Program-made: the position numbers and the translations under genes
Notes under the pieces: model-generated
Seen by the model: only the letters and a program-made list of their open reading frames with translations
The model's database searches: none
What the model was told of the DNA's origin: nothing
Assembly (NCBI RefSeq): GCF_000585495.1
Contig: NZ_CP007264.1
Coordinates: 682,001 to 746,000 of the forward strand
DNA from: Thermococcus nautili
GTDB taxonomy: Archaea; Methanobacteriota_B; Thermococci; Thermococcales; Thermococcaceae
DNA: 64,000 nucleotides
Reading direction: 5' to 3'
Shown here: positions 1-64,000 of the stretch, piece after piece
How positions within the stretch are numbered: position 1 is the stretch's first letter
How the letters are laid out: every line of letters begins with the position of its first letter

Positions 1-153
1 GTTGGGTGTCACGTGGTGGATGGTAGTTCTTGGGGGCGCGTTCGTTGCAGGGGTGTTCGTTGGAGTGCCGGACTGCCCTGGACTTCCAACACAGGCGGAA
101 GCAACGACGGCAAAAATCAGGAGAACAGCAACTACCACATCCCTTCCCTTCAC
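1..153 (-). CDS. Lipoprotein, 5' part only (runs off the left edge)
   Basis: On the minus strand a GTG codon at 153 opens a frame that stays open to the window edge. It encodes a basic start (MKGRD), a hydrophobic stretch and a lipobox ending VASAC, so Cys of about residue 20 would be lipid-modified and the protein held outside the membrane. After the Cys comes a Ser/Gly/Pro/Thr-rich tether. A GGTGGT ribosome binding site lies 4-5 bases before the GTG and a TATA-like element is placed correctly upstream. Only about 51 residues are visible and none of the functional domain, so the substrate or role cannot be named. Such tethers are common on archaeal binding proteins. Confidence 0.7.
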   Translation of the reverse strand, partial: MKGRDVVVAVLLIFAVVASACVGSPGQSGTPTNTPATNAPPRTTIHHVTPN

Positions 154-189
154 AGCAACCACCGGCAAATCTCTTCTTAAACGGCCGGG

Positions 190-200
190 ATTAAAAAGTT
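190..200 (-). promoter_or_regulatory. TATA box for the left-edge lipoprotein gene
   Basis: Read on the minus strand this is ACTTTTTAATC with purines just upstream, a good archaeal BRE/TATA. A start site 25 bases downstream would fall near 170, leaving a short leader before the GTG at 153. Confidence 0.45.
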
Positions 201-303
201 TCCCCTATCTGCGTAAACTATTGACTCATCCAGAGCCTCCCAAAGATAGGCTTTCAAAAGAAAAAACTTAACTTCCCGTTCGTGTCAAAAGATGAAAGGA
301 AAC

Positions 304-2106
304 TCAGCTTGGCGGGAGCACGTAGAACCCCACCTCCACTTCTTTTCCCGTGTAGATTTCGTAACTGCTCAGGTAGTAGGTCGGGTTCGTGAAGAGCGCC
401 GTTAGGTTCCTGTTCTCGCCTGCAATCCATACGAGGTAGTTGCTCTCGTTGTAGGGGTTCCTGATTGCCATCAGAACGCTCGCGTTGGCAACGTTTCCGA
501 GGTTTCCGACGGCGACGCTCACGTTTCCGTAAATCCTCCTCCAGGGGCTCTTCTCGTCGAGGAGGACGAAGCTCGTGACGTTCTCGGTGTGGGTTAAGAG
601 CCACGTTCCGTTGACCTTCTCGAAGCGGAGCGGGAACTTGCTATCGAGCTCCCTCACGAGACGGTTCGAGACCGGACCGCCGACGAGGACGACGACCCCT
701 TCAAGGTCAGAGTCCGTGACGTTAACGTCCGCTTTCACCACGACGTCCACAGGTTCGACCCACTGGGAGTAGAACCGCCTCAGGTTCTCCGCTATCTCCT
801 CGGCCGTCTCCTTATCCTTTTCAGTTCCGGTCGGGTCCGGGTTTGCCGTCCCGTAGACGATGACGACCCTTCCAAGCTCCGCGCCCCTATCAAAGGCCCT
901 CAGCGGTGTGACCGGAACCTCGCGGGAGTAAACCTCACTGACGTTTTCCGGCGACGCGAAGTTTCTCATCTCGTCGAGGATGCTCCAGACGTAGTCCGAG
1001 AAGGGCTTGCCCGTTTTCCGGCTCAGCTCCGAGTAGTGGGCGGTTCTGTTGAGGAGCCACCCAATCCAGAACTCTCCCCAGGCCTTCTGCATGTTGATTG
1101 CCAGGAGCGTGTAGTTCTCGTTTATCCGGCTTATCGCGTAGTCCTCCCACGCGTCGGCGAAGCCCTCGTAGAGCATCCCCGTCCTGCTCCAGAAGTGCAT
1201 ATCGTAGCGCGCTAAATACGGCATATCGGCCCGTATTGCATCAACGAAGTAGGCGAGGCTGGTTAGATTCCTGTATGAGTTGATTGCCGGAACGGTGACG
1301 TCATGGCCGAGCTCGTGGTAAATAAAGCCGAGGTACAGCAACTCGTCGAGCCCCGTGCTCACAATGTAGTCCCCGTTCAGCGGAAGCCCGAACATCGTGT
1401 CCCTTGCGGTTTTATAGCTCCAAAGGGTTCTCTGGGGGGTTCTCCTGACTAGAGGAAGCATCCCGCCGGCGCCCCAGATTTCCGTGCCGTTAAGGGTCGG
1501 GCTGAAGCTGTGGCCGTGAACCGCAACGAGGTAGGGGTGAAGGAACTCGTAGGTAACTCCATGAACCCCCGCGTTCTCGGCCATGAACTCGTCGGGAGGG
1601 AGCATTTTAAGGGCGTTCTCGTAGATTCTGAGGTCTTCGTCGTAGTAGTCCATGTGACCCTCGTAGAAGTTCATGAAATCACTCTCTTCCGCGAACTCCC
1701 TGAGCGCGGGCAGGAACTCGTTTTCGAACCATGGGTATCCAAGGGTCGTTAGAGGTCTGAGCTCAGGCGGTTCAGAGCAGAGGAGCGTGTAGTACTCAAG
1801 GTTGAGGAGCAGGTAGTCTCTTTCAGGAACGTTTCTTGCCTGAGAGAGATAAGACTTCAAGAGGAGCACTGCCTTTGAGTTCCTGAACTTTCCGAAGTGT
1901 GCCTCGACTTCATCCAGGTAACTCCCCCTGTCGATGACAAAGGGGTCCTTCCCGAAGGCAAGGTAGTAAACGATTCCGAGGAGCTCGGCGTTGGGGCTTA
2001 TCTCAACCATTACGTCGGGGCCTATTTTAACGGCCGAAGCCAGAGGGGCCGCGAGAGGTGCGAGCAACAGGGTTAGAATGGTTACCCAAATCAAGAGGCG
2101 CTTCAT
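304..2106 (-). CDS. Secreted zinc metalloprotease-like protein (DUF4932 type)
   Basis: A 600-residue protein with a clear signal peptide (residues 1 to about 25, ending ASA). The central part carries HELGH, the HEXXH zinc-binding motif of gluzincin peptidases. Some 50 residues later EGFADAWEDYA could supply the third zinc ligand. This pattern and the N-terminal VEISPNAELLG block fit the DUF4932 family. The C-terminal third has many NxS/T sequons, as in exported Thermococcus proteins. It would act outside the cell. It is monocistronic and divergent from the metal-binding protein gene at 2199. The substrate is unknown and the peptidase activity is inferred from the motif. Confidence 0.7.
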   Translation of the reverse strand: MKRLLIWVTILTLLLAPLAAPLASAVKIGPDVMVEISPNAELLGIVYYLAFGKDPFVIDRGSYLDEVEAHFGKFRNSKAVLLLKSYLSQARNVPERDYLLLNLEYYTLLCSEPPELRPLTTLGYPWFENEFLPALREFAEESDFMNFYEGHMDYYDEDLRIYENALKMLPPDEFMAENAGVHGVTYEFLHPYLVAVHGHSFSPTLNGTEIWGAGGMLPLVRRTPQRTLWSYKTARDTMFGLPLNGDYIVSTGLDELLYLGFIYHELGHDVTVPAINSYRNLTSLAYFVDAIRADMPYLARYDMHFWSRTGMLYEGFADAWEDYAISRINENYTLLAINMQKAWGEFWIGWLLNRTAHYSELSRKTGKPFSDYVWSILDEMRNFASPENVSEVYSREVPVTPLRAFDRGAELGRVVIVYGTANPDPTGTEKDKETAEEIAENLRRFYSQWVEPVDVVVKADVNVTDSDLEGVVVLVGGPVSNRLVRELDSKFPLRFEKVNGTWLLTHTENVTSFVLLDEKSPWRRIYGNVSVAVGNLGNVANASVLMAIRNPYNESNYLVWIAGENRNLTALFTNPTYYLSSYEIYTGKEVEVGFYVLPPS

Positions 2107-2135
2107 AACATCACCGGGTAGTAGTTAAGGGAACG

Positions 2136-2145
2136 GGTTATAAGG
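2136..2145 (-). promoter_or_regulatory. TATA box of the metalloprotease gene
   Basis: CCTTATAACC on the minus strand, about 30 bases before the start codon at 2106, with a GGTGATG ribosome binding site between them. Confidence 0.45.
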
Positions 2146-2155
2146 GTTGCGGGAG

Positions 2156-2166
2156 AAGTTTAAAAG
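2156..2166 (+). promoter_or_regulatory. TATA box of the metal-binding protein gene
   Basis: The AAGTTTAAAAGG element lies about 35 bases before the ATG at 2199. A GGGTGACC ribosome binding site sits immediately before the start. Confidence 0.45.
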
Positions 2167-2198
2167 GCGAAAGCCGAGGAGAATTAGGGTGACCTAAG

Positions 2199-3179
2199 AT
2201 GAAGAGGCTCGCGCTCATAATCCTGCTGACGCTCGCGCTGGTTCCCCTCAACGGCGTCTCGGCTCAGGAGAACGTCACGGTTGTGGCGACGATAGCGCCA
2301 ATAGGCTCAATAGTCCAGGAGGCGTTTCCTGGCGTTAGGGTCGAGGTGATAATCCCGCCGGGCGTTGACCCCCACGACTACCAGCTGACGGCCCAGCAGG
2401 TCGAACTGCTCTCAAAGGCCCAGGTCATAGTGACGACCGGAGGCCATCTACCCGTTGAGAAAAGGATTGCAGAACTTGAGAAGGAGGGCACCGTAACGGG
2501 GAAGGCCCTCTTCGTGGACGACTACGTGAAATACGGCTTCCACTACGCCAAAGAACACTGGTACAACGGCAAGGACAATCCGCACGGCGTCTGGCTCGAC
2601 CCCTACAACGCGATAGCGATAGCCGAGGCCACGAAGGAGGCCTTAATCGAGGAGGACCCGGCGAACGCAATGACCTACGAGAGGGACTTTGAGAGGTTCC
2701 GCGAGAGGGTTCTGGCGATAGTCGAGGCCTACAAAGCTTTAGCCCCTAAAAACGCGACCGCTGTGATACAGATGCCCCCCGATGAGTACGCCATCGACTG
2801 GCTTGGGATAAAGGCCGTTGCCGCGATAAAGCCCGAGGAAGAGGTTCCTGCGATAGGGGTTGACCAGCTCGTCCCAACCGCGGAGAAGAGTTCGCTCATA
2901 GTTTACGGCTCCGACAGCCCGGAACAGCTCAAGAAGGCCTCAATTGAGCTCGCCCAGAAGAGCGGAAAGCCCCTGGTTGAGATAACAGTCTTCTGGGCCT
3001 CGGGGAACTACACCGACTGGCTAATCAAAAACACAGCCTCGATAATGAAGGCACTCTCGACCCCCCAAAAAACGGCGGAGAAGAACACCAGGGACAACAC
3101 CGTAGTTACATACGCCCTTCTCGCCCTCATCACAGGCGTTGTCCTTGGAACAGCTCTGGGAGTGATATTGAAAAAATGA
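2199..3179 (+). CDS. Metal ABC transporter substrate-binding protein (ZnuA/TroA family) with a C-terminal membrane anchor
   Basis: 326 residues: signal peptide 1-22 (ending VSA), then a cluster A-I metal-binding protein with VVATIAPIGSIVQEAFP at the N-terminus and the ligand-bearing VDPHDYQ block. His residues in HYAKEHW and NPHGVW could be further ligands. The usual late Asp ligand is not obvious to me. The end is a hydrophobic helix (about 300-323) followed by KK, so the protein is tethered by its C-terminus rather than by a lipobox. Family knowledge indicates Zn2+ or Mn2+ capture for import. No permease or ATPase gene of this family lies next to it, so its partners must be elsewhere. Confidence 0.85.
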   Translation: MKRLALIILLTLALVPLNGVSAQENVTVVATIAPIGSIVQEAFPGVRVEVIIPPGVDPHDYQLTAQQVELLSKAQVIVTTGGHLPVEKRIAELEKEGTVTGKALFVDDYVKYGFHYAKEHWYNGKDNPHGVWLDPYNAIAIAEATKEALIEEDPANAMTYERDFERFRERVLAIVEAYKALAPKNATAVIQMPPDEYAIDWLGIKAVAAIKPEEEVPAIGVDQLVPTAEKSSLIVYGSDSPEQLKKASIELAQKSGKPLVEITVFWASGNYTDWLIKNTASIMKALSTPQKTAEKNTRDNTVVTYALLALITGVVLGTALGVILKK

Positions 3180-3185
3180 AAGGGG

Positions 3186-4097
3186 TCACTCGCGCTTGTA
3201 GGGCCTGCCGTCCCACTTGGGCGGCCTGGCCCTTCCTATTATTCCCGCGACCACTATGAGGGTCACGACGTACGGCAGGGTCGCTATGAACTGCCAGGGT
3301 ATCGTTCCCGCGAGCCACGGGTTGTTCTGTATGTAGATGGCGAAGTTGTCGAAGAATCCGAAGAGGAACGCTCCTCCCAGTGCTATCAGCGGGTTCCAGC
3401 CACTGAAGACCATGTTTGCCAGGGCGATGAAACCCCTTCCGGCCGCTATCGTCTTAGTTACGGTTCCGAGCCAGTCAACGCTGAGGTAGGCACCGGCGAC
3501 GCCCGCCAAGGCGCTGGCTATGAGGACCGCCGTGAAGCGGTAGAGCTCAACGTTTATTCCGAGGGCATCTGCAGCTTCGGGGTTCTCACCGACGGCCCTG
3601 ATTCTCAGCCCGAAGGGCGTCTTGAAGAGCACCCACCAGGCTATTATGGCGACCGCTATGGTTATCGGCACCATCGGGCTGAGGGAGTTACCAAAGGCGT
3701 CCATCCACAGCGGACTAATCTGGGCGTTGCTTGGAACCTGGTGCTGGCCGGCGGTTCCCCAGTAGGCCCTTATTCCGAAGGCGACTGCACCGTAGCCGAG
3801 GAGGTTGAGGCCTATACCCGGAATGACGTGGTCTCCCTTGAGGTAAACCGTTAGAACGCCGTGAAGGACGCCGAACAGCAGTCCTACGAATGCCCCACCG
3901 AGAATGCCAACCCAGCCGTTTCCGGCAAGCTCCGCGAACATTGCCCCGAAGAACGCCGCGAACATCAGGATTCCCTCATAGCCGATGTTGACGACACCGG
4001 CCCTCTCGCTTATCACCGCGCCTATGCTCGTGAGAGCTATCGGAACCATCGCCGCGAGTGAACCAAGGAGAAGGCTGATTACCATGGTTTCGTTCAT
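3186..4097 (-). CDS. ABC transporter permease, nucleoside-type (NupQ/YufQ-like)
   Basis: 303 residues, almost all hydrophobic helices, with the family block RAGVVNIGYEGILM near residue 33. It belongs to the BPD_transp_2 permeases that pair with BMP-type binding proteins and move purine or pyrimidine nucleosides inward. It is the last gene of the transporter operon and its ATG overlaps the upstream permease by 4 bases, after a strong GGAGGGGTGA site. The substrate is inferred from family and neighbours. Confidence 0.88.
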   Translation of the reverse strand: MNETMVISLLLGSLAAMVPIALTSIGAVISERAGVVNIGYEGILMFAAFFGAMFAELAGNGWVGILGGAFVGLLFGVLHGVLTVYLKGDHVIPGIGLNLLGYGAVAFGIRAYWGTAGQHQVPSNAQISPLWMDAFGNSLSPMVPITIAVAIIAWWVLFKTPFGLRIRAVGENPEAADALGINVELYRFTAVLIASALAGVAGAYLSVDWLGTVTKTIAAGRGFIALANMVFSGWNPLIALGGAFLFGFFDNFAIYIQNNPWLAGTIPWQFIATLPYVVTLIVVAGIIGRARPPKWDGRPYKRE

Positions 4098-5140
4098 GCC
4101 TCACCCCTCCTGAAAAGCCTGGCGAAGAGGTCGAGCAACCCGGGCACGGCGACGGCTATGATGATGATTCCCTCGATGACCTTAATCATCTCGAGCGGAA
4201 CGTGGGCGTGCTGCTGCATCGCGGTTGCTCCCGCGCTCAGGGCTCCGAAGAGGATTCCCGCGAAGATTATGCCGAGCGGATGGTTCCTTCCGACGAGGGA
4301 GACGCCTATTCCGTCGAAACCGTAGCCGTAAACGTTCGCCAATCCCTGGGTTATGGCGTAGCTCGGTGGCGTTCCCATGACGAGTCCAGCGCCCGCCAGT
4401 CCTGCGGTCATTCCACCGATGACGAACGACCATATGGCCGAGCGCTTGGGGTTGATTCCGCCGTATTCAGCCGCCCTCGGGTTCTGTCCGCTGGTTCTGA
4501 GCTCGTAGCCGAGCTTGGTGTGCCACATCACTATGAAGACTATTATCGCCGACAGTATTGCCACTATGAACGCCCAGGAGAGGCTTGTGTTCTTCACGAG
4601 AAGCGGGAGCCTGGCTGAAGGAGGAATCGGCAGGGTGCTGTTGGGGTCCTTTGGGTTGTAGTAGACGCTGACCGCGAGCCAGCTGACGAGGAAGAAGGCA
4701 ATCCAGTTGAACATTATCGTGGATATGACCTCGTGGACTCCCCTGTAAACCTTGAGAACCGCCGCTGGAAGGGCCCACAGGGCTCCGATGAGAAGGCCAG
4801 CCAGAAGGCCCGCTATCGGGTTCTGGAGGTACTGGGTCACTATTATCGCCGCCATTGCGCCGAAGTAGACGGTTCCCTCGGCGCCGATGTTGAAGAGGCC
4901 CGTTCTCGCGCCTATCGCGAAGGTTATGGCAGTTAGGATTAGTGGAGCAGACTTTGCGAGGGTCTCGGCGATGCCGTCAACCGAGGTGAGAGAGCCCCTT
5001 ATCAGCCAGTAGTAGGCCTCAAACGGACTGTACCCGCTGAACCATAGGACGAGGGCACCTATGAACGCTCCAATGAGTATCGCCAAAACGCTCTCGGCCA
5101 CGGGTTTGGCGTATCCCCTGAGCTCATTTTTGAGGTTCAC
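4094..5140 (-). CDS. ABC transporter permease, nucleoside-type (NupP/YufP-like)
   Basis: About 348 residues with multiple membrane helices and the paired family block GARTGLFNIGAEGTVYFGA. I chose the GTG at 5140 because the GGGAGGTG site lies 6 bases before it. A GTG at 5149 is too close to that site. The start lies inside the 3' end of the ATPase gene and the stop overlaps the next permease, so translation is probably coupled. It forms the channel with the 3186-4097 product and is powered by the double ATPase upstream. Confidence 0.87.
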   Translation of the reverse strand: MNLKNELRGYAKPVAESVLAILIGAFIGALVLWFSGYSPFEAYYWLIRGSLTSVDGIAETLAKSAPLILTAITFAIGARTGLFNIGAEGTVYFGAMAAIIVTQYLQNPIAGLLAGLLIGALWALPAAVLKVYRGVHEVISTIMFNWIAFFLVSWLAVSVYYNPKDPNSTLPIPPSARLPLLVKNTSLSWAFIVAILSAIIVFIVMWHTKLGYELRTSGQNPRAAEYGGINPKRSAIWSFVIGGMTAGLAGAGLVMGTPPSYAITQGLANVYGYGFDGIGVSLVGRNHPLGIIFAGILFGALSAGATAMQQHAHVPLEMIKVIEGIIIIAVAVPGLLDLFARLFRRGEA

Positions 5141-6659
5141 CCTTAACACCTCCCATCATGAGTCCAATCTGCTCCTCGGTAACCTCGTCGGGCCTGACTA
5201 TTCCCATGAACTGGCCTTCGTACATTATCGCCATCCTGTCGCTGAGCTGGAGAACCTCATCCAGGTCGGCAGAGACGAGCAGAACGGCCTTGTCCTCGTT
5301 CCTCAGCTTGACGAGGTAGTTCCTGATGTATTCGGTCGAGGCGACATCAACACCGCGCGTTGGCTGTGCCGCTATGATGAACTCGGGCTTCTTGCTAACT
5401 TCTCTGGCAACGATGAGCTTCTGCTGGTTTCCACCGCTCAGGCTCTTCACCGGGGCCTTGGTTCCGGGCGCACTGACCTCGAACTCCTCTATGAGCCTCT
5501 TCGCGTGCTCCTCAACCTTGTCCCAGTCGAGTAGGAAGCCCCTCGAGAACTCCTTCCTCCAGTGCATTCCCAGAATGGAGTTCTCCATCACGCTCATCTC
5601 AAGGATTAGGCCCATGTGAGTCCTGTCCTCGGGGATGTGGGCCATTCCCATGTCGTAGAGCTCCCTCGGCTTCTTGCCGGTGATGTCAACGCCCTTGAGG
5701 TAGACCTTGCCCTTCTCGACCTTCCTCAAACCTGTTATGGCCTCTATGAGCTCGCTCTGGCCGTTGCCCTCGACACCCGCTATTCCAAATATCTCGCCGG
5801 CTCTGACCTCAAAGGTAAGCCCCCTGACGGCGTCTTCTCCCCTGTCTCCCTTCACCCAGAGGTTCTCGACGCGGAAGATTACCTCACCGGGCTCCTTCGG
5901 GGGCTTCTCAATCCTGAGAACCACGTCCCTGCCCACCATCATCCTCGCGAGGAGCTGGGGTGTTGCCTCACTCGTCTTGACGGTTCCGACGACCTCGCCC
6001 TTCCTTATGACCGTGACGCGGTCGGTTATCTCCATTACCTCGTTGAGCTTGTGGCTGATGAAGATTATCGTCTTCCCCTGCTCCTTGAGCTTCCTGAGAA
6101 CCGCAAAGAGCTCCTTGACCTCTATCGGCGTGAGAACCGCGGTCGGCTCGTCGAGGATGAGTATGTCAACGTCGCGGTAGAGCATCTTGAGGATTTCAAT
6201 CCTCTGCTGGACGCCGACGGGAAGGTTCTCCACGGGAACGTCGAGGGGAACCTGGAAGTTGAGCTCGTCCATCAGCTTCTGGAGCTTCTTTCTCGCGTTC
6301 TCGACGTCAATCTTGGACAGCAGGCTGTGCCCCTCCATTCCGAGGATGATGTTTTCGAGGGCGTTGAAGACCTCGACCAGGGTGAAGTGCTGGTGCACCA
6401 TTCCGATTCCGTTCGCTATTGCATCGGCGGGACTCTTGAAGCGGACTTCTTTGCCCCTGAGAAAGATTTTGCCCTTCGTTGGCTTGAGCATTCCGAAGAG
6501 AACCTTCATCAGCGTCGTTTTTCCGGCACCGTTCTCGCCGAGAAGACCGAGGATTTCGCCCTCGTAGACCTTAATCGTGACGCCCTTCAGGGCCCTTGTG
6601 CCGTCGGGATAAACCTTGACTATGTCTCGCATCTCAAGCACTGGAGTTTGCTCTTCCAT
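5124..6659 (-). CDS. ABC transporter ATP-binding protein with two nucleotide-binding domains (NupO/YufO-like)
   Basis: About 511 residues with two ABC domains. The first has Walker A GENGAGKT, a signature-like region near NLPVGVQQRIEI, and Walker B ILILDEPT. The second has GVEGNGQSEL, a degenerate Walker A normal for the ribose/nucleoside importer class, and signature LSGGNQQK. It hydrolyses ATP on the inner face for the two permeases. The ATG at 6659 is chosen because GGAGGTGA sits 5 bases before it. A TTG 15 bases earlier overlaps that site. It lies about 50 bases downstream of the binding-protein gene. Confidence 0.9.
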   Translation of the reverse strand: MEEQTPVLEMRDIVKVYPDGTRALKGVTIKVYEGEILGLLGENGAGKTTLMKVLFGMLKPTKGKIFLRGKEVRFKSPADAIANGIGMVHQHFTLVEVFNALENIILGMEGHSLLSKIDVENARKKLQKLMDELNFQVPLDVPVENLPVGVQQRIEILKMLYRDVDILILDEPTAVLTPIEVKELFAVLRKLKEQGKTIIFISHKLNEVMEITDRVTVIRKGEVVGTVKTSEATPQLLARMMVGRDVVLRIEKPPKEPGEVIFRVENLWVKGDRGEDAVRGLTFEVRAGEIFGIAGVEGNGQSELIEAITGLRKVEKGKVYLKGVDITGKKPRELYDMGMAHIPEDRTHMGLILEMSVMENSILGMHWRKEFSRGFLLDWDKVEEHAKRLIEEFEVSAPGTKAPVKSLSGGNQQKLIVAREVSKKPEFIIAAQPTRGVDVASTEYIRNYLVKLRNEDKAVLLVSADLDEVLQLSDRMAIMYEGQFMGIVRPDEVTEEQIGLMMGGVKGEPQK

Positions 6660-6707
6660 CCCTTTCACCTCCAAATCTCAAAAGGGAAACAAAAGAGGAA
6701 GAAGAAA

Positions 6708-8000
6708 TCACTGCTTGTGGTTCTTGTAGTAGTCGAGGGCCCAGTAGGCACCGAAGCGGTAGCCACCCTCGAACTTGTAGAGAACCGGAATCTCCATACC
6801 GAGGACGATTCCTATGGTGTCCTTGTTGTCGTTGAGCGCTATCAGCGCGGCGAGCGCTCCGGCCAGGGCCGAACCCTCGTTCTCCTTGAAGAGAACCATC
6901 TGGACGTTGTGGGGCATCTCCGGGTCGTAGCCGTCAATGATAACGAACCTCTGGTTCGGGTATTCCTGGGCAACCTGCTTGACGGCGTTGGTCATCATGA
7001 AGCCGACCGCGATGATTATGTCGTACTCACCGCTCTTGGCGAGGCTCCTGAGGTTCGGAAGGTAGTCGTTCTCGCTGTTGCTCTGGAGCTCGGTGAGCTG
7101 GAGGTTAAACTCCTTGGCGGCCCTCTCGGCACCCATGTAGGCCATATCGTTGAAGCTGAGGTCGCCCCTGCCGCCGACATCGTAAACGATGGCTATCTTT
7201 CCGGTGTTCTGCCTCTGGTTGAGCTTCTCGTCGAAGTAGGTCTCGGGCTTGGGCTCCTTGGCGGCCCACTCCTTGGCGTACTGCTCCATTACCGTCCAGT
7301 TCTGGGCCTTCCTGAGGAGCTCAATCTGGTCCTTGGCGGTGGCCTTCGGAACGATTATCTGACCGCTGATTATCTGCTTCTGGAGCTCATCAACTGCCTG
7401 CCAAATCCAGTCCGGAACCTGCTTCCTGGTCTGCTCAAGGAACTGGATGAGTTCATCCTCGCTCTTGAAGCCGAGGTCCTTGAGCTTCTTCTCCCTGACG
7501 TCGGCCGGAAGGGAGTCAAACATCGCCTTGACGTCCTCTATGGTCGAGAGCTTGACACCGCCCTCCTTGAGGCCGAGCTCGACGACACCGCCCTTGAACT
7601 GGTTCTCCTCCGCCTCCTTGACGGCGTTGTAAACGCCGACGTCAACGCGCTTCATCATGCTCGCGATTATAACGCCGGGCTTAATCCAGTCCTGGGCGGA
7701 GTCAACGCCTATAGCGAACGGCGGACCCATCTTCTTGTTGTTGGCCTTCAGATAGTCACCGACGGCCTCGAAGACACCGAGACCGGTACCGCCGGCAACC
7801 TGGTAGATAACCCAGGCACCCTGCTGAAGCTGGGCCTGAGCGGCCTGCTTACCCTTGGCAGGGTCGCCAAATGACCCGGTGTAGGTGTAGAGGATGTTTA
7901 TTTTAGTTTCTGCACTGCTGGAGTTTCCACTTATGCAGCCGCTGGCCACGATGCTAAGGGCCATCAGGCCCACCAACAACAAACCGAACAGCTTTCGCAT
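6708..8000 (-). CDS. BMP/PnrA-family nucleoside-binding lipoprotein, circularly permuted
   Basis: 430 residues. Signal peptide and lipobox end at Cys22 (VASGC). The next block, from Ile34 (NILYTYTGSFGDPAKGK, then AGGTGLG, IGVDSAQD, GLKEGGV), is what normally forms the second lobe. From about 268 come KIAIVYDVGG, SFND, GYDPEM and LYKFEGGYRFG, normally the first lobe. In PnrA (TmpC) of Treponema the order is the reverse. The old C-terminus (IIVPKATAKDQ, about 215-225) and old N-terminus are joined by a roughly 40-residue charged linker. All expected family motifs are present, so a working binding protein is likely. It heads the transporter operon. Confidence 0.88.
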   Translation of the reverse strand: MRKLFGLLLVGLMALSIVASGCISGNSSSAETKINILYTYTGSFGDPAKGKQAAQAQLQQGAWVIYQVAGGTGLGVFEAVGDYLKANNKKMGPPFAIGVDSAQDWIKPGVIIASMMKRVDVGVYNAVKEAEENQFKGGVVELGLKEGGVKLSTIEDVKAMFDSLPADVREKKLKDLGFKSEDELIQFLEQTRKQVPDWIWQAVDELQKQIISGQIIVPKATAKDQIELLRKAQNWTVMEQYAKEWAAKEPKPETYFDEKLNQRQNTGKIAIVYDVGGRGDLSFNDMAYMGAERAAKEFNLQLTELQSNSENDYLPNLRSLAKSGEYDIIIAVGFMMTNAVKQVAQEYPNQRFVIIDGYDPEMPHNVQMVLFKENEGSALAGALAALIALNDNKDTIGIVLGMEIPVLYKFEGGYRFGAYWALDYYKNHKQ

Positions 8001-8050
8001 AGCCTAACACACCCCGTCTTGGTTTGTAAAAGCTTATTCTTTGGGGCCCG

Positions 8051-8060
8051 ATAAATACTT
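8051..8060 (-). promoter_or_regulatory. TATA box of the nucleoside transporter operon
   Basis: AAGTATTTAT on the minus strand, about 50 bases before the lipoprotein start at 8000. A GGGGTG site lies before that ATG. Confidence 0.4.
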
Positions 8061-8129
8061 TGCGGTGCCTTTGGGTGTTCAAACGGTCGAAAAAGATTTA
8101 ACTGCGCAATAAAAGTTAAAGGGAGGCGT

Positions 8130-8609
8130 ATGCTGAGGGAAATACTTACGCTCGAATCCGGAACGGTGATGATTTCTGGCGGAGGTAAGAGGCTCGCACG
8201 GCTCTACTTCCAATCGTGGGCAGATAGAAAGGGGAGTGCTCTGGCGGAAGAACTTCCGTTCCCCGTTGAGGGAGAAATCTACGTCGGCAACCCCTTCAGG
8301 GCGGACTTTCCCGTTTACCTCATCGTCAATCCCCTCACCCGGAAGGGAACCGAGCGCGAGAAACTACTCCGCTGGCTCGAGATGAAGCGGGAGGAAGGAA
8401 AGCTCGTCCTCCTCTACGAGGAGCGCTACGTTGGAGATTCGATAGCTCGATACAGAATCAGAAACCACCTCGACTACCTCATAGCTTACAAACGGGAAAC
8501 GATGGGAGCCGAGCTTTTAAAGGTTTATAAGCTCGAAAACGGTCGCGTCGTTGAGAGGAAGACCTACGTAAGGCGCCCGATGACGAGTGGCTTCGGGTCT
8601 GAGCAGTGA
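8130..8609 (+). CDS. Conserved-looking hypothetical protein, 159 aa
   Basis: I do not recognise a family with certainty. The protein is soluble, mixed alpha/beta and lacks a signal peptide, membrane helix or Cys cluster. An early GGGKRL loop resembles a degraded P-loop without the final Ser/Thr, so it may be a RecA-like fold without ATP binding, but that is a guess. The start is well supported: a TATA-like element near 8092-8101, GGGAGGCG 4 bases upstream, then ATG. The gene's last nine or so codons and stop lie inside a C/D box sRNA (8576-8632), which constrains this end at the RNA level. Confidence 0.65.
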   Translation: MLREILTLESGTVMISGGGKRLARLYFQSWADRKGSALAEELPFPVEGEIYVGNPFRADFPVYLIVNPLTRKGTEREKLLRWLEMKREEGKLVLLYEERYVGDSIARYRIRNHLDYLIAYKRETMGAELLKVYKLENGRVVERKTYVRRPMTSGFGSEQ

Positions 8610-8632
8610 TGACACCAGCTATCGCCGAGGGC
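8576..8632 (+). ncRNA. C/D box sRNA guiding 2'-O-methylation, overlapping the 3' end of a gene
   Basis: The architecture is exact: box C ATGACGA (8580-8586), 12-nt guide, box D' CTGA (8599-8602), 3 nt, box C' GTGATGA (8606-8612), 12-nt guide, box D CCGA (8625-8628). GCCC/GGGC closes the ends. The C box has C for U at position 5 and the D box C for U at position 2. These two bases face each other in the kink-turn, so U-U has become C-C. From memory, the D' guide complements ACCCGAAGCC-like and the D guide GATAGCTGGT of 23S rRNA domain II, which would place methyl groups on the G of ACCCG and the second A of GATAG. Confidence 0.8.
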
Positions 8633-8640
8633 TTTTTATA
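8631..8640 (+). promoter_or_regulatory. TATA box of ftsY
   Basis: GCTTTTTATA directly after the sRNA, with the start site expected near 8665 and the GGGTGAG site and ATG (8672) just beyond. The leader would be very short. Confidence 0.5.
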
Positions 8641-8671
8641 GGCCTTCCCCCTCTTTTCTCCGGGTGAGAGC

Positions 8672-9655
8672 ATGTTCGGAAAGCTCAGGGAGAAGCTCAA
8701 GAAGTTCACCAAGCAGGTTGAGGAGAAGATTGAGGAGGAAGAGAAGAAGGTCGAAAAGACCGAGCCGGAAAAGAAGCCCGGCCTCATGGAGAGGCTTCTT
8801 CAGGTCGAGATTAAGGAGAAGGACGTTGAGGAAGCTTTGGACGAACTGGAGCTTGAGCTCCTCGAAGCTGACGTTGCCCTCGAAACCGTCGAGGCCCTGC
8901 GGGAGAAGATTAAGGAGAAGCTGGTCGGAAAGAAGGTCCGCATCGGAACCAACAAGGGCAAGCTGATAGAGGAAGCGCTCCGCGAGGCAATCCTCGAAAT
9001 CCTCACTCCGGAGAAAAAGATTGACCTCCTCGAGATGATTCGCTCCAAAGAAGAGAAGCCCTTCGTGATAGTCTTCGTCGGATTCAACGGCTCGGGGAAG
9101 ACCACGACCATAGCCAAGCTCGCCAACTGGCTCAGGAAGAACGGGCTGAGCGTCGTCATAGCGGCGAGCGATACCTTTAGGGCTGGGGCGATAGAGCAGA
9201 TAGAGGAGCACGCGAAGCGCGTTGGGGTTAAGGTGATAAAGCACGACTACGGAGCGGACCCAGCAGCGGTTGCCTACGACGCAATCCAGCACGCCAAGGC
9301 GAGGGGAGTTGATGTGGTTCTCGTGGACACCGCCGGAAGGAACGAGCTCAACAGGAACCTCATGGACGAGATGAAGAAGATAGTCCGCGTCACCAAGCCG
9401 GACTTAGTAATCTTCGTCGGCGACAGCCTGAGCGGAAACGCCGTTGTGGAGCAGGCCAAGCAGTTCAACGAGGCCGTCAGGATAGACGGAGTAATCCTCA
9501 CCAAGCTCGATGCGGACGCGAGGGGTGGAGCGGCTTTGAGCATAAGCCACGCGATTGGCGCGCCGATACTCTTCGTCGGCGTCGGTCAGGGCTACGACGA
9601 CTTAAAGCCTTTCGACGAGAAGTGGTTCGTGGACAGGATTTTCGGGGAGGAGTGA
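8672..9655 (+). CDS. ftsY: Signal recognition particle receptor FtsY
   Basis: 327 residues. A Lys/Glu-rich N-terminal segment (1-40) leads into the helical N domain and then the SRP GTPase G domain: G1 GFNGSGKTT at about 130, DTFRAGA, G3 DTAGRNE, G4 [10 protein letters not shown] and the closing GVGQGYDDL. FtsY docks the SRP-ribosome complex at the membrane through paired GTPases with SRP54. The length is normal for archaea. The start follows GGGTGAGAGC. It is convergent with the frameshifted membrane-protein gene at 9669. Confidence 0.95.
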
Positions 9656-9668
9656 CTTCTCTCTTTTC

Positions 9669-10130
9669 TTACACGCTGACCGCAAGTTTCATGCAAACCA
9701 CAAACCAGATGGCGAAGAGGCTCAGAACTGCCGAGACGGCCCAGAGGGTTTTCTCGCTTCTATCCGGTTGTATCTTCAAAATTCTTTCTCTCGCCCACTG
9801 GATGAGCGATGTGAGGAGAAGGATGAGGAGCATGGCGATTCCTCCGTCAAGGGCCAGGAGCGCCGTCCTGGCAAGCACCACAACCCCTGCCGAACCTAAA
9901 AGAATGGCAGTCTTTAGGGAAGTTCCTCCAGAGGGCAAAAAGGGCAACAATGATGAACGGAAGCGCGGCGGCGAGAGAAAGGCCAACTATGGGGTGAACT
10001 CGGAGGAGCGGGCCGGAGGATTTCTCGACCAGCAAACGGCCTTTATGTAGTCCTCCCACGGAACTGCAAAAGCAAGCACGAACTCGACGGAGAGAAAGAG
10101 GAGGGGATAAAGAAGAGAGCGGAGCTTCAT
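9669..10130 (-). pseudogene. Small multi-spanning membrane protein with two compensating frameshifts
   Basis: An ATG at 10130 with a GGGTGAG site encodes MKLRSLLYPLLFLSVEFVLA, a first membrane helix, then WEDYIKAVCWSRN before a stop. The continuation is one frame away (VHPIVGLSLAAALPFIIVALFALW, a second helix). It then returns to the first frame (LKTAILLGSAGVVVLA onward), giving further helices and ending KLAVSV. A missing base near 10020-10060 and an extra base near 9900-9930 would join the parts into a protein of about 150 residues with four helices. It follows the 10146 gene closely, as in an operon. It is either a decayed gene or contains two sequencing errors. No function is assigned. 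Confidence 0.6.
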
Positions 10131-10145
10131 CGGGCTCACCCAACC

Positions 10146-10871
10146 TCACCTGGGGAAAATTGAGTCGGCGAGTTTTTTGACGTCATCCTCTCCTCCCAAG
10201 GCGAGAATCAGGTACAAGTTGCCCGCGTCCCTTGTTTCAATCACAAGCAGGTAATCACCTCCTTTCTTGAACACCCAGCCCTTGGAAAGACCGCCGGAAA
10301 GCTCCTTGACTGCAGTATGGCCTGAGTGCTCAAGCTTGGAGATGTAGGCGTCCACAATCTCGCTGGGATTCTTCTCGTAATCAAGTCTAAATGCTTCGGT
10401 TATCTTCGACTTCTCCGGCGTTTCCCCATAGTCTACCTTGGCTATTATCGCCGTCCCCTCCAAGGGATACACGTAAACTGCAAGGTAAACCCTTCCCGAA
10501 AGAGTTACGTTTGAGAGAGCCACTCCCGACATGATGAAGCCAGTCCAGTTCTCAGAGTAACCCTCGAGCGCCTTAAAGTAGCACTGCGGCCTTTCATCGG
10601 TCCAGTTAGAGGGCCGAAAGTTAAAGAAGCCAATAAGCACGTGCCTTGGGCTTCCGTTCACAACTTCGTCGAGTGTTATACCCTTAAATCCTGCCCCGGG
10701 AGGAAAGCTTGGACCCACTACCATTGGGGGCTTAGCGTTGCTGACGTTTATAGGCACTCTTGAGAAACACTGACCTTTTTCATTCTTTTTTGTTTTGGCA
10801 ATAAAAATACTTCCACTAATTAACGCCAAAAGTAAAATTAGAAGGAAAAAACGTAAAGTCTTTCTTTTCAT
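10146..10871 (-). CDS. Secreted or membrane-anchored hypothetical protein
   Basis: 241 residues beginning MKRKTLRF with a hydrophobic helix (about 8-26) that acts as signal or anchor, followed by a Lys-rich turn and an exported domain with several NxS/T sequons. I do not recognise the family. The ATG at 10871 is favoured because a perfect AGGAGGTGA lies 4 bases upstream and overlaps the stop of the peptidase gene (TGA at 10876-10878), so the two are translationally coupled. The 5' part of the gene is notably AT-rich. Three genes in a row (peptidase, this one, membrane protein) probably work at the cell surface. Confidence 0.65.
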   Translation of the reverse strand: MKRKTLRFFLLILLLALISGSIFIAKTKKNEKGQCFSRVPINVSNAKPPMVVGPSFPPGAGFKGITLDEVVNGSPRHVLIGFFNFRPSNWTDERPQCYFKALEGYSENWTGFIMSGVALSNVTLSGRVYLAVYVYPLEGTAIIAKVDYGETPEKSKITEAFRLDYEKNPSEIVDAYISKLEHSGHTAVKELSGGLSKGWVFKKGGDYLLVIETRDAGNLYLILALGGEDDVKKLADSIFPR

Positions 10872-10875
10872 TAAT

Positions 10876-12079
10876 TCACCTCCTATGCACAAAGACAAAC
10901 CATGCCTCTTTCCAATTTCCGTCTGCTATGTAATGACTTTTGTTGTCCCAAGTATCATGAATTTCCCAGTAGAATGATGATGAATATCCAACGTATCCGA
11001 CCACTGTAACTGCATGGTTTCCGTAATTCTGAGTACGGTCTAATGCGGAACCTCCACCAATCATCAATAGCACTAGAGGATGATTATTGTTTATATCAGA
11101 TACTGCATCATAGAAACCTTCTGAACTGCTTTCCAGCCAAGCGTTATAGTCATGCTGAACTACGTTGTTGAGAGATATCTTGCTAGATATGTATTGATAT
11201 TCTTCATAGAGATTTTTTATACCTGGAACCACGTCAGATATCTGAGTGCCCCCATTTTCGTCTGTATTCATTGTATGATGTAGAACGTCAATTAAAGCTT
11301 CCCTGTCCCAGGAATCTTGAAGTTGCGGCTCATAGTATGCTATCACCATTGAAGCCGCTATCGGCGCACATCCATCCCACCATGACCATGGGTCTTCCTT
11401 GGGCCCTACATTATACGGATATGAAGTAGAGGAACTCCCCGGATCTGTTGTAGTCCACGCAGGTACGTTAGAGATATGTTTTTCGGCATATGTGGATGTG
11501 GACACAGTATATATGTTATCTATTCCCTCCCTTTCTAAAGACATCGTTGTGTAAGAACGAGCTAATGAAATTTCTTTTGGAACAGAAATCTGTCTGCCAT
11601 GAATGTCCATAGCCTTTCCCTTATCCAGCTCTACGCTGTAGCTTAACGCCCCATAATAAAGCAGTCTGTGTTTCTCTACTGAGAATCCTCTAACTCTGGC
11701 CCTGCCTATTCTCCCCAGCCTCTTGCTCGGCGCCTCACCTTTGCCGAACTCAAGAATTGGGGGCATGTATCTCTGAGCTGCCACAAGTATAAAACCATCT
11801 GGCTTTCCGTTGACCAGCACGGTGAACTCGTAGGCACTCTTGGTTCCGTTGGGGAAGTAGTATATTACGGGCTGGGAAAGCTTTGCCCTCTTCCAGTCCT
11901 CGAAGCCCGGAACGTTTGACGATGCCCACTGGAGATGCCTCTGGGCAATAAGCTTGGCCTCGGCAGGTGTCACAAAACTACCTTGACCCTTCGTAGGAAC
12001 AAACCTCAAAGCTCCCGCGAAGCTACTCAGAACCAAAACTGCAAAAAAAAACCGCCAATATTCGGACGCCTAATCGCAT
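10876..12079 (-). pseudogene. Secreted C39-like cysteine peptidase, frame broken at a nine-T run in the signal sequence
   Basis: The frame from about 12036 to 10876 encodes a pro-domain (about 20-130, ending GFILVAAQRYMPPI) and a papain-fold C39-like catalytic domain: DGCAPIAASM with the nucleophilic Cys, GNHAVTVVGY with His, and HDTWDN with the acidic residue. The frame lacks a good start. Upstream, the ATG at 12079 after GGTGGTTACC encodes MRLGVRILAVFF and then shifts frame in nine consecutive Ts. With eight Ts it continues AVLVLSSFAGA, a perfect signal peptide, giving 400 residues. Sequencing error, slippage or real inactivation are all possible. It is placed here as broken although the domain is intact. 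Confidence 0.75.
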
Positions 12080-12110
12080 GGTAACCACCAAAGGTTGTAT
12101 AATGTAATAC

Positions 12111-12120
12111 CTTAAAAAGT
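12111..12120 (-). promoter_or_regulatory. TATA box of the peptidase cluster
   Basis: ACTTTTTAAG on the minus strand. A start near 12087 leaves a few bases before the ATG at 12079. Its presence supports the upstream start across the poly-T frameshift. The roughly 110 bases between here and surE hold nothing else I can see. Confidence 0.5.
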
Positions 12121-12191
12121 TTCCTGTTTGTTTATTTTGTAACAAACCGCTATCCTACCTTTAACTAAAAATAATGAGCACATTTATGCGT

Positions 12192-12971
12192 CTATGTGTT
12201 ATCAAAGAGAACGCTCTTTATCTCCTCGAAATCCACCCTCGCCGTCATATCGATGTTTATCGGCGTAACGCTGACTTTCCTCTCGACCTTCAGGGCGTAG
12301 GCATCGGTTCCCGGCTCGAAGTCCTGAACGAGCCTGCCGACAATCCAGTAGTAGGGGTTGCCCTTCGGGTCAATGCGCTCCTCGACCGTCGGGGAGTAGC
12401 GCTTCCTGGCTAAGCGGGTGATTGCTATCTCCGTCTCCTCCGTCGCGTCGCTCGGCACGTTGACGTTGAGCATGTCCACTCCCTCTGGAAGACCCCTCTC
12501 AAGGACAGCACCGGCTATTCTCCTGAGGAAGTGCGCCGAGACCGAGAAGTCAACCCCTTCACCCTCGCCGAGGGTCTTCTTCCACTCAACCTCGAGACTA
12601 ATCGCTATGCTCGGAATTCCATGAGTTGAAGCCTCTATCGCCGCTGAAGCCGTTCCGGAGACGGTTATCTCCGTGCTGAGGTTCTCGCCGAGGTTAATCC
12701 CACTGACCGCTAAGTCGAAGCCACCGAAGCGAGCCAAGGCGAAAATCACACAGTCTGTAGGAGTTCCATCTATTCCGTAAGCCACTTTCGCCCCGGGGAC
12801 GTCAACGCGCTTGGCCCTTATCGGCCTGTGGAGCGTCATGGCCCTGCCGCTCGCGCTCCTCTGGAAGAGCGGGGCAACGACGTAAACTTCGCCGAGCTCG
12901 CTCAGGGCTTTCACAGCGGCGCGCAGGCCGTTGGAGTAAATTCCGTCGTCGTTAGTGAGGAGGATTCTCAA
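12192..12971 (-). CDS. surE: 5'/3'-nucleotidase SurE
   Basis: 259 residues starting MRILLTNDDGIYSNG, the SurE metal site (the two Asp in NDD). It continues with RSASGRAMTLHRP, YGIDGTPTDCV and SGINLGENL, all SurE signatures. The enzyme removes phosphate from nucleoside monophosphates with a divalent metal in the cytoplasm. The length is typical. The start lies 3 bases after the stop of the PIN gene, so it may be read from the toxin-antitoxin promoter. Confidence 0.94.
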   Translation of the reverse strand: MRILLTNDDGIYSNGLRAAVKALSELGEVYVVAPLFQRSASGRAMTLHRPIRAKRVDVPGAKVAYGIDGTPTDCVIFALARFGGFDLAVSGINLGENLSTEITVSGTASAAIEASTHGIPSIAISLEVEWKKTLGEGEGVDFSVSAHFLRRIAGAVLERGLPEGVDMLNVNVPSDATEETEIAITRLARKRYSPTVEERIDPKGNPYYWIVGRLVQDFEPGTDAYALKVERKVSVTPINIDMTARVDFEEIKSVLFDNT

Positions 12972-12973
12972 GG

Positions 12974-13438
12974 CTACACCTCCAAGTCTTCAACTTTTGA
13001 AATCGCTAAAAGACCTTCCCGTGGTGCAACGGTAAGCAGGTCAGAATCGAGGCTCACTATCCCGTCAAGACCGTAGTATTTGGCTGTTGCCAAGATTAGC
13101 GCATCGCTGGGGAGGAGACCATAAGTGGTGACAATTGTGAGCGCCTCAACTATTATCTCATTCGTTGTATCCAAGAATTTCGGAAACGCGAGAAGGGGCA
13201 ACACAAAGTCGACAAACTCATTGCCGACCTTTTTAACAAGCTCTGGATGCTTTTTTAAGCCCCAGTATCCCTTACCCGTTCTGTGCTTGAGATACATAAA
13301 AAGAACCTCGTTGTAAACCACGTCGTTTATAAACAGAGAGTATCTCCCTGTGAACAGCTTCTCGACGAGTTGTTCGGCTACATGATTTCCTCGAAAGTTC
13401 TCGATAAACACGTTGCTGTCAAGGAACAAGCTCATCAT
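12974..13438 (-). CDS. PIN-domain ribonuclease, VapC-like toxin
   Basis: 154 residues. LFLDSNVFIENF gives the first catalytic Asp, NEVLFMY the Glu region, LPSDALILATAKYYG and SLDSDLL the remaining acidic residues of the PIN site. Toxins of this kind cut RNA with Mg2+. The start (ATGATG) overlaps the last codons of the small upstream protein, a normal antitoxin-toxin arrangement. Confidence 0.85.
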   Translation of the reverse strand: MMSLFLDSNVFIENFRGNHVAEQLVEKLFTGRYSLFINDVVYNEVLFMYLKHRTGKGYWGLKKHPELVKKVGNEFVDFVLPLLAFPKFLDTTNEIIVEALTIVTTYGLLPSDALILATAKYYGLDGIVSLDSDLLTVAPREGLLAISKVEDLEV

Positions 13439-13613
13439 ACATCTCCGCCTCCAGCTCCTGCCAGGATTTTGCTCCTTTCATGATTCCCTTTGCTCGTTTG
13501 AGGGCTTCTTCCACGTTTAGCTTGCCTTGTAGCATTGCCAGTTCAATCTTTAGCCGTTCAACGTTTTTCTGAGATGTTTTAATTACAATATGAACTTCGG
13601 TAACTTCTTCCAT
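13419..13613 (-). CDS. Small antitoxin paired with the PIN toxin
   Basis: 64 residues, highly charged, no Cys: MEEVTEVHIVIK, then a helical Lys/Glu-rich part and a C-terminal SWQELEAEMYDELVP typical of antitoxin tails that wrap a PIN toxin. The ATG at 13613 follows GGTGGG by 4 bases. It overlaps the toxin by 20 bases. The DNA-binding fold is not clear by eye. Confidence 0.7.
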   Translation of the reverse strand: MEEVTEVHIVIKTSQKNVERLKIELAMLQGKLNVEEALKRAKGIMKGAKSWQELEAEMYDELVP

Positions 13614-13646
13614 TTTCCCACCAACCATTTCTCGACGCAAGGAGAT

Positions 13647-14063
13647 TTAAACCTTCACCACCCTGACATCGAGCTTTTCAAAGTCCCTATCGAACGTGTA
13701 AATCTCCTCTATGTCGAGTTCTTTCATCTTAACGTAGGCCAAAGCGTCGTTCACGCCGAGGTTTTTCTCCTCGGCTATGAGAGTTGCCTTTAGATAATCA
13801 CTGGGAGAGACCGGAAGAACTTCAATGTTCTCACTCGTTAAAACCGCCAGAACGACCTCAACGGCCTTCTTCTTTCCTCCCCTGCTCTCGACGACGTTGG
13901 CAACCTCGCTCAGGTGGACGACCGTAGTTACCACGTGCTCACCATCGCTCACCCTCGTGAGTATCGCCTTGGCCCGCTCCTTGATTTCCTTAACATTCTC
14001 TGGTGGCTCCTTCTTCGGCCTTAGAAACGCGTATATGAAGACGTTGGCGTCGATGAACCTCAT
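13647..14063 (-). CDS. PIN-domain ribonuclease, VapC-like toxin (second pair)
   Basis: 138 residues beginning MRFIDANVFIYAF with the first Asp. It continues with TVVHLSEVANVVE, LGVNDALAYVKMKE and FDRDFEKL, the other acidic positions of the PIN fold. The start is set by the ATGA overlap with the stop of the AbrB-like gene. It is unrelated in detail to the neighbouring PIN protein at 12974. Confidence 0.85.
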   Translation of the reverse strand: MRFIDANVFIYAFLRPKKEPPENVKEIKERAKAILTRVSDGEHVVTTVVHLSEVANVVESRGGKKKAVEVVLAVLTSENIEVLPVSPSDYLKATLIAEEKNLGVNDALAYVKMKELDIEEIYTFDRDFEKLDVRVVKV

Positions 14064-14278
14064 TCCATCCACAGCTCCTTTTTGAGCTCCTCCCATTCCT
14101 TCAGCTCATCAATCTCAACACTGTCGAAGAACTTCCGCAGGTTGGCTCTCCTCCTCGGAAGGAGCTCCACCCTATCGCCAAGGTCAACTATTATGACTTC
14201 GTCGCCAAGCTTCTCCCTAATCTCGCGGGGAATGAGAAGCCTGCCCTGGGAGTCGAGACGTTTCACCACTATTTCCAT
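14060..14278 (-). CDS. AbrB/MazE-family antitoxin (swapped-hairpin DNA-binding protein)
   Basis: 72 residues: MEIVVKRLDSQGRLLIPREIREKLG is the classic AbrB swapped-hairpin motif, followed by EVIIVDLGDRVELLPRR and a charged tail that should bind the toxin. The start at 14278 follows GGTGAGGAT. The stop overlaps the PIN start. It would neutralise the toxin and repress its own promoter at 14311. Confidence 0.85.
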   Translation of the reverse strand: MEIVVKRLDSQGRLLIPREIREKLGDEVIIVDLGDRVELLPRRRANLRKFFDSVEIDELKEWEELKKELWME

Positions 14279-14310
14279 ATCCTCACCATTTTTTGGATTT
14301 ACTACCACCC

Positions 14311-14345
14311 TTAAATACGTTTTGACATAGCCTACCTTTAAAAAC
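14311..14345. promoter_or_regulatory. Divergent TATA boxes for the AbrB/PIN pair and RaSEA
   Basis: TTAAATAC at 14311-14318 serves the minus-strand pair, about 35 bases from its ATG. CTTTAAAAAC at 14336-14345 serves the plus-strand gene, about 30 bases from its ATG at 14375. Binding of the AbrB protein here could touch both promoters. Confidence 0.45.
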
Positions 14346-14374
14346 CCCTGCCCCAACGCCCCTCAGGTGAGAGC

Positions 14375-15349
14375 ATGACCTACTGGACGAGTGAGGACAA
14401 CGTTGCCGGAAAGCCGGGAACGGCGCTCTTCATAATCCTCCCCACGATAGGCTGCTACCGCTTCAGAATAGGGAAGGCCTGCTACATGTGCGCCTATCCA
14501 ACTGCCGCGCCGAAGGTGAAGTGGAGCCAGGAAGCAATAGTGGACTACGTGAGGGAAGCGCTGGAGAAAATAAAAGGCAAAAAAGGCCCTTTCGCGGTCA
14601 GAATGTTCACATCGGGTTCTTTCCTCGACAACGGCGAGCTCAAACCTGAAACGAGAAGAAAAATCTTCGAGCTTCTGGCGGAGATGGAGAACGTTGAGGA
14701 AATCGTCATCGAGAGCAGGAGCGAGCTGGTTCGCTACGACGCGGTTAAAGAGCTGGCCGAGATAGTTCCGGATAAGCACTTCGAGGTTGCCATAGGGCTG
14801 GAAACGGCCAACGATGACATCGCCGACGTCTCGATAAACAAGGGCAACACCTTCGAGGACTTCGTGAGGGCCTCGGAGATAACGAGGAAGGCTGGAGCGA
14901 AAGTCAAAACCTACCTCCTGCTGAAGCCGATTTTCCTGAGCGAGAGAACCGCCATCGAGGACGTCAAGGAGAGCATAATCAAGGCCGAGCCCTACACTGA
15001 TACCTTCTCGATAAACATCACGGACATTCAGAAGGGGACGCTCTACGAGAGGCTGTGGGAGAAGAGCGAGTACCGCCCGCCGTGGCTCTGGAGCGCGGTC
15101 GAGGTCCTAATCTGGGCGAAGAAAAAGTTCCCGAACAAGAGAATCCTGAGCGACCCCGTTGGAGCGGGCTCAAAGCGCGGACCCCACAACTGTCTGACAG
15201 ACTACGACCGCGTTATCGGCAGGGCGATAAAGAAGTTCTCGGCGACGCAGGATTTGAAATACATCGAAAACCTCAAGCCGGAGTGCAGGGAGCGGTGGAG
15301 CTACATCGTCGAGAACGGGCTTTTGGACTGGCAGTTGGTTATGTGGTGA
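14375..15349 (+). CDS. Archaeosine biosynthesis radical SAM protein RaSEA
   Basis: 324 residues. Cys27, Cys36 and Cys39 in GCYRFRIGKACYMCAYP form the radical-SAM 4Fe-4S site in the Elp3-like spacing. FTSGSFLD and VAIGLETAND follow as the SAM-binding and barrel motifs. RaSEA works with ArcS to turn a lysine-modified preQ0 base at position 15 of tRNA into archaeosine, a stabilising modification in thermophiles. Its partner ArcS is not in the window. The ATG follows GGTGAGAGC. It is a single gene. Confidence 0.88.
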   Translation: MTYWTSEDNVAGKPGTALFIILPTIGCYRFRIGKACYMCAYPTAAPKVKWSQEAIVDYVREALEKIKGKKGPFAVRMFTSGSFLDNGELKPETRRKIFELLAEMENVEEIVIESRSELVRYDAVKELAEIVPDKHFEVAIGLETANDDIADVSINKGNTFEDFVRASEITRKAGAKVKTYLLLKPIFLSERTAIEDVKESIIKAEPYTDTFSINITDIQKGTLYERLWEKSEYRPPWLWSAVEVLIWAKKKFPNKRILSDPVGAGSKRGPHNCLTDYDRVIGRAIKKFSATQDLKYIENLKPECRERWSYIVENGLLDWQLVMW

Positions 15350-15421
15350 TTCTTCGAAAGCCCCTTGCCTTCTCCAAAACTTTTATCCCGATGCACGTTT
15401 GCCCTCGAATGAACCTTTTCT

Positions 15422-15455
15422 GGACATCAATGTCCCCCCGCGAAAGCTTTAAATG
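15422..15455 (+). promoter_or_regulatory. Promoter of the 2-ketoacid oxidoreductase operon with an upstream palindrome
   Basis: AAGCTTTAAATG (15444-15455) is a BRE/TATA about 40 bases before the korD ATG. Eight bases upstream of it lies the perfect inverted repeat GGACAT-CA-ATGTCC (15422-15435). A site upstream of the BRE suits an activator, which is inference. Confidence 0.5.
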
Positions 15456-15493
15456 TTGACAAACGTAAAAGGCCACGTCGAGAGGTGGTCCCG

Positions 15494-15763
15494 ATGGCCG
15501 AAAACGCGAACACCGTTGTTGAAAAAAACGGCTACCTTGTCGTCGGAAAGGCGGAAGGAATCGTTGAGATTGACGTTGATACATTTCTCTGCAAGGGCTG
15601 TGGAATTTGTGTCGAGATGTGCCCGAGGAAGGTCTTCGAGTGGAGCAAGGAGCTGAGCGAGAAAGGTGTGCACTATCCAGTCCCTGTTCACGCGGAGAAG
15701 TGCGTCAAGTGCAAGCTCTGTGAACTGCTCTGCCCGGACTTCGCCATCGCGGTAAGGTGGTGA
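15494..15763 (+). CDS. korD: 2-oxoglutarate:ferredoxin oxidoreductase delta subunit (ferredoxin-like)
   Basis: 89 residues with two 4Fe-4S motifs: CKGCGICVEMCP and CVKCKLCELLCP. It passes electrons from the thiamine site to ferredoxin. The ATG at 15494 follows GAGGTGGT. It is the first gene of the operon and its stop overlaps the ribosome binding site of korA. The second set of subunits downstream has no delta gene of its own, so it may share this one or work without it. Confidence 0.9.
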   Translation: MAENANTVVEKNGYLVVGKAEGIVEIDVDTFLCKGCGICVEMCPRKVFEWSKELSEKGVHYPVPVHAEKCVKCKLCELLCPDFAIAVRW

Positions 15764-15765
15764 CC

Positions 15766-16956
15766 ATGATAATCCGCGGTGACGAGCCGGAGCAGATTAG
15801 GCTCCTCAGGAAGCTCTACAAGCCCGGCAACTACTTCATGCAGGGCAACGAGGCCGTAGCTTACGGCGCTCTGTTTGCGGGCTGTCGATTCTACGCTGGC
15901 TACCCGATAACCCCGTCGAGCGAGATAGCTGAAACCATGGCGCGCGAACTGCCGAAGCTCGGTGGCTACTACCTCCAGATGGAGGACGAAATTGGAAGCA
16001 TAGCGGCGATGATAGGCGCCTCCTGGACGGGCTTCAAGGTCATGACGGCAACGGCCGGTCCGGGCTTCTCGCTGATGCAGGAAAACCTTGGCTACGCCGT
16101 AATGACCGAGACTCCGCTCGTTCTGGTCGACGTCCAGAGGAGCGGGCCTTCAACCGGCCAGGCCACGAAGGGAGCACAGGGAGACTTCTTCCAGGCCAGA
16201 TGGGGAACGCACGGCGACCACCCGATTGTTGCCGTCTCTCCAACGAGCGGGCAAGACGCTTTCTGGGAAATCATCAGGGCTTTCAACATCGCCGAGAGGC
16301 TCAGAACTCCGGTGGTGTTCCTCTTCGACGGTGTTCTCGCCCACACTCGCGAGCTGGTGAAGATTCCGAGTGTGGACGAGGTGGAGATAACCTACCGTAA
16401 GCTTCCCCAGAACGAGGAGGAAGCCAAGCTTCCCTTCGGCGACCCGCACGGAGACGGCGTTCCGCCGATGCCCCTCTTCGGCCACGGCTACTTCACCCAC
16501 GTGACAGGCTCGACCCACAAGGAGAACGGCCTGCGCGATGTTTACACGCCGGAAGTCCACGACAGGCTCGTCAGGAGAATCCACCGGAAGATAGAGAAGA
16601 ATAGGCACGTCTACGAGAAGTACGAGGAGCACTTTACCGATGATGCCGAAATACTCGTCGTCAGCTGGGGTGTTACGGCGAGACCTGCCCTCGGAGCCGT
16701 TCTAAAGGCGAGGGAAGAGGGAATAAAGGTCGGCCTCTTCGTGCCGAAGACTGTTCACCCGTTCCCTGGAGAGAGAATGAGGGAGCTCGGAAAGCGCGTT
16801 AGGGCAATACTCGTCCCGGAGATGAACCTCGGCCAGATGATTCTTGAAGTTCAGCGCTACGTCAACGACGACGTTCTGCTCAAGGGCGTTAACAAGATTG
16901 GTGGCGTTCCCCTGACCGTTGAGGAAATCCTGCGCGAGATAAGGGGTGTTGCCTGA
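15766..16956 (+). CDS. korA: 2-oxoglutarate:ferredoxin oxidoreductase alpha subunit
   Basis: 396 residues: QGNEAVAYGALFAGCRFYAGYPITPSSE is the pyrimidine-binding start of the family, followed by MEDEIGSIAAMIGASW and ATAGPGFSLMQENLGYA. The C-terminal domain (from about 300) ends VPEMNLGQM. With korB it makes the thiamine diphosphate site that decarboxylates 2-oxoglutarate to succinyl-CoA. The ATG at 15766 follows GGTGGTGA. The substrate is assigned by similarity, and paralogues 3 kb away show that specificity differs between the sets. Confidence 0.9.
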   Translation: MIIRGDEPEQIRLLRKLYKPGNYFMQGNEAVAYGALFAGCRFYAGYPITPSSEIAETMARELPKLGGYYLQMEDEIGSIAAMIGASWTGFKVMTATAGPGFSLMQENLGYAVMTETPLVLVDVQRSGPSTGQATKGAQGDFFQARWGTHGDHPIVAVSPTSGQDAFWEIIRAFNIAERLRTPVVFLFDGVLAHTRELVKIPSVDEVEITYRKLPQNEEEAKLPFGDPHGDGVPPMPLFGHGYFTHVTGSTHKENGLRDVYTPEVHDRLVRRIHRKIEKNRHVYEKYEEHFTDDAEILVVSWGVTARPALGAVLKAREEGIKVGLFVPKTVHPFPGERMRELGKRVRAILVPEMNLGQMILEVQRYVNDDVLLKGVNKIGGVPLTVEEILREIRGVA

Positions 16957-17816
16957 TGCCCGAGATTTATTCCAAGTACCCGATGGTTAAGTACCTCCGC
17001 AAGGAGGCCCTGCCAACCGCTCTATGTCCCGGCTGTGGCGGTGGAACTGTGCTGAACGCCTTCGCCAACGCGGTTGACCAGCTCAAGCTCGACCCGAGGG
17101 ACCTAGTGGTCGTGAGTGGAATAGGCTGTTCCGCGTGGATAGCCTCCCCCTACTTCCTCGCGGATACACTTCACACAACGCACGGAAGGGCGATAGCCTT
17201 CGCGACGGGAGTTAAGGTCGGTTTGCCGGACAAGAAGGTCGTCGTCATAAGCGGTGACGGCGATTTGGCGAGCATCGGTGGAAACCACCTGCTCCACGCC
17301 GCGAGGAGGAACATCGATATAACGGTGATTCTCGTCAACAACTTCATCTACGGAATGACCGGCGGGCAGGTCGCCCCGACGACGCCCTTCGGGGCAAAAA
17401 CGACGACGACCCCCTACAGGAACATCGAGCATCCGCTCCAGATTTCCGAGACGATAGCAGCCGCTGGGGCGAGCTATGTAGCCAGATGGACAACAGCCCA
17501 CGTTTACCAGCTCATCGAGAGCATCAAGAAGGCCCTAACCGTTAAGGGCTTCTCCCTCGTCGAGGTCATCTCGCAGTGTCCCGTCCAGTTCGGAAGGAGG
17601 AACAGGATGAAAGAACCCGCGGAGATGCTCCGCTGGTTCCTGAAGAACAGCGTCCCGATAAGCAAGGCGAAGAAGATGTCGCCGGAGGAGCTTGAGGGCA
17701 AGTTCGTCATCGGCGAGTTCGTCAACAGGCAGAGGCCGGAGTTCACGGAGGAGCTCAACAAGCTGATTGACGAGGTCCAGGAGCACTTTGGCCTTAAGGG
17801 TGGAGATGATGTTTGA
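16956..17816 (+). CDS. korB: 2-oxoglutarate:ferredoxin oxidoreductase beta subunit
   Basis: 286 residues with CPGCGGGTVLNA, GIGCSAW and the thiamine diphosphate/Mg2+ motif GDGDLASIGGN through NNFIYGMTGGQ. The Cys in CPGC and CSAW are family-conserved. The start overlaps the korA stop by one base. The last few codons overlap the MNT gene start (17809), so the inserted toxin-antitoxin pair is read from the same transcript. Confidence 0.92.
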   Translation: MPEIYSKYPMVKYLRKEALPTALCPGCGGGTVLNAFANAVDQLKLDPRDLVVVSGIGCSAWIASPYFLADTLHTTHGRAIAFATGVKVGLPDKKVVVISGDGDLASIGGNHLLHAARRNIDITVILVNNFIYGMTGGQVAPTTPFGAKTTTTPYRNIEHPLQISETIAAAGASYVARWTTAHVYQLIESIKKALTVKGFSLVEVISQCPVQFGRRNRMKEPAEMLRWFLKNSVPISKAKKMSPEELEGKFVIGEFVNRQRPEFTEELNKLIDEVQEHFGLKGGDDV

Positions 17817-18084
17817 GACTGTTGGGAAGAAAGTGAAGGAAGCCTTTGGGGACAGGGTGGAGGAGGTTATAGTCTTCGGCTCCCGGGCGAGGGGTGACGC
17901 TAAACCCGAGAGCGACCTCGACGTCCTCGTGGTGCTCGATAAGATAGAGCCTGAGGACTGGGACAGGGCAGGAGAGCTCAGCGCCGAACTAACGCTTGAG
18001 TTGGGGATTTCGGTCATGATTGTCCTTCACACGAGGAGGGACAGCCTCTACGAGACCGCCGCAAGGGAGGGCATAGCGGTATGA
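17809..18084 (+). CDS. Minimal nucleotidyltransferase (MNT), antitoxin of a HEPN/MNT pair
   Basis: 91 residues. VIVFGSRARGDAKPESDLDVLVV carries the GS-x-RG-D and D-x-D catalytic pattern of the nucleotidyltransferase fold. MNT antitoxins can attach AMP to the partner HEPN protein and block it. The ATG at 17809 is preferred over 17806 because GGTGG lies 5 bases upstream of it. It overlaps the end of korB by 8 bases and the HEPN start by 4 (ATGA). Confidence 0.85.
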   Translation: MFETVGKKVKEAFGDRVEEVIVFGSRARGDAKPESDLDVLVVLDKIEPEDWDRAGELSAELTLELGISVMIVLHTRRDSLYETAAREGIAV

Positions 18085-18458
18085 ACGAGGAAATCGGGGC
18101 ACTCATCAGGAGGGCGGAGGAGAGGCTCAAAGCTTCCTGGGAGCTTTACTCTAAAGGTTACTACGGCTTCGCAATCTCAAGCGCGTACTACTCGATGTTC
18201 TACTGCGCCAGGGCGCTTCTGCTCTCGAAGGGAGTCAATCCCAAGAGCCACGCGGGAGTTCATGCCCAGCTCGGAAAGGAGTTCGTGAAGACTGGGATGC
18301 TTCCGGCTAAGCTCTACACAGCGTATTCAAAGGCCCTGAACATGAGGCATACGGCCGATTATGACGTTTTCGTTGAATACACCGAGGGAGACGCCCGGGT
18401 CGTTTTGAAAGGTGCGGAGGAGTTTTTGAAGTTCACGAAGGAGTATCTGGGGGTGTAA
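18081..18458 (+). CDS. HEPN-domain protein, toxin-like partner of the MNT
   Basis: 125 residues of four-helix HEPN fold: an N-terminal AEERLKASWELYSKGYYGFAIS helix pair, YYSMFYCARALL, and NMRHTADYD near residue 105. The Rx4-6H ribonuclease motif of the best-known HEPN toxins is not obvious. The RHTADY segment is the likely equivalent, so RNase activity is uncertain. It ends 2 bases before korG and its 3' end supplies korG's GGGGGTG ribosome binding site. Confidence 0.82.
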   Translation: MNEEIGALIRRAEERLKASWELYSKGYYGFAISSAYYSMFYCARALLLSKGVNPKSHAGVHAQLGKEFVKTGMLPAKLYTAYSKALNMRHTADYDVFVEYTEGDARVVLKGAEEFLKFTKEYLGV

Positions 18459-18460
18459 AC

Positions 18461-18973
18461 ATGCAGATTAGACTCGCCGGAATCGGCGGTCAGGGAGTCG
18501 TTTTGGCTGGAGTGATACTCGGCGAGGCCGCCGCGATTGAGGGTTTGAACGTCCTTCAGACGCAGGACTACAGCTCCGCGAGCAGGGGCGGCCATTCCAT
18601 AGCGGACGTCATAATCTCAAAGGAGCCTATTTACGACGTAATGGTCACTAGGGCGGACGTTCTGGTAGCCCTCGCCCAGCTCGGCTACGACACGGTTAAA
18701 GACTCGCTGAAGGAGGACGGGCTTTTAATCATCGAAACGGATTTGGTCAGGCCCGATAGGGACTACGTTGGCGCGCCCTTCACCAGAATCGCCGAAGAGA
18801 CGACTGGGCTCGCCCTGACGGTCAACATGGTTGCGCTCGGCTACCTTGTTGCGAAAACCAATGTTGTGAAGAAGGAGAGCGTTGAGGAAGCGATTAGAAG
18901 GCGCGTTCCGAAGGGAACCGAGGAGATAAACATCAAGGCCTTCAGGGCCGGTTATGAGGAGGGATTGAAATGA
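18461..18973 (+). CDS. korG: 2-oxoglutarate:ferredoxin oxidoreductase gamma subunit
   Basis: 170 residues. MQIRLAGIGGQGVVLAGVILGEAA, SRGGHSIADVIIS and TGLALTVNMVALGYL are gamma-subunit blocks of the ketoacid oxidoreductases. It probably helps bind CoA at the alpha-beta interface. It belongs with korDAB but is separated from korB by the HEPN/MNT pair. Its stop overlaps the next alpha gene (TGA in AAATGAGG). Confidence 0.9.
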   Translation: MQIRLAGIGGQGVVLAGVILGEAAAIEGLNVLQTQDYSSASRGGHSIADVIISKEPIYDVMVTRADVLVALAQLGYDTVKDSLKEDGLLIIETDLVRPDRDYVGAPFTRIAEETTGLALTVNMVALGYLVAKTNVVKKESVEEAIRRRVPKGTEEINIKAFRAGYEEGLK

Positions 18974-20118
18974 GGTACCCGTTTCCGGTCGGCAGGTCGG
19001 ACTTCATCCAGGGCGATGAGGCCATTGCGAGAGCGGCAATTTTAGCGGGTTGCAGGTTCTACGCCGGCTACCCGATAACCCCCGCGAGCGAGATATTCGA
19101 GGCGATGGCCCTCTACATGCCCCTCGTCGATGGAGTTAGCATTCAGATGGAGGACGAGATAGCGAGCATAGCGGCGATAATAGGCGCCTCCTGGGCGGGA
19201 GCGAAGGCGATGACGGCAACGAGCGGTCCCGGCTTCTCGCTGATGCAGGAAAACCTTGGCTATGCCGTGATGACTGAAACGCCGATTGTTGTCGTTGACG
19301 TCCAGCGCGGAGGACCTTCAACGGGTCAGCCAACTTTGCCGGCTCAGGGCGACATAATGCAGTCCATCTGGGGAACGCACGGCGACCACATGCTGATAGT
19401 TCTCTCCCCGTCAACCGTTCAGGAAGCCTTTGACTTCACGATTAGGGCCTTCAACCTCGCCGAGAAGTACAGGACGCCGGTCGTTCTGCTCACCGATGCG
19501 GAGATAGCCCACATGCGCGAGCGCGTTTACATTCCGAAGCCGGAGGAGATTGAGCTCGTTGAGAGAAAGCTTCCCCAGAACGAGGAGGAAGCGAAACTCC
19601 CCTTCGGCGACCCGCACGGAGATGGCGTCCCACCGATGCCGATTTTCGGGAAGGGTTACAGAACCTACGTTACGGGTCTCACGCACGACGAGCGCGGAAG
19701 GCCGAGGACGGTTGAGGCAGAAATCCACGAGAGGCTCATAAAGAGGATTTTCAGGAAGATACTCGACCACAAGGACGAGATAATCAGCATGGAGGAGTTC
19801 ATGCTCGACGATGCCGAGGTTGCAATAGTCACGACCGGAATAGTTTCGCGCTCCGCAGTGAGGGCAGTTAAGATACTCCGCGAGAAGGGAGTCAAGGCCG
19901 GCCTGCTGAAGCTCAACACGATATGGCCCTTCGACTTCGACTACATCGAGGAGCTGGCAGAGCGCGTGCGGAAGATATACGTGCCTGAGATGAACCTCGG
20001 ACAGCTCTACCACCTCGTCAAGGAAGGCGCCAACGGAAAGGCGGAGGTCGAGCTCATAGCCAAGATAGGCGGTGAGGTGCACACGCCGATGGAGATAGTC
20101 GAAAGGGTGGTGGGATGA
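18970..20118 (+). CDS. Second 2-ketoacid:ferredoxin oxidoreductase, alpha subunit
   Basis: 382 residues, a clear paralogue of the korA product with the same QGDEAIARAAILAGCRFYAGYP start, MEDEIASIAAIIGASW and FGDPHGDGVPPMP block. The substrate pocket differs (SIQMED in place of YLQMED, WAGAKAM in place of WTGFKVM). In Pyrococcus the equivalent set has been left without a firm substrate (XOR or KGOR-2), which I recall from the literature. Overlaps of 4 bases with genes on both sides show tight coupling. Confidence 0.88.
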   Translation: MRYPFPVGRSDFIQGDEAIARAAILAGCRFYAGYPITPASEIFEAMALYMPLVDGVSIQMEDEIASIAAIIGASWAGAKAMTATSGPGFSLMQENLGYAVMTETPIVVVDVQRGGPSTGQPTLPAQGDIMQSIWGTHGDHMLIVLSPSTVQEAFDFTIRAFNLAEKYRTPVVLLTDAEIAHMRERVYIPKPEEIELVERKLPQNEEEAKLPFGDPHGDGVPPMPIFGKGYRTYVTGLTHDERGRPRTVEAEIHERLIKRIFRKILDHKDEIISMEEFMLDDAEVAIVTTGIVSRSAVRAVKILREKGVKAGLLKLNTIWPFDFDYIEELAERVRKIYVPEMNLGQLYHLVKEGANGKAEVELIAKIGGEVHTPMEIVERVVG

Positions 20119-20963
20119 TGTACCTGAAGTCCGCTTACGAAATCCGCGACAAGTACCTGAGAAAGGACATGTTGCCCACTATCTTCTGTCCGGGCTGTGG
20201 AATCGGTAGCGTTCTCCAGTTCACACTAAGGGCCATAGACGACCTCGGCCTCAACCAGGACGAGATAGTCTGGGTGAGCGGAATAGGCTGTTCCTCCCGC
20301 GTTCCCGGATTTGTGAACTTCGACGGCCTTCACACAACGCATGGAAGGGCTCTGGCCTTCGCCACGGGCATAAAGCTCGCCAACCCCGATTTGAAGATAA
20401 TCGCCTTCATGGGCGATGGCGACGCGGCCGCTATAGGCGGAAACCACTTCATCCACGCCATCAGGAGGAACCTTGACGTCACGGTAATCCTCATCAACAA
20501 CTTCACCTACGGAATGACCGGCGGACAGGTAGCCCCGACCGCTCTAAAGGGCCTGCGCGGGACTACAGCGCCGTACGGCCAGTTCGAGAACCCCTTCGAC
20601 ATAGCCAACCTGGCGGTTTCTGCCGGAGCCAACTACGTGGCAAGGTGGACGGTCTTCAACTACCTCCAGGGAATCAACAGCATAAAGAAGGCCCTGCAGA
20701 AGGAGGGCTTCACCCTGGTCGAGTTCTTAAGCCCGTGTCCGATAAGCTTCGGAAGGAGAAACAGGATGAAGACGGCCCCGGAGCTAATCCGCTGGTACCA
20801 GAAGATAACCGTCCCGCTCGCCAAAGCTAAGAAGATGAGCGAGGAGGAGCTTGAGGGCAAGATAGTAATCGGCGAGTTCGCGGACAGGGACAGGCCCGGC
20901 CTTGTGAGGGAGTATCAGGAGTACATAAAGAGGGCCAAGAAAATGATGGGGTGGGAGCAATGA
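20115..20963 (+). CDS. Second 2-ketoacid:ferredoxin oxidoreductase, beta subunit
   Basis: 282 residues with CPGCGIGSVLQ, GIGCSSR and the thiamine diphosphate motif GDGDAAAIGGN to NNFTYGMTGGQ. It pairs with the alpha subunit encoded just upstream. In the region after TGGQVAPT the sequence differs from the first set (ALKGLRGTTAPYGQ against TPFGAKTTTTPYRN), in line with a different substrate. The stop overlaps the gamma start. Confidence 0.9.
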   Translation: MMYLKSAYEIRDKYLRKDMLPTIFCPGCGIGSVLQFTLRAIDDLGLNQDEIVWVSGIGCSSRVPGFVNFDGLHTTHGRALAFATGIKLANPDLKIIAFMGDGDAAAIGGNHFIHAIRRNLDVTVILINNFTYGMTGGQVAPTALKGLRGTTAPYGQFENPFDIANLAVSAGANYVARWTVFNYLQGINSIKKALQKEGFTLVEFLSPCPISFGRRNRMKTAPELIRWYQKITVPLAKAKKMSEEELEGKIVIGEFADRDRPGLVREYQEYIKRAKKMMGWEQ

Positions 20964-21511
20964 GGAAGGAGGTACTCTTCAGCGGGTTCGGCGGCCAGGG
21001 TGTCATTCTGGCGAGCGTTATCCTTGGAAGGGCCGCCGCTGTCTACGAGAACCTCTACGCGGTCCAGACCCAGAGCTACGGACCGGAGTCGAGGGGCGGT
21101 GCGAGCAGGGCCGAAGTGGTTATAAGCGACGAGCCGATTGACTACCCCAAGACACTCCACCCCGACTACGCCGTCTTCTTCTCGCAGGAGGCCTACAGCA
21201 AGTACCTCCACACCGTGAAGGAAGGCGCCACTGTAATAGTCGAGAAGGACCTCGTTCCCCACCGCGACGAGGAGTTCGAGAAGAAGCTCAACGTCATCGC
21301 TTTGCCCCTGACCGAGATAGCCGAAGAGACAACCGGATTAAGCCTGACGATGAACATTCTAACCCTCGGCATACTCGTCGGCGTGACAGGGATAGTGAGC
21401 AGGGAAGCGATAGAGAAGGCCGTCCGCGACGCCGTTCCGCGGGGAACCGAGGAAATAAACGTCAAGGCCCTCAAGAAGGGCTTTGAGATAGCAAAAGAGC
21501 TCAAGTCCTGA
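20960..21511 (+). CDS. Second 2-ketoacid:ferredoxin oxidoreductase, gamma subunit
   Basis: 183 residues: MRKEVLFSGFGGQGVILASVILGRAA, SYGPESRGGASRAEVVIS and TGLSLTMNILTLGILVG. The ATG at 20960 overlaps the beta stop and follows GGGGTGGGAGCA. It is the last gene of the operon. The end overlaps the convergent prefoldin-like gene by 11 bases, so the two transcripts must run into each other. Confidence 0.9.
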   Translation: MRKEVLFSGFGGQGVILASVILGRAAAVYENLYAVQTQSYGPESRGGASRAEVVISDEPIDYPKTLHPDYAVFFSQEAYSKYLHTVKEGATVIVEKDLVPHRDEEFEKKLNVIALPLTEIAEETTGLSLTMNILTLGILVGVTGIVSREAIEKAVRDAVPRGTEEINVKALKKGFEIAKELKS

Positions 21512-21791
21512 GCTTGGAGAGCTTCTCCATTATCTCCTTTTCCTTCTCCCTGAGCCTTTCGATTTCCCTCTTGTAGGCAAGGCGCATTCTCTCGATGTGC
21601 TCGATTGCCTTGTCCTTCGTTACCTCAACGAGCAGGTCTGCGAAGGAGCGGTATATCTTCCTCTCGGCCTTGGTTGCCGTTATGATTCCCTCGGCGTATT
21701 CAAGTTCCTTCATCTTGAGCTCTATCGCCTTCCTGAGCTCCCTAACCTGTCTGAGCTCAAGTTCGAGCTCGTAAGCCTTCACTGCCTCCAC
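21501..21791 (-). CDS. Prefoldin beta-like subunit
   Basis: 96 residues, nearly all coiled coil (two helices of about 35 residues) with a short central YRSFADLLVEVTKDKA block that matches the beta-hairpin of prefoldin beta. It lacks the long N-terminus of the standard subunit, so it is probably the second, divergent beta paralogue seen in Thermococcales. The start is GTG at 21791, after GGGGTGAG. It follows the alpha subunit gene in an operon. With alpha it would form a hexameric chaperone that hands unfolded protein to the thermosome. Confidence 0.75.
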   Translation of the reverse strand: MEAVKAYELELELRQVRELRKAIELKMKELEYAEGIITATKAERKIYRSFADLLVEVTKDKAIEHIERMRLAYKREIERLREKEKEIMEKLSKLRT

Positions 21792-21827
21792 GCTCTCACC
21801 CCCTAAAAAAGAATGGCCGAGGAGGGG

Positions 21828-22253
21828 TCACTCCTTCTTGGGGCTCATCTCCTGGAGCTCCTTGAGGAGCTCGTTGACCTTCCTGGTGTCCTCCTCAATC
21901 TTCCTCAGCAGGGCCAGGCGGAGGTTCATAAGGGCGTTAATCCTCTTCTCGATGTTCTCTCTGGCCTCATCGATTGTGGCCCCGACGAGGATTCCGGCTC
22001 CAACATCCATGATAACGTCGTCGGGGTCTTCAATCTTGCCCTTTATCGCTATGCCGCTCCCGAGCGGGATGTAGATTGCCTTGCCCTTGCCCTTCTCCTT
22101 GATGTAGGCGAGGGTAGCGTCAACCGTTCTGAGGTCGGCGATGGTGGCGTCTATCGCTCCAACCTGACTCCTGAGGTACTCGATTTCACCGAGGTAGCTC
22201 CTAATCTCGTCCTGAATCCCCTCAAGGGTCCTGACCTTCTTCTCCTCGGCCAT
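21828..22253 (-). CDS. Prefoldin alpha subunit
   Basis: 141 residues with two coiled-coil helices flanking the hairpin segment IYIPLGSGIAIKGKIEDPDDVIMDVGAGILV, which is diagnostic of prefoldin alpha. The start at 22253 (MAEEKKV) follows a long GGGGGTGGTG site. It heads a two-gene operon with the beta-like subunit. Which of the two alpha paralogues of Thermococcales this is cannot be settled by eye. Confidence 0.85.
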   Translation of the reverse strand: MAEEKKVRTLEGIQDEIRSYLGEIEYLRSQVGAIDATIADLRTVDATLAYIKEKGKGKAIYIPLGSGIAIKGKIEDPDDVIMDVGAGILVGATIDEARENIEKRINALMNLRLALLRKIEEDTRKVNELLKELQEMSPKKE

Positions 22254-22300
22254 TCCCACCACCCCCTTCCCTTTTTCGCTCCCATATTTTAGTTACCTTT

Positions 22301-22340
22301 TGTATTTAAAAGTTTTTCGCCTCACAAGGCTTATTAAGGG
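22301..22340. promoter_or_regulatory. Divergent TATA boxes for the prefoldin operon and the DUF192 gene
   Basis: CTTTTAAATACA (minus strand, 22301-22312) serves the prefoldins. GGCTTATTAAGGG (22328-22340) serves the gene at 22360, so close that the latter mRNA would be nearly leaderless. Confidence 0.45.
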
Positions 22341-22359
22341 ACAAGAACAACCGTAGGAC

Positions 22360-22830
22360 ATGATAATCAACGAGACGAAGGGCAGGGTCTGGCATGGGCG
22401 CGTGGAGCTCGCGGATACCTTCTTCAAGCGCTTTAGAGGGTTAATGCTCGTGGGTAACGTGAGCTATGCCCTCGTTTTCGTCCTCCCGGTTGAAAGCCGG
22501 CTCAACGCTTCAATCCACATGCTCTTCATGCTGAGCGACATCGAGGTAATCTGGCTCGACTCGACGAAGAGGGTGGTTGACTTCAAGAGGGCAAAGAAGT
22601 GGCGCGTTTACGCTCCAAAGAAACCGGCCAAGTACATCATAGAGGGGCCCGTCGGCCTCATCGGGTCCCTTGAGGTGGAAGAAGGGGATTTGATAAGCTG
22701 GCAGGTCAGCGAGGAAAAGGGGAAGAGCGTTCCCGTCAGGGTCTCGCTCCCTGGAAGGGTCTCCTTTGACAAGGCCAACGGCTTCGCTATGGCGGAGAGC
22801 GTTAAGGAATTGAAAGCCGAGAAGAACTAA
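22360..22830 (+). CDS. DUF192 family protein
   Basis: 156 residues. [34 protein letters not shown] and the [11 protein letters not shown] stretch are the three conserved blocks of DUF192, a small beta-barrel family of unknown biochemical role that is often exported in bacteria. No signal peptide is visible here. The last four bases overlap the convergent PIN gene. Confidence 0.82.
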
Positions 22831-23315
22831 CCCTGCGTAGTGAGTTTTTGCCAGAAATCTTCTGGAAAGAGCTCAATGATATCCTTCACGGCTCCAAAGT
22901 CTTCATCGAGAGTGGCAAGCTTGTCGCAGTTGTACTCGAGGGCAGTTGCTAAGATTCGAGCATCATGTGGAAGAAGAGAGTAATCGTGGATAAGGGTCGC
23001 AATTGTCAGCCAATCTCTGGAGTCAGAAACGAGTAAAATTTTCTTTGCATCGAGGAGTGCTAGAATATCCGAGATAACTTCAGAGGCGCGCTTTCTAAAC
23101 TCAGAATTGCTTCTGAGAAGCTCTTTAACCTTCCAAATTGACCTTGCACCATACTCTTTCTCCCCAAGCTTTCGGATAAGCGCATAGAACAACTCATCAA
23201 CGACGGTATCTGATGTTACTTTCCCTTCACGAGATTCAATGACCTCAACGGCATATTCGGTCAGACTGGTCTCGACAAGATAGTTGTATAGAACGCTTGT
23301 ATCCACGAAAATCAC
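22827..23315 (-). CDS. PIN-domain ribonuclease, VapC-like toxin (third pair)
   Basis: 162 residues starting [16 protein letters not shown] with the first Asp, then [26 protein letters not shown] and TLDEDFGAV. The start codon overlaps the stop of the upstream small gene (GTGA), the usual coupling. It is slightly longer than most VapC because of an inserted helix around residues 60-100. Confidence 0.83.
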
Positions 23316-23485
23316 TGCTCGTACACCTCGAGCCTGTACTGTTTGAACTCTTTAGCGTTTCCCTTTCCAAACATTCCCGGTCGGATTTCCTTCTTTTTCA
23401 GTTCAATGAGCAGTCTAAGCTCGAAGGATTCTTTGGAAAGATGAGAATACAGCCGTAACATCTTCTCAGAGGCAACCTCAGACAT
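23312..23485 (-). CDS. Small antitoxin paired with the third PIN toxin
   Basis: 57 residues, charged and helical (KMLRLYSHLSKESFELRLL), ending [10 protein letters not shown]. The ATG at 23485 is preferred because GGTGA lies 5 bases upstream. An ATG at 23497 sits too close to its own site. The fold is not recognised, and the role is inferred from position and size. Confidence 0.65.
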   Translation of the reverse strand: MSEVASEKMLRLYSHLSKESFELRLLIELKKKEIRPGMFGKGNAKEFKQYRLEVYEQ

Positions 23486-23533
23486 TTTATTCACCATTTC
23501 ACCTTATCAAGACTACAAGATAAAAACATTTTC

Positions 23534-23881
23534 TCAGAACTCCAGTTCGACCCCGTTCTCGTCGCCCTCCCAGAGGGTCAGCCTCTTCAGAGAAACGCCC
23601 TCGGGGAGCTTCGCATTAACCTGCCCCGCAATCCAGAGCGCGATGTTCTCTGTCGTCGGGTTCTCAAAGAGGGAGTTGAGGTTCCTGTGGTCGAGTCTTC
23701 CAATGATTTCCTCCACGATGCGCCTCAGTTCGAGGAAGTCAATCACGTAGCCGTTTCTGAGGGGCCCCTCAACGGCAATCTCAAGCCGGAAAGTGTGCCC
23801 GTGAATCTCCTCCGGCTTTCCGTTGATGAGAACCGCGTGAGCGGATTCAAACCTGAAGCGTTCAACTACCCTGGCCTTCAT
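23534..23881 (-). CDS. 6-pyruvoyltetrahydropterin synthase homologue (PTPS-III-like, Glu in place of the catalytic Cys)
   Basis: 115 residues. RFRFESAHAV and EIHGHTF supply the three zinc His residues, and LDHRNLN and PTTENIALWI are the other family blocks. There is no Cys before HGH. The segment reads PEEIHGH, with Glu at the position of the ExxHGH pattern I recall for PTPS-III, which makes 6-hydroxymethyl-dihydropterin for folate-type cofactors in place of FolB. A QueD role in archaeosine synthesis would need a Cys and is therefore less likely. It is a single gene just left of the CRISPR array. Confidence 0.8.
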   Translation of the reverse strand: MKARVVERFRFESAHAVLINGKPEEIHGHTFRLEIAVEGPLRNGYVIDFLELRRIVEEIIGRLDHRNLNSLFENPTTENIALWIAGQVNAKLPEGVSLKRLTLWEGDENGVELEF

Positions 23882-24100
23882 TCAAACCACCGGGATAAGA
23901 AAACCCCCACCGCTGATAAGGGTTTCCCAGGTGGCAGTTATTTCGATTCTTTGAGTCTTATTGCAACTCATTTGGATAGTGAAAAGGCTCCATGAGCTGT
24001 TGTGCTTTCAATTCTCTTCGAGTCTTATTGCAACCTGTCCACAAGGGACGCCTTATCCAGCTCTATGTTCCTTTCAATTCTCCTCGAGTCTTATTGCAAC

Positions 24101-24137
24101 ATTACCGCCGAGGAAGCCTACAACCTCGTCCTCCAGT
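24101..24137 (-). repeat. Duplicated CRISPR spacer, copy 1
   Basis: This 37-base spacer, beginning ATTACCGCCGAGGAAGCC on the plus strand, is identical to the one at 25570-25606. It is the third spacer from the old end. Confidence 0.9.
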
Positions 24138-24633
24138 CTTTCAATTCTCCTCGAGTCTTATTGCAACTGAGCTTCGCAACGAAGGTTTCGTTACCGTGCT
24201 CCTTCTTTCAATTCTCCTCGAGTCTTATTGCAACTCGCGGGTCCTCCTTCTTTGCCTTCTTCCGTTTCTGCTTTCAATTCTCCTCGAGTCTTATTGCAAC
24301 TCGTTGGCAAGCGGAAGAACAAAGCAGGCTTGTGGTCTTTCAATTCTCCTCGAGTCTTATTGCAACGAACATGGGAGAGTTTTTCCAGCTCGGGCTTTTC
24401 TTCCCTTTCAATTCTCCTCGAGTCTTATTGCAACCGAGGCGTGCGGCACGGGAGCGGTAGCGGTAACCCCAGCTTTCAATTCTCCTCGAGTCTTATTGCA
24501 ACTTCCTCCTTCTGCAGGCCGATACCGCACCCCTTATCCTTTCAATTCTCCTCGAGTCTTATTGCAACACGCTCGAACAGCACATAAAAGCGATAGCTGA
24601 CGCCTTTCAATTCTCCTCGAGTCTTATTGCAAC

Positions 24634-24669
24634 GTTGGTCGGGGGTTCAAATCCCCTCCCCGGCTCCAG
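24634..24669 (-). other. CRISPR spacer resembling the 3' end of a tRNA gene
   Basis: On the plus strand the 36-base spacer contains GGGGGTTCAAATCCCCT, a T-arm with the GGTTCAAATCC loop consensus. It then has CCCCGGC, a single T and CCA, matching an acceptor strand, discriminator and CCA end. The crRNA is the opposite strand and so would be complementary to such a tRNA. Confidence 0.8.
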
Positions 24670-25569
24670 CTTTCAATTCTCCTCGAGTCTTATTGCAACG
24701 ACAGAACCGTCCTTTTCGACTGAAATCACGTTATCGCTTTCAATTCTCCTCGAGTCTTATTGCAACCTTTCATTCCGGTCCTTGCACGAGCTTACAACGA
24801 ACCTTTCAATTCTCCTCGAGTCTTATTGCAACGAGCACCGTGCTTTACGGGGGGGACGCCGTATGAGGACTTTCAATTCTCCTCGAGTCTTATTGCAACC
24901 GTCTCAGCCTTCAACTCCTGAATTAAACTCGCGATACTTTCAATTCTCCTCGAGTCTTATTGCAACAAAAGCGGGATTGGGGGCACACATTACGCGAAAA
25001 TCGCTTTCAATTCTCCTCGAGTCTTATTGCAACATGACCGAAGGTAAGATAGATTACGACGCTCAGATTTCTTTCAATTCTCCTCGAGTCTTATTGCAAC
25101 AGTATATTTCGCGTTTGAAGGCCGAAGCGGCTGAGGACTTTCAATTCTCCTCGAGTCTTATTGCAACCTCCGCTCCAGGTCGGCAGAGCGTTGATGCCGT
25201 CCACTTTCAATTCTCCTCGAGTCTTATTGCAACTAAACTAAGTAGCCCCCCACAAACAGGGCAACTACCCTTTCAATTCTCCTCGAGTCTTATTGCAACG
25301 AACTCTGACCATGTTGCCGCTGATGTCATAGACTTCTCTTTCAATTCTCCTCGAGTCTTATTGCAACCTTCTCCTTCTTATAACTCTCCTCCAGGCCCAC
25401 CTTATCTTTCAATTCTCCTCGAGTCTTATTGCAACTTTTCTTTCCTTTGGAGAGCTCACGGATTGGGTACCCTTTCAATTCTCCTCGAGTCTTATTGCAA
25501 CCGAGCTAAAGCGCGAACTCTACGAAACAATACTCAAATCTTTCAATTCTCCTCGAGTCTTATTGCAAC

Positions 25570-25606
25570 ATTACCGCCGAGGAAGCCTACAACCTCGTCC
25601 TCCAGT
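25570..25606 (-). repeat. Duplicated CRISPR spacer, copy 2
   Basis: Identical over all 37 bases to 24101-24137. Its neighbours differ from those of copy 1, so only this one unit is repeated. Confidence 0.9.
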
Positions 25607-26770
25607 CTTTCAATTCTCCTCGAGTCTTATTGCAACTCCTTGCGGTTGAGCTCCTCGACAGGCTGAAAGAAATCTTTCAATTCTCCTCGAGTCTTATTGC
25701 AACGAAATTCAGAGAGATAGAAAAAGCCGCATGGCAACACTTTCAATTCTCCTCGAGTCTTATTGCAACCCAGGTGGTGGCCTATGAGTTAGTGAAGACT
25801 CTCACCTTTCAATTCTCCTCGAGTCTTATTGCAACCTGAAGGAGGAAGAGCGGAAGGCCTTGCACACGGCGACTTTCAATTCTCCTCGAGTCTTATTGCA
25901 ACTATGCCTTTAACTCTGGAGTCTCATTTAAGGACGTTCCTTTCAATTCTCCTCGAGTCTTATTGCAACGCCCACCTTCCAGCTCGGGAGCGTAACCTTA
26001 AACGGCTTTCAATTCTCCTCGAGTCTTATTGCAACTTACCAACACCCTCCGCCTGCTCCTCAAGCGCCTTCGCTTTCAATTCTCCTCGAGTCTTATTGCA
26101 ACTCAAGCGCTGGAGGGTGTGATATGGCTGAGAACGCGTCTTTCAATTCTCCTCGAGTCTTATTGCAACACTCTCCTCGACATCATTAGACTGCTCAATA
26201 AAGTCACTTTCAATTCTCCTCGAGTCTTATTGCAACTTCCCCCGAAATCCCCCGGTGAAATTTGGTGAAATCCTTTCAATTCTCCTCGAGTCTTATTGCA
26301 ACTACCTCGAAACTCAAGCAGGGGATTCTGAAAAAGTACTTTCAATTCTCCTCGAGTCTTATTGCAACATGGCTAAGCCAAAGTATGTGTATCGGTTTAA
26401 GTTTGCTTTCAATTCTCCTCGAGTCTTATTGCAACTTCAGCACGTAGCGATTAAGCGCGTTGAGCTTTACGACTTTCAATTCTCCTCGAGTCTTATTGCA
26501 ACACACGAGGGTGAGGGTGAACGGCTACGAGGTTCTAAGCTTTCAATTCTCCTCGAGTCTTATTGCAACCTTCAGCGCGCTTTTTCAGCCTATCAAAACT
26601 TTCTGACTTTCAATTCTCCTCGAGTCTTATTGCAACTGAGCTTTTTTCGTGGCTAAAGGGCTGGATTTTCAAGCTTTCAATTCTCCTCGAGTCTTATTGC
26701 AACACAGGTTAAGCCACAGGCGAGAACATCAGGAAAGGAACTTTCAATTCTCCTCGAGTCTTATTGCAAC

Positions 26771-27208
26771 AGGGCGCGAAACTCGTCCTTTTGCCCAACG
26801 AAGAAAGAAGGATTACCGGATATTTAAGACTTTCTGGGGATTTCCCAAAAAAGAGCCACCTGGGCCCATGAATTAAGACTCCCGAAGGAAAATAGGAGCG
26901 TGTAGAGGTTCAACGGGCACTCAAAAACTTCTCCTCCATCGGGGATAATTAGTTTTCAGAGCCAGGATAAGCCAACAAATTTAAGACAAACCCCACTAAG
27001 AAGGTTAAACTCAGAAAGGCATGATTTCGCTAGGTTTTGGTTAAATCCATAGGCTCCCCGGGCTTTGTTCAGCATTTCGAAGAAAATTTGTTACATTAAA
27101 TAGCATAAAGTATTACAAGAGGCAACACCAATGAAAAAGCAAAAATCAATTCCCAAACTCCACAGGACAGATTAAAACTGAAATGGGAGCAAGACATGCC
27201 TACACTTC
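26771..27208 (-). promoter_or_regulatory. CRISPR leader and AT-rich gene-free stretch
   Basis: About 440 bases between the newest repeat and maf hold no convincing gene. On the minus strand a TATA-like CTTAAATATCC (around 26819-26829) lies about 50-60 bases before the first repeat, with a purine-rich stretch upstream. This is the expected place for the array promoter and the integration signals. The part from 26900 to 27200 is AT-rich, with several TTAA-containing elements, and shows nothing else I can name. Confidence 0.6.
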
Positions 27209-27232
27209 AAAAACCCACGCACTTCAGCGTGA
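27209..27232 (-). terminator. Hairpin plus T run at the end of maf
   Basis: On the minus strand CACGC-TGAAGT-GCGTG is followed by GGTTTTT. The stem overlaps the maf stop codon. A T run alone can end archaeal transcription, and the hairpin may help. Confidence 0.4.
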
Positions 27233-27784
27233 TAACACATCAAAGCCAAGCTCCCTGAGCTTCCATATTATCTCCATCGGGAAGCCGACGACGTTGTAGT
27301 AGTCCCCTTTAATCCACTCGACAAAGAGGCCCGCTTTTCCCTGGATTCCATAGGCTCCGGCCTTGTCCATCGACTCGCCCGTTCTTATGTAGGCCCAGAT
27401 TAGCTCGTCGTCAAGGTTTCTGAACTTGACTTCCGTCGTCACGGAACCGCTTATCTCTCTCCCCTCGTGGATTATGCAGTAGCCGGTCGTGACGTGGTGG
27501 ATTCTTCCGCTGAGGGACTTTAACATCTCGTAAGCTTCATTCTCGTCCCCTGGCTTTCCAAGGATTTTTCCGTCGATGCTGACGACTGTGTCAGCCCCGA
27601 TGACCGTTCCGCCGACGCGCGAATAAACTTCCCGCGCCTTCAGCCTTGCAAGCTCGACGGCGCACTCCTCTGGAACAGTGCTGGAACACTTCTCCTCGGC
27701 GTTGCTCGGGATTACGTGAAAGTCAGCGATGAAGCGCGACAGTATCTCCCGTCTCCTCGGTGAAGCCGACGCCAGAACGAGCAT
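27224..27784 (-). CDS. maf: Maf-type nucleoside triphosphate pyrophosphatase
   Basis: 186 residues. MLVLASASPRRREILS is the Maf signature, followed by KAREVYSR, VIGADTVVSIDGKILGKP and GRIHHVTTGYC, then GIQGKAGLFVEWIKGDYYNVVGFP. Maf enzymes hydrolyse non-standard or damaged nucleotides such as dTTP, UTP or modified pyrimidine triphosphates to the monophosphate. The length is typical. It sits between the CRISPR leader and a C/D sRNA on the other strand. Confidence 0.93.
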   Translation of the reverse strand: MLVLASASPRRREILSRFIADFHVIPSNAEEKCSSTVPEECAVELARLKAREVYSRVGGTVIGADTVVSIDGKILGKPGDENEAYEMLKSLSGRIHHVTTGYCIIHEGREISGSVTTEVKFRNLDDELIWAYIRTGESMDKAGAYGIQGKAGLFVEWIKGDYYNVVGFPMEIIWKLRELGFDVLSR

Positions 27785-27828
27785 TCACTCACCCCCAAAC
27801 GTTAAAAGGAAAGCGCCCAAGTTGAACG

Positions 27829-27884
27829 GGCGATGACGACAATTTCGCTAGCTGAACCGTGATGAGTACCCTCGCAACCGAGCC
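27829..27884 (+). ncRNA. C/D box sRNA in the gap right of maf
   Basis: Box C ATGACGA (27833-27839), 12-nt guide, box D' CTGA (27852-27855), 3 nt, box C' GTGATGA (27859-27865), 12-nt guide, box D CCGA (27878-27881), closed by GGGC/GCC. The spacing is identical to the sRNA at 8576 and it has the same paired C-for-U changes in boxes C and D. From memory, the D' guide complements TAGCGAAATT in helix 71 of 23S rRNA. The fifth base rule points to the C of UAGCG, near position 1934 in E. coli numbering. The D guide target is not recognised. Confidence 0.78.
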
Positions 27885-28252
27885 TAATCGAGGCACTCCT
27901 CTATTGCCTTCACTATGCACTCGACGTCCCTCTCGAACTCGAGGACCGAACAGCGGTTTCCGTCCACCGGCGGGCAGTTCTCGGCTATTCTCCTCAGCTT
28001 GACGTGGACGATGCCCTTCCTGCCGTCCTTTTCGAGTGTGTACTTCCTGTAGAGAACATCGCAGTCCTCGCCCTCAAGCTCCTCGACGCTCGCGTTGAAG
28101 TTTGCCTTTATGACCCTGTCAACGCCGTTCACTATCTCCATCGCTATGTCGTAGCTCCTGTCCCCGATGACCATCGGAGGGCAGATGTGCTCCATGTTGT
28201 GCTTGTCGAACTTGTGGAAGCTCTCCGGAATGATAACGACGTCGTACTTCAT
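27884..28252 (-). CDS. Hypothetical protein, 122 aa
   Basis: A soluble alpha/beta protein beginning MKYDVVIIPESFHKFDKHN. It has six Cys residues (ICPP, EDCD, NCPP, RCSV, VECI, EECL), of which the two CPP segments and NRCSV could bind metal or form disulfides. I do not recognise a family. The ATG at 28252 follows GGTGGTGTCC. Its downstream end touches the C/D sRNA on the opposite strand. It lies downstream of the PIN-ATPase gene and may be cotranscribed with it (gap of about 50 bases). Confidence 0.6.
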   Translation of the reverse strand: MKYDVVIIPESFHKFDKHNMEHICPPMVIGDRSYDIAMEIVNGVDRVIKANFNASVEELEGEDCDVLYRKYTLEKDGRKGIVHVKLRRIAENCPPVDGNRCSVLEFERDVECIVKAIEECLD

Positions 28253-28300
28253 GGACACCACCAAAAAGAATTGGAAGGGGCATTAAAAAAGCTTTGGACT

Positions 28301-30109
28301 TCAGGTGCTGGCCCAGATTGGTATGCCAGCCTGGATGAGCCTCTTGAGTTCCTTGCCTATCGGCGTGCTCTTGCTCACCTTGACGAGGCCTTTCTTGCTC
28401 GGCGTCGCGGTGAAGACGTACTGCTCACCACCGTAGAACTTGAGCGGTTTCTTCGCGTAGTCGGGCGAGACGCGAAGGACAATCGTTTTCTTCTTCTCCT
28501 CGACCTCAACGGGTATCTTCTCCTTGGGCTTTTCAGCCTCGCGCTCGGCGAAGCTCTTGACGTCTATGCTTATGCCTATCTTCTTCTCCAGCTCGGTGAT
28601 GCGCTTGCCCTTCTTGCCGATGATTGCTGGAATGTCGAACTCGTCGGCGTAAATCACGGCCTTGTGCGGGCTGACTATCTCGACCTCGGTGTAAACATCG
28701 GGCAGGAACTTCTTAATCTCCTGCTTGAGCCTCTTCTCGGCGAGCCTCAGTGCCGGGGCCTTCTCCTCCTTCTTGACCGGAACGACGCTTATCTCCTCGC
28801 CGTAGGTGTAGATTTCGTACTCAAGCTCGCCCGTCTCGAAGTCCCTGACCTCTATCACCGGCCTCGCGAGGTCCTCCTCCTTCATTCCGCTCGGCACCTT
28901 GACGAGATATTCAAGCGTCAGAACCTTCGCAACCCTGCCGGCCTTGATGAATATCACGGTGTCGACTATCTGCGGTATCATTCCGAGCTCGACCCTTCCG
29001 ATGAAGCGCTGTATCGCGTCTATCGGCTTCGTCGCGTGAACCACCCCAACCATTCCGACGCCCGCGAGCCTCAAGTCGGAGTAAATCTTGAAGTCGCTAG
29101 TCTTCCTCATCTCGTCGAATATCGTGTAATCGGGCCTGACGAGAAGTAGTATGTCGCCGGTGAGTTCCATCTTGCCGTTTAGAGCGGTGTACTGCGTTAT
29201 TTCCTCGTTCACCTGCAGGTCCCTTGGCTTCTCCATCGTCTTCACTATCTTGCCCATGCTCGCGTACCACTCAGCTAAAGCCTGGGCAAAGGTCGTCTTT
29301 CCCTCACCGGGAGCACCGGCTATGAGTATTCCCTCGGCCTTGTCCTTGAGCCTTTCGAGGAGCTTCTCGCTCAGCTCGTAGTCATCTATGCTGAGTTTTT
29401 TAACCGGCCTGACGGCGGTAATCTCTATCCTGTCGGCGAAGGGTGGCCTGGCTATGACGATACGGTAGTTCCTGAGCTGGACGACGGTAGCTCCGGGCTC
29501 GTCGAGCTCTATGAAGCTGTCGGGCTCGCGCTTGGCCCTCTCCACTATGTCGTCAGCTATCTCCTCCAGCTCCTCGTCGCTTAGCGGTTCGTCGCGGATT
29601 GGGACGAGCCTCCACTCGCCGGGCTTCCCCTTCTTGGCGAGGGGCTTAACTCCGGCCTTGAGGTGGACGCTCATCGTCGTCTCGTCGAAGAAGTCCTCGA
29701 GGCGGTGCCTTACCTCTTTCTTGGCGGTCAGGTAAATCACGTCGATGCCCTTGGCTACCGCTATGTCCCTCTGCACCTGGTCGCCGGTGATTAGCGTTGC
29801 GTTGAGCTGTTTTGCCGTCTCGCGGACCATGTGGTCTATCTCGCCGGCCTTGGCCCGTCTAATCTGCCAGAGCTCCGGCCTCTCGCCGTAGAACTCGAGG
29901 AGAATCTCTCCCCTGTCGGCCATGTCGCGGAGCTTTTTGAGCTCCTCAAGGCCCGTATGGCCTATCGCCTTCCCCTCGTTGGCCTGGTGTTCTATCTCGG
30001 CTATGACCGCTTCCGGAACGACAACCTTGACCTTCTCGTCGAGGGTTGAGAGGAACTGCGTTAGTCTTCCATCAACTATCACGCTCGTGTCTGGAACGAA
30101 CACTCTCAT
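28301..30109 (-). CDS. PIN-domain ATPase with KH domain (PINA-like)
   Basis: About 602 residues in three parts. An N-terminal PIN domain has FVPDTSVIVDGR, EAVIAEIEHQ, GEIDHMV and LITGDQVQRD. A VirB11/PilT-type ATPase has Walker A GAPGEGKTT near 270 and DYTIFDEMRKTSDF as Walker B. A C-terminal KH domain has IPAIIGKKGKRITELEKKIG, followed by a short Lys-rich tail. The Sulfolobus relative PINA is a hexameric ATPase that acts on DNA branches. The KH domain suggests nucleic-acid binding here too. The ATG at 30109 follows GGTGAGAG. Confidence 0.88.
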   Translation of the reverse strand: MRVFVPDTSVIVDGRLTQFLSTLDEKVKVVVPEAVIAEIEHQANEGKAIGHTGLEELKKLRDMADRGEILLEFYGERPELWQIRRAKAGEIDHMVRETAKQLNATLITGDQVQRDIAVAKGIDVIYLTAKKEVRHRLEDFFDETTMSVHLKAGVKPLAKKGKPGEWRLVPIRDEPLSDEELEEIADDIVERAKREPDSFIELDEPGATVVQLRNYRIVIARPPFADRIEITAVRPVKKLSIDDYELSEKLLERLKDKAEGILIAGAPGEGKTTFAQALAEWYASMGKIVKTMEKPRDLQVNEEITQYTALNGKMELTGDILLLVRPDYTIFDEMRKTSDFKIYSDLRLAGVGMVGVVHATKPIDAIQRFIGRVELGMIPQIVDTVIFIKAGRVAKVLTLEYLVKVPSGMKEEDLARPVIEVRDFETGELEYEIYTYGEEISVVPVKKEEKAPALRLAEKRLKQEIKKFLPDVYTEVEIVSPHKAVIYADEFDIPAIIGKKGKRITELEKKIGISIDVKSFAEREAEKPKEKIPVEVEEKKKTIVLRVSPDYAKKPLKFYGGEQYVFTATPSKKGLVKVSKSTPIGKELKRLIQAGIPIWAST

Positions 30110-30178
30110 CTCTCTCACCGCTCTTCGCTGAGGCTAAAGGTTCATAAAGGTTTAGGCCAACCTTAAAGGGGTGGGATG

Positions 30179-30916
30179 ATGGGCCGATTAATCTCGATTG
30201 CGAGCGGGAAGGGTGGAACCGGGAAAACGACCACCACCGCGAACCTTTCGATAGCACTCGGCAAGATGGGCTACAAGGTTCTGGCGATTGACGCCGACCT
30301 GACGATGGCGAACCTGAGTCTCGTCATGGGAATAGACGACGCCGAGACGACGATTCATGACGTTCTGGCCGGAACGGCCCAGATTAATGATGCAATCTAC
30401 GCGACGAGCTACGATAACGTTTACCTCGTTCCTGCTGCCGTTGACTGGGAACACGTCATAAGGGCCGACCCAAGGCGATTACCTGGCACGATAAAGCCCC
30501 TCAAGCCCCACTACGACTTCATCATCATTGATTGCCCCGCGGGGCTCCAGATGGACGCGATGAACGCGATGATGAGCGGGGAGGAGGTAATCCTCGTCAC
30601 GAACCCGGAAATCTCGTGCATAACCGACACCATGAAGGTTGGAATCGTCCTCAAAAAGGCCGGTCTGGCCGTTCTCGGCTTCGTCCTGAACCGCTACGGC
30701 AGGAGCGACAACGACATCCCTCCAGACGTTGCAGAGGAGGTCATGGAGGTCCCGCTTTTGGTCGTCGTCCCGGAGGACCCGAAGGTCAGGGAGGCGACGC
30801 TTGAGGGAGTCCCCGTCGTCGAGTACGCCCCCGACTCCGACGGCGCAAAGGCCTTCTACGAGCTGGCCGAGACGGTCGTGAGGATAGCGGGCTTCAAGGC
30901 GAGGGTGATGGGATGA
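30179..30916 (+). CDS. MinD/ParA-family ATPase
   Basis: 245 residues with the deviant Walker A SGKGGTGKTTT at the N-terminus, switch I-like DADLTMANLSLVMG, Walker B FIIIDCPAGLQ and DTMKVGIVLKK. Members bind ATP as dimers and place complexes or DNA in the cell. The archaeal role of this subgroup is not settled. The second ATG at 30179 fits the GGGGTGG spacing better than the first (30176). It overlaps the GPN GTPase start by 4 bases. The C-terminal end (FKARVMG) lacks an obvious membrane-targeting helix. Confidence 0.88.
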   Translation: MGRLISIASGKGGTGKTTTTANLSIALGKMGYKVLAIDADLTMANLSLVMGIDDAETTIHDVLAGTAQINDAIYATSYDNVYLVPAAVDWEHVIRADPRRLPGTIKPLKPHYDFIIIDCPAGLQMDAMNAMMSGEEVILVTNPEISCITDTMKVGIVLKKAGLAVLGFVLNRYGRSDNDIPPDVAEEVMEVPLLVVVPEDPKVREATLEGVPVVEYAPDSDGAKAFYELAETVVRIAGFKARVMG

Positions 30917-31653
30917 TTCTGGCCTTCATAGGCACCGCGGGGAGCGGGAAGACAACCCTAACGGCCGAGTTCGGAAAGTATCTTGAGGAGAACGGCTACT
31001 CGGTCTCGTACGTCAACCTCGACACGGGCGTTAGAAAGCTCCCCTACCGGCCGGACGTCGATGTGCGCGACGACGTAACAGCGTGGGAGCTCATGGAGGA
31101 AGGTTTGGGTCCGAACGGGGCGATAGTCAGGAGCTACGACCTCCTCGTTCCGAAGGTCAATGACTACGCCGAAAGAATCAGGGAGCTCGATGGAAGAAGC
31201 GACTACGTTCTCATAGACACTCCCGGCCAGATGGAGACCTTCCTCTTCCACGAGTTCGGGGTAAAGCTGATGGAGGCCTTCCCCGACGCCCTGGGTGTAT
31301 ACCTCTTCTCACCGGAGATACTGAGGAAGCCGACCGACTTCTGCTTCGCACTCTTCTTCGGCCTCATGATAGACCTCAGGCTCGGAATAACGACCGTTCC
31401 GGCGCTGAGCAAAATAGACACGGCCAGCGTTGACGAGCTGAGGAAGTACCTCGACGACGTTGAGTATTTAACCGCGAGGCTCAAGCTCGAACCTTCAACC
31501 CAGGGGCTTTTGGCGTACAAGCTCTGCTCAACGCTTCCGGAGCTGGCCCCGCCGACGAGGGTTCTCTACCTCTCGGCCAAAACAAGGGAAGGCTTTGACG
31601 AACTTGAGACAGTGGCTTATGAGCATTACTGCACCTGCGGAGACCTGACGTGA
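30913..31653 (+). CDS. GPN-loop GTPase
   Basis: 246 residues. P-loop GTAGSGKTTLT, the defining Gly-Pro-Asn in EGLGPNGAIV, switch DTPGQMETF, and SKID as the guanine specificity motif. The family works as a homodimer in archaea (the Pyrococcus protein PAB0955 is the structural prototype). Its eukaryotic relatives help assemble RNA polymerase. The C-terminus has HYCTCGD. It starts inside the end of the MinD gene, which suggests joint expression. Confidence 0.92.
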   Translation: MILAFIGTAGSGKTTLTAEFGKYLEENGYSVSYVNLDTGVRKLPYRPDVDVRDDVTAWELMEEGLGPNGAIVRSYDLLVPKVNDYAERIRELDGRSDYVLIDTPGQMETFLFHEFGVKLMEAFPDALGVYLFSPEILRKPTDFCFALFFGLMIDLRLGITTVPALSKIDTASVDELRKYLDDVEYLTARLKLEPSTQGLLAYKLCSTLPELAPPTRVLYLSAKTREGFDELETVAYEHYCTCGDLT

Positions 31654-31750
31654 ACGGGCGTTCAAGGAACGCTTTTTTTCCCTGCAAACTCTCACAAGTG
31701 GGAAGGGCGAAGGCTTTTCTCCTCCCTCTCGAAGGAAGATGGGTGAGAGC

Positions 31751-33190
31751 ATGTGCCTTATCGCCGGTGGAATCGGTGAGGTCAGGGAGAGGCTCATAAG
31801 GATGGCCTTAGCCGGAAAACACCGCGGGCCAGACAGCTTCGGCGTCTGGACGGACGGGGGAGTACTCAAGTCAAGCGACTTCTCAAGGCTGAACGAGGTT
31901 CCTGACGGAAGGATAGGCCTCCTCCAGTGCAGATTAGCTATGACAGGTTCAAAAACCTTCACACAGCCCTTCGTTAACGAGTTAGCTCTCGTTCACAACG
32001 GCGAAATCTACAATCACATCCAGATTCGGGGGTTCCTTGAGGGGAAGGGCGTTTCCTTTGAGAGCGACGTTGACACGGAGGTAATACTTCGCCTAATCGA
32101 GTTTTTGAAGGAGAAGGGTTTGAGCTTCCCCCACGCGGTTAAGGAGGCGATGCGCTGGCTTGAAGGCGACTACTCGGTGGCCTTCTCCGACGGAGAGAGG
32201 ATTTACCTGTTCAGGGACCCGATGGGGATACGACCCCTTTACTTCTCACCCAACGGCTTCTTCGCCAGCGAGAAGAAGGTTCTCTGGGCGATTGGGGAGA
32301 GGGCAATTCCAGTCGAGCCCGGCGAGCTCGTCGTTCTGGGAGAAGGAATCAGGCGCGCGAGGCTGTTCTCACTGGAGTGCCTGAAGGGAAAGCCCCTTCC
32401 GGGTGAGAGTGTTCTAAAGGGACTTGAAAACGTTCTCAACTACGCGGTAAAGCTTAGAAGCGCCCAAAGGACAGGAATCCTCTTCTCCGGCGGGCTCGAC
32501 AGCACGCTCATCGCTTATCTCGCGTCGAGGCACTCAGATGTCGTCCTATACACCGCCGGAACCGAGGACAGTCTGGACTTGGAGTGGGCGAGGAAAGTGG
32601 CAGATTACTTCGGCTGGGAGCTGAGGGAGAGGGTTTTTGATTTGAACGACGTGGAAGAAGCCGTCGAGAGGGTCATCTTCGCCATCGAGGAGCCGAATCC
32701 GATGAACCTCGCCATAGGGATTCCCCTTTACTTCGCCACCGGGCTTGCTAAAAGGGACGGTGTAAAGGTTCTCCTGAGCGGGCAGGGGGCGGACGAGCTC
32801 TTCGGGGGCTACGCGAAGTACATCGAGAGACCAGAGCTCATGTGGGAGGACCTGCTCAACATAGCCGAGCGGAACCTCGCGCGCGACGACAAGATAGCGA
32901 TGCTCAACGAGGTCGAAGGGCGCTTCCCGTTCCTCTCGCTCCCGGTAGTCGGCATAGCCCTAAGGACCCCGGGCGAGCTCAAGATATCCGGAGGGGAGAG
33001 AAAGGTAATCCTCAGGAGGCTCGCTTCAAGGCTCGGAGTCCCGGAGTGGATAGCAAACCGGGAGAAGAAGGCCATGCAGTACGGTAGCAGGGCGCAGAAG
33101 CTCCTTGAAAAGCTCGCGAAGAAGGAAGGGCTCTCGCTGAGAGAATTTGCCGAAAGGCTCTTCCGCGAGACATTTCCAAACGCTTTTTAA
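31751..33190 (+). CDS. asnB: Asparagine synthase (glutamine-hydrolysing), AsnB type
   Basis: 479 residues. The start at 31751 (GGGTGAGAGC before ATG) puts Cys at position 2, MCLIAGGIG, the nucleophile of the class II glutamine amidotransferase domain. The synthetase domain follows with the ATP pyrophosphatase loop LFSGGLDST (about 243) and SGQGADELFGGY. It makes Asn from Asp, ATP and glutamine. A role in another amide-forming pathway cannot be excluded. The surrounding genes give no clue. Confidence 0.9.
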   Translation: MCLIAGGIGEVRERLIRMALAGKHRGPDSFGVWTDGGVLKSSDFSRLNEVPDGRIGLLQCRLAMTGSKTFTQPFVNELALVHNGEIYNHIQIRGFLEGKGVSFESDVDTEVILRLIEFLKEKGLSFPHAVKEAMRWLEGDYSVAFSDGERIYLFRDPMGIRPLYFSPNGFFASEKKVLWAIGERAIPVEPGELVVLGEGIRRARLFSLECLKGKPLPGESVLKGLENVLNYAVKLRSAQRTGILFSGGLDSTLIAYLASRHSDVVLYTAGTEDSLDLEWARKVADYFGWELRERVFDLNDVEEAVERVIFAIEEPNPMNLAIGIPLYFATGLAKRDGVKVLLSGQGADELFGGYAKYIERPELMWEDLLNIAERNLARDDKIAMLNEVEGRFPFLSLPVVGIALRTPGELKISGGERKVILRRLASRLGVPEWIANREKKAMQYGSRAQKLLEKLAKKEGLSLREFAERLFRETFPNAF

Positions 33191-33211
33191 CCCCTTTTCC
33201 AATCCTGGCAC

Positions 33212-34240
33212 ATGAGAATCCTCATGGTCGGCCACTATCCACCGCACGGCGGGGGCGTCGCGAGGCACCTTGACAACCTCGTCCGAGAGTTGAGAAAGAG
33301 GCACGAGGTTCACGTTCTCACATACGGCCCGGTCGAGCCGAGGGACTTCGAGAAGGACTTGGTTCATCAGGTCAGGGTTCCGCCGGTTTACGGGCTGAGG
33401 GGGACGAGCTTCGCGTTTTTAGGTGCGAGGAAGATAGTGGAACTCCACCGGCGCTTCGGGTTCGATATAATTCACGCCCACTTCGTTGGAACGACCAGCT
33501 TCGCCGGAGTTCTGGCGAAGGAAAGACTAAACCTTCCGCTCGTGGTCACTGCCCACGGAAGCGATTTAGAGCACACTGCAAAGCTAACCCTCGGCCGGCT
33601 CTATGTAAGGAAGAGCCTCGAGAGGGCGGACGCCGTTATAACTGTCAGCCAATACCTCGCCAAGCTCGCCCAGAGACTTGGAGCAAAAAACGTCAGGGTA
33701 ATCCCCAACGGCGTTGAAGGGCTGGAGGAAATTCCGGCGGAGAGGAGGTACATCACCTTTATCGGGGCACTCAGGGAGTACAAGTCGCCCGAAACCTTCA
33801 TCGAGCTCGCGAGGCACTTTCCGGGGGAAGAGTTCCTCGTCGTTGGCGACGGCCCGCTGAGGAAGGAGCTTGAAGAGAAAGCCCCGGGCAACGTCCGCTT
33901 CCTTGGATACAGGAGGGACGTGGACAAAATTCTATCGGAGAGCAGGCTACTCGTCCTGCCATCGAGGAGGGAAGGCTTCGGTCTCGTGATTTTGGAGGCC
34001 AATTCCCTCGGTGTTCCGGCCGTTGGAAGGCGAGTGAGTGCGATTCCAGAGCTGATACGCGAGGGGAAGAACGGGCTGACCTTCGAGAGCTTTGACGAGC
34101 TCGTTGAGGCAGTGAGAACGCTCCTCGAGCCGAAGGTGAACCGGAAGGCAGGGGCAATTGGAAGGCGCGTCGCCCGGTTCTACTCAGGGAAGAAGGTCGC
34201 GATTGAGGTTGAAGCCCTTTACGAGTCCCTCACGGGATAG
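33212..34240 (+). CDS. Glycosyltransferase, GT4 family (GT-B fold)
   Basis: 342 residues. N-terminal MVGHYPPHGGGVARHLDNL is the acceptor-side Gly-rich loop. IIHAHFVGTTS, NGVEGLEEIP and the C-terminal donor-binding block PSRREGFGLVILEANSLGVPAV contain the EX7E motif of GT4 retaining enzymes. It adds a sugar from a nucleotide donor to a lipid, glycan or small molecule in the cytoplasm. Acceptor and donor are unknown. It starts 21 bases after asnB and precedes sua5. Confidence 0.88.
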   Translation: MRILMVGHYPPHGGGVARHLDNLVRELRKRHEVHVLTYGPVEPRDFEKDLVHQVRVPPVYGLRGTSFAFLGARKIVELHRRFGFDIIHAHFVGTTSFAGVLAKERLNLPLVVTAHGSDLEHTAKLTLGRLYVRKSLERADAVITVSQYLAKLAQRLGAKNVRVIPNGVEGLEEIPAERRYITFIGALREYKSPETFIELARHFPGEEFLVVGDGPLRKELEEKAPGNVRFLGYRRDVDKILSESRLLVLPSRREGFGLVILEANSLGVPAVGRRVSAIPELIREGKNGLTFESFDELVEAVRTLLEPKVNRKAGAIGRRVARFYSGKKVAIEVEALYESLTG

Positions 34241-34280
34241 GTTTTTAACGGCTTTTTTAGGGATTTCCACGGGTGAGAGC

Positions 34281-35300
34281 ATGACGATTGTGATAAACAT
34301 GCGAGACGGTCTGGACGAGAGGAAGATTAAGGTCGCTGGGAGGCTCATCATAGAGGGAAAGCTGGTCGCGTTTCCAACGGAGACGGTTTACGGACTCGGT
34401 GCAGATGCGCTGAACGAAAAGGCCGTGAGGAGGATTTTTGAAGCCAAGGGTAGGCCAGCGGATAACCCGCTCATAGTCCACATAGCGGAGTTTGACGACC
34501 TTAAGAAGCTCGCGAGGGAGATTCCCAAGGAGGCCAAGCTCCTGGCGGAGAAGTTCTGGCCGGGGCCCCTAACCCTCGTCCTGCCGAAGAGGGAAGAGGT
34601 TCCGCTCGTTACAACCGGCGGACTCGACACCGTTGCCGTGAGAATGCCGGCCCACCCGATAGCGCTCGCACTGATAAGGGCCAGCACGCCTATCGCGGCG
34701 CCTTCCGCCAACATAAGCGGGAAGCCGAGTCCAACCCTAGCAGAGCACGTGGTCGATGACTTCTACGGCAGGATAGAGGCGATAATCGACGGCGGGCCAA
34801 CGTGGGTAGGTGTCGAGTCGACGGTGATAGACCTCAGCTCCGAGAGGCCGACGCTCCTCAGGCCCGGTGGTTTACCGCTGGAGGAGATTGAGAAGGTCAT
34901 CGGCCCTGTCGAGATTCACCCGGCCGTTAAGGGGAAGGCCGTTGACCTCGCGAGGGCGCCGGGAATGAAGTACAGGCACTACTCGCCGAACGCCCCGGTT
35001 GTGGTGGTCGAGGGGCCGAGGGAGAGGGTAAGAGAGAAGATTGAGGAGCTCATTGCGGAGTACCGCTCGAAGGGCTACCGCGTGGGAGTAATGGCCACCG
35101 AGGAGTTCGAGGCCGACGAGTTCTTCCACCTCGGGGAAACCCTTGAGGACGTTGCCAAGAACCTGTTTAGGGCTCTTAGGGAGCTCGACAGGCGCGGAGT
35201 TGACGTCATAATCGCCGAGGGGGTTGAAGAGCGGGGCTTGGGCTTAGCCGTCATGAACAGGCTGAGAAAGGCTTCGGGTTACCGAATAATTCGCGCTTAG
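34281..35300 (+). CDS. Threonylcarbamoyl-AMP synthase Sua5
   Basis: 339 residues. YrdC domain: LVAFPTETVYGLGADAL, KGRPADNPLIVH, FWPGPLTLVL, PSANISGKPSPT. It is followed by a linker carrying the LRPGG and GMKYRHYSP blocks and a C-terminal Sua5 domain from about 235. It makes the activated threonylcarbamoyl intermediate for t6A at position 37 of tRNA. The ATG at 34281 follows GGGTGAGAGC. Longer upstream reading in this frame overlaps the glycosyltransferase and has no ribosome site. Confidence 0.94.
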   Translation: MTIVINMRDGLDERKIKVAGRLIIEGKLVAFPTETVYGLGADALNEKAVRRIFEAKGRPADNPLIVHIAEFDDLKKLAREIPKEAKLLAEKFWPGPLTLVLPKREEVPLVTTGGLDTVAVRMPAHPIALALIRASTPIAAPSANISGKPSPTLAEHVVDDFYGRIEAIIDGGPTWVGVESTVIDLSSERPTLLRPGGLPLEEIEKVIGPVEIHPAVKGKAVDLARAPGMKYRHYSPNAPVVVVEGPRERVREKIEELIAEYRSKGYRVGVMATEEFEADEFFHLGETLEDVAKNLFRALRELDRRGVDVIIAEGVEERGLGLAVMNRLRKASGYRIIRA

Positions 35301-35343
35301 GCAACGCTTAAATATTGCTTTCGATTAAATCAACCCGATTCGA

Positions 35344-36543
35344 GTGGGCGGGGTGAGGACTTTGATTTCGCCGGGTATTGACTCTTCACCTGAAGAACTT
35401 GAGGAGCTCGGGTTCAAATACGTAGATGAGGGTAAAGCCAAGGAAGGGCTTAAACTAATCCTTCGGGCGGCCAAGGGGTACGAGGCGAGAGGAGATAAGG
35501 AAAACGCCGCGAGACTGTACCGTTATCTGGGTTACTTCCTTGCCAAGCGAGCTGGAATCGAGAAGGCCAGGCCTTCGCTCCTCAAGAGTGCTTACCTCTA
35601 CATAGACCTCATCGAGGAAGAGATTTCAAAGCCCGAGGTTGACATAGACGTTCTCGACGATTACTGCTTCAGCGTTCTTGAGGTCTTCGCTACCCTCAAC
35701 GACACCCGCTTGCTTGGCAAGTATGCACTAGAGTTTGCCAGCATCTACGAGGACCTCGGAAACTCCTACGAGGAGGCGAGCGACATACCACTCGCAATAA
35801 GGGCCTACGAGTCAGCGTTCCGCTATTACAGGCTGGCGGGCTCTGAAGAAGAGGCAAGAAAGGTCGCGGAGAAGCTTATAAGCCTCTACGGCCAGATTGC
35901 CGAGGCAAAACTCGGAGAGGGGGACGCAGGCGCGGCGGCAGATGCGTTTTACGAACTGGCGCGCTACACGAAGGTAATATTCGGCTACGACGCCCACTTT
36001 AAGGAGATGATGGACACCGCCGCGAAGAACTACGAGAGGGCCAGCAAGCTGGCGTACTCCGAAGGAGACCTTGACGGAACCACCAGTTACCTCGTTAAGG
36101 CCCAGTACGCTTACCTGCTCGCGGGCAACAGCGGAAGGGCAAAGCTGATAGGCATCAACACAATAAGGATGCTCAACCAGGTCGTCAGTGCCCACCGCGC
36201 GTCTGGAAACGATAAGATGGCATCGCACAAGCTCATGGAGGTCACCGAGGCACTGATAGGCGTTGGAAAGGTCGAGGAAGCGATGAACGCCTACAAGAGC
36301 GCCCTCGAGCTGATGAGCGGACTTCACCACAGAACCCGCGTGAGGCTCGCGGTTGCGAAGGTCTACGCCTCTCAGAAAGGCTCCGCGGAGGTTCTTGATG
36401 AAGTTGACGTGGTGGAGTTCCACCTGAAGAAGAACAATCTCCCCAAGGCCTTTGAGGTCGCTGACAAGATACTAGAAAAGAGAGACGAACTGGCGGAGAT
36501 AAGAAGGAAAATACTCGAGGCAGAGGGCATCACTGAGTTCTGA
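35344..36543 (+). CDS. Helical-repeat (TPR/SNAP-like) protein
   Basis: About 399 residues of repeating antiparallel helices of 30-40 residues with Tyr/Ala-rich faces (AARLYRYLGYFLAK, AIRAYESAFRYYRLAG, AKNYERASKLAYSEGD). This resembles TPR or alpha-SNAP solenoids, so it is probably a scaffold for other proteins. The start is doubtful: GTG at 35344 is the longest, but TTG at 35362 has GGGGTGAGG 3 bases before it. A strong TATA (GCTTAAATATTG, about 35306-35317) lies upstream. The end overlaps the convergent gene by 14 bases. Confidence 0.75.
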   Translation: MGGVRTLISPGIDSSPEELEELGFKYVDEGKAKEGLKLILRAAKGYEARGDKENAARLYRYLGYFLAKRAGIEKARPSLLKSAYLYIDLIEEEISKPEVDIDVLDDYCFSVLEVFATLNDTRLLGKYALEFASIYEDLGNSYEEASDIPLAIRAYESAFRYYRLAGSEEEARKVAEKLISLYGQIAEAKLGEGDAGAAADAFYELARYTKVIFGYDAHFKEMMDTAAKNYERASKLAYSEGDLDGTTSYLVKAQYAYLLAGNSGRAKLIGINTIRMLNQVVSAHRASGNDKMASHKLMEVTEALIGVGKVEEAMNAYKSALELMSGLHHRTRVRLAVAKVYASQKGSAEVLDEVDVVEFHLKKNNLPKAFEVADKILEKRDELAEIRRKILEAEGITEF

Positions 36544-36952
36544 GCTCGGCCCTCGGAATTGGGACGTGGTAGGGAAGGCGCATCTCCTTTGCTATTACTA
36601 CCAGCATCGGAGTAAGCTCCATTGAGAGGAAGTTAACGACCTCAACGAGCAGAACGGAGTCCAGCTTCTTTTCGTCCTCCCATGCTGTAAGTATGTCATC
36701 AATCTTGTCCTTCTGGGGAGGCATGTAGAGTATTGCCCCTTTCACAGAGGCCCTGGCAATCTGAGGATTGTACTCGACCTGGAAGTCGAAAAGAACCTCG
36801 ATTCCGTTCATCTTCCCGGTCGGAGTCCTTATTTCACCGAGGCGAAGTTCCTCGATTTTCGGAGAGAGCTTGACCTCAATCTGCCCTGGGGGAATGTTCG
36901 ACGTCAGCTTTTCCATCTCAACCTTCGTTATGTTGTAGCCCAACACCGGCAT
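36530..36952 (-). CDS. Conserved-looking hypothetical protein, 140 aa
   Basis: A beta-rich protein (KLSPKIEELRLGEIRT, IEVLFDFQVEYNP, ASVKGAILYM) with a C-terminal helix and PYHVPIPR. The alternation of strands with a final helical pair is reminiscent of SecB-like chaperones, but I cannot confirm it. There is no signal peptide. The ATG at 36952 follows GGTGAAAGAAG. It is convergent with the helical-repeat protein. Confidence 0.65.
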   Translation of the reverse strand: MPVLGYNITKVEMEKLTSNIPPGQIEVKLSPKIEELRLGEIRTPTGKMNGIEVLFDFQVEYNPQIARASVKGAILYMPPQKDKIDDILTAWEDEKKLDSVLLVEVVNFLSMELTPMLVVIAKEMRLPYHVPIPRAELRTQ

Positions 36953-37034
36953 CTTCTTTCACCATCCCGAAGTCAACAGGGTTGTATAAAACGCTATCGG
37001 TAGGCCTTTAAAAGTTCCCGCCGAAGTTGCACCG

Positions 37035-37739
37035 ATGCCGAGGGAAAAGGTTGTTCGCGTCTGGGACGAGAGGGAAATCATCTACACCCCGAAGAGGTGG
37101 CGCTACCTCTGGGAGAAGCGCGAGAAAGCCTTAGCTATAATGGAGCGCCTAACACAGTTCGACCCCCTGCTCTACGGAAGCGTCGCGAGGGGCGACGTGA
37201 GAAGGGACAGCGACATAGACATCTTCATCCCGATTAGGGTTCCGAGCTACCTCATAGAGCTGGCCCTCGAAGGGCTCGTGAGGAGAAGGAAGATAGTCAT
37301 GGCAACTCCATGGCACCTGATAAAAGGCGTGATTGAGATTGATGAAGAAACGACCGTGACGTTTCCACTCATCGAGCCGACCGACAGGGAGCTGGACTTC
37401 TACCGCTGGGGAGGGGCAATTGATTTGTGGGGCGTCAAGACGAAGGAGCGCGTTCCGGGAGTGAACAAGAAGCTGATTCTGATAATCCCCACCGAGAGGG
37501 GCCACATCGAGCGCGAAGTCGTTGGAAGGGAGAGCGAGGTGGCGAAAATCCTCGGCGTTAGCGTTGACATAGTTACGGAGCGCGTCCACGTTCTCACGAG
37601 AAGGGACGCGATTGGAAGGACAGGCATCTACCTCAACGAGGAGGTTCCGGACTGGATGACCTTCGAGGAGGCCTTGAAGATAATCGCAGACCGCGACCCG
37701 AACGTCAGGAGGAAGGTGAGGGAGCGGGGAGGGGTTTAG
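37035..37739 (+). CDS. Predicted nucleotidyltransferase
   Basis: 234 residues. LLYGSVARGDVRRDSDIDIFIPI is the polymerase-beta-type catalytic motif (GS, then DxD), and a third acidic residue is likely in the EETTVTFPLIEP strand. The N-terminal EREIIYTPKRWRYL and C-terminal segments are not seen in MNT antitoxins, so this is a larger archaeal group of unknown substrate. There is no HEPN partner. It overlaps the convergent ATPase gene by 4 bases. Confidence 0.8.
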   Translation: MPREKVVRVWDEREIIYTPKRWRYLWEKREKALAIMERLTQFDPLLYGSVARGDVRRDSDIDIFIPIRVPSYLIELALEGLVRRRKIVMATPWHLIKGVIEIDEETTVTFPLIEPTDRELDFYRWGGAIDLWGVKTKERVPGVNKKLILIIPTERGHIEREVVGRESEVAKILGVSVDIVTERVHVLTRRDAIGRTGIYLNEEVPDWMTFEEALKIIADRDPNVRRKVRERGGV

Positions 37740-38992
37740 CGCAGAAGCCACTCGTGGAGCGGGACAACCTCAATCCGTTTTCCGTTCAACTCAACGCTCC
37801 CCTTATCCGCGAAGGTAACGACCGTGAGCCTTTCGGCATCGGTTCTTTTCACGGCTTTCGCGAGCGCTCCAAGCTCACGCTCCCTGTTGAGCGGGTGAAG
37901 TTCGTAGCTAACCTGAATCAGCTCGTCTCCAGCGAGGAAATCCACCTCCCAGCCGTCGCCGGGGACGTAAAACAAATCCTCCTCCGGCTCAAAGCCCCTC
38001 CTGAGGAGCTCGACCATGACGAGGTTTTCGAGCAATCTCCCTCTGTCTTTGACCCCCATAATTCGGAGGAGGCCGTTATCAACGAGGTAAGGCTTGAAGC
38101 CGAGCAGTTCAGCCTTCTTATAGGACTTCACGTAGGGGGGAAGCCTGTGCAGTATGAAGGCATCGCTCAGGTATTCAAGGTAATCCGCAACCGTCCCCTT
38201 GCCTATCGAGATTCCGAGACTCTTCATCGTCGAATACGCTTTTGTGAGCGTGAGGTGGCTTGAGCGGGCGAGGATTTTGAGGAGCAAACGTAAAGCGGAG
38301 ACGTTTCTAACATCCCAGCGCTCCACGATGTCGCGGTATATCGCGAGGTCGAGGATTCCCTTCAGGACTTCAATCCTCATGTGGGGGTTGAGCACGGCCT
38401 CGGGGTAGCCCCCCCACTCCAGGTACTCCCCAAGAAGCGCCCTGAGGCGGGCCTTTTCGGCGCTCGAAAGGTAGCGCTTGAACTGGAATCCCCTGGCCCT
38501 CAGGAACTCGCGGAACGAGAAGGGAAAGACGCGAACTCCTATAGAACGACCCCTCAGCTGGGTCGCTATCTCCTTCGAGAGGAGCTTTGAGGAGGAGCCG
38601 GAGACAAAGACCCTGTGCCCTGTGTCAAGAAGATATCGAACGAAGCGCTCCCAGCCCTCAACAGCCTGAACCTCATCGAGGAAGAGGTAGAACTTTTCTC
38701 CTCCCATCTCCCTCAGAACTTCGAGCAGGGTCATCAGGTCATCAAGGGAAGCTCCAACAAGCCTTGGGTCCTCGAGGTTCACGTAGGCGATGCTCTCCTC
38801 GGGGACGCCCTCAGCCTTAAGCCCCTCCATAATCTGGCGCATGAGGTAGGTCTTCCCCACCCTCCTCGGCCCGATTATCGCCACTGCCATCTGGGTGTTG
38901 GGAAGTTTAACCTCGATTTCTCGCTCTATGCCCTCGAAGGGAAGCGAACGGTAATCGAGAACGACCTCGGCCCAGGTTTCCCTCTCAATCAT
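37736..38992 (-). CDS. Archaeal AAA ATPase with C-terminal DUF4143 domain
   Basis: 418 residues. Walker A IGPRRVGKTYLM at about 40, Walker B FYLFLDEVQAVEGWERFVRYL, sensor VFVSGSSSKLLSKEI and the LRGRSIGVRVFPFSFREFL block of this ATPase family. A winged-helix segment (AYSTMKSLGISIGKGTVADYLEYL) follows, then a C-terminal nuclease-fold-like DUF4143 domain with VDFLAGDELIQVSYEL. These proteins are abundant in Thermococcales and their job is unclear. The gene has a perfect inverted repeat around its TATA box (39011-39044), suggesting tight control. Confidence 0.87.
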   Translation of the reverse strand: MIERETWAEVVLDYRSLPFEGIEREIEVKLPNTQMAVAIIGPRRVGKTYLMRQIMEGLKAEGVPEESIAYVNLEDPRLVGASLDDLMTLLEVLREMGGEKFYLFLDEVQAVEGWERFVRYLLDTGHRVFVSGSSSKLLSKEIATQLRGRSIGVRVFPFSFREFLRARGFQFKRYLSSAEKARLRALLGEYLEWGGYPEAVLNPHMRIEVLKGILDLAIYRDIVERWDVRNVSALRLLLKILARSSHLTLTKAYSTMKSLGISIGKGTVADYLEYLSDAFILHRLPPYVKSYKKAELLGFKPYLVDNGLLRIMGVKDRGRLLENLVMVELLRRGFEPEEDLFYVPGDGWEVDFLAGDELIQVSYELHPLNRERELGALAKAVKRTDAERLTVVTFADKGSVELNGKRIEVVPLHEWLLR

Positions 38993-39010
38993 GACCCATC
39001 ATGGACTACA

Positions 39011-39044
39011 TACAGTACAACCCTTTATAAACCCTTGTACTGTA
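39011..39044 (-). promoter_or_regulatory. Inverted-repeat operator flanking the TATA box of the DUF4143 ATPase gene
   Basis: TACAGTACAA (39011-39020) and TTGTACTGTA (39035-39044) are exact inverted copies separated by 14 bases that contain TTTATAAA. A dimeric repressor bound here would block TBP. The start codon is at 38992, so the transcript leader is minimal. Confidence 0.7.
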
Positions 39045-39093
39045 CGCCGTCCAAGAAGCGCGAGACTACGAGCAAACAAAAGAAGAAAGGGAT

Positions 39094-40461
39094 TCAGCCC
39101 TGACAGCACTTCTCCTTCATGCTCGCGGGCAGAATCTCCTTGAAGCCGGTGTACTTCCAGAGGGCCTTCGGGAGCTTTACAACGCCCTCCTCCGTCTGGT
39201 GGTTCTCGAGTATGGCGACGATTGCCCTCGAAGTCGCTATCGCCGTCGAGTTGAGCGTGTGGACGAACTTCGGCTTCTCGTGGGTCTTGTCGCGGAAGCG
39301 GATGTTGAGCCTCCTCGCCTGCCAGTCGGTGCAGTTGCTCGCGCTGACGACCTCGCGGAACTTGCCCTGGCCCGCCATCCAGGCCTCGATGTCGTACTTC
39401 TTGGCCGCGACGTAACCCAAATCGCCGGTGCAGATGTTCACGACCCTGTAGGGAATCTCAAGCTCCTGGAATATCTCCTCGGCGTTGGCTATGAGCTTCT
39501 CGTGCCACTCCCAGCTCTCCTCAGGCCTCGAATAGACGAACTGCTCGACCTTGTGGAACTGGTGCACCCTGAAGATTCCCTTGGTGTCCTTTCCGGCCGT
39601 TCCGGCCTCTTTCCTGAAGCAGGGGCTGACACCGACGTAGAGGAGGGGCAAATCTTTTCCGTCGAGGATTTCGTTGGCGTGCATTCCAGCGAGCGGGTGC
39701 TCCGCCGTTGGAATAAGGTAGAGGTCCTCGCCCTCAACCTTGTATATGACGTCTTCAAAGTCCTCGAAGGTGGTGGCACCTTCCTCGACGAAGCGGCGCA
39801 CCATGTAGGGCGGGACAACCGGCGTGAAGCCCTTCTCGATGAGCTTGTCGAGGGCGAAGCGGATTAAGGCCAAATCCAGTATTACCAGTTCGTTGAGGAG
39901 GTAGTAGAACCTCGCACCGCTCACCTTCGCGGCCCTCTCGAGGTCTGCTCCCCTTAAAAGCTCAAGCATGTCAACGTGGAGCCTCGGCCTCCAGCTCAAA
40001 ACCTCGTACTCCATCTTTCCAAGGCTCTGCTCCTTGAAGGTCTCAAGGAAGCCCTCCCAGACCTTGGCCTTGCCCCAGAACCTAATCGGCACGTTGTCCT
40101 CGTCGCTTTCACCAACCGGAACGCTCTCGTGGGTGATGTTGGGCAAACGCCACAGGTAGTAGTCGATTTTCTTCTTCAGGGCCTCAACTTCTTTCTCAAG
40201 CTCCTCAATCTGCTTCACTATCTCGTTGCTCCTCGCGAGGAGGTCGTCTATCGGCTCTCCAGCCTTCTTGCGCTTGCCTATCTGTATGGCAAGCTGGTTG
40301 CGCTCCTTCCTGAGCTGGTTGATTTTCTTCAGGTTCTCGCGCCACTTCCTGTCGAGTTCAAGGATTTCGTCAATCCATTTGACCTTCTCGGTTTCGCCCC
40401 TCTTGATGAGGTCCTTCTTGACGACCTCGGGCTTTTCGCGGATGAGCTTTATGTCGAGCAT
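39094..40461 (-). CDS. serS: Seryl-tRNA synthetase
   Basis: 455 residues. The N-terminal long coiled coil (about 25-110) binds the tRNA variable arm. The class II catalytic core follows with the motif 2 region SPCFRKEAGTAGKDTKGIFRVHQFHKVEQF and motif 3 SNCTDWQARRLNIRFRD. It is of the ordinary type and not the methanogen-specific one. The ATG at 40461 (MLDIKLIREKPE) follows TAGGTGTTGGCT. A perfect CCTTT...AAAGG element just upstream can serve as TATA region. Confidence 0.95.
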   Translation of the reverse strand: MLDIKLIREKPEVVKKDLIKRGETEKVKWIDEILELDRKWRENLKKINQLRKERNQLAIQIGKRKKAGEPIDDLLARSNEIVKQIEELEKEVEALKKKIDYYLWRLPNITHESVPVGESDEDNVPIRFWGKAKVWEGFLETFKEQSLGKMEYEVLSWRPRLHVDMLELLRGADLERAAKVSGARFYYLLNELVILDLALIRFALDKLIEKGFTPVVPPYMVRRFVEEGATTFEDFEDVIYKVEGEDLYLIPTAEHPLAGMHANEILDGKDLPLLYVGVSPCFRKEAGTAGKDTKGIFRVHQFHKVEQFVYSRPEESWEWHEKLIANAEEIFQELEIPYRVVNICTGDLGYVAAKKYDIEAWMAGQGKFREVVSASNCTDWQARRLNIRFRDKTHEKPKFVHTLNSTAIATSRAIVAILENHQTEEGVVKLPKALWKYTGFKEILPASMKEKCCQG

Positions 40462-40578
40462 AGCCAACACCTAACCAAAGAACGGGGAGGCCTTTAAAAA
40501 AGGTTTCCTAAGCTACACAACCACCTACACAAAAGCGCTATAAGAGCGCGCGCCGAAGTCCTCAGAGGGGCCGGCGCG

Positions 40579-41664
40579 ATGAAGGTGGCTTACTCGTCGC
40601 TTCTCCACAGGTACGAGCGCCTCTACGAGAGGGCCCTTGAGGAGGGCAACGCGGGAAAGGCGCGTTTCTTCGCCCTCCAGTGCGCCGGCCTCTTAAGGAA
40701 GCTCGCATCCGAGGAGTTGCAGTTTTCTCACTATTACCTCAAGCTGGCCGAGGACTGGGAGCGGAAGGCAGAGAACGTTGAGGTGGACGTTAAAAAGCGC
40801 TCGAACGGGGTTGAGAGGCTAATCACAAGCTCCAACGTAACCTGGGAGGACGTTGGCGGGCTGAAGGAGGCCAAAAAGCTCCTCGCCCAGGCCGTCGGAA
40901 TGACGATGGCGAAGGTTCCGGGGGGCTTCAAGCCCTGGAAGGGAGTTCTCCTCTTCGGCCCGCCCGGGACGGGAAAAACGCTCCTTGCAAAGGCCCTCGC
41001 CGGCAGTATGAAAGCCACCTTCATCGGCGTCAAGGTCAGCGACGTCCTCAGCAAGTACTTCGGCGAGTCAAGCAAGATAGCGTCGTCAATCTACGCCCTC
41101 GCGAGGCAGAAGGCTCCAAGCGTCGTTTTCATAGACGAGTTCGATGCGCTCGCAATGAAGCGCTCTTCGATGGAGGACGCCGGGCGGAGGCTCCTGGGAA
41201 CAATTCTGGCCGAGATGGACGGCTTTCAGGACTCCGGGGGGGTAATCACGCTCGCCTCGACCAACGCACCCTGGGACCTCGACGAGGCCATGCTATCCCG
41301 CTTCCCGCTCAGGATTTACGTGCCACTGCCGGATGAGGAAGGCGCGCGAGAAATCTTCGCGATTCATCTGCGGGGGCTTCCCCTGAGGGTAACGCTGGAA
41401 TCCCTGGCTAGGGTGGCGGTGAAAAAGCTCTACTCGGGGAGGGAGATAGCTAACGCCTGCACCTTCGCGGTTCTCCACATGCTGGAGGAGATGAACCCCG
41501 AGCTGAGCGACCCCCTCAAGGTGGGCTCGATAGCGGGGAAGGAGCTCACGATAAGGCCCCTTGAGGCGAAGGACTTCCGCTACGCCTTCAAGAGGGTAAA
41601 GAGCCCCATCAAGAGGGAACTGCTGAAGAAATACGAAAGGTGGGCGAGGGAGTACGGCGTTTAG
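40579..41664 (+). CDS. Single-domain AAA ATPase with N-terminal helical (MIT-like) domain, Vps4/katanin-like
   Basis: 361 residues. Residues 1-65 form three amphipathic helices (YERLYERALEEGNAGKARFFALQCAGLLRKLA, shown here by ends only: YERLYERAL to LLRKLA). This resembles the MIT domain of Vps4. A short linker is followed by NVTWEDVGGLKEAK, Walker [12 protein letters not shown], Walker B VVFIDEFDAL and a single Arg finger region. The C-terminal part keeps DFRYAFKRVKSPIKRELLKKYERWAREYG, like the Vps4 end helix. Members of this AAA class disassemble protein polymers. No ESCRT-III gene lies nearby, so the target is unknown. Confidence 0.8.
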   Translation: MKVAYSSLLHRYERLYERALEEGNAGKARFFALQCAGLLRKLASEELQFSHYYLKLAEDWERKAENVEVDVKKRSNGVERLITSSNVTWEDVGGLKEAKKLLAQAVGMTMAKVPGGFKPWKGVLLFGPPGTGKTLLAKALAGSMKATFIGVKVSDVLSKYFGESSKIASSIYALARQKAPSVVFIDEFDALAMKRSSMEDAGRRLLGTILAEMDGFQDSGGVITLASTNAPWDLDEAMLSRFPLRIYVPLPDEEGAREIFAIHLRGLPLRVTLESLARVAVKKLYSGREIANACTFAVLHMLEEMNPELSDPLKVGSIAGKELTIRPLEAKDFRYAFKRVKSPIKRELLKKYERWAREYGV

Positions 41665-42863
41665 CCGAAGAAGGTAACCTCAACCTCTTCCCCTGCCTCA
41701 AGTATCTCCACGTTCTCAGGAACCTCGATGAAGCCGTCCGCATCAATGAAGCTCGTGACGGCCCCGCTTCCCTTGAGTATCGGAACGGCCTTTTCGCCCT
41801 CTATCCTCACCGGGAGGAACTGCCTCCTGCCCTTCACCGAGAAGACCTTGTGGGCGAGCCTCTTTTTGACCTTCCTGACCTCGCTCTCCCTTCCGATGAG
41901 CCTCCTCAGGAGCGGGGCGACGAGCAGGGTGAAGTTCGTCAGACAGCTTGTCGGATAGCCAGGGAGGCCGAAGACCGGTTTTCCGCCTATCAGGCCGATT
42001 ATCGTCGGCTTTCCGGGCTGAATCGCTATGCCGTGTATCTTAACCTCGCCGAGCTCCTCGATTATCGAGCTGGTCAAATCCCTTATCCCACCGCTCGCGC
42101 CACCGCTGAGGATTACGATGTCACAGCACTCAACGCCCTTCTCTATCAGGGCCTTCAGGCTCTCTCGGTCGTCCTTCGCTATGCCGAGGAAAACCGCTTC
42201 ACATCCAAGCTCCCTGACGGCGTCGGCTATGGCCCTCCCGTTGATGTCGTAAATCTGGCCCGGCTTCAGCCCCTCGCCCGGGAGAACCAGCTCGTTGCCC
42301 GTGCTTATGACGGCCACCTTCGGTTTCCTGAAGACCGGAACCTCGGCAAGTCCAACGGCAGAAAGCAGGGCGGTCTCCTTGAAGCCGAGCCTCGTCCCGC
42401 GCTTCAGGAGGGGCTTGCCCTTGGGTATGTCGGCTCCGGCTTTCATGACACCGAGACCGGGATAGGCGGGCTTGTAGATGATTACCTCGTCGCCGTCTCT
42501 GTCAACGTCCTCGAACTGTATCACCGCGTCGGCGCCTTTGGGCAAAGGAGCGCCGGTGGAGATGTAGACGCTCTCGCCGGGCTTCAGCTCGAAGTCGGGA
42601 AAGTCCCCGGCGTTCACCTCGCCGATTACCTTGAGCCTGACGGGCTCGCTCTCGCTTGCCATGAATGTGTCCTCTGCCCTAACCGCGTAGCCGTCAACGG
42701 TTGCCCTGTCAAAGGGGGGCACGTTTATCGGCGAAACGACGTCCTCAGCCAGAACCCTGCCGAGGGCTTCGCCCAGCGGAACCCTCTCGACCTTTGGTTC
42801 GAGCGGGAAGGAGTCTATGACCTCAAGGGCCTTTTCAAGGGGCACGACTTTGAGGAACGCCAT
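41661..42863 (-). CDS. moeA: Molybdopterin molybdotransferase MoeA
   Basis: 400 residues. Blocks ALGRVLAEDVVSP, PPFDRATVDGYAVRAED, YISTGAPLPKGADAV, ISTGNELV, ILSGGASGG and FGLPGYPTSCLTNF are all MoeA signatures. It inserts molybdenum or, in Thermococcales, tungsten into adenylylated molybdopterin, the cofactor of their ferredoxin-linked aldehyde oxidoreductases. It overlaps the convergent AAA ATPase gene by 4 bases. No other cofactor gene is adjacent. Confidence 0.94.
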   Translation of the reverse strand: MAFLKVVPLEKALEVIDSFPLEPKVERVPLGEALGRVLAEDVVSPINVPPFDRATVDGYAVRAEDTFMASESEPVRLKVIGEVNAGDFPDFELKPGESVYISTGAPLPKGADAVIQFEDVDRDGDEVIIYKPAYPGLGVMKAGADIPKGKPLLKRGTRLGFKETALLSAVGLAEVPVFRKPKVAVISTGNELVLPGEGLKPGQIYDINGRAIADAVRELGCEAVFLGIAKDDRESLKALIEKGVECCDIVILSGGASGGIRDLTSSIIEELGEVKIHGIAIQPGKPTIIGLIGGKPVFGLPGYPTSCLTNFTLLVAPLLRRLIGRESEVRKVKKRLAHKVFSVKGRRQFLPVRIEGEKAVPILKGSGAVTSFIDADGFIEVPENVEILEAGEEVEVTFFG

Positions 42864-42936
42864 TCTATCACCGGGAGAAAAGAAAAGTCTTGGCGTATAA
42901 ATGGGTTGCGTAAACGAGAACGTTTAACCGGAAAGC

Positions 42937-43077
42937 TCACCACTCGTCCTCATCTTCCCAGTCTTCGTCCTCCCACTCTTCCTCCCAGTCCTCGTCCTCC
43001 CATTCCTCGAGCTCGAACTCCTCGTCAAGGAACTCCTCTTCCTCATCCACCACTTTCTTCTTCTTGGGTGGGTCCAT
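42937..43077 (-). CDS. Tiny acidic Trp-rich protein, 46 aa
   Basis: Between moeA and the gene at 43166 an ATG at 43077 opens a 46-codon frame. It encodes MDPPKKKKVVDEEEEFLDEE, then an almost pure Glu/Asp/Trp tail in which Trp recurs at intervals of 4-5 (EEWEDEDWEEEWEDEDWEDE, then DEW). A GAGGGGAG site is 3 bases upstream and AAATTTATAG (43111-43120) is a well-placed TATA. The basic head and acidic, aromatic tail are not random sequence. I do not know a function. A DNA mimic or a partner for a basic or nucleic-acid-binding protein are possibilities only. Confidence 0.7.
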   Translation of the reverse strand: MDPPKKKKVVDEEEEFLDEEFELEEWEDEDWEEEWEDEDWEDEDEW

Positions 43078-43110
43078 ACTCTCCCCTCGTAAGATGTTCG
43101 CGGGGGGAGC

Positions 43111-43146
43111 CTATAAATTTTACCGCCTCGAAAAAGGTTTATATCC
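43111..43146. promoter_or_regulatory. Divergent TATA boxes for the acidic mini-protein and the Cdc48 operon
   Basis: AAATTTATAG (minus, 43111-43120) and GGTTTATATCC (plus, 43136-43146). The plus-strand start site would fall close to 43166, so that mRNA may be leaderless or nearly so. Confidence 0.5.
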
Positions 43147-43165
43147 CCCGTGAGAAGTGGAAACC

Positions 43166-43921
43166 ATGAGGGTCGCGATTATCACAAACGACGCGCGGGT
43201 CTACTACACTGCCACGAAGGTCCTGAAGGAGTACCGAATTCCCTTCCTGAGCCTGCGCGTTGGCGAGAGGATTCCCTACGACGTTGAGGTCGTCCTGACA
43301 GGCGAGAGGGATAAGGTGGACTTCCCGGTCAAGGTCATCGTTCACGATGAGAACTTCATAGACGAACTCCTCGCGAAGCTCGAAGGGAGGGAGAGGTTTA
43401 AGAACGTCTTCATCGCAATAGACCCCGGAGCGAGGCCGGGTTTGAGCGTGGTGGCCGATGGAAGGGTTATAGAGGTTCACCGCCTCGGAAGCCCGAGGGA
43501 CGTTGAAATCGTTGTTGACCTGCTTGAGAAGTACCCAGGTGCGAGGATAAAAATCGGCCACGGCGCTAAAAGGCACAGGACGATGACCCTCAAGGCCCTC
43601 GGCGAGATGCTCGGCTACGATTACCCGATAATCGTCGTCAACGAGTTCAGAACAACGCCGAAGGTTGGCGGAATCGAGAGCTCCTCCGTCGTTGATATAG
43701 TCGCTTCAATCAACATCGGCCTGAGGGGCGGAAGGGAGACGACGATAGGGGAGCTCCTCGAGGTAAAAGAACCCACGAAAAGGGAAATCGAGGATATTAA
43801 GAGAAGGAGTAGGGAGCTGAGCGGTAACATAACAATCCCCTCAAGCCTCGCGAGGGAGGTTGCCCTCGGGAACCTGACCCTTGAGGAGGCGATTGAACTT
43901 CACAGGAGGCGTTCAAGATGA
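43166..43921 (+). CDS. RNase H-like-fold protein of unknown role
   Basis: 251 residues. An N-terminal Rossmann-like part ([16 protein letters not shown]) is followed from about 90 by [27 protein letters not shown], the beta-hairpin with a leading Asp of RNase H/RuvC-like folds. [20 protein letters not shown] and [14 protein letters not shown] carry further polar residues. A C-terminal helical tail resembles a DNA-binding helix. A nuclease is possible but unproven. It overlaps the Cdc48 start by 4 bases, so the two share a transcript. Confidence 0.75.
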
Positions 43922-46431
43922 TATTCGGAAAGGGACCCGAGAGGGTTGATGAGGTTAAGCTCCGGGTTGCCGAGGCCCTGAAGAGGGACGTCGGCAGGGG
44001 CATAGTTAGATTTGACAGAAAGTACCAGAGGCAACTCGGTGTTGAACCGGGCGACATCGTCGAGCTCGTCGGCGAGAGGACGACGGCAGCGATAGTGGCG
44101 AATCCGCACCCGGACGACAGGGGACTCGACATAATCAGGATGGATGGCTACATTAGGAGGAACGCGGGGGTGAGCATAGGCGACTACGTGACTGTCAAAC
44201 GCGCTGAGGTTCAGGAGGCGAAGAAAGTAGTGCTTGCACCGGCCCAGAAGGGAGTTTTCATCCAGATTCCCGGAGATTTGGTCAAACAGAACCTCCTCGG
44301 CAGGCCCGTCGTCAAGGGCGACCTCCTCGTTGCAAGCAACAGGAGCGAGACCTACTACGGCGGCTCCCCCTTCGACGACCTGCTGCGCGGTCTCTTCGAG
44401 GCGATGCCTCTCGGCTTCGGCGAGCTCAAGTTCGTTGTTGTAAACACGGTTCCCAAGGGAATAGTCCAGATAACCTACAACACTGAAGTGGAGGTTCTCC
44501 CGCAGGCCGTTGAGGTCCGCGAGGAGAGCATTCCAGAGGTCACCTACGAGGACATCGGTGGCCTGAGCGACGCGATTCAGAAGATTCGCGAGATGGTCGA
44601 GCTTCCCCTCAAGCACCCAGAGCTCTTCGAAAGGCTTGGAATCGAGCCGCCGAAGGGTGTCCTGCTCTACGGTCCGCCCGGAACCGGTAAGACGCTCCTC
44701 GCGAAGGCGGTAGCGAACGAAGCCAACGCCCACTTCATAGCCATCAACGGACCCGAGATAATGAGCAAGTTCTACGGCGAGAGCGAGGAGCGCCTAAGGG
44801 AGATTTTCAAGGAAGCCGAGGAGAACGCCCCGAGCATAATCTTCATCGACGAGATTGATGCCATCGCTCCGAAGAGGGAGGAAGTCGTTGGAGAGGTCGA
44901 GAAGAGGGTTGTTTCCCAGTTGCTTACCCTCATGGACGGTCTGAAGAGCAGGGGTAAGGTCATAGTCATCGCCGCAACCAACAGGCCCGACGCCATTGAC
45001 CCGGCCCTCAGGAGGCCAGGAAGGTTTGACAGGGAGATTGAGGTCGGTGTCCCGGACAAGCAGGGCAGGAAGGAGATACTCCAGATACACACCAGGGGAA
45101 TGCCCCTTGAGCCGGACTACGACAAGGCCACCGTCCTCAGGATTCTGAGGGAAATGAAGTCCAAGGGCTCCTTCGATGAGAAAAAGCTTGAATCGCTGAT
45201 TCGCAGGGTTGAGGAGGCACGGGACGAAGGGGAGGTCAAGGAGGCCCTCAAGAGCGAGGGTGAAATCTACGCTGAAGTGCGGAGCAGGCTCATCGACAAG
45301 ATGCTCGAGGAGATTGCCGACAAGACGCACGGGTTCGTTGGAGCGGACCTCGCGGCCCTCGCAAGGGAAGCCGCTATGGTCGTCCTGAGGAGGCTGATAA
45401 ACGAGGGCAAGATAAGTCCCGAGCAGGAGAAGATACCGCCGGAGGTTCTTCAGGAGCTCCGCGTCAGGAAGGAGGACTTCTACGAGGCCCTCAAGATGGT
45501 CGAGCCTTCAGCGCTCAGGGAGGTTCTCATAGAGGTTCCCAACGTCCGCTGGGACGACATTGGAGGCCTTGAGGACGTCAAACAGGAGCTCAGAGAGGCG
45601 GTAGAATGGCCCCTCAAGTACCCGAAGGCGTTCGAGAGGCTCGGCATAACGCCCCCAAGGGGCATACTCCTCTACGGTCCGCCGGGAACGGGTAAAACGC
45701 TACTCGCGAAGGCCGTGGCGAACGAGAGCGAGGCTAACTTCATCGGAATCCGCGGGCCGGAAGTTCTGAGCAAGTGGGTTGGCGAGAGCGAGAAGAGGAT
45801 AAGGGAGATATTCAGGAAAGCGAGACAGGCGGCTCCGACGGTGATATTCATAGACGAGATTGACGCGATAGCGCCCGCGAGAGGTGCTGAAGGCGACCGC
45901 GTTACGGACAGGCTCATCAACCAGCTGTTGACTGAGATGGACGGCATAGAGCGGAACAGCGGCGTCGTGGTTATAGCGGCAACGAACAGGCCCGACATAC
46001 TCGACCCGGCCCTGCTCAGGCCAGGGCGCTTTGACAGACTCGTGCTCGTTCCGGCGCCCGACGAGAAGGCCAGGCTGGAGATACTGAAGGTCCACACGAG
46101 GCGCGTCCCCCTCGCGAAGGACGTCAACCTTGCTGAGCTGGCGAAAAGGACTGAGGGCTACTCCGGTGCGGACTTGGAAGCGCTGGTGAGGGAAGCGGCA
46201 CTGATAGCGATGCGCAGGGTCATGCGCGAACTTCCGAGCGAGCTCGTTGAGAGCGAGAGCGAGGAGTTCCTCGAGAAGCTCAAGGTCTCAAGGAGGGACT
46301 TCGAGGAGGCCATGAAGAAGGTCAAGCCCAGCATAACGCCCTACATGATTGATTACTACAAGAACTTCGAGGAGGGCAGGAAGAGAAAGCCCGAGAGGGA
46401 GCGCGGGGGCGTGGACTACTACACCTTCTGA
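43918..46431 (+). CDS. Cdc48/VAT family AAA+ ATPase
   Basis: 837 residues. An N-terminal substrate-recruiting double-psi barrel (1-190) precedes D1 with [17 protein letters not shown] and [14 protein letters not shown] and D2 with the same Walker A and [20 protein letters not shown]1 has an extra Lys/Glu-rich helix pair in its lid (about 415-465), which I believe is a Thermococcales feature. The protein unfolds substrates, in archaea probably for the proteasome. It is the second gene after the RNase H-like protein and is followed by a good terminator. Confidence 0.95.
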
Positions 46432-46444
46432 CCGTTTTACAACC

Positions 46445-46463
46445 GGAAGTTTTTCTAACTTCC
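46445..46463 (+). terminator. Terminator after the Cdc48 operon
   Basis: GGAAGTT-TTTCT-AACTTCC is a perfect 7-bp stem followed at once by TTTTCTCC, 13 bases after the stop codon. Confidence 0.6.
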
Positions 46464-46514
46464 TTTTCTCCAAAAAAGGTTAATGATTTAAGGACTTTCC
46501 AGCAAGGAATTGCG

Positions 46515-47951
46515 ATGGATTCAGTCAGGTTACTCAGAAGAACCCTCGCGGGCATCCTCGTTGCAATACTAACAGTTGGGTTAAGCTTGGCTGTGCCGGA
46601 CATCAGCGTGAAGGTTCAGCCCCTCGGCTTGGGAGCATGCCAAGTTAAGAGCCCGATTACGTGGGCGACGATTACCCTTCACTGGTCAAAATCGGGGGGG
46701 ATTATTCAAACGTGGACGCTCACTGGCGCATCCGTTGTTTTCTCCAACGACGTGAGTGGGCCGGTTAATTTCACCGCCAAAATTGAGATTTTAGGATACC
46801 GTTCCTTTGGTGATACTTATCCAACCCTCGATGTCGTCAGAGCCACGTTCTCGACGAACTCAGAGGTATCAGCGGGAATAGTTTATCCGCTCACTATTAG
46901 CAGTCACCCACAGTATGTAGTTCTTCCCTCCTTTTATCCCCAGCCAGAGATTCTTAACGTCACCAGTATCATCCTTGGGGGGTTGGCATCCTGCAATGGG
47001 AAGATAGGTGTTACGGTATTTGAAGTTGGGACTGGCTCAGGACATTACTCGCCGCCCCCTCTAAACGTCAGTGAGATTAGAATAACTGTAAACAACACTG
47101 GAAATCCAGAGCTGAGAAACTACGTGATTAACTTCACAGTTTCTCCATCGTGCGTTCCGGACCTCTCCAAGGTTTACGTAACGGATTCCTCCGGGAAACA
47201 GCTGTATTTCTGGGCGTTCAACGATTCAACCAATGGAAAAATATGGTTCTGGGTGAACTATACCGTGCCAGCAAACTCCGTGCGGGAGATAATAATACAC
47301 CTCAACGGAACGGGGACAAGTCAGTACTTCAATCCAAACAGAGTGTTCTGGTACTTTAATGATACTCAAATATCACTGCGAGGAAGTCTAGGTAGAGGTA
47401 GGGTTTACCAGATAAATTATGACGTAAGCAACTTTTTACTATCTAGATATCCTGGATACGCAGTAGACACAAACGCTACTTTGGGCAAACCGTCATTGGG
47501 CAGTGTAGTTCTCCCTACATGGCTTGGGCCCTATTTCATATCGGTCGTAGATAACGCTGGATACTATTATGGCCTGGGAACCACGGGAAACGATTCAATC
47601 TATGTAGTTGAGGGAAGCGCACCGGACAGAGTCAACAACGGTGGAGCCCCAGTAGGAACGTTACCCTCATGGGGGCCTGGCGTTTATTCCATTGTCAACT
47701 ACATTTACAATGCCAGCGTGCACACGAGGTTGTACTTTGAGCTGTCCGAGTTTATTGCTGGATACTGGACTGGTAGCCAAACTTTAGCAAGGTATTTCAT
47801 GTTAGGACAGCGGTATGGTGGACCAAGCGTATATGAATGGGTAGGGATAAGGCCAATCGTATATCCTGCACCAAGGGTTATAGTCCCATCTGACTGTGGA
47901 GCGAGTATCGGAGGTGGGGCCTACACTTTCACCCTCTACTTCCGCCCCTGA
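46515..47951 (+). CDS. Secreted protein with a DUF2341-like domain
   Basis: 478 residues. An N-terminal hydrophobic segment (RRTLAGILVAILTVGLSLAV) serves as signal or anchor. A Cys-containing beta-rich domain follows. From about 180 a DUF2341-like module (LRNYVINFTV, LSKVYVTDSSGKQLYFW, KIWFWVNYTVPANSVREIIIHLNG) leads into a lectin-like C-terminal part. Many NxS/T sequons fit an exported protein. Base use is more AT-rich than the neighbours. It overlaps the convergent epimerase by 16 bases. It may be a surface or pilus-associated adhesin, which is inference. Confidence 0.7.
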   Translation: MDSVRLLRRTLAGILVAILTVGLSLAVPDISVKVQPLGLGACQVKSPITWATITLHWSKSGGIIQTWTLTGASVVFSNDVSGPVNFTAKIEILGYRSFGDTYPTLDVVRATFSTNSEVSAGIVYPLTISSHPQYVVLPSFYPQPEILNVTSIILGGLASCNGKIGVTVFEVGTGSGHYSPPPLNVSEIRITVNNTGNPELRNYVINFTVSPSCVPDLSKVYVTDSSGKQLYFWAFNDSTNGKIWFWVNYTVPANSVREIIIHLNGTGTSQYFNPNRVFWYFNDTQISLRGSLGRGRVYQINYDVSNFLLSRYPGYAVDTNATLGKPSLGSVVLPTWLGPYFISVVDNAGYYYGLGTTGNDSIYVVEGSAPDRVNNGGAPVGTLPSWGPGVYSIVNYIYNASVHTRLYFELSEFIAGYWTGSQTLARYFMLGQRYGGPSVYEWVGIRPIVYPAPRVIVPSDCGASIGGGAYTFTLYFRP

Positions 47952-48856
47952 TACCACTCCACAGTCTTCTTAAGTCCCTCTTCGAGGCTCCACTTCGGCT
48001 CGAAGCCGAGCTTTTTGATTTCCGTTATGTCCGCGAGGCTGTGCCTTATGTCGCCGGGCCTCGGCTTGTCGAAGATTATCGAGCTCGTTGTCCCGGTTAT
48101 CTCGATTATTTTCATCGCGAGTTCGAGGATGCTCGTCTGCTTTCCGGTTGCAACGTTGAAGACCCTCCCGTTGGCGCACCTGCTCTCGGCCGCGAGAATG
48201 TTCGCCCTAACGACGTCCTTCACGTATATGAAGTCGCGCGTCTGCTTGCCGTCGCCGAAGATCACCAGCGGCTCCCCTGCCAGTGCCCTGTTGATGAAGA
48301 TGCTTATCACCCCCGCGTACTGGTTGGCACTTTGCCTCGGCCCGAAGACGTTGAAGTAGCGGAGAGAAACCACAGGCAAACCGTAGAGCTCGTGGTAAAC
48401 GCGAAGGTACTCCTCGGCAGTTGCCTTCGTCACACCGTAGGGCGAGAGCGGTCTCGGCCGTTCCCTTTCCTTCAGCGGGAGGTTGGGGTTGTCTCCGTAA
48501 ACTGCCGCCGATGATGCAAATATGAGCTTTCCGTGTCCATCAAGAAGAGCCCTGAGGATGTTGAGGGTTCCGAGAACGTTTACTTCCTCAGTGAAGACCG
48601 GGTCACGTATGCTCTCGACGACGCTCACCTGGGCCGCCTCGTGGAAGACGTAGTCGGCGTTGCTCACCAGTTCAGCTATCGCCTCGTAGTCCCTCACGTC
48701 GGCCTTAACCAGCTTTGCTCCGGGCGGAACGTTCTCAGCTTTCCCGGTGTAGAGGTTGTCAATAACGATGACCTCGTTGTCCCTGACCAGCTCCCAGGCT
48801 ATGTGCGAGCCTATGAAGCCGGCTCCCCCGGTGACGACGATTAGCTTGTTCCTCAT
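47936..48856 (-). CDS. NAD-dependent sugar epimerase/dehydratase (UDP-glucose 4-epimerase type)
   Basis: 306 residues of extended short-chain dehydrogenase fold. NAD loop VVTGGAGFIGSH, FHEAAQVSV, catalytic Ser in FASSAAVYG, YGVTKATAEEYL with Tyr and Lys, and RYFNVFGPRQ. It interconverts nucleotide sugars for surface glycans. The precise substrate is not set by sequence. The ATG at 48856 is favoured over a TTG 6 bases earlier. Confidence 0.9.
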   Translation of the reverse strand: MRNKLIVVTGGAGFIGSHIAWELVRDNEVIVIDNLYTGKAENVPPGAKLVKADVRDYEAIAELVSNADYVFHEAAQVSVVESIRDPVFTEEVNVLGTLNILRALLDGHGKLIFASSAAVYGDNPNLPLKERERPRPLSPYGVTKATAEEYLRVYHELYGLPVVSLRYFNVFGPRQSANQYAGVISIFINRALAGEPLVIFGDGKQTRDFIYVKDVVRANILAAESRCANGRVFNVATGKQTSILELAMKIIEITGTTSSIIFDKPRPGDIRHSLADITEIKKLGFEPKWSLEEGLKKTVEWYQGRK

Positions 48857-48887
48857 GTTCAACCCCAGGGGAGTAGAACCGGGCCCC

Positions 48888-49184
48888 TTAAGTCTCTTTC
48901 TCCGAGTAGCTCATCCTGAGCTTCACGGCCTTCATCAGGTCGTCCTTCGTGGGGGGTCTCTCGGGGACGTTTGAGTAAGCATCAACGAGGTCGTTTATGA
49001 TTATGACGAGCTTTTCTAGGATATCCTTGCTCTTGTTCCAAGGCGTTGCGTAGCGGAACTCAATAATCTCCGCAAGGTCGTCCAGGGTGAACTCGCAGAT
49101 TATCTCTTCACTTGGGCACTCAACGAGAAGCAACTTGCCGTTTTCCAGGACAACCCTAACGTTAACCTTTGGGGCCTTCACCAT
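48888..49184 (-). CDS. Hypothetical protein, 98 aa
   Basis: Small alpha/beta protein: three strands (KVNVRVVLENGKLLLVECP), then helices. There is no Trp-rich, signal or membrane segment, and Cys appears twice (VECPSEEIICE). I do not recognise it. The ATG at 49184 lies within the second of two TGCCCAATG direct repeats 20 bases apart, which may be an operator. It ends about 30 bases before the epimerase gene and may be cotranscribed with it. Confidence 0.6.
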   Translation of the reverse strand: MVKAPKVNVRVVLENGKLLLVECPSEEIICEFTLDDLAEIIEFRYATPWNKSKDILEKLVIIINDLVDAYSNVPERPPTKDDLMKAVKLRMSYSEKET

Positions 49185-49297
49185 TGGGCATCACATTACT
49201 ACATTGGGCACCAACGTACTTTAAGGTTGTGCTCCGGGACGTTGAAATTCTCAAGACCACCGGCAGAGGATTAACAAATTTCTGCCAATTTCGAAAC

Positions 49298-49308
49298 CAT
49301 TATAAGGC
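49298..49308 (+). promoter_or_regulatory. TATA region of purA with an upstream inverted repeat
   Basis: CCATTATAAGG about 31-41 bases before the ATG at 49339. Just upstream GGCAGA (49262-49267) and TCTGCC (49281-49286) form an inverted repeat with a 13-base centre, a possible regulator site. Confidence 0.4.
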
Positions 49309-49338
49309 CCCTATTGACTTAAACATTGGTAAGGAGCC

Positions 49339-50358
49339 ATGCCGAGCTACATCGTTGTTGGCGGTCAATGGGGAGACGAGGGCAAGGGTTCCATCATAGC
49401 ATACCTTGCCCTGAAGGACGAGCCCGAAGTCATAGCACGCGGCGGCGTTGGGACGAACGCAGGACACAGCGTTTTTATCAATGGAAAGAAGTACGCGGTG
49501 AGACAGCTTCCAACCGGTTTCATGCAAAGGAAGGCAAGGCTTCTCGTCGGAGCCGGCGTCCTCGTTGACCCGGAGGTCTTCTTCCACGAACTTGAACACC
49601 TTAGGGATTTCAACGTCGCCGAGAGGGTTGGAATAGACCACCGCTGCGCGATAATCGAGGAAAAGCACAAGCAACTCGACCGCTCCAACAGCCACCTCCA
49701 CGAGAAGATAGGAACGACGGGAAGCGGTTGCGGGCCGGCTAATGCAGACAGGGTCATGAGAAAGGCAAAGCTCGCAAAGGACATCCCCGAGCTCGAGCCC
49801 TACCTGACGGACGTGGCGGAAGAGGTGAACGACGCGCTCGACGAGGGCAAGCTCGTCCTCATCGAGGGGACGCAGGGCTTCGGGCTGAGCCTCTACTACG
49901 GAACCTACCCCTACGTTACCTCCAAGGACACCACAGCCTCCGCAATCGCGAGCGACGTCGGAATAGGCCCGACGAGGGTTGACGACGTCATAGTCGTTTT
50001 CAAGAGCTTTCCGACGAGGGTCGGTGCCGGGCCCTTCCCGACGGAGATGAGTCAGGAGGAAGCAGAGAGGCTCGGTCTCGTCGAGTATGGAACCGTAACC
50101 GGCAGGAGAAGGCGCGTCGGCTGGTTCGACTTCGAGTTCGCCCGCTACTCCGCGAGAATCAACGGGGCAACGATGCTGGCTTTAACGATGCTCGACAAGT
50201 ACGATAAGAACGCCTTCGGCGTAACCGATTACGATAAACTGCCGAGGAAGGCGAAGGAGTTCGTGGAAGAAATAGAGGAGAGGGTTGGAGTCCCCGTCGG
50301 GCTCATAAAGACCGGGCCCGAACTGGAGCACATCATTGACAGGCGAGACGTCATTTGA
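49339..50358 (+). CDS. purA: Adenylosuccinate synthetase
   Basis: 339 residues. The GTP loop [12 protein letters not shown] with catalytic Asp, GTNAGHSV with catalytic His, [36 protein letters not shown] and [10 protein letters not shown]. It joins IMP and aspartate with GTP in AMP synthesis. It is about 90 residues shorter than the bacterial enzyme, which is normal for the compact form in Thermococcales. The ATG follows GGTAAGGAGCC. Its end overlaps the convergent repeat protein by 8 bases. Confidence 0.95.
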
Positions 50359-52402
50359 CGGCGTACTTGCCCTCGACCTGGGCCAGCTTGAACTTTGAGG
50401 TGATGCCGCTACCGGGAACGAAGTCGTGCTCGATTAGCTCTCCGGTGAGGGTGTTGTACTTGCCGAAGTATATTCCCCTCCTTCCGACTCCTTTTATTCC
50501 CGCGTAGCCCTCCTCAAGGTTGTGCGCTATCCACTCGACCTCTATAGTGTCTCCGTAGCTCTTCTTCACGAACTCCGTGAAGGCCTTGGTTATGACGCTC
50601 TCGATGTACTGGTAGTCAAAATCCAGAACCTCCCCGCTCGTCCTGTGAACCGTCAGCCGTCCAAAGGCCTTCACACCTGTGAACTCCACCTCCCAGTGGT
50701 CGGACAGCTTGAGGCCTTCAATTGAGGGGCTCGGTTCGACTTCGCGGATTTTGGAGAGCGCGATTTCCTCAACGACCTCCTTCTTGAGGAAGCGGTCGAG
50801 TTCCTGAATTTCGCCGGAGCGGGAGACGAATACCTTAACGACGTCCCTGTCGCCCTCAAGAGTGAGTGTGAACCCGTTCTCAACCTCCTCGGTGAAGAGG
50901 ACGCTGTAACTGCGGTACTTCCTGACCGCGAGTTCAACCGCCACGCTGGAGCCTATCTCAAGGGCTCTCTCAAGGATTTCCCCGGTCTCACCGTCGTATG
51001 CCAGGTACGCCCTGAGGCCGTTACCCTCAAACTCGGCCCTGACGACCTCGTGGTCCATAACCTGACAGGACTTCAGCTCAAGGTCCTTGACGACCTCCAG
51101 GATTTCACCGGCGGTCTTTCTTAGAAACTCCTCCGGGGAGCCCAGGTCCCTCGTGTCAACGATTTCGCCCGTTTTCTGGTCGAGTTTTAGGACGAGAACC
51201 CTTCCCCCCGCCAGAAGGTCAACGAAGACCGCACTGGGGCGCCTCTCAACGCCTATGACGTGTCCATCGCTGTACTTTGAAAGAACGACCTCAAGCATCG
51301 CCTCCTCGGTAAGCGCTGGCTGAAATCTCCTAACGCTTCCGCTGTAGGAGTTCAGCTCTATCTCAAAGAGATACCTCCTGGTCTTGCCCCTCATCAAGGT
51401 AAAGCGTCCCCTGCGGACGATTTCCAGGGCAAGGGGTTCTTCACCGAGTTCCCTCCTGACGCGCTCCTTAGCCAGCTTAACGAGCCCCTCTTCGCTGAGT
51501 GGCTCCCCTTCAGCACTCACACGGCCAACCGTGAAGTCGAAGGAAACCCTAACAGTCCTGGGCCCAATGGAGAACAGGATTACCGCGCCCTCAGGCACGT
51601 AGGCTTTTCTTGAGTGAAGAACCCGCAGGTCGAGCCATCCCTTTCTAACGGCCTCCTCAACGACAGGCTTCGCTGGGTCTGTTTCCTCCCCGACCTCGAC
51701 TTCGGTCGCCAGAACTGTTGCAACGTCCTCAAGGAGAACTTTCATCGCAAGCCCCTTGAGCTCGCCATCAACGTTCAGAACAAGCTTTTTGCCATCATAA
51801 AACGCCTTACCGCTCTCGTTTTCTCTTGACCATGAGACGACGTAGACAGGCCTGAACTTCAGTTTCAGACCCTCAATCTTGAGCTCCTCCGGCCGGACGC
51901 TGAATTTATAAGATACAACCCTCTTGGCTTCGTCCACGAGCTTTTGAGACGAAACGGGCTCCACGAGGGGACCATCGAGGACGAACTCCTTCAGCTGTTC
52001 AGGTCTCTCACGCTCGGGAATGAACTTCTCAAGAAGGGTTCGTGGGGGCTCTATGGAGTAGCGATTGAAGGCCTCCGCAAGCCACTCTGGCCCAAGCACA
52101 GTAATGCCCTCGAGACCGTAGTCAAGCCCGTCGAGGGCTATCAAAACAACCCTGCCGTGCCCGGACAGCGCCTTTTCAAGCCAGTCCCTCCGGGGCTTTC
52201 CGCGCAACAGTGCAACGGCAAGCGTCTCTTTTCCATGAAATGGGTCTTCTCTTTCCCCTGTGACTATTATGAGGCGCGATTTACCTCTCCTCTTGTATTC
52301 CCTTCCGGTTTCATTAAAGCCGGCCCTGCTGAGGAGCTCGGCTAGTCCCTCAACTATAAAATCCTCGGGTGCGAGCAGTATTATCGAAGGTTCCCATGGC
52401 AT
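50351..52402 (-). CDS. Large protein with tandem PepSY-like modules
   Basis: 683 residues, no signal peptide. The first 150 residues look like a Rossmann or restriction-endonuclease-like fold ([43 protein letters not shown]). After that I see four to six degenerate modules of about 80 residues with the pattern strand, strand with D/HxxSGEV or DGETGEI, then helix ([36 protein letters not shown]). This is like PepSY domains but intracellular. The ATG at 52402 follows GGGGAGTCACT. No function is assigned. Confidence 0.72.
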
Positions 52403-52470
52403 AGTGACTCCCCATAGAGATTGGGATGCGGAGAATAAATAGTTTATGGCCCGTAAAAAAGGGTTAATTA

Positions 52471-53253
52471 TCACCCCGAGTAAGCCCTATCAACGAGCCA
52501 CCTGACAATTGTTCTATGAAACTCATCCGCCCACTCGGGGTCTTCGAATATCTCATGATAGGCACCTTCGAACTCCCTGAGCGTTTTATCTTCCACTTTA
52601 AGCCTTTCAAAAAGCCTTTTTGAGCCTTCGGGGGGCGTTATTACATCTCCGGTTCCAACGAGCAGGAGAACCGGGACTTTTATCCTGTCAGCCTCCCGGT
52701 GAGCGAGCTCCATGTTAACGAAGATGCTCCTTCCGAGCTTCGCCGAAATCCTGTCGTGGACGAGCGGGTCTTCAACGTACCTTCTCACCGCCTCCTTGTT
52801 CCTTGAGAGAAGTTCCGGTTTTATGCCGTTGGAGAGAACAAGGCCGGGGGCGACCTTTCCGAGGAATTTCGCAAGGGACACCATGAAGCCCGGCGTCTCG
52901 GGGCTCTTGGCGAGGGCAGGAGATGAAGCTATTACGCCCCTTATTTTATCGGGCCTCGTCTCGGCGTATCGGATAACGGTCAAACCGCCGAGGCTGTGGC
53001 CGAAGAGGAAAGGCTTCTCACCTAATTCTTCAATTATGTAATCAATTATTTCCATGGCCTCTTCAATGCTTGTGTGCCCCCTCTTTCCGGGGCTCTTTCC
53101 GTGACCTGGCCAGTCGAAGGCGTAAACGGCAAAGCCGGCCTCGTTGAGCTCCCTAATCAGCCGTCCGTACCTTCCGCTGTGCTCCCCAAGGCCGTGAACA
53201 AGGACGACCCAACCGAGCTCCGGTTCGCCGAACTTGGCCTTGTAAACCTCCAT
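52471..53253 (-). CDS. Alpha/beta hydrolase, monoacylglycerol lipase/lysophospholipase-like
   Basis: 260 residues. Oxyanion motif VVLVHGLGEHSGRYG, nucleophile elbow FGHSLGGLT, acid in VGTGDVITPP and His in GAYHEIFEDPE. It would hydrolyse ester bonds of lipids or small esters in the cytoplasm. Archaeal membranes are ether-linked, so the natural substrate is open. The ATG at 53253 follows GGGTGATTGAG and lies just 2 bases before the stop of the PIN gene, so it is probably read with that pair. Confidence 0.88.
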   Translation of the reverse strand: MEVYKAKFGEPELGWVVLVHGLGEHSGRYGRLIRELNEAGFAVYAFDWPGHGKSPGKRGHTSIEEAMEIIDYIIEELGEKPFLFGHSLGGLTVIRYAETRPDKIRGVIASSPALAKSPETPGFMVSLAKFLGKVAPGLVLSNGIKPELLSRNKEAVRRYVEDPLVHDRISAKLGRSIFVNMELAHREADRIKVPVLLLVGTGDVITPPEGSKRLFERLKVEDKTLREFEGAYHEIFEDPEWADEFHRTIVRWLVDRAYSG

Positions 53254-53254
53254 C

Positions 53255-53659
53255 TCAATCACCCAGCCAAACCCGTTTGAGCGGGAGAACGTCAAAATCC
53301 TCATCCTCGCTAACTATGGCCTGCAGACCGTTGTTCTCTATAACCGCAACGTGAAGGGCGTCAGAGGGGCGGAGGTTGTATTTCGTGATTATCAGTCTGG
53401 CGGTTAGATAATCAAAGACCGTTAGTGGGAGAACTTCAACGTAGGGAAGAACCTTTTCGTCTATGAACTCAATCGAAAGCTCGTAATGGACGCCGTATTT
53501 CTTCTTTGCAACGTGAATGGTCTCGTCAAGAACCAGCGGACTTGTGTAAAGGTCGTGATTCTCAATCAGTTCGGCGTAGAACGTGACTATCTTCTTTTCG
53601 TCTTCAGGCGTCTTGGTCAGGAGGTAAACAAAAAGGTTGGTATCAATGAAGAGCTTCAT
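53255..53659 (-). CDS. PIN-domain ribonuclease, VapC-like toxin (fourth pair)
   Basis: 134 residues: MKLFIDTNLFVYLL with the first Asp, LVLDETIHVAKKK, LRPSDALHVAVIENN and SEDEDFDVLP complete the PIN site. It overlaps the AbrB-like antitoxin gene by 4 bases. Confidence 0.87.
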   Translation of the reverse strand: MKLFIDTNLFVYLLTKTPEDEKKIVTFYAELIENHDLYTSPLVLDETIHVAKKKYGVHYELSIEFIDEKVLPYVEVLPLTVFDYLTARLIITKYNLRPSDALHVAVIENNGLQAIVSEDEDFDVLPLKRVWLGD

Positions 53660-53931
53660 TCCTCAATCCCCCAGACCTCATCGAACTCATCTTCGAGGCT
53701 TATTCCCTTCAGCTCTCCAAGTTTGGCGGGCTTGCCTTTGGCTCTCTTGTGCTTCCATTCGAGGAGCTCTTTAATCAGCTCTTCTTTGCTCTTCTTGGGC
53801 ATAATTATCAGTCCCTTATCAGTGGGCTCAACTATAACTTCTCCTCCCTCTTTTATGCCATAAGCTTCACGGAAGACCTTGGGGATGACAATCTGCCCCT
53901 TGGGGCCGACCTTGAGGCGTATGCTAACCAA
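53656..53931 (-). CDS. AbrB-family antitoxin
   Basis: 91 residues. MVSIRLKVGPKGQIVIPKVFREAYG is the swapped-hairpin DNA-binding motif, followed by EVIVEPTDKGLIIMPKK and a long charged tail that should contact the toxin. The start is taken as TTG at 53931 with GGGTGAT 4-5 bases upstream. A longer reading has no such site. Confidence 0.85.
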   Translation of the reverse strand: MVSIRLKVGPKGQIVIPKVFREAYGIKEGGEVIVEPTDKGLIIMPKKSKEELIKELLEWKHKRAKGKPAKLGELKGISLEDEFDEVWGIEE

Positions 53932-53989
53932 AGGTATCACCCTGTATAACTCGGGGTTCAACAAAATAAAGCTTTCGAGAGAAAAGAGC

Positions 53990-54643
53990 TCAGGAGGAAA
54001 ACGGACTCTCCTTGAGCTTCTCGTTGGTGAAGCGGACGAGCTTTTCGACGTCCTTCTCTATCGTCTCGGGCTCGGGCTTCATGAGCACGTAGAAGACGTT
54101 GGTCTTGGGCGTCAGAGAAACGTGCTTGACGTTGTGGGGCTTTGAAAGGCTCTCAACGAGCTCCTTGAGCTTTACCACGTCCCGTTTCTTCTCGTAGAGG
54201 GCCTCGTACTCCTTGCCCGCTATCTCAATCGTCTCCCTCTGGAGAAATTCCTCGTTCTCGATGTTCGGCTTCAGCCTGTAGTAGCCCTTCTGAATGAGGT
54301 GGGCCTCGCGCTTAATCTCGGCGAAAGGTCTGATGACGAAGTAAATCTTGTCGTGCCTGCTCGTAAGGAGCGCTATCGGGAAGTAGAGGAGACTGTGCCT
54401 CGGCAGGAGCGTTAGCGTGTACTCGAACTTCCTGATGTTGTCTCGGTTCACCTTATAGCTCGCCCTGAAGCCAATGTAGCCGCCGAGCCACACGTAGTCC
54501 TTGTCCTCGGGCTTTACAACTTCCTCGATTGAGCGAAGGTAGTGTTCCATCAGCTGAATGTTGAGCTTTCGACCCTTGTAGAACTGGAGCGTTGAAGCGC
54601 CGGCGATTACGAATATTATCGCGAAAAGCGTTGCATTATCCAT
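53990..54643 (-). CDS. Membrane-anchored hypothetical protein of the ArsA/DUF59 operon
   Basis: 217 residues: an N-terminal helix (ATLFAIIFVIAGASTLQFY) anchors a soluble domain rich in Lys, Arg and Tyr, probably on the cytoplasmic side given the KGRK after the helix. A second weak hydrophobic stretch (LLYFPIALLTS) may touch the membrane. I do not recognise a family. The ATG overlaps the end of the DUF59 gene and follows GGATGAGG, so it is the last gene of a coupled operon. Confidence 0.7.
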   Translation of the reverse strand: MDNATLFAIIFVIAGASTLQFYKGRKLNIQLMEHYLRSIEEVVKPEDKDYVWLGGYIGFRASYKVNRDNIRKFEYTLTLLPRHSLLYFPIALLTSRHDKIYFVIRPFAEIKREAHLIQKGYYRLKPNIENEEFLQRETIEIAGKEYEALYEKKRDVVKLKELVESLSKPHNVKHVSLTPKTNVFYVLMKPEPETIEKDVEKLVRFTNEKLKESPFSS

Positions 54644-54926
54644 CGTCCTCATCCTCCGGGTAGTACCTCTGAAGGGTTCTCATGTCCAGTATCTCAAGGT
54701 TTGGGACGTCGGAGAGGGCTTTAACTATTTCCTCGACAATCCTCCTCTGGACGGGCCAGCTGAGGGCGTGCTGGAACGGATGACTGAGCCCCTCCGTAAG
54801 CCGTAGATAAATGACAACCCCATCCTCATCCGCCTTAACGTGAACGAGGTTCAGACCTACGATGTCCTCTCCCGTTAGGGGCTCCTTAACTTTCCTGAGG
54901 CGGGCGTAGATTTCCTCCTCCCTCAA
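54636..54926 (-). CDS. DUF59/MIP18 family protein
   Basis: 96 residues. EEEIYARLRKVKEPLTGEDIVGLNLVHVKAD is the DUF59 start, followed by HALSWPVQRRIVEEIVKAL. Relatives help assemble or deliver iron-sulphur clusters. The usual DPE is replaced by EPL and no reactive Cys is present, so a direct metal role is doubtful. The start is TTG at 54926 after GGAGGGGTAA. It overlaps the ArsA-like gene by 41 bases, an unusually long overlap that forces coupling. Confidence 0.8.
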   Translation of the reverse strand: MREEEIYARLRKVKEPLTGEDIVGLNLVHVKADEDGVVIYLRLTEGLSHPFQHALSWPVQRRIVEEIVKALSDVPNLEILDMRTLQRYYPEDEDDG

Positions 54927-55875
54927 CTATTACCCCTCCAATCTTGCTGAGCCACTCCAGACCCCTGGGCTCCTCCGGAAGGACTGGAATCTCCACGAGG
55001 GCAACGTCCCTGAACTTCCGCCTTACCTCCTCAAGAACCCTTTCCTGTGCCTCAAGCTTTGCCTTTAGCTCGGGAACGCTGACACGGAGCACCTTGTTCA
55101 TAACAATCATATTGAATGGAACCCTGAACTTCTTCAGGCTTTCGTAGGCCCTCTCGGTCTCGTAGAGGGGAAGCATTTCGGGATTCATGACGGCTATAAC
55201 TGAAGTCCTGTCCGGGTCGGTTATGATTTTTTCCACAAACTCCACTTCGGAGCGGTAGGCCTTGAGCTCCTTCATAACGGGGTCCTTGTCCTCCTCGAAG
55301 GGCAGCTCACTTTTTCCGTGGATGTTCGCTATCGCGGCACGCCGTTCGAGTATCGCCCGCCGTATCTGAATCAGCTTGTCCGCCCAGATTATGGAAATCC
55401 TTGGCAGGGCCAAAACGCGGAGCGTGAGGCCCGTGGGAGGGGTGTCGAAAACTATCACATCCCACTCATCACCGCGCTCGAGGATTTCTCTGACGGCCTC
55501 GAGGGTGGCGTATTCCTCTATCCCCGGGGAGTACCTGAGGACTTCGAAGTACTTCTCAAGGTTTATCACCGTTAGATAGCGGTAGGTGTGCTTCATGCTC
55601 TCCTCTAAGTGCTTCAGGTAGGCCTTTATGAGGCCCTCCATATCGAGTTCGCTCGCGTAGAGGTTCTCCGCGATTTTCTTTGGTCTATCGCTCAGCTTAA
55701 CCATGAAGACGTCACCGAGATTGTGTGCTGGGTCAAGGGAGACTATAAGCGTCCTGTACCCCCTCTCAGCCAGCGCTACTGCCGTTGCCGCGGAGCTCGT
55801 GGTCTTTCCGACTCCACCCTTTCCTATGAAGAACAGCACCCGGTAGCCCTTCTTTGGCTGAAGGAAGTCGAGCAT
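54886..55875 (-). CDS. ArsA/Get3-family ATPase
   Basis: 329 residues. Deviant Walker A IGKGGVGKTTSS, switch I SLDPAHNLGDVF, switch II FDTPPTGLTLRVL and the adenine-binding VMNKVL. There is no Cys at all, so the CxxC zinc clasp of eukaryotic Get3 and the metal Cys of ArsA are missing. A client-carrying dimer for membrane-protein insertion is one possibility. It sits between a 96-residue protein and DUF59 in an operon that ends with a membrane protein. Confidence 0.88.
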   Translation of the reverse strand: MLDFLQPKKGYRVLFFIGKGGVGKTTSSAATAVALAERGYRTLIVSLDPAHNLGDVFMVKLSDRPKKIAENLYASELDMEGLIKAYLKHLEESMKHTYRYLTVINLEKYFEVLRYSPGIEEYATLEAVREILERGDEWDVIVFDTPPTGLTLRVLALPRISIIWADKLIQIRRAILERRAAIANIHGKSELPFEEDKDPVMKELKAYRSEVEFVEKIITDPDRTSVIAVMNPEMLPLYETERAYESLKKFRVPFNMIVMNKVLRVSVPELKAKLEAQERVLEEVRRKFRDVALVEIPVLPEEPRGLEWLSKIGGVIVEGGGNLRPPQES

Positions 55876-55884
55876 GCTCCCACC

Positions 55885-56166
55885 TCACGTGATTTCAAAC
55901 ATCCCTGCCAGTTCCCCGAGGAGGTCGTCCATGTCAACGGCCCTCTCGTGCATAACCCTGAGCTCGCGCTCCATGTGAGGCAGAAGCCTTATGACCAGCG
56001 TCGTGGGAGGACTTGGGATGCCGACGAACGAGCCCATGAGGATTAGGGCAAAGACGTTCTCAAGTTCTCTCAGCTCGAACTCAAGGTACTCCGTTGACTG
56101 GTGTTTGAAGGCCCCGAAGAAACCCTCCAGGAACTCTTTAATACCCCTCAAAGGGTTGTCTCTCAT
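55885..56166 (-). CDS. Hypothetical protein, first gene of the ArsA/DUF59 operon
   Basis: 93 residues, helical, with an amphipathic start (MRDNPLRGIKEFLEGFFGAF) and a moderately hydrophobic middle (NVFALILMGSFVGIPSPPTTLVI is the core, quoted here only by its ends NVFAL and TLVI). It could associate with the membrane. The ATG at 56166 follows GGGTGAT. It ends 9 bases before the ArsA-like start. I do not recognise it. Confidence 0.65.
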   Translation of the reverse strand: MRDNPLRGIKEFLEGFFGAFKHQSTEYLEFELRELENVFALILMGSFVGIPSPPTTLVIRLLPHMERELRVMHERAVDMDDLLGELAGMFEIT

Positions 56167-56199
56167 TTTTATCACCCGAAAATAAATTGGAAAAGAAAG

Positions 56200-57954
56200 T
56201 CAGGCCGCGCTTGCGGTGTACTCCTCTGTTGGCCTCTTCCAGGCAACCCAGAAGTCCCAGGCGAGGAGCAGGTTGAGGACGAGGCTGACGACGAGCGCTC
56301 CCTTGACGGCTATGAGGTACTGACCGACCATTGGGACGTATATGAGGTACCAGATTATTGCGGCCGTTACGGTAATCCACAGGAAGAGCGCCGGTATGAG
56401 GACGGCCCAGCTCCACTTGCCAGCCCTCTGAACCTTCGCCACCCAGAGAGCGGCTGTCATCATGGCTATGCTGGCGAGCATCTGGTTCATCGCGCTGAAG
56501 GCAGGCCAGATGACCTTGTATCCAGCACCCCATGCGAGGTAGGTGCCGAGGCCCGCGATTATTATCGAGGCGACCCACTTGTTGGTGAGGGTCTTGGCTA
56601 TTCCCTTGCTCGTGTCGGTAACCATTCCAAAGAGCTCCTGCCAGGCGAAGCGGCCAAGCCTCGTCGCGGTGTCGAGTGATGTCAGAGTGAAGGCCGAGAC
56701 CCAGAGAGTTGCGAAGGTCTTTCCAAAGGTCTCGCTGACCCCGTAGAAGTCGTGGACACCCTTGGCGTAGCCCCCGATGAAGGTTCCAAGGCCACCTTTG
56801 GTTATGTACTCGGTGGCCCACTTGTCGGCGGGAATTCCGGTGAGGCCGACACCGTAAACGGCGATGGCAGTTATGACTATCGTGGCGAGGAAGCCCTCAG
56901 TGAACATTCCACCGTAGCCAACCATGAGGCCGTGAAGCTCGTTGTCGAGCTGTTTGCTTGTAGTTCCGGAGCCAACCAGGGAGTGGAACCCACTGAGCGA
57001 ACCACAGGCGATTATAAGCGGAATCGTTGGCCAGAACGGTGAGGGAACTGCCTTGGTGCCCTCGCTGGTTATTCCCTTGACGACGTGGGCGCTCCAGCTG
57101 GTGAAGGCCGGTGCGGTGAAGTTCTTGGCGAGCAGTATGAAGGCAACACCTCCGAAGATGAGGCCGAACCAGAGGACGTAGGCGTTGAGGTAGTCCCTGG
57201 GCTGAAGCAGAATCCAGACCGGGAGCGAGGCCGCTATAATGATGTAGACCATCAGGATTATGTTCCAGTAGTGGTACGCAGTTGTATAAGCGGCTGAAGT
57301 TGTATCGGTCTGTCCCTCAACGAAGACGAGCGGATACTTGAGACCGAGCCAGACTGCCACTATGAGCAGGCCGATACCGATTAGGGTCGCAACCTTGAAG
57401 TCTATCTTGACCTTGTAGAGCAGGTATCCGAGTATCACCGCGACGACCAGGAAGAGCAGTGTAGCGGTTGCCGCCTGGGGAGTAATGGTCAGCAACTTTG
57501 CCGTCACCGCCACGAAGGCCGCAACGACGAGGAGCAGGGCGAACCAGATGTAGACCTCGAACGCCACTCCCGTCCTCTTGCTCATTAGCTTTCCTGCAAT
57601 CCACTGGACGGACTTACCATCGTAGCGCACAGATGACATCAGGGCCAGATAGTCATGGACGGCACCGATGAAGACGTTTCCGAACCACACCCACAGGAGT
57701 CCCGGAAGCCAGCCCCACGCCATCGCCACCGCCGGACCGACGATTGGTCCTGCACCGGCTATTGAAGCGAAGTGGTGGCCGTAGAGAACCAGTGGGTTCG
57801 CGGGGACGTAGTCAACCCCGTCGTAGAGCCTGTGGGCCGGCGTTGGCCTGTTGGGGTCGGCCTTGACGACCTTGTTCTGAAGGGCCTTGCCGTAGGTGAA
57901 GTACATGCCCAAATAGATGGCGCCGGCCAGCAGTATTATTACAGCGGAGTTCAT
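56200..57954 (-). CDS. CstA-type carbon starvation transporter
   Basis: 584 residues with about 15 membrane helices. N-terminal blocks DGVDYVPANPLVLYGHHFASIAGAGPIVGPAVA, WLPGLLWVWFGNVFIGAVHDYL and later SGFHSLVGSGTTSKQL are CstA signatures. Bacterial members import pyruvate or peptides. A peptide or pyruvate uptake role fits a peptide-fermenting archaeon. The ATG at 57954 follows GGAGGTGCAACC. It is a single gene. Confidence 0.9.
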   Translation of the reverse strand: MNSAVIILLAGAIYLGMYFTYGKALQNKVVKADPNRPTPAHRLYDGVDYVPANPLVLYGHHFASIAGAGPIVGPAVAMAWGWLPGLLWVWFGNVFIGAVHDYLALMSSVRYDGKSVQWIAGKLMSKRTGVAFEVYIWFALLLVVAAFVAVTAKLLTITPQAATATLLFLVVAVILGYLLYKVKIDFKVATLIGIGLLIVAVWLGLKYPLVFVEGQTDTTSAAYTTAYHYWNIILMVYIIIAASLPVWILLQPRDYLNAYVLWFGLIFGGVAFILLAKNFTAPAFTSWSAHVVKGITSEGTKAVPSPFWPTIPLIIACGSLSGFHSLVGSGTTSKQLDNELHGLMVGYGGMFTEGFLATIVITAIAVYGVGLTGIPADKWATEYITKGGLGTFIGGYAKGVHDFYGVSETFGKTFATLWVSAFTLTSLDTATRLGRFAWQELFGMVTDTSKGIAKTLTNKWVASIIIAGLGTYLAWGAGYKVIWPAFSAMNQMLASIAMMTAALWVAKVQRAGKWSWAVLIPALFLWITVTAAIIWYLIYVPMVGQYLIAVKGALVVSLVLNLLLAWDFWVAWKRPTEEYTASAA

Positions 57955-57978
57955 GGTTGCACCTCCAGGAAAGTTTTG

Positions 57979-58011
57979 CACTACAGTGTACATATTGCGT
58001 ACTTAAATGCC
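57979..58011 (-). promoter_or_regulatory. Promoter of cstA with an inverted repeat at the start site
   Basis: GGCATTTAAGT on the minus strand (58001-58011) is the TATA. CACT-AC-AGTG (57979-57988) falls about 25 bases downstream at the expected start site, where a bound protein would repress. Confidence 0.4.
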
Positions 58012-58103
58012 TTTCGGCAAAAGCCCGAAAATGTTTCGACTTTTCACGGAAAGAAGGAGAAGAAAAGAGATTTTCAAGGAAGGGCGCTTAACACGGCCCC
58101 TCG

Positions 58104-59891
58104 TCACTCCAGTTCTACTAGTGGGTCGCCGGTGTTGACGGTGTCGCCTTCTTTGACGTAGATTTTTTTCACAACGCCATCTTTCGGAGCGGGGATTTCG
58201 TTCTCCATCTTCATAGCCTCAAGCACAACCAAACCCTGACCAGCCTTGACCTCCTGACCCTCGCTCACGAGAACCCTCAGGATTTTTCCGGGCATTGGGG
58301 CAGTGACGGTGTTGGGCGAAGCACTCGCGGGAGCAGGCGAGGGTGCAGGAGCACTAACCGGGGCGGGAGCAGATGTGGAAACCTGCGCGGGAACTACCGA
58401 GGGAGCGCTGACCTGAGCCGGAACGGCCCCCTGAACCCCCGAAAGGTACCTGAGCGCGTTCAAATCCACTCCCTCGATACCGACCTCGAACTCGACGCCG
58501 TTGACGTATATCTTCACCTTCGAGGCCTTCTTGGGCGGTTCGACCTTCACCCGTCCTTCAGCCCTTGCCCTGAAGAACTCAAGGGCGACCTCGGGGAAGA
58601 GGCAGTAGGTTAGAACGTCCTCCTCCTTGTGGAGGTAGCCGAGCTCCTCGAGCTTCCTCCTGCACTCCTCAAGTTGGGGCTTGAGCAGGCTTCCCGGCCT
58701 CTCCCTTATCGGCTCCTCGTCGCCGAGGACGAGCCTTTTGAGCTCGGGGTTTATCTCCGCGGGAGGCCTTCCGTAGAGCCCTCTGATGTAGTCCTTGACC
58801 TGCTGGGTTATCTGCTTGTACCGGCCAAAGAGGACGTTGAGGACGGCCTGGGTGCCGACTATCTGGCTTGTCGGGGTCACGAGCGGGGGCCAGCCGAGGT
58901 CTTCTCTAACGCGCGGAATCTCCTCGAGAACCTCATCGAGCCTGTCGAGGGCGTTCATCTCCTTGAGCTGGGCGATGAGGTTAGAGAACATTCCGCCGGG
59001 AACCTGGTACTTAAGGACGTAGGGGTTTACCATGAGCGTCTCCTTGTGAAGTAACCCCCAGTACTTCTCCTCAAGCAGTTTCTTCAGGTAGCGGGAAACC
59101 CGGTGGATTAGCTCCCTGTCGAGGTGGCTTCCAACGGCCTCGGGAAGGGCGTGCCATATCGTCTGTATTCCCGGCTGGGCCGTTCCAAAGGCGAATGGAC
59201 TTATGGCGGTGTCGATGTAATCGGCCCCAGCCTCAACGGCCTTCATGTAAGTCGCCACCGCCATTCCAGTCGTGGAATGGGTGTGGACGTTAACGGGGAC
59301 GCCGTAGGTTTCCTTTATCTCGCTGACCAGCTCGTAGGCTTTCCAGGGAGTAAGCAGGCCGGCCATGTCCTTAATCGTTATGACGTCAACGTCGAGCCTT
59401 AAGAGCTCCTCGACCTTTTTCATGTAGTACTCCAGCGTGAAGATTTTGCCGGTTGTGTAAGCTATCGCTCCCTGCACCTCGGCTCCGACTTCCTTCGCTT
59501 TCTTTATCGCGACCTCCATGTTCCTGACGTCGTTGAGGGCGTCAAAAATGCGGAAGATGTCTATTCCGTTCTTGTTGGCCAGCTCGACGAACTTCTCGAC
59601 GACATCGTCGGGATAGTGCCTGTAACCGACGACGTTCTGACCGCGAAGGAGCATCTGGAGCTTCGTCTTCCTTATGTGCTCCCTGAGGAGGCGGAGCCTC
59701 TCCCACGGGTCTTCCTTGAGATAGCGTATGCAGACGTCGAAGGTCGCTCCACCCCAGACTTCCATCGAGTAGAAGCCTATTTTGTCCATTGTCTCCGCTA
59801 TCTTCAGCATATCCTCCGTCGTCATCCTCGTCGCTATGAGCGACTGGTGAGCGTCACGGAATGTCGTGTCTATAATCTCAACCCTCGCCAA
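58104..59891 (-). CDS. Biotin-carrying carboxyltransferase (oxaloacetate decarboxylase alpha / pyruvate carboxylase B type)
   Basis: About 595 residues. The HMGL-like barrel begins VEIIDTTFRDAHQSLIATRM and has the lysine site IKDMAGLLTPW and metal His pair HTHSTTGMA. The PYC/OADA domain follows (about 300-470), then a Pro/Ala/Ser/Val linker and a C-terminal biotinyl domain with EAMKMENEI, biotinylated at the Lys. It transfers CO2 from oxaloacetate or to pyruvate. Membrane partner subunits are not adjacent, so direction is open. The start is TTG at 59891, after GGAGGTGA. Biotin protein ligase is encoded 1 kb away. Confidence 0.9.
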   Translation of the reverse strand: MARVEIIDTTFRDAHQSLIATRMTTEDMLKIAETMDKIGFYSMEVWGGATFDVCIRYLKEDPWERLRLLREHIRKTKLQMLLRGQNVVGYRHYPDDVVEKFVELANKNGIDIFRIFDALNDVRNMEVAIKKAKEVGAEVQGAIAYTTGKIFTLEYYMKKVEELLRLDVDVITIKDMAGLLTPWKAYELVSEIKETYGVPVNVHTHSTTGMAVATYMKAVEAGADYIDTAISPFAFGTAQPGIQTIWHALPEAVGSHLDRELIHRVSRYLKKLLEEKYWGLLHKETLMVNPYVLKYQVPGGMFSNLIAQLKEMNALDRLDEVLEEIPRVREDLGWPPLVTPTSQIVGTQAVLNVLFGRYKQITQQVKDYIRGLYGRPPAEINPELKRLVLGDEEPIRERPGSLLKPQLEECRRKLEELGYLHKEEDVLTYCLFPEVALEFFRARAEGRVKVEPPKKASKVKIYVNGVEFEVGIEGVDLNALRYLSGVQGAVPAQVSAPSVVPAQVSTSAPAPVSAPAPSPAPASASPNTVTAPMPGKILRVLVSEGQEVKAGQGLVVLEAMKMENEIPAPKDGVVKKIYVKEGDTVNTGDPLVELE

Positions 59892-59976
59892 CTCAATCAC
59901 CTCCGGTGCGCAGAAAAGTACATAGCTTTAAAAGCCTTACGACGGGGAAAGAAGAAGAGTTAGACAGATGTCGAAA

Positions 59977-60822
59977 TCAGAGCAGGCCCTCGGCCTTCGC
60001 CGCCTCCTCCGGGTCCTCGTTCCTGTGGATTACCCTGAGAAGGGCCTTTATGAAGGGCTCCGGGTTCTCGCGCTGGAAGATGTTCCTCCCGACGACCGCT
60101 CCAGAACCCCCGGCCTCTATGACATCCCACACGAGCTTGAGGAAGTCAACTGGGTTCTCGGTCTTGGCACCGCCGCTCAGCAGAACGGGAACTCCTGCGG
60201 CGGCATCAACGACCTTTGCAAAGGTCTCCTTTGAGCCGGTCCAGTAGGTCTTTATCATGTCCGCACCGCTCTCGGCGGCCGCCCTCGCCCCGTACATGAC
60301 GACGCGGTAGTCCTCTTTCCTGCCATACTTCTCGTTTATGTACGGCCCGCGCGGGTAGGCGAACTGCACAACCGGGAAGCCGAGGTCGTGGGCGTAGCTC
60401 GCTATCTCCGCGAACTGGCGCATCATGACGTCCTCCTGAGGTGAACCCCAGTAGACGGTCGCCGCTATCGCGTCGGCGCCGAGCTTCACGGCATCTTCAA
60501 CGAAGCCCAGCTGGCTCTGGAGGAGCTGTTCATCCTTCGGGCGGAGGTTGGTCTTGCTGGTGAGCTTTATCATCAAACCTACGTTGGGCTTGACCTCGTC
60601 GCCGGCAATCCTCGCGATTCCTGGGAGCATCATCACGCCGTCTATCCCGGCCCTGACGACCTTGCGGAGGATTATCCTCGGGTTAACGTGCTCCCAGTGC
60701 TCCTCAAAATCGGTTGGTCCGTGCTCGAAGCCGTGGTCCATCGCGAAGATTAACGCCCTCCCGTCCCTCCTGAAAAACCGCCTGAGCCTTCTCCTAATAC
60801 CAACGCTCTGGTACGCGTCCAT
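59977..60822 (-). CDS. Archaeal class I fructose-bisphosphate aldolase
   Basis: 281 residues: [25 protein letters not shown], the Schiff-base region [11 protein letters not shown] with its Lys, [11 protein letters not shown] and AVVGRNIFQ phosphate loop. It splits or makes fructose 1,6-bisphosphate. In Thermococcales a separate enzyme does the gluconeogenic aldolase/phosphatase step, so this one may serve mainly sugar breakdown. The start ATG is 3 bases from a glycolytic-motif palindrome. Confidence 0.92.
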
Positions 60823-60825
60823 TTA

Positions 60826-60842
60826 CATCACCGTGAGTGATA
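60826..60842 (-). promoter_or_regulatory. Thermococcales glycolytic motif before the aldolase gene
   Basis: On the minus strand TATCAC-TCACG-GTGATG matches the known TATCAC-N5-GTGATA site of the regulator Tgr/TrmBL1 in 11 of 12 positions. A TATA-like CCTTAAATC (around 60855-60863) lies upstream, so the site is downstream of TATA, the position where Tgr represses glycolytic genes during gluconeogenesis. The right half also serves as the ribosome binding site (GGTGATG). Confidence 0.75.
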
Positions 60843-60949
60843 TATTCAAGGAGGATTTAAGGTTTTCCCCAGGATAGGAGTTACTATGAGTAATGGTTTT
60901 CCGCAATCGTTTAAACTGCTTTCGACGAACGGTGAAATGGTGTTCAAGT

Positions 60950-61663
60950 ATGGAGTGGCGGATAATTCGGCTCACGGAGGTCGGCTCGACCAATGATTAC
61001 GCGAGGGAGATAGCGGAGGACGTCCCAGAGGGAACCGTTGTAATTGCACGGAGGCAGAGGGCGGGAAGAGGCCGAAAGGGGCGGAACTGGGTTTCCCCTG
61101 AGGGAGGCCTCTGGATGACGGCGATTCTGAAGCCGAGGTCGAGTCCGGAGCACATTCCAAAACTGGTCTTTGTTGGGGCTCTAGCGGTTGTAGACACGCT
61201 CGCGAGGTACGGAATTCCCGCGGAGATAAAGTGGCCCAACGACGTTCTCGTTGATGGAAAGAAGATAGCCGGAATCCTGAGCGAGTGCAAACTTAACTCC
61301 TTCGCCCTTCTCGGAATAGGACTGAACGTCAACAACAGAGTTCCCGAGGAGCTCAGGGACTTGGCAGTTTCAATGGCCGAGCTCATCGGTCGCGAGCTGA
61401 AGCTCGAAGGAGTTCTCGATGCCCTACTCAGGTCTCTCTCCTACTGGTACAGCCTCTTCAAGAGCGGTCAGCATGGGAAAATTCTGCAGTCAGTTCGAAC
61501 TAGGAGTTCGGTTCTCGGAAAGGACGTTGTCATTCTTGAAGACGGAGAAGTGGTGCTTAGGGGAAGGGCCGTTGGAATAGACGACTCGGGGGCCCTTCTC
61601 GTGGACACGGGGGAAAGTGTTGAAAGGGTAATCTACGGCGATGTTTCCCTTCGCTTTCCATGA
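60950..61663 (+). CDS. birA: Biotin protein ligase
   Basis: 237 residues. EVGSTNDYAREI, RRQRAGRGRKGRNWVSPEGGLW (biotinyl-AMP loop), EIKWPNDVLVDGKKIAGIL and GIGLNVNN are the ligase blocks. There is no N-terminal winged helix, so it is a pure enzyme and not a repressor. It biotinylates the carrier domain encoded at 58104. The ATG at 60950 is used because the domain starts directly after it. The upstream 57 bases in frame add no family residues. Confidence 0.93.
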   Translation: MEWRIIRLTEVGSTNDYAREIAEDVPEGTVVIARRQRAGRGRKGRNWVSPEGGLWMTAILKPRSSPEHIPKLVFVGALAVVDTLARYGIPAEIKWPNDVLVDGKKIAGILSECKLNSFALLGIGLNVNNRVPEELRDLAVSMAELIGRELKLEGVLDALLRSLSYWYSLFKSGQHGKILQSVRTRSSVLGKDVVILEDGEVVLRGRAVGIDDSGALLVDTGESVERVIYGDVSLRFP

Positions 61664-61690
61664 ATTTCTGCTCATGTTTTGCCATTTTGT

Positions 61691-61723
61691 CAAAAATTCT
61701 GCGAAAAAGTTAAAATTCCTGCG
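61691..61723 (+). promoter_or_regulatory. Direct repeat upstream of the glutamate/aspartate transporter gene
   Basis: AAAATTCTGCG (61693-61703) and AAAATTCCTGCG (61712-61723) repeat 20 bases apart, two helical turns, upstream of an AT-rich promoter region. It may be an activator or repressor site. Confidence 0.35.
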
Positions 61724-61786
61724 CCTTAGATATTAATCCCGCCGATTAACTTTTGGTATGTTGCTTGAATAGCAGGGGGTGAAGGC

Positions 61787-63073
61787 ATGGGACTGCTGAG
61801 AAAATACCTCGACTATCCTGTTCTGTGGAAGATACTCTACGGTTTGATTTTGGGTGCGATTTTTGGACTTGTAGCGGGCCACTTCGGCTGGATGGACTTC
61901 GTGGCAACGTACATCAAGCCCTTCGGTGACCTGTTCGTTAGACTGCTGAAGATGCTCGTGATGCCGATTATACTTGCATCGCTCGTCGTCGGTGCGGCGA
62001 GCATAAGCCCCGCCCGCCTCAGTCGCGTCGGTGTCAAGATAATACTCTATTACCTCGCTACGTCCGCTATGGCGGTGTTCTTCGGCCTCATAGTCGGCAG
62101 GCTCTTCAACGTTGGCGCCAACGTCAACCTCGGCTCAGGAACGGGCAAGGCGATTGAAGCTAAAAGCCCCTCCCTCGTTCAGACGCTCCTCAACATAGTG
62201 CCCACCAACCCCTTCGCCTCACTGACCAACGGGGCGGTCCTGCAGGTCATCTTCTTCGCCATAATCCTGGGAATCGCCATCACTTACCTCATGAACAGGC
62301 AGGAGGAGCGCGTTAGAAAGTCAGCCGAAACCCTTCTCAGGGTCTTCGACGGCCTGGCCGAGGCGATGTACCTCATCGTCGGCGGTGTCATGCAGTACGC
62401 GCCGATAGGCGTCTTCGCGCTGATAGCCTACGTCATGGCCAAGGAGGGCCTTAAAGTCGTCGGCCCGCTCACCAAGGTCGTTCTTGCCGTTTACCTCGGT
62501 CTCTTCCTGCAGATTGTCATAACCTACTTTATCCTGCTCAAGGTCTTCGGCATTGACCCGCTCAAGTTCATCAAGAAGGCCAAGGACGCAATGCTCACCG
62601 CTTTCGTCACGAGGAGCTCGAGCGGAACCCTGCCAGTGACCATGCGCGTCGCCGACGAGGAGATGGGCGTTGACAGGGGAATCTACTCCTTCACCCTGCC
62701 CCTCGGTGCCACGATAAACATGGACGGAACTGCCCTTTACCAGGGTGTCACGGTGCTCTTCGTTGCCAACGCCATCGGACACCCGCTCACGCTGAGCCAG
62801 CAGTTGATAGTTGTCCTCACAGCGGTGCTCGCTTCGATAGGAACCGCGGGCGTTCCGGGAGCTGGTGCCATAATGCTCGCCATGGTCCTCCAGAGCGTTG
62901 GCCTCGACCTAACCCCTGGAAGCCCCGTTGCCTTAGCCTACGCAATGATTCTTGGCATTGACGCGATACTCGACATGGGCAGGACGATGGTCAACGTTAC
63001 CGGAGACCTCGCGGGAACTACGATAGTTGCCAAGACCGAGGGAGAGCTCGACGAGAGCAAGTGGCGCGACTGA
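61787..63073 (+). CDS. Na+-coupled aspartate/glutamate transporter (GltPh/GltTk type)
   Basis: 428 residues of the DAACS elevator-transporter family. HP1 [12 protein letters not shown], the unwound NMDGTALYQ of TM7, HP2 [16 protein letters not shown], and [18 protein letters not shown] in TM8 with the substrate Asp and Arg. These match GltPh of Pyrococcus and GltTk of Thermococcus kodakarensis, which import aspartate with three Na+. The length equals theirs. The ATG follows GGGGGTGAAGGC. It is a single gene. Confidence 0.95.
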
Positions 63074-63153
63074 TTCTTCCTTCCTTTAATTTTGGGCAAA
63101 CTTAATATACCCTCTCCCGTTTTTAAGGCCAGGACAACTGGAGGTAAAGTTAC

Positions 63154-64000
63154 ATGAGGAAGTTTGGATTTTTGGTGGTCGCTCTTCTGCTCGTCGGAAT
63201 TATCGCGGGAGGAGTTTCAGCGTCCAACGACTACAAAGAGGTGCAGGAGAACGAGTACTGGGTTTCATGGGACGGAAGTGCCAACGTAACTCTGAAGACG
63301 ATATTTTACAGTCCCGAAGAGATGCTGAACCAGACCAAGGAGAGCATACTCAAAATGGGGCTCAAAAACGCGACGCAGTTGTTCATCAGCCAGGAACAGC
63401 AGGCCCTCTCACAGCTCGGTCTAAGCCTAGAAAACGCAACCGCTGAAATCCTCGGCTACAACACAACCGGGCCCCTCGTGACCGTGATAAACGGCACCAT
63501 ACCCAACTTCGCGCGCTACTACTCCTACGATAACGCCTGGGAGATTTCACTAGATGCTTTACGCATAGTTGACCTTTCAAGGATTGACCCGACTGCAGTT
63601 AACGGCTCGATGTACCTCGAGAACTACTTCACCGTGCACCTTCCCCCGGGAGCCAAGATTGAAAACGTAACCAAGGGCTTCAAAGTTGAGTCCAACGGCA
63701 GTTACATCCAGCTGGACGTCAACGTTACCGGGGACACAGTTAAGGCCCACTCGATTATCTACCTTAAGAAGGGCATTACAAAGGACGACCTGAAGGTTCT
63801 GTACGCCAAGCTCGAGCCGGTCATGATTAAGTACACGGGAAAAGCCGGTGTGGAGAACTACACCACCTGGGAGATGAGGATATACAACAACATAACCGTC
63901 GAAGGCGACAAAACAATCCTCGACACCGTTGAGGAGTACGTCAAGCCGGAGGCATACATTAACTATATAAAAGTCCAGTTCGCCTACCAGGGACTTCAGC
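63154..64000 (+). CDS. Secreted hypothetical protein, 5' part (runs off the right edge)
   Basis: At least 282 residues with no stop before the window ends. A signal peptide (MRKFGFLVVALLLVGIIAGG, cleaved after VSA at about 23) leads to a beta-rich exported domain with many NxS/T sequons. I do not recognise the family. The ATG at 63154 follows CTGGAGGTAAAG. The closed end is not visible, so length and any C-terminal anchor are unknown. Confidence 0.75.
   Translation, partial: MRKFGFLVVALLLVGIIAGGVSASNDYKEVQENEYWVSWDGSANVTLKTIFYSPEEMLNQTKESILKMGLKNATQLFISQEQQALSQLGLSLENATAEILGYNTTGPLVTVINGTIPNFARYYSYDNAWEISLDALRIVDLSRIDPTAVNGSMYLENYFTVHLPPGAKIENVTKGFKVESNGSYIQLDVNVTGDTVKAHSIIYLKKGITKDDLKVLYAKLEPVMIKYTGKAGVENYTTWEMRIYNNITVEGDKTILDTVEEYVKPEAYINYIKVQFAYQGLQ

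Follow-up and report, generated by a model that had tools for sequence, protein, structure and literature searches.

The window analysed here is a stretch of 64,000 nucleotides from the chromosome of Thermococcus nautili 30-1 (positions 682,001-746,000), read on the forward strand. It contains a CRISPR array at 24005..26770 on the minus strand, in which 42 repeats alternate with 41 spacers, each 35-38 nt long. A degenerate repeat lies to the left of the array, at about 23948-23967, and a leader of about 70 nt (26771..26837, minus strand), 82-93% conserved in the three T. nautili arrays, is found next to the last repeat at the right. Since the right flanks of the three arrays are conserved and their left flanks consist of decayed repeats, the leader was placed to the right of the array and the crRNA was assigned to the minus strand. 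Numbered from the leader-distal end, at the lower coordinates, spacer 10 occupies positions 24634..24669 (minus strand), corresponding to chromosomal coordinates 706,634-706,669 of T. nautili 30-1. Its sequence, GTTGGTCGGGGGTTCAAATCCCCTCCCCGGCTCCAG, is 36 nt long and is flanked on both sides by perfect 30-nt repeats that were recognised as CRISPR-DR6 in the Rfam search, the leader-distal one at 24604..24633 and the leader-proximal one at 24670..24699, both on the minus strand. Its location between identical repeats, within an array provided with a leader, identifies it as a CRISPR spacer. The mature crRNA would be the minus strand, carrying the ATTGAAAG handle.

Direct reading of the plus strand of spacer 10 revealed the 3′ part of a tRNA. 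The first bases correspond to tRNA positions 42-48 (GTTGGTC), with the variable loop, and they are followed by a T-arm at 24641..24657 (plus strand; GGGGG-UUCAAAU-CCCCU), in which positions 49-53 (GGGGG) are paired with positions 61-65 (CCCCU) with a single G-U pair and enclose the T-loop UUCAAAU. The 7-nt 3′ acceptor strand CCCCGGC, the discriminator U73 and an encoded CCA occupy positions 24658..24668 (plus strand), and one further base, a G at 24669, lies past the tRNA end. T-arm pairing, T-loop, acceptor strand, discriminator and CCA are thus all present in register, as in the 3′ fragment of a tRNA gene. From the xxGGTC variable loop, the CCCCGGC acceptor strand and U73, we infer that the donor tRNA was probably Thr-like.

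The best ungapped match of spacer 10 to the host tRNA genes (44 detected) reached 29/36, as compared with a maximum of 26 matches in 3,000 shuffles of the spacer (mean 20.3, sd 1.0) and with no more than 24 for the other 102 spacers examined in three T. nautili arrays. Words of the T-arm consensus are common and short, and a chance or T-loop-consensus resemblance might have been expected on these grounds. However, such a resemblance is refuted by the shuffle test, and it leaves unaccounted for both the presence in register of stem pairing, loop, acceptor strand, U73 and CCA and the agreement of the spacer with a genuine tRNA-Thr at 33/36 positions, so that we regard its probability as negligible. 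The tRNA resemblance of spacer 10 is far beyond chance. The identification of the spacer as the 3′ end of a tRNA gene, made in an earlier note on this DNA, is therefore confirmed by the elements in register and by the shuffle control, and a paper from 2023 names it likewise. In that paper, spacer 10 was reported as the first tRNA-gene fragment in a CRISPR array, at chromosomal positions 706,451-706,668 of T. nautili 30-1 (PMC9897764, RNA Biol 2023, doi 10.1080/15476286.2023.2172370). The GtRNAdb pseudogene 'tRNA-Leu-CAA-2-1' described there is the identical object, as it shares the genome (1,976,356 bp), the coordinates and the spacer, and it cautions that CRISPR spacers turn up as tRNA genes in the output of tRNA finders. 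The spacer itself is thus already known, and what is added here are the controls on its orientation, PAM, host mismatches and provenance. Spacers matching tRNAs or rRNAs are rare but not unknown, since 7 spacers with aspecific matches, e.g. to positions within rRNAs or tRNAs, were dropped from a large spacer survey, in which 72,099 spacers with target hits then remained (PMC8482600).

The PAM was deduced from 20 mapped spacers of the three arrays, with protospacers in pT26-2, pEXT9a and Thermococcus genomes; in this set one spacer duplicates another, and one match looks like a spacer in another array. An NGG was observed at the plus-strand 3′ side in 14 of them, equivalent to CCN 5′ in the crRNA sense. 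Together with the right-hand leader in the three arrays, this PAM side supports the antisense relation of the crRNA to the tRNA that was proposed in the earlier note. The opposite array direction, suggested by the PAM of the first few protospacers, was rejected on the basis of the 20 pooled spacers and of the leader comparison. Three distinct spacers of the array (W2/W24, W20 and W32, at window positions 24101, 25300 and 26103) have protospacers with CCN at the non-canonical end and look as if they had been inserted in reverse; in the other array examined, no such reversal is seen for most of the mapped spacers. An identical 37-nt spacer occurs twice in the array, at window positions 24101-24137 and 25570-25606, with differing neighbours. 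The spacer at 25300-25337 shows an 88% match over 34 nt to positions 1,462,251-1,462,284 of the T. nautili chromosome, possibly within a resident element related to its target.

The levels of divergence between spacer 10 and the tRNAs of its own host were determined for 44 genes gathered by Rfam search (46 are annotated in T. nautili), and a pattern search covered the whole chromosome. All 44 detected genes differed from the spacer at 7 or more of the 36 positions. The nearest were tRNA-Leu(caa) and tRNA-Leu(tag), with 7 mismatches each, and the tRNA-Thr genes showed 8-9. When the 28-nt core of the spacer was searched in the T. nautili genome allowing up to 3 mismatches, no match was obtained outside the spacer itself. 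In none of the 44 detected genes was an NGG present at the canonical side; tRNA-Arg(gcg) and tRNA-Met(cat), with 8 mismatches each, carry CCN at the other, non-canonical side. Spacer 10 thus lacks both the near-perfect chromosomal match and the PAM at host tRNAs that would mark a self-targeting spacer, and it did not originate in the host's own tRNAs. These data do not bear out the expectation that the spacer would also match the host's own tRNA gene. Because there is no close host tRNA match, the puzzle that had been raised along with it, of escape by PAM or repeat-flank rules or else of tolerated self-targeting, does not arise. The host would be spared by the divergence of its tRNA genes at 7 or more positions and by their lack of an NGG flank (CCN on the crRNA-like strand).

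Regarding the effectors, no match to RAMP-family proteins (PF03787) was found in the host genome, and the search for the Cas10 palm (PF22335) returned a single weak match, to an mCpol protein of 135 aa; the genome also contains two genes for Cas6. Since RAMP proteins were not found and the sole Cas10-palm match is the 135-aa mCpol, a type III RNA-cutting attack on the tRNA is not expected, contrary to the suggestion that such a complex might touch it. From the PAM and from knowledge of Thermococcales, the crRNAs of this host probably act with type I complexes, and the crRNA of spacer 10 would guide a type I DNA-cutting complex to the donor DNA. The 135-aa mCpol (minimal CRISPR polymerase; PF18182, E=5e-23) is encoded directly after a CARF-like 337-aa protein (L226:461-1902, chromosome about 887,392-888,833). 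In this genome, where type III RAMP proteins were not found, the two were read as a stand-alone mCpol signalling pair.

To get insight into the donor, we searched for the spacer sequence in successively larger collections. No match to 35 nt of spacer 10 at up to 3 mismatches was found in 61 genus genomes, and the exact 28-mer was absent from 84,980 GTDB species genomes and from IMG/VR. No protospacer of spacer 10 was found in the genus and phylum genomes, the GTDB representatives or IMG/VR, and the PAM given above derives from its sister spacers. Among 115 phylum genomes the closest 28-mers had 2/28 mismatches, and the loci that were read turned out to be tRNA-Cys genes, which differ strongly in the variable loop. 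One such match (2/28 mismatches, genome G060) proved to be a normal tRNA-Cys. The tRNA-Cys genes of Thermococcus were rejected as the donor, as they contain CCCCGGCTCCA or a near variant and differ in the variable loop, with 29-30/36 positions in agreement. Spacer 10 does not derive from any Thermococcales tRNA in the 115 genomes.

These results bear directly on the origin initially proposed for the spacer, namely an element that integrates into a host tRNA gene and whose attP or att site supplied the spacer, with the consequence that the spacer also matches this tRNA. The pT26-2 family of elements makes use of tRNA 3′ ends, with att sites that extend over the T-arm (PMC6972569). Moreover, pT26-2 is targeted by another spacer of the same array, others match Thermococcus genomes, and T. 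nautili has a likely element between tRNA-His copies. However, an att site must match its target tRNA, and nothing closer than 2/28 mismatches, at tRNA-Cys genes, was present in the 115 phylum genomes; the tRNA-Thr of the host, as the plausible isotype, differs at 8-9 positions. Neither an identical host tRNA 3′ end nor an element bounded distally by a further copy was found, and no Thermococcales genome or integrated element searched within the 115 phylum genomes carries the spacer sequence. Spacer 10 resembles the att fragments that Thermococcales elements (pT26-2 family, pTN3/TKV4, PYG1) leave in the chromosome upon integration and other mobile-element activity, in being a partial tRNA 3′ end with a T-arm. 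Unlike them, it is a CRISPR spacer and not an att site: it is accompanied neither by an integrase nor by a full copy as partner, and the host has no tRNA of identical sequence. We consider this origin improbable in the form in which it was proposed. An attachment-site origin is possible if the element in question targets a tRNA from beyond the Thermococcales sampled. A donor outside the host was assigned in the 2023 paper, which named the tRNA-Thr(UGU) gene of a myovirus on the basis of 29/32 bases in agreement with that of Myoviridae sp. ctU5h13 (PMC9897764), and phage tRNAs identical to the first 21 nt of spacer 10 were indeed found in 55 contigs. Such identity is nevertheless reached as background by tRNA 3′ fragments in general: 36-mers taken from the non-viral tRNA-Thr genes of the host match phage records at 85-88%, and the best value for spacer 10 is 87.5%, so that an identity of about 85-88% cannot name the class of the donor. 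Phage-encoded tRNA genes have the T-arm in common with spacer 10, and in many cases also its first 21 nt, but they leave the acceptor half unmatched, and the best viral contig agrees at 31/36 positions. No match to a degenerate T-arm plus acceptor pattern was obtained in viral contigs, and the matches to half-spacer patterns there were discarded as generic phage tRNAs or as a non-tRNA chance match.

The same degenerate pattern was found in eleven bacterial contigs, chiefly from Actinomycetota and two from Nitrospirota, and in all nine that were resolved by ARAGORN the match was a tRNA-Thr(CGU). The best matches overall were the tRNA-Thr(CGU) genes of two Acidimicrobiia-type MAGs, which agree with the whole spacer at 33/36 and 32/36 positions. 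They agree at 31/32 with the 32-nt core (spacer bases 4-35, taken as equivalent to the published 32-bp match). Because they adjoin a sigma-factor-like gene and a second shared gene, as judged from translations, these tRNA genes are chromosomal. A chromosomal gene is therefore closer to spacer 10 than the myoviral one, and we regard the myovirus as a possible but somewhat improbable donor; the viral assignment appears weaker than stated, and tRNA-Thr(CGU) seems a nearer relative than tRNA-Thr(UGU). The donor might instead have been the chromosome of a different bacterium or archaeon of the vent, with acquisition by DNA uptake or by vesicle transfer. This would agree with the bacterial nature of the best match anywhere, a tRNA-Thr(CGU) whose sigma-factor-like neighbour is conserved in two MAGs, and with the finding that T. 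nautili vesicles carry DNA and transfer it among related Thermococcales (PMC3968343). However, the bacterial match is inexact, the exact 28-mer being absent from the 84,980 species genomes, and the degenerate pattern matches only bacteria, chiefly Actinomycetota, of types that are not typical of Thermococcus habitats; taken as a rival in its own right, this donor is unlikely.

Altogether, we consider it quite probable that spacer 10 is an ordinary CRISPR memory spacer and that it derives from a foreign tRNA gene, of which it covers the 3′ part. Against this reading stands the lack of an exact protospacer, and of a virus carrying the tRNA of spacer 10, in the collections searched. Because neighbouring spacers target plasmids such as pT26-2, the donor DNA would most likely be an invading virus or plasmid with a tRNA gene, or an attachment site derived from a tRNA, that is missing from the databases. 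Within the reading as a memory spacer, the chances of a virus- or plasmid-encoded tRNA gene as the donor are evenly balanced, chromosomal DNA of another organism of the vent community comes well below it, and an attachment-site fragment is less probable still. The more specific proposal that a Thermococcales virus or plasmid absent from the databases has a tRNA gene or att, Thr-like and of non-Thermococcal type, and that CRISPR sampled it there, is tentative and falls somewhat short of an even chance. If this were true, spacer 10 would be the only trace of a mobile element bringing a foreign tRNA into hyperthermophilic archaea, and the host tRNAs would escape through sequence divergence and the missing PAM. 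At present the spacer represents a curiosity already in print that does not target its own host, and its interest is limited. If found, the donor would reveal whether viruses of Thermococcales have tRNAs of their own, and in what way the tRNA genes of the host are avoided by CRISPR upon acquisition of a spacer of this kind. Since unrelated tRNA 3′ ends agree equally well, naming the donor of a spacer from about 90% tRNA identity is unsafe.

Some additional observations were made on tRNA-like and repeat-like sequences. A second tRNA-like spacer, in the array of another Thermococcus (G032, L184:1488-1533), contains GGTTCGAGTCC, and its flanks form no T-stem, so that its resemblance is probably due to chance. 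The likely tRNA-His integrated element of T. nautili is located at chromosomal positions 1,017,117-1,042,473 (L110, L111), where the intact tRNA-His gene and a 25-nt copy of its 3′ end are about 25 kb apart; the interval between them contains two tyrosine-integrase ORFs (PF00589) and, by translation, an MCM-like helicase and type I restriction genes. Finally, pTN3, a virus-like element of the same strain, contains at positions 16347-16456 (L190:1501-1610) at least one CRISPR-repeat-like unit with 3 mismatches. This unit sits between TNaP3-29 and TNaP3-28 with further decayed copies adjoining, and was read as the remnant of a mini-array.
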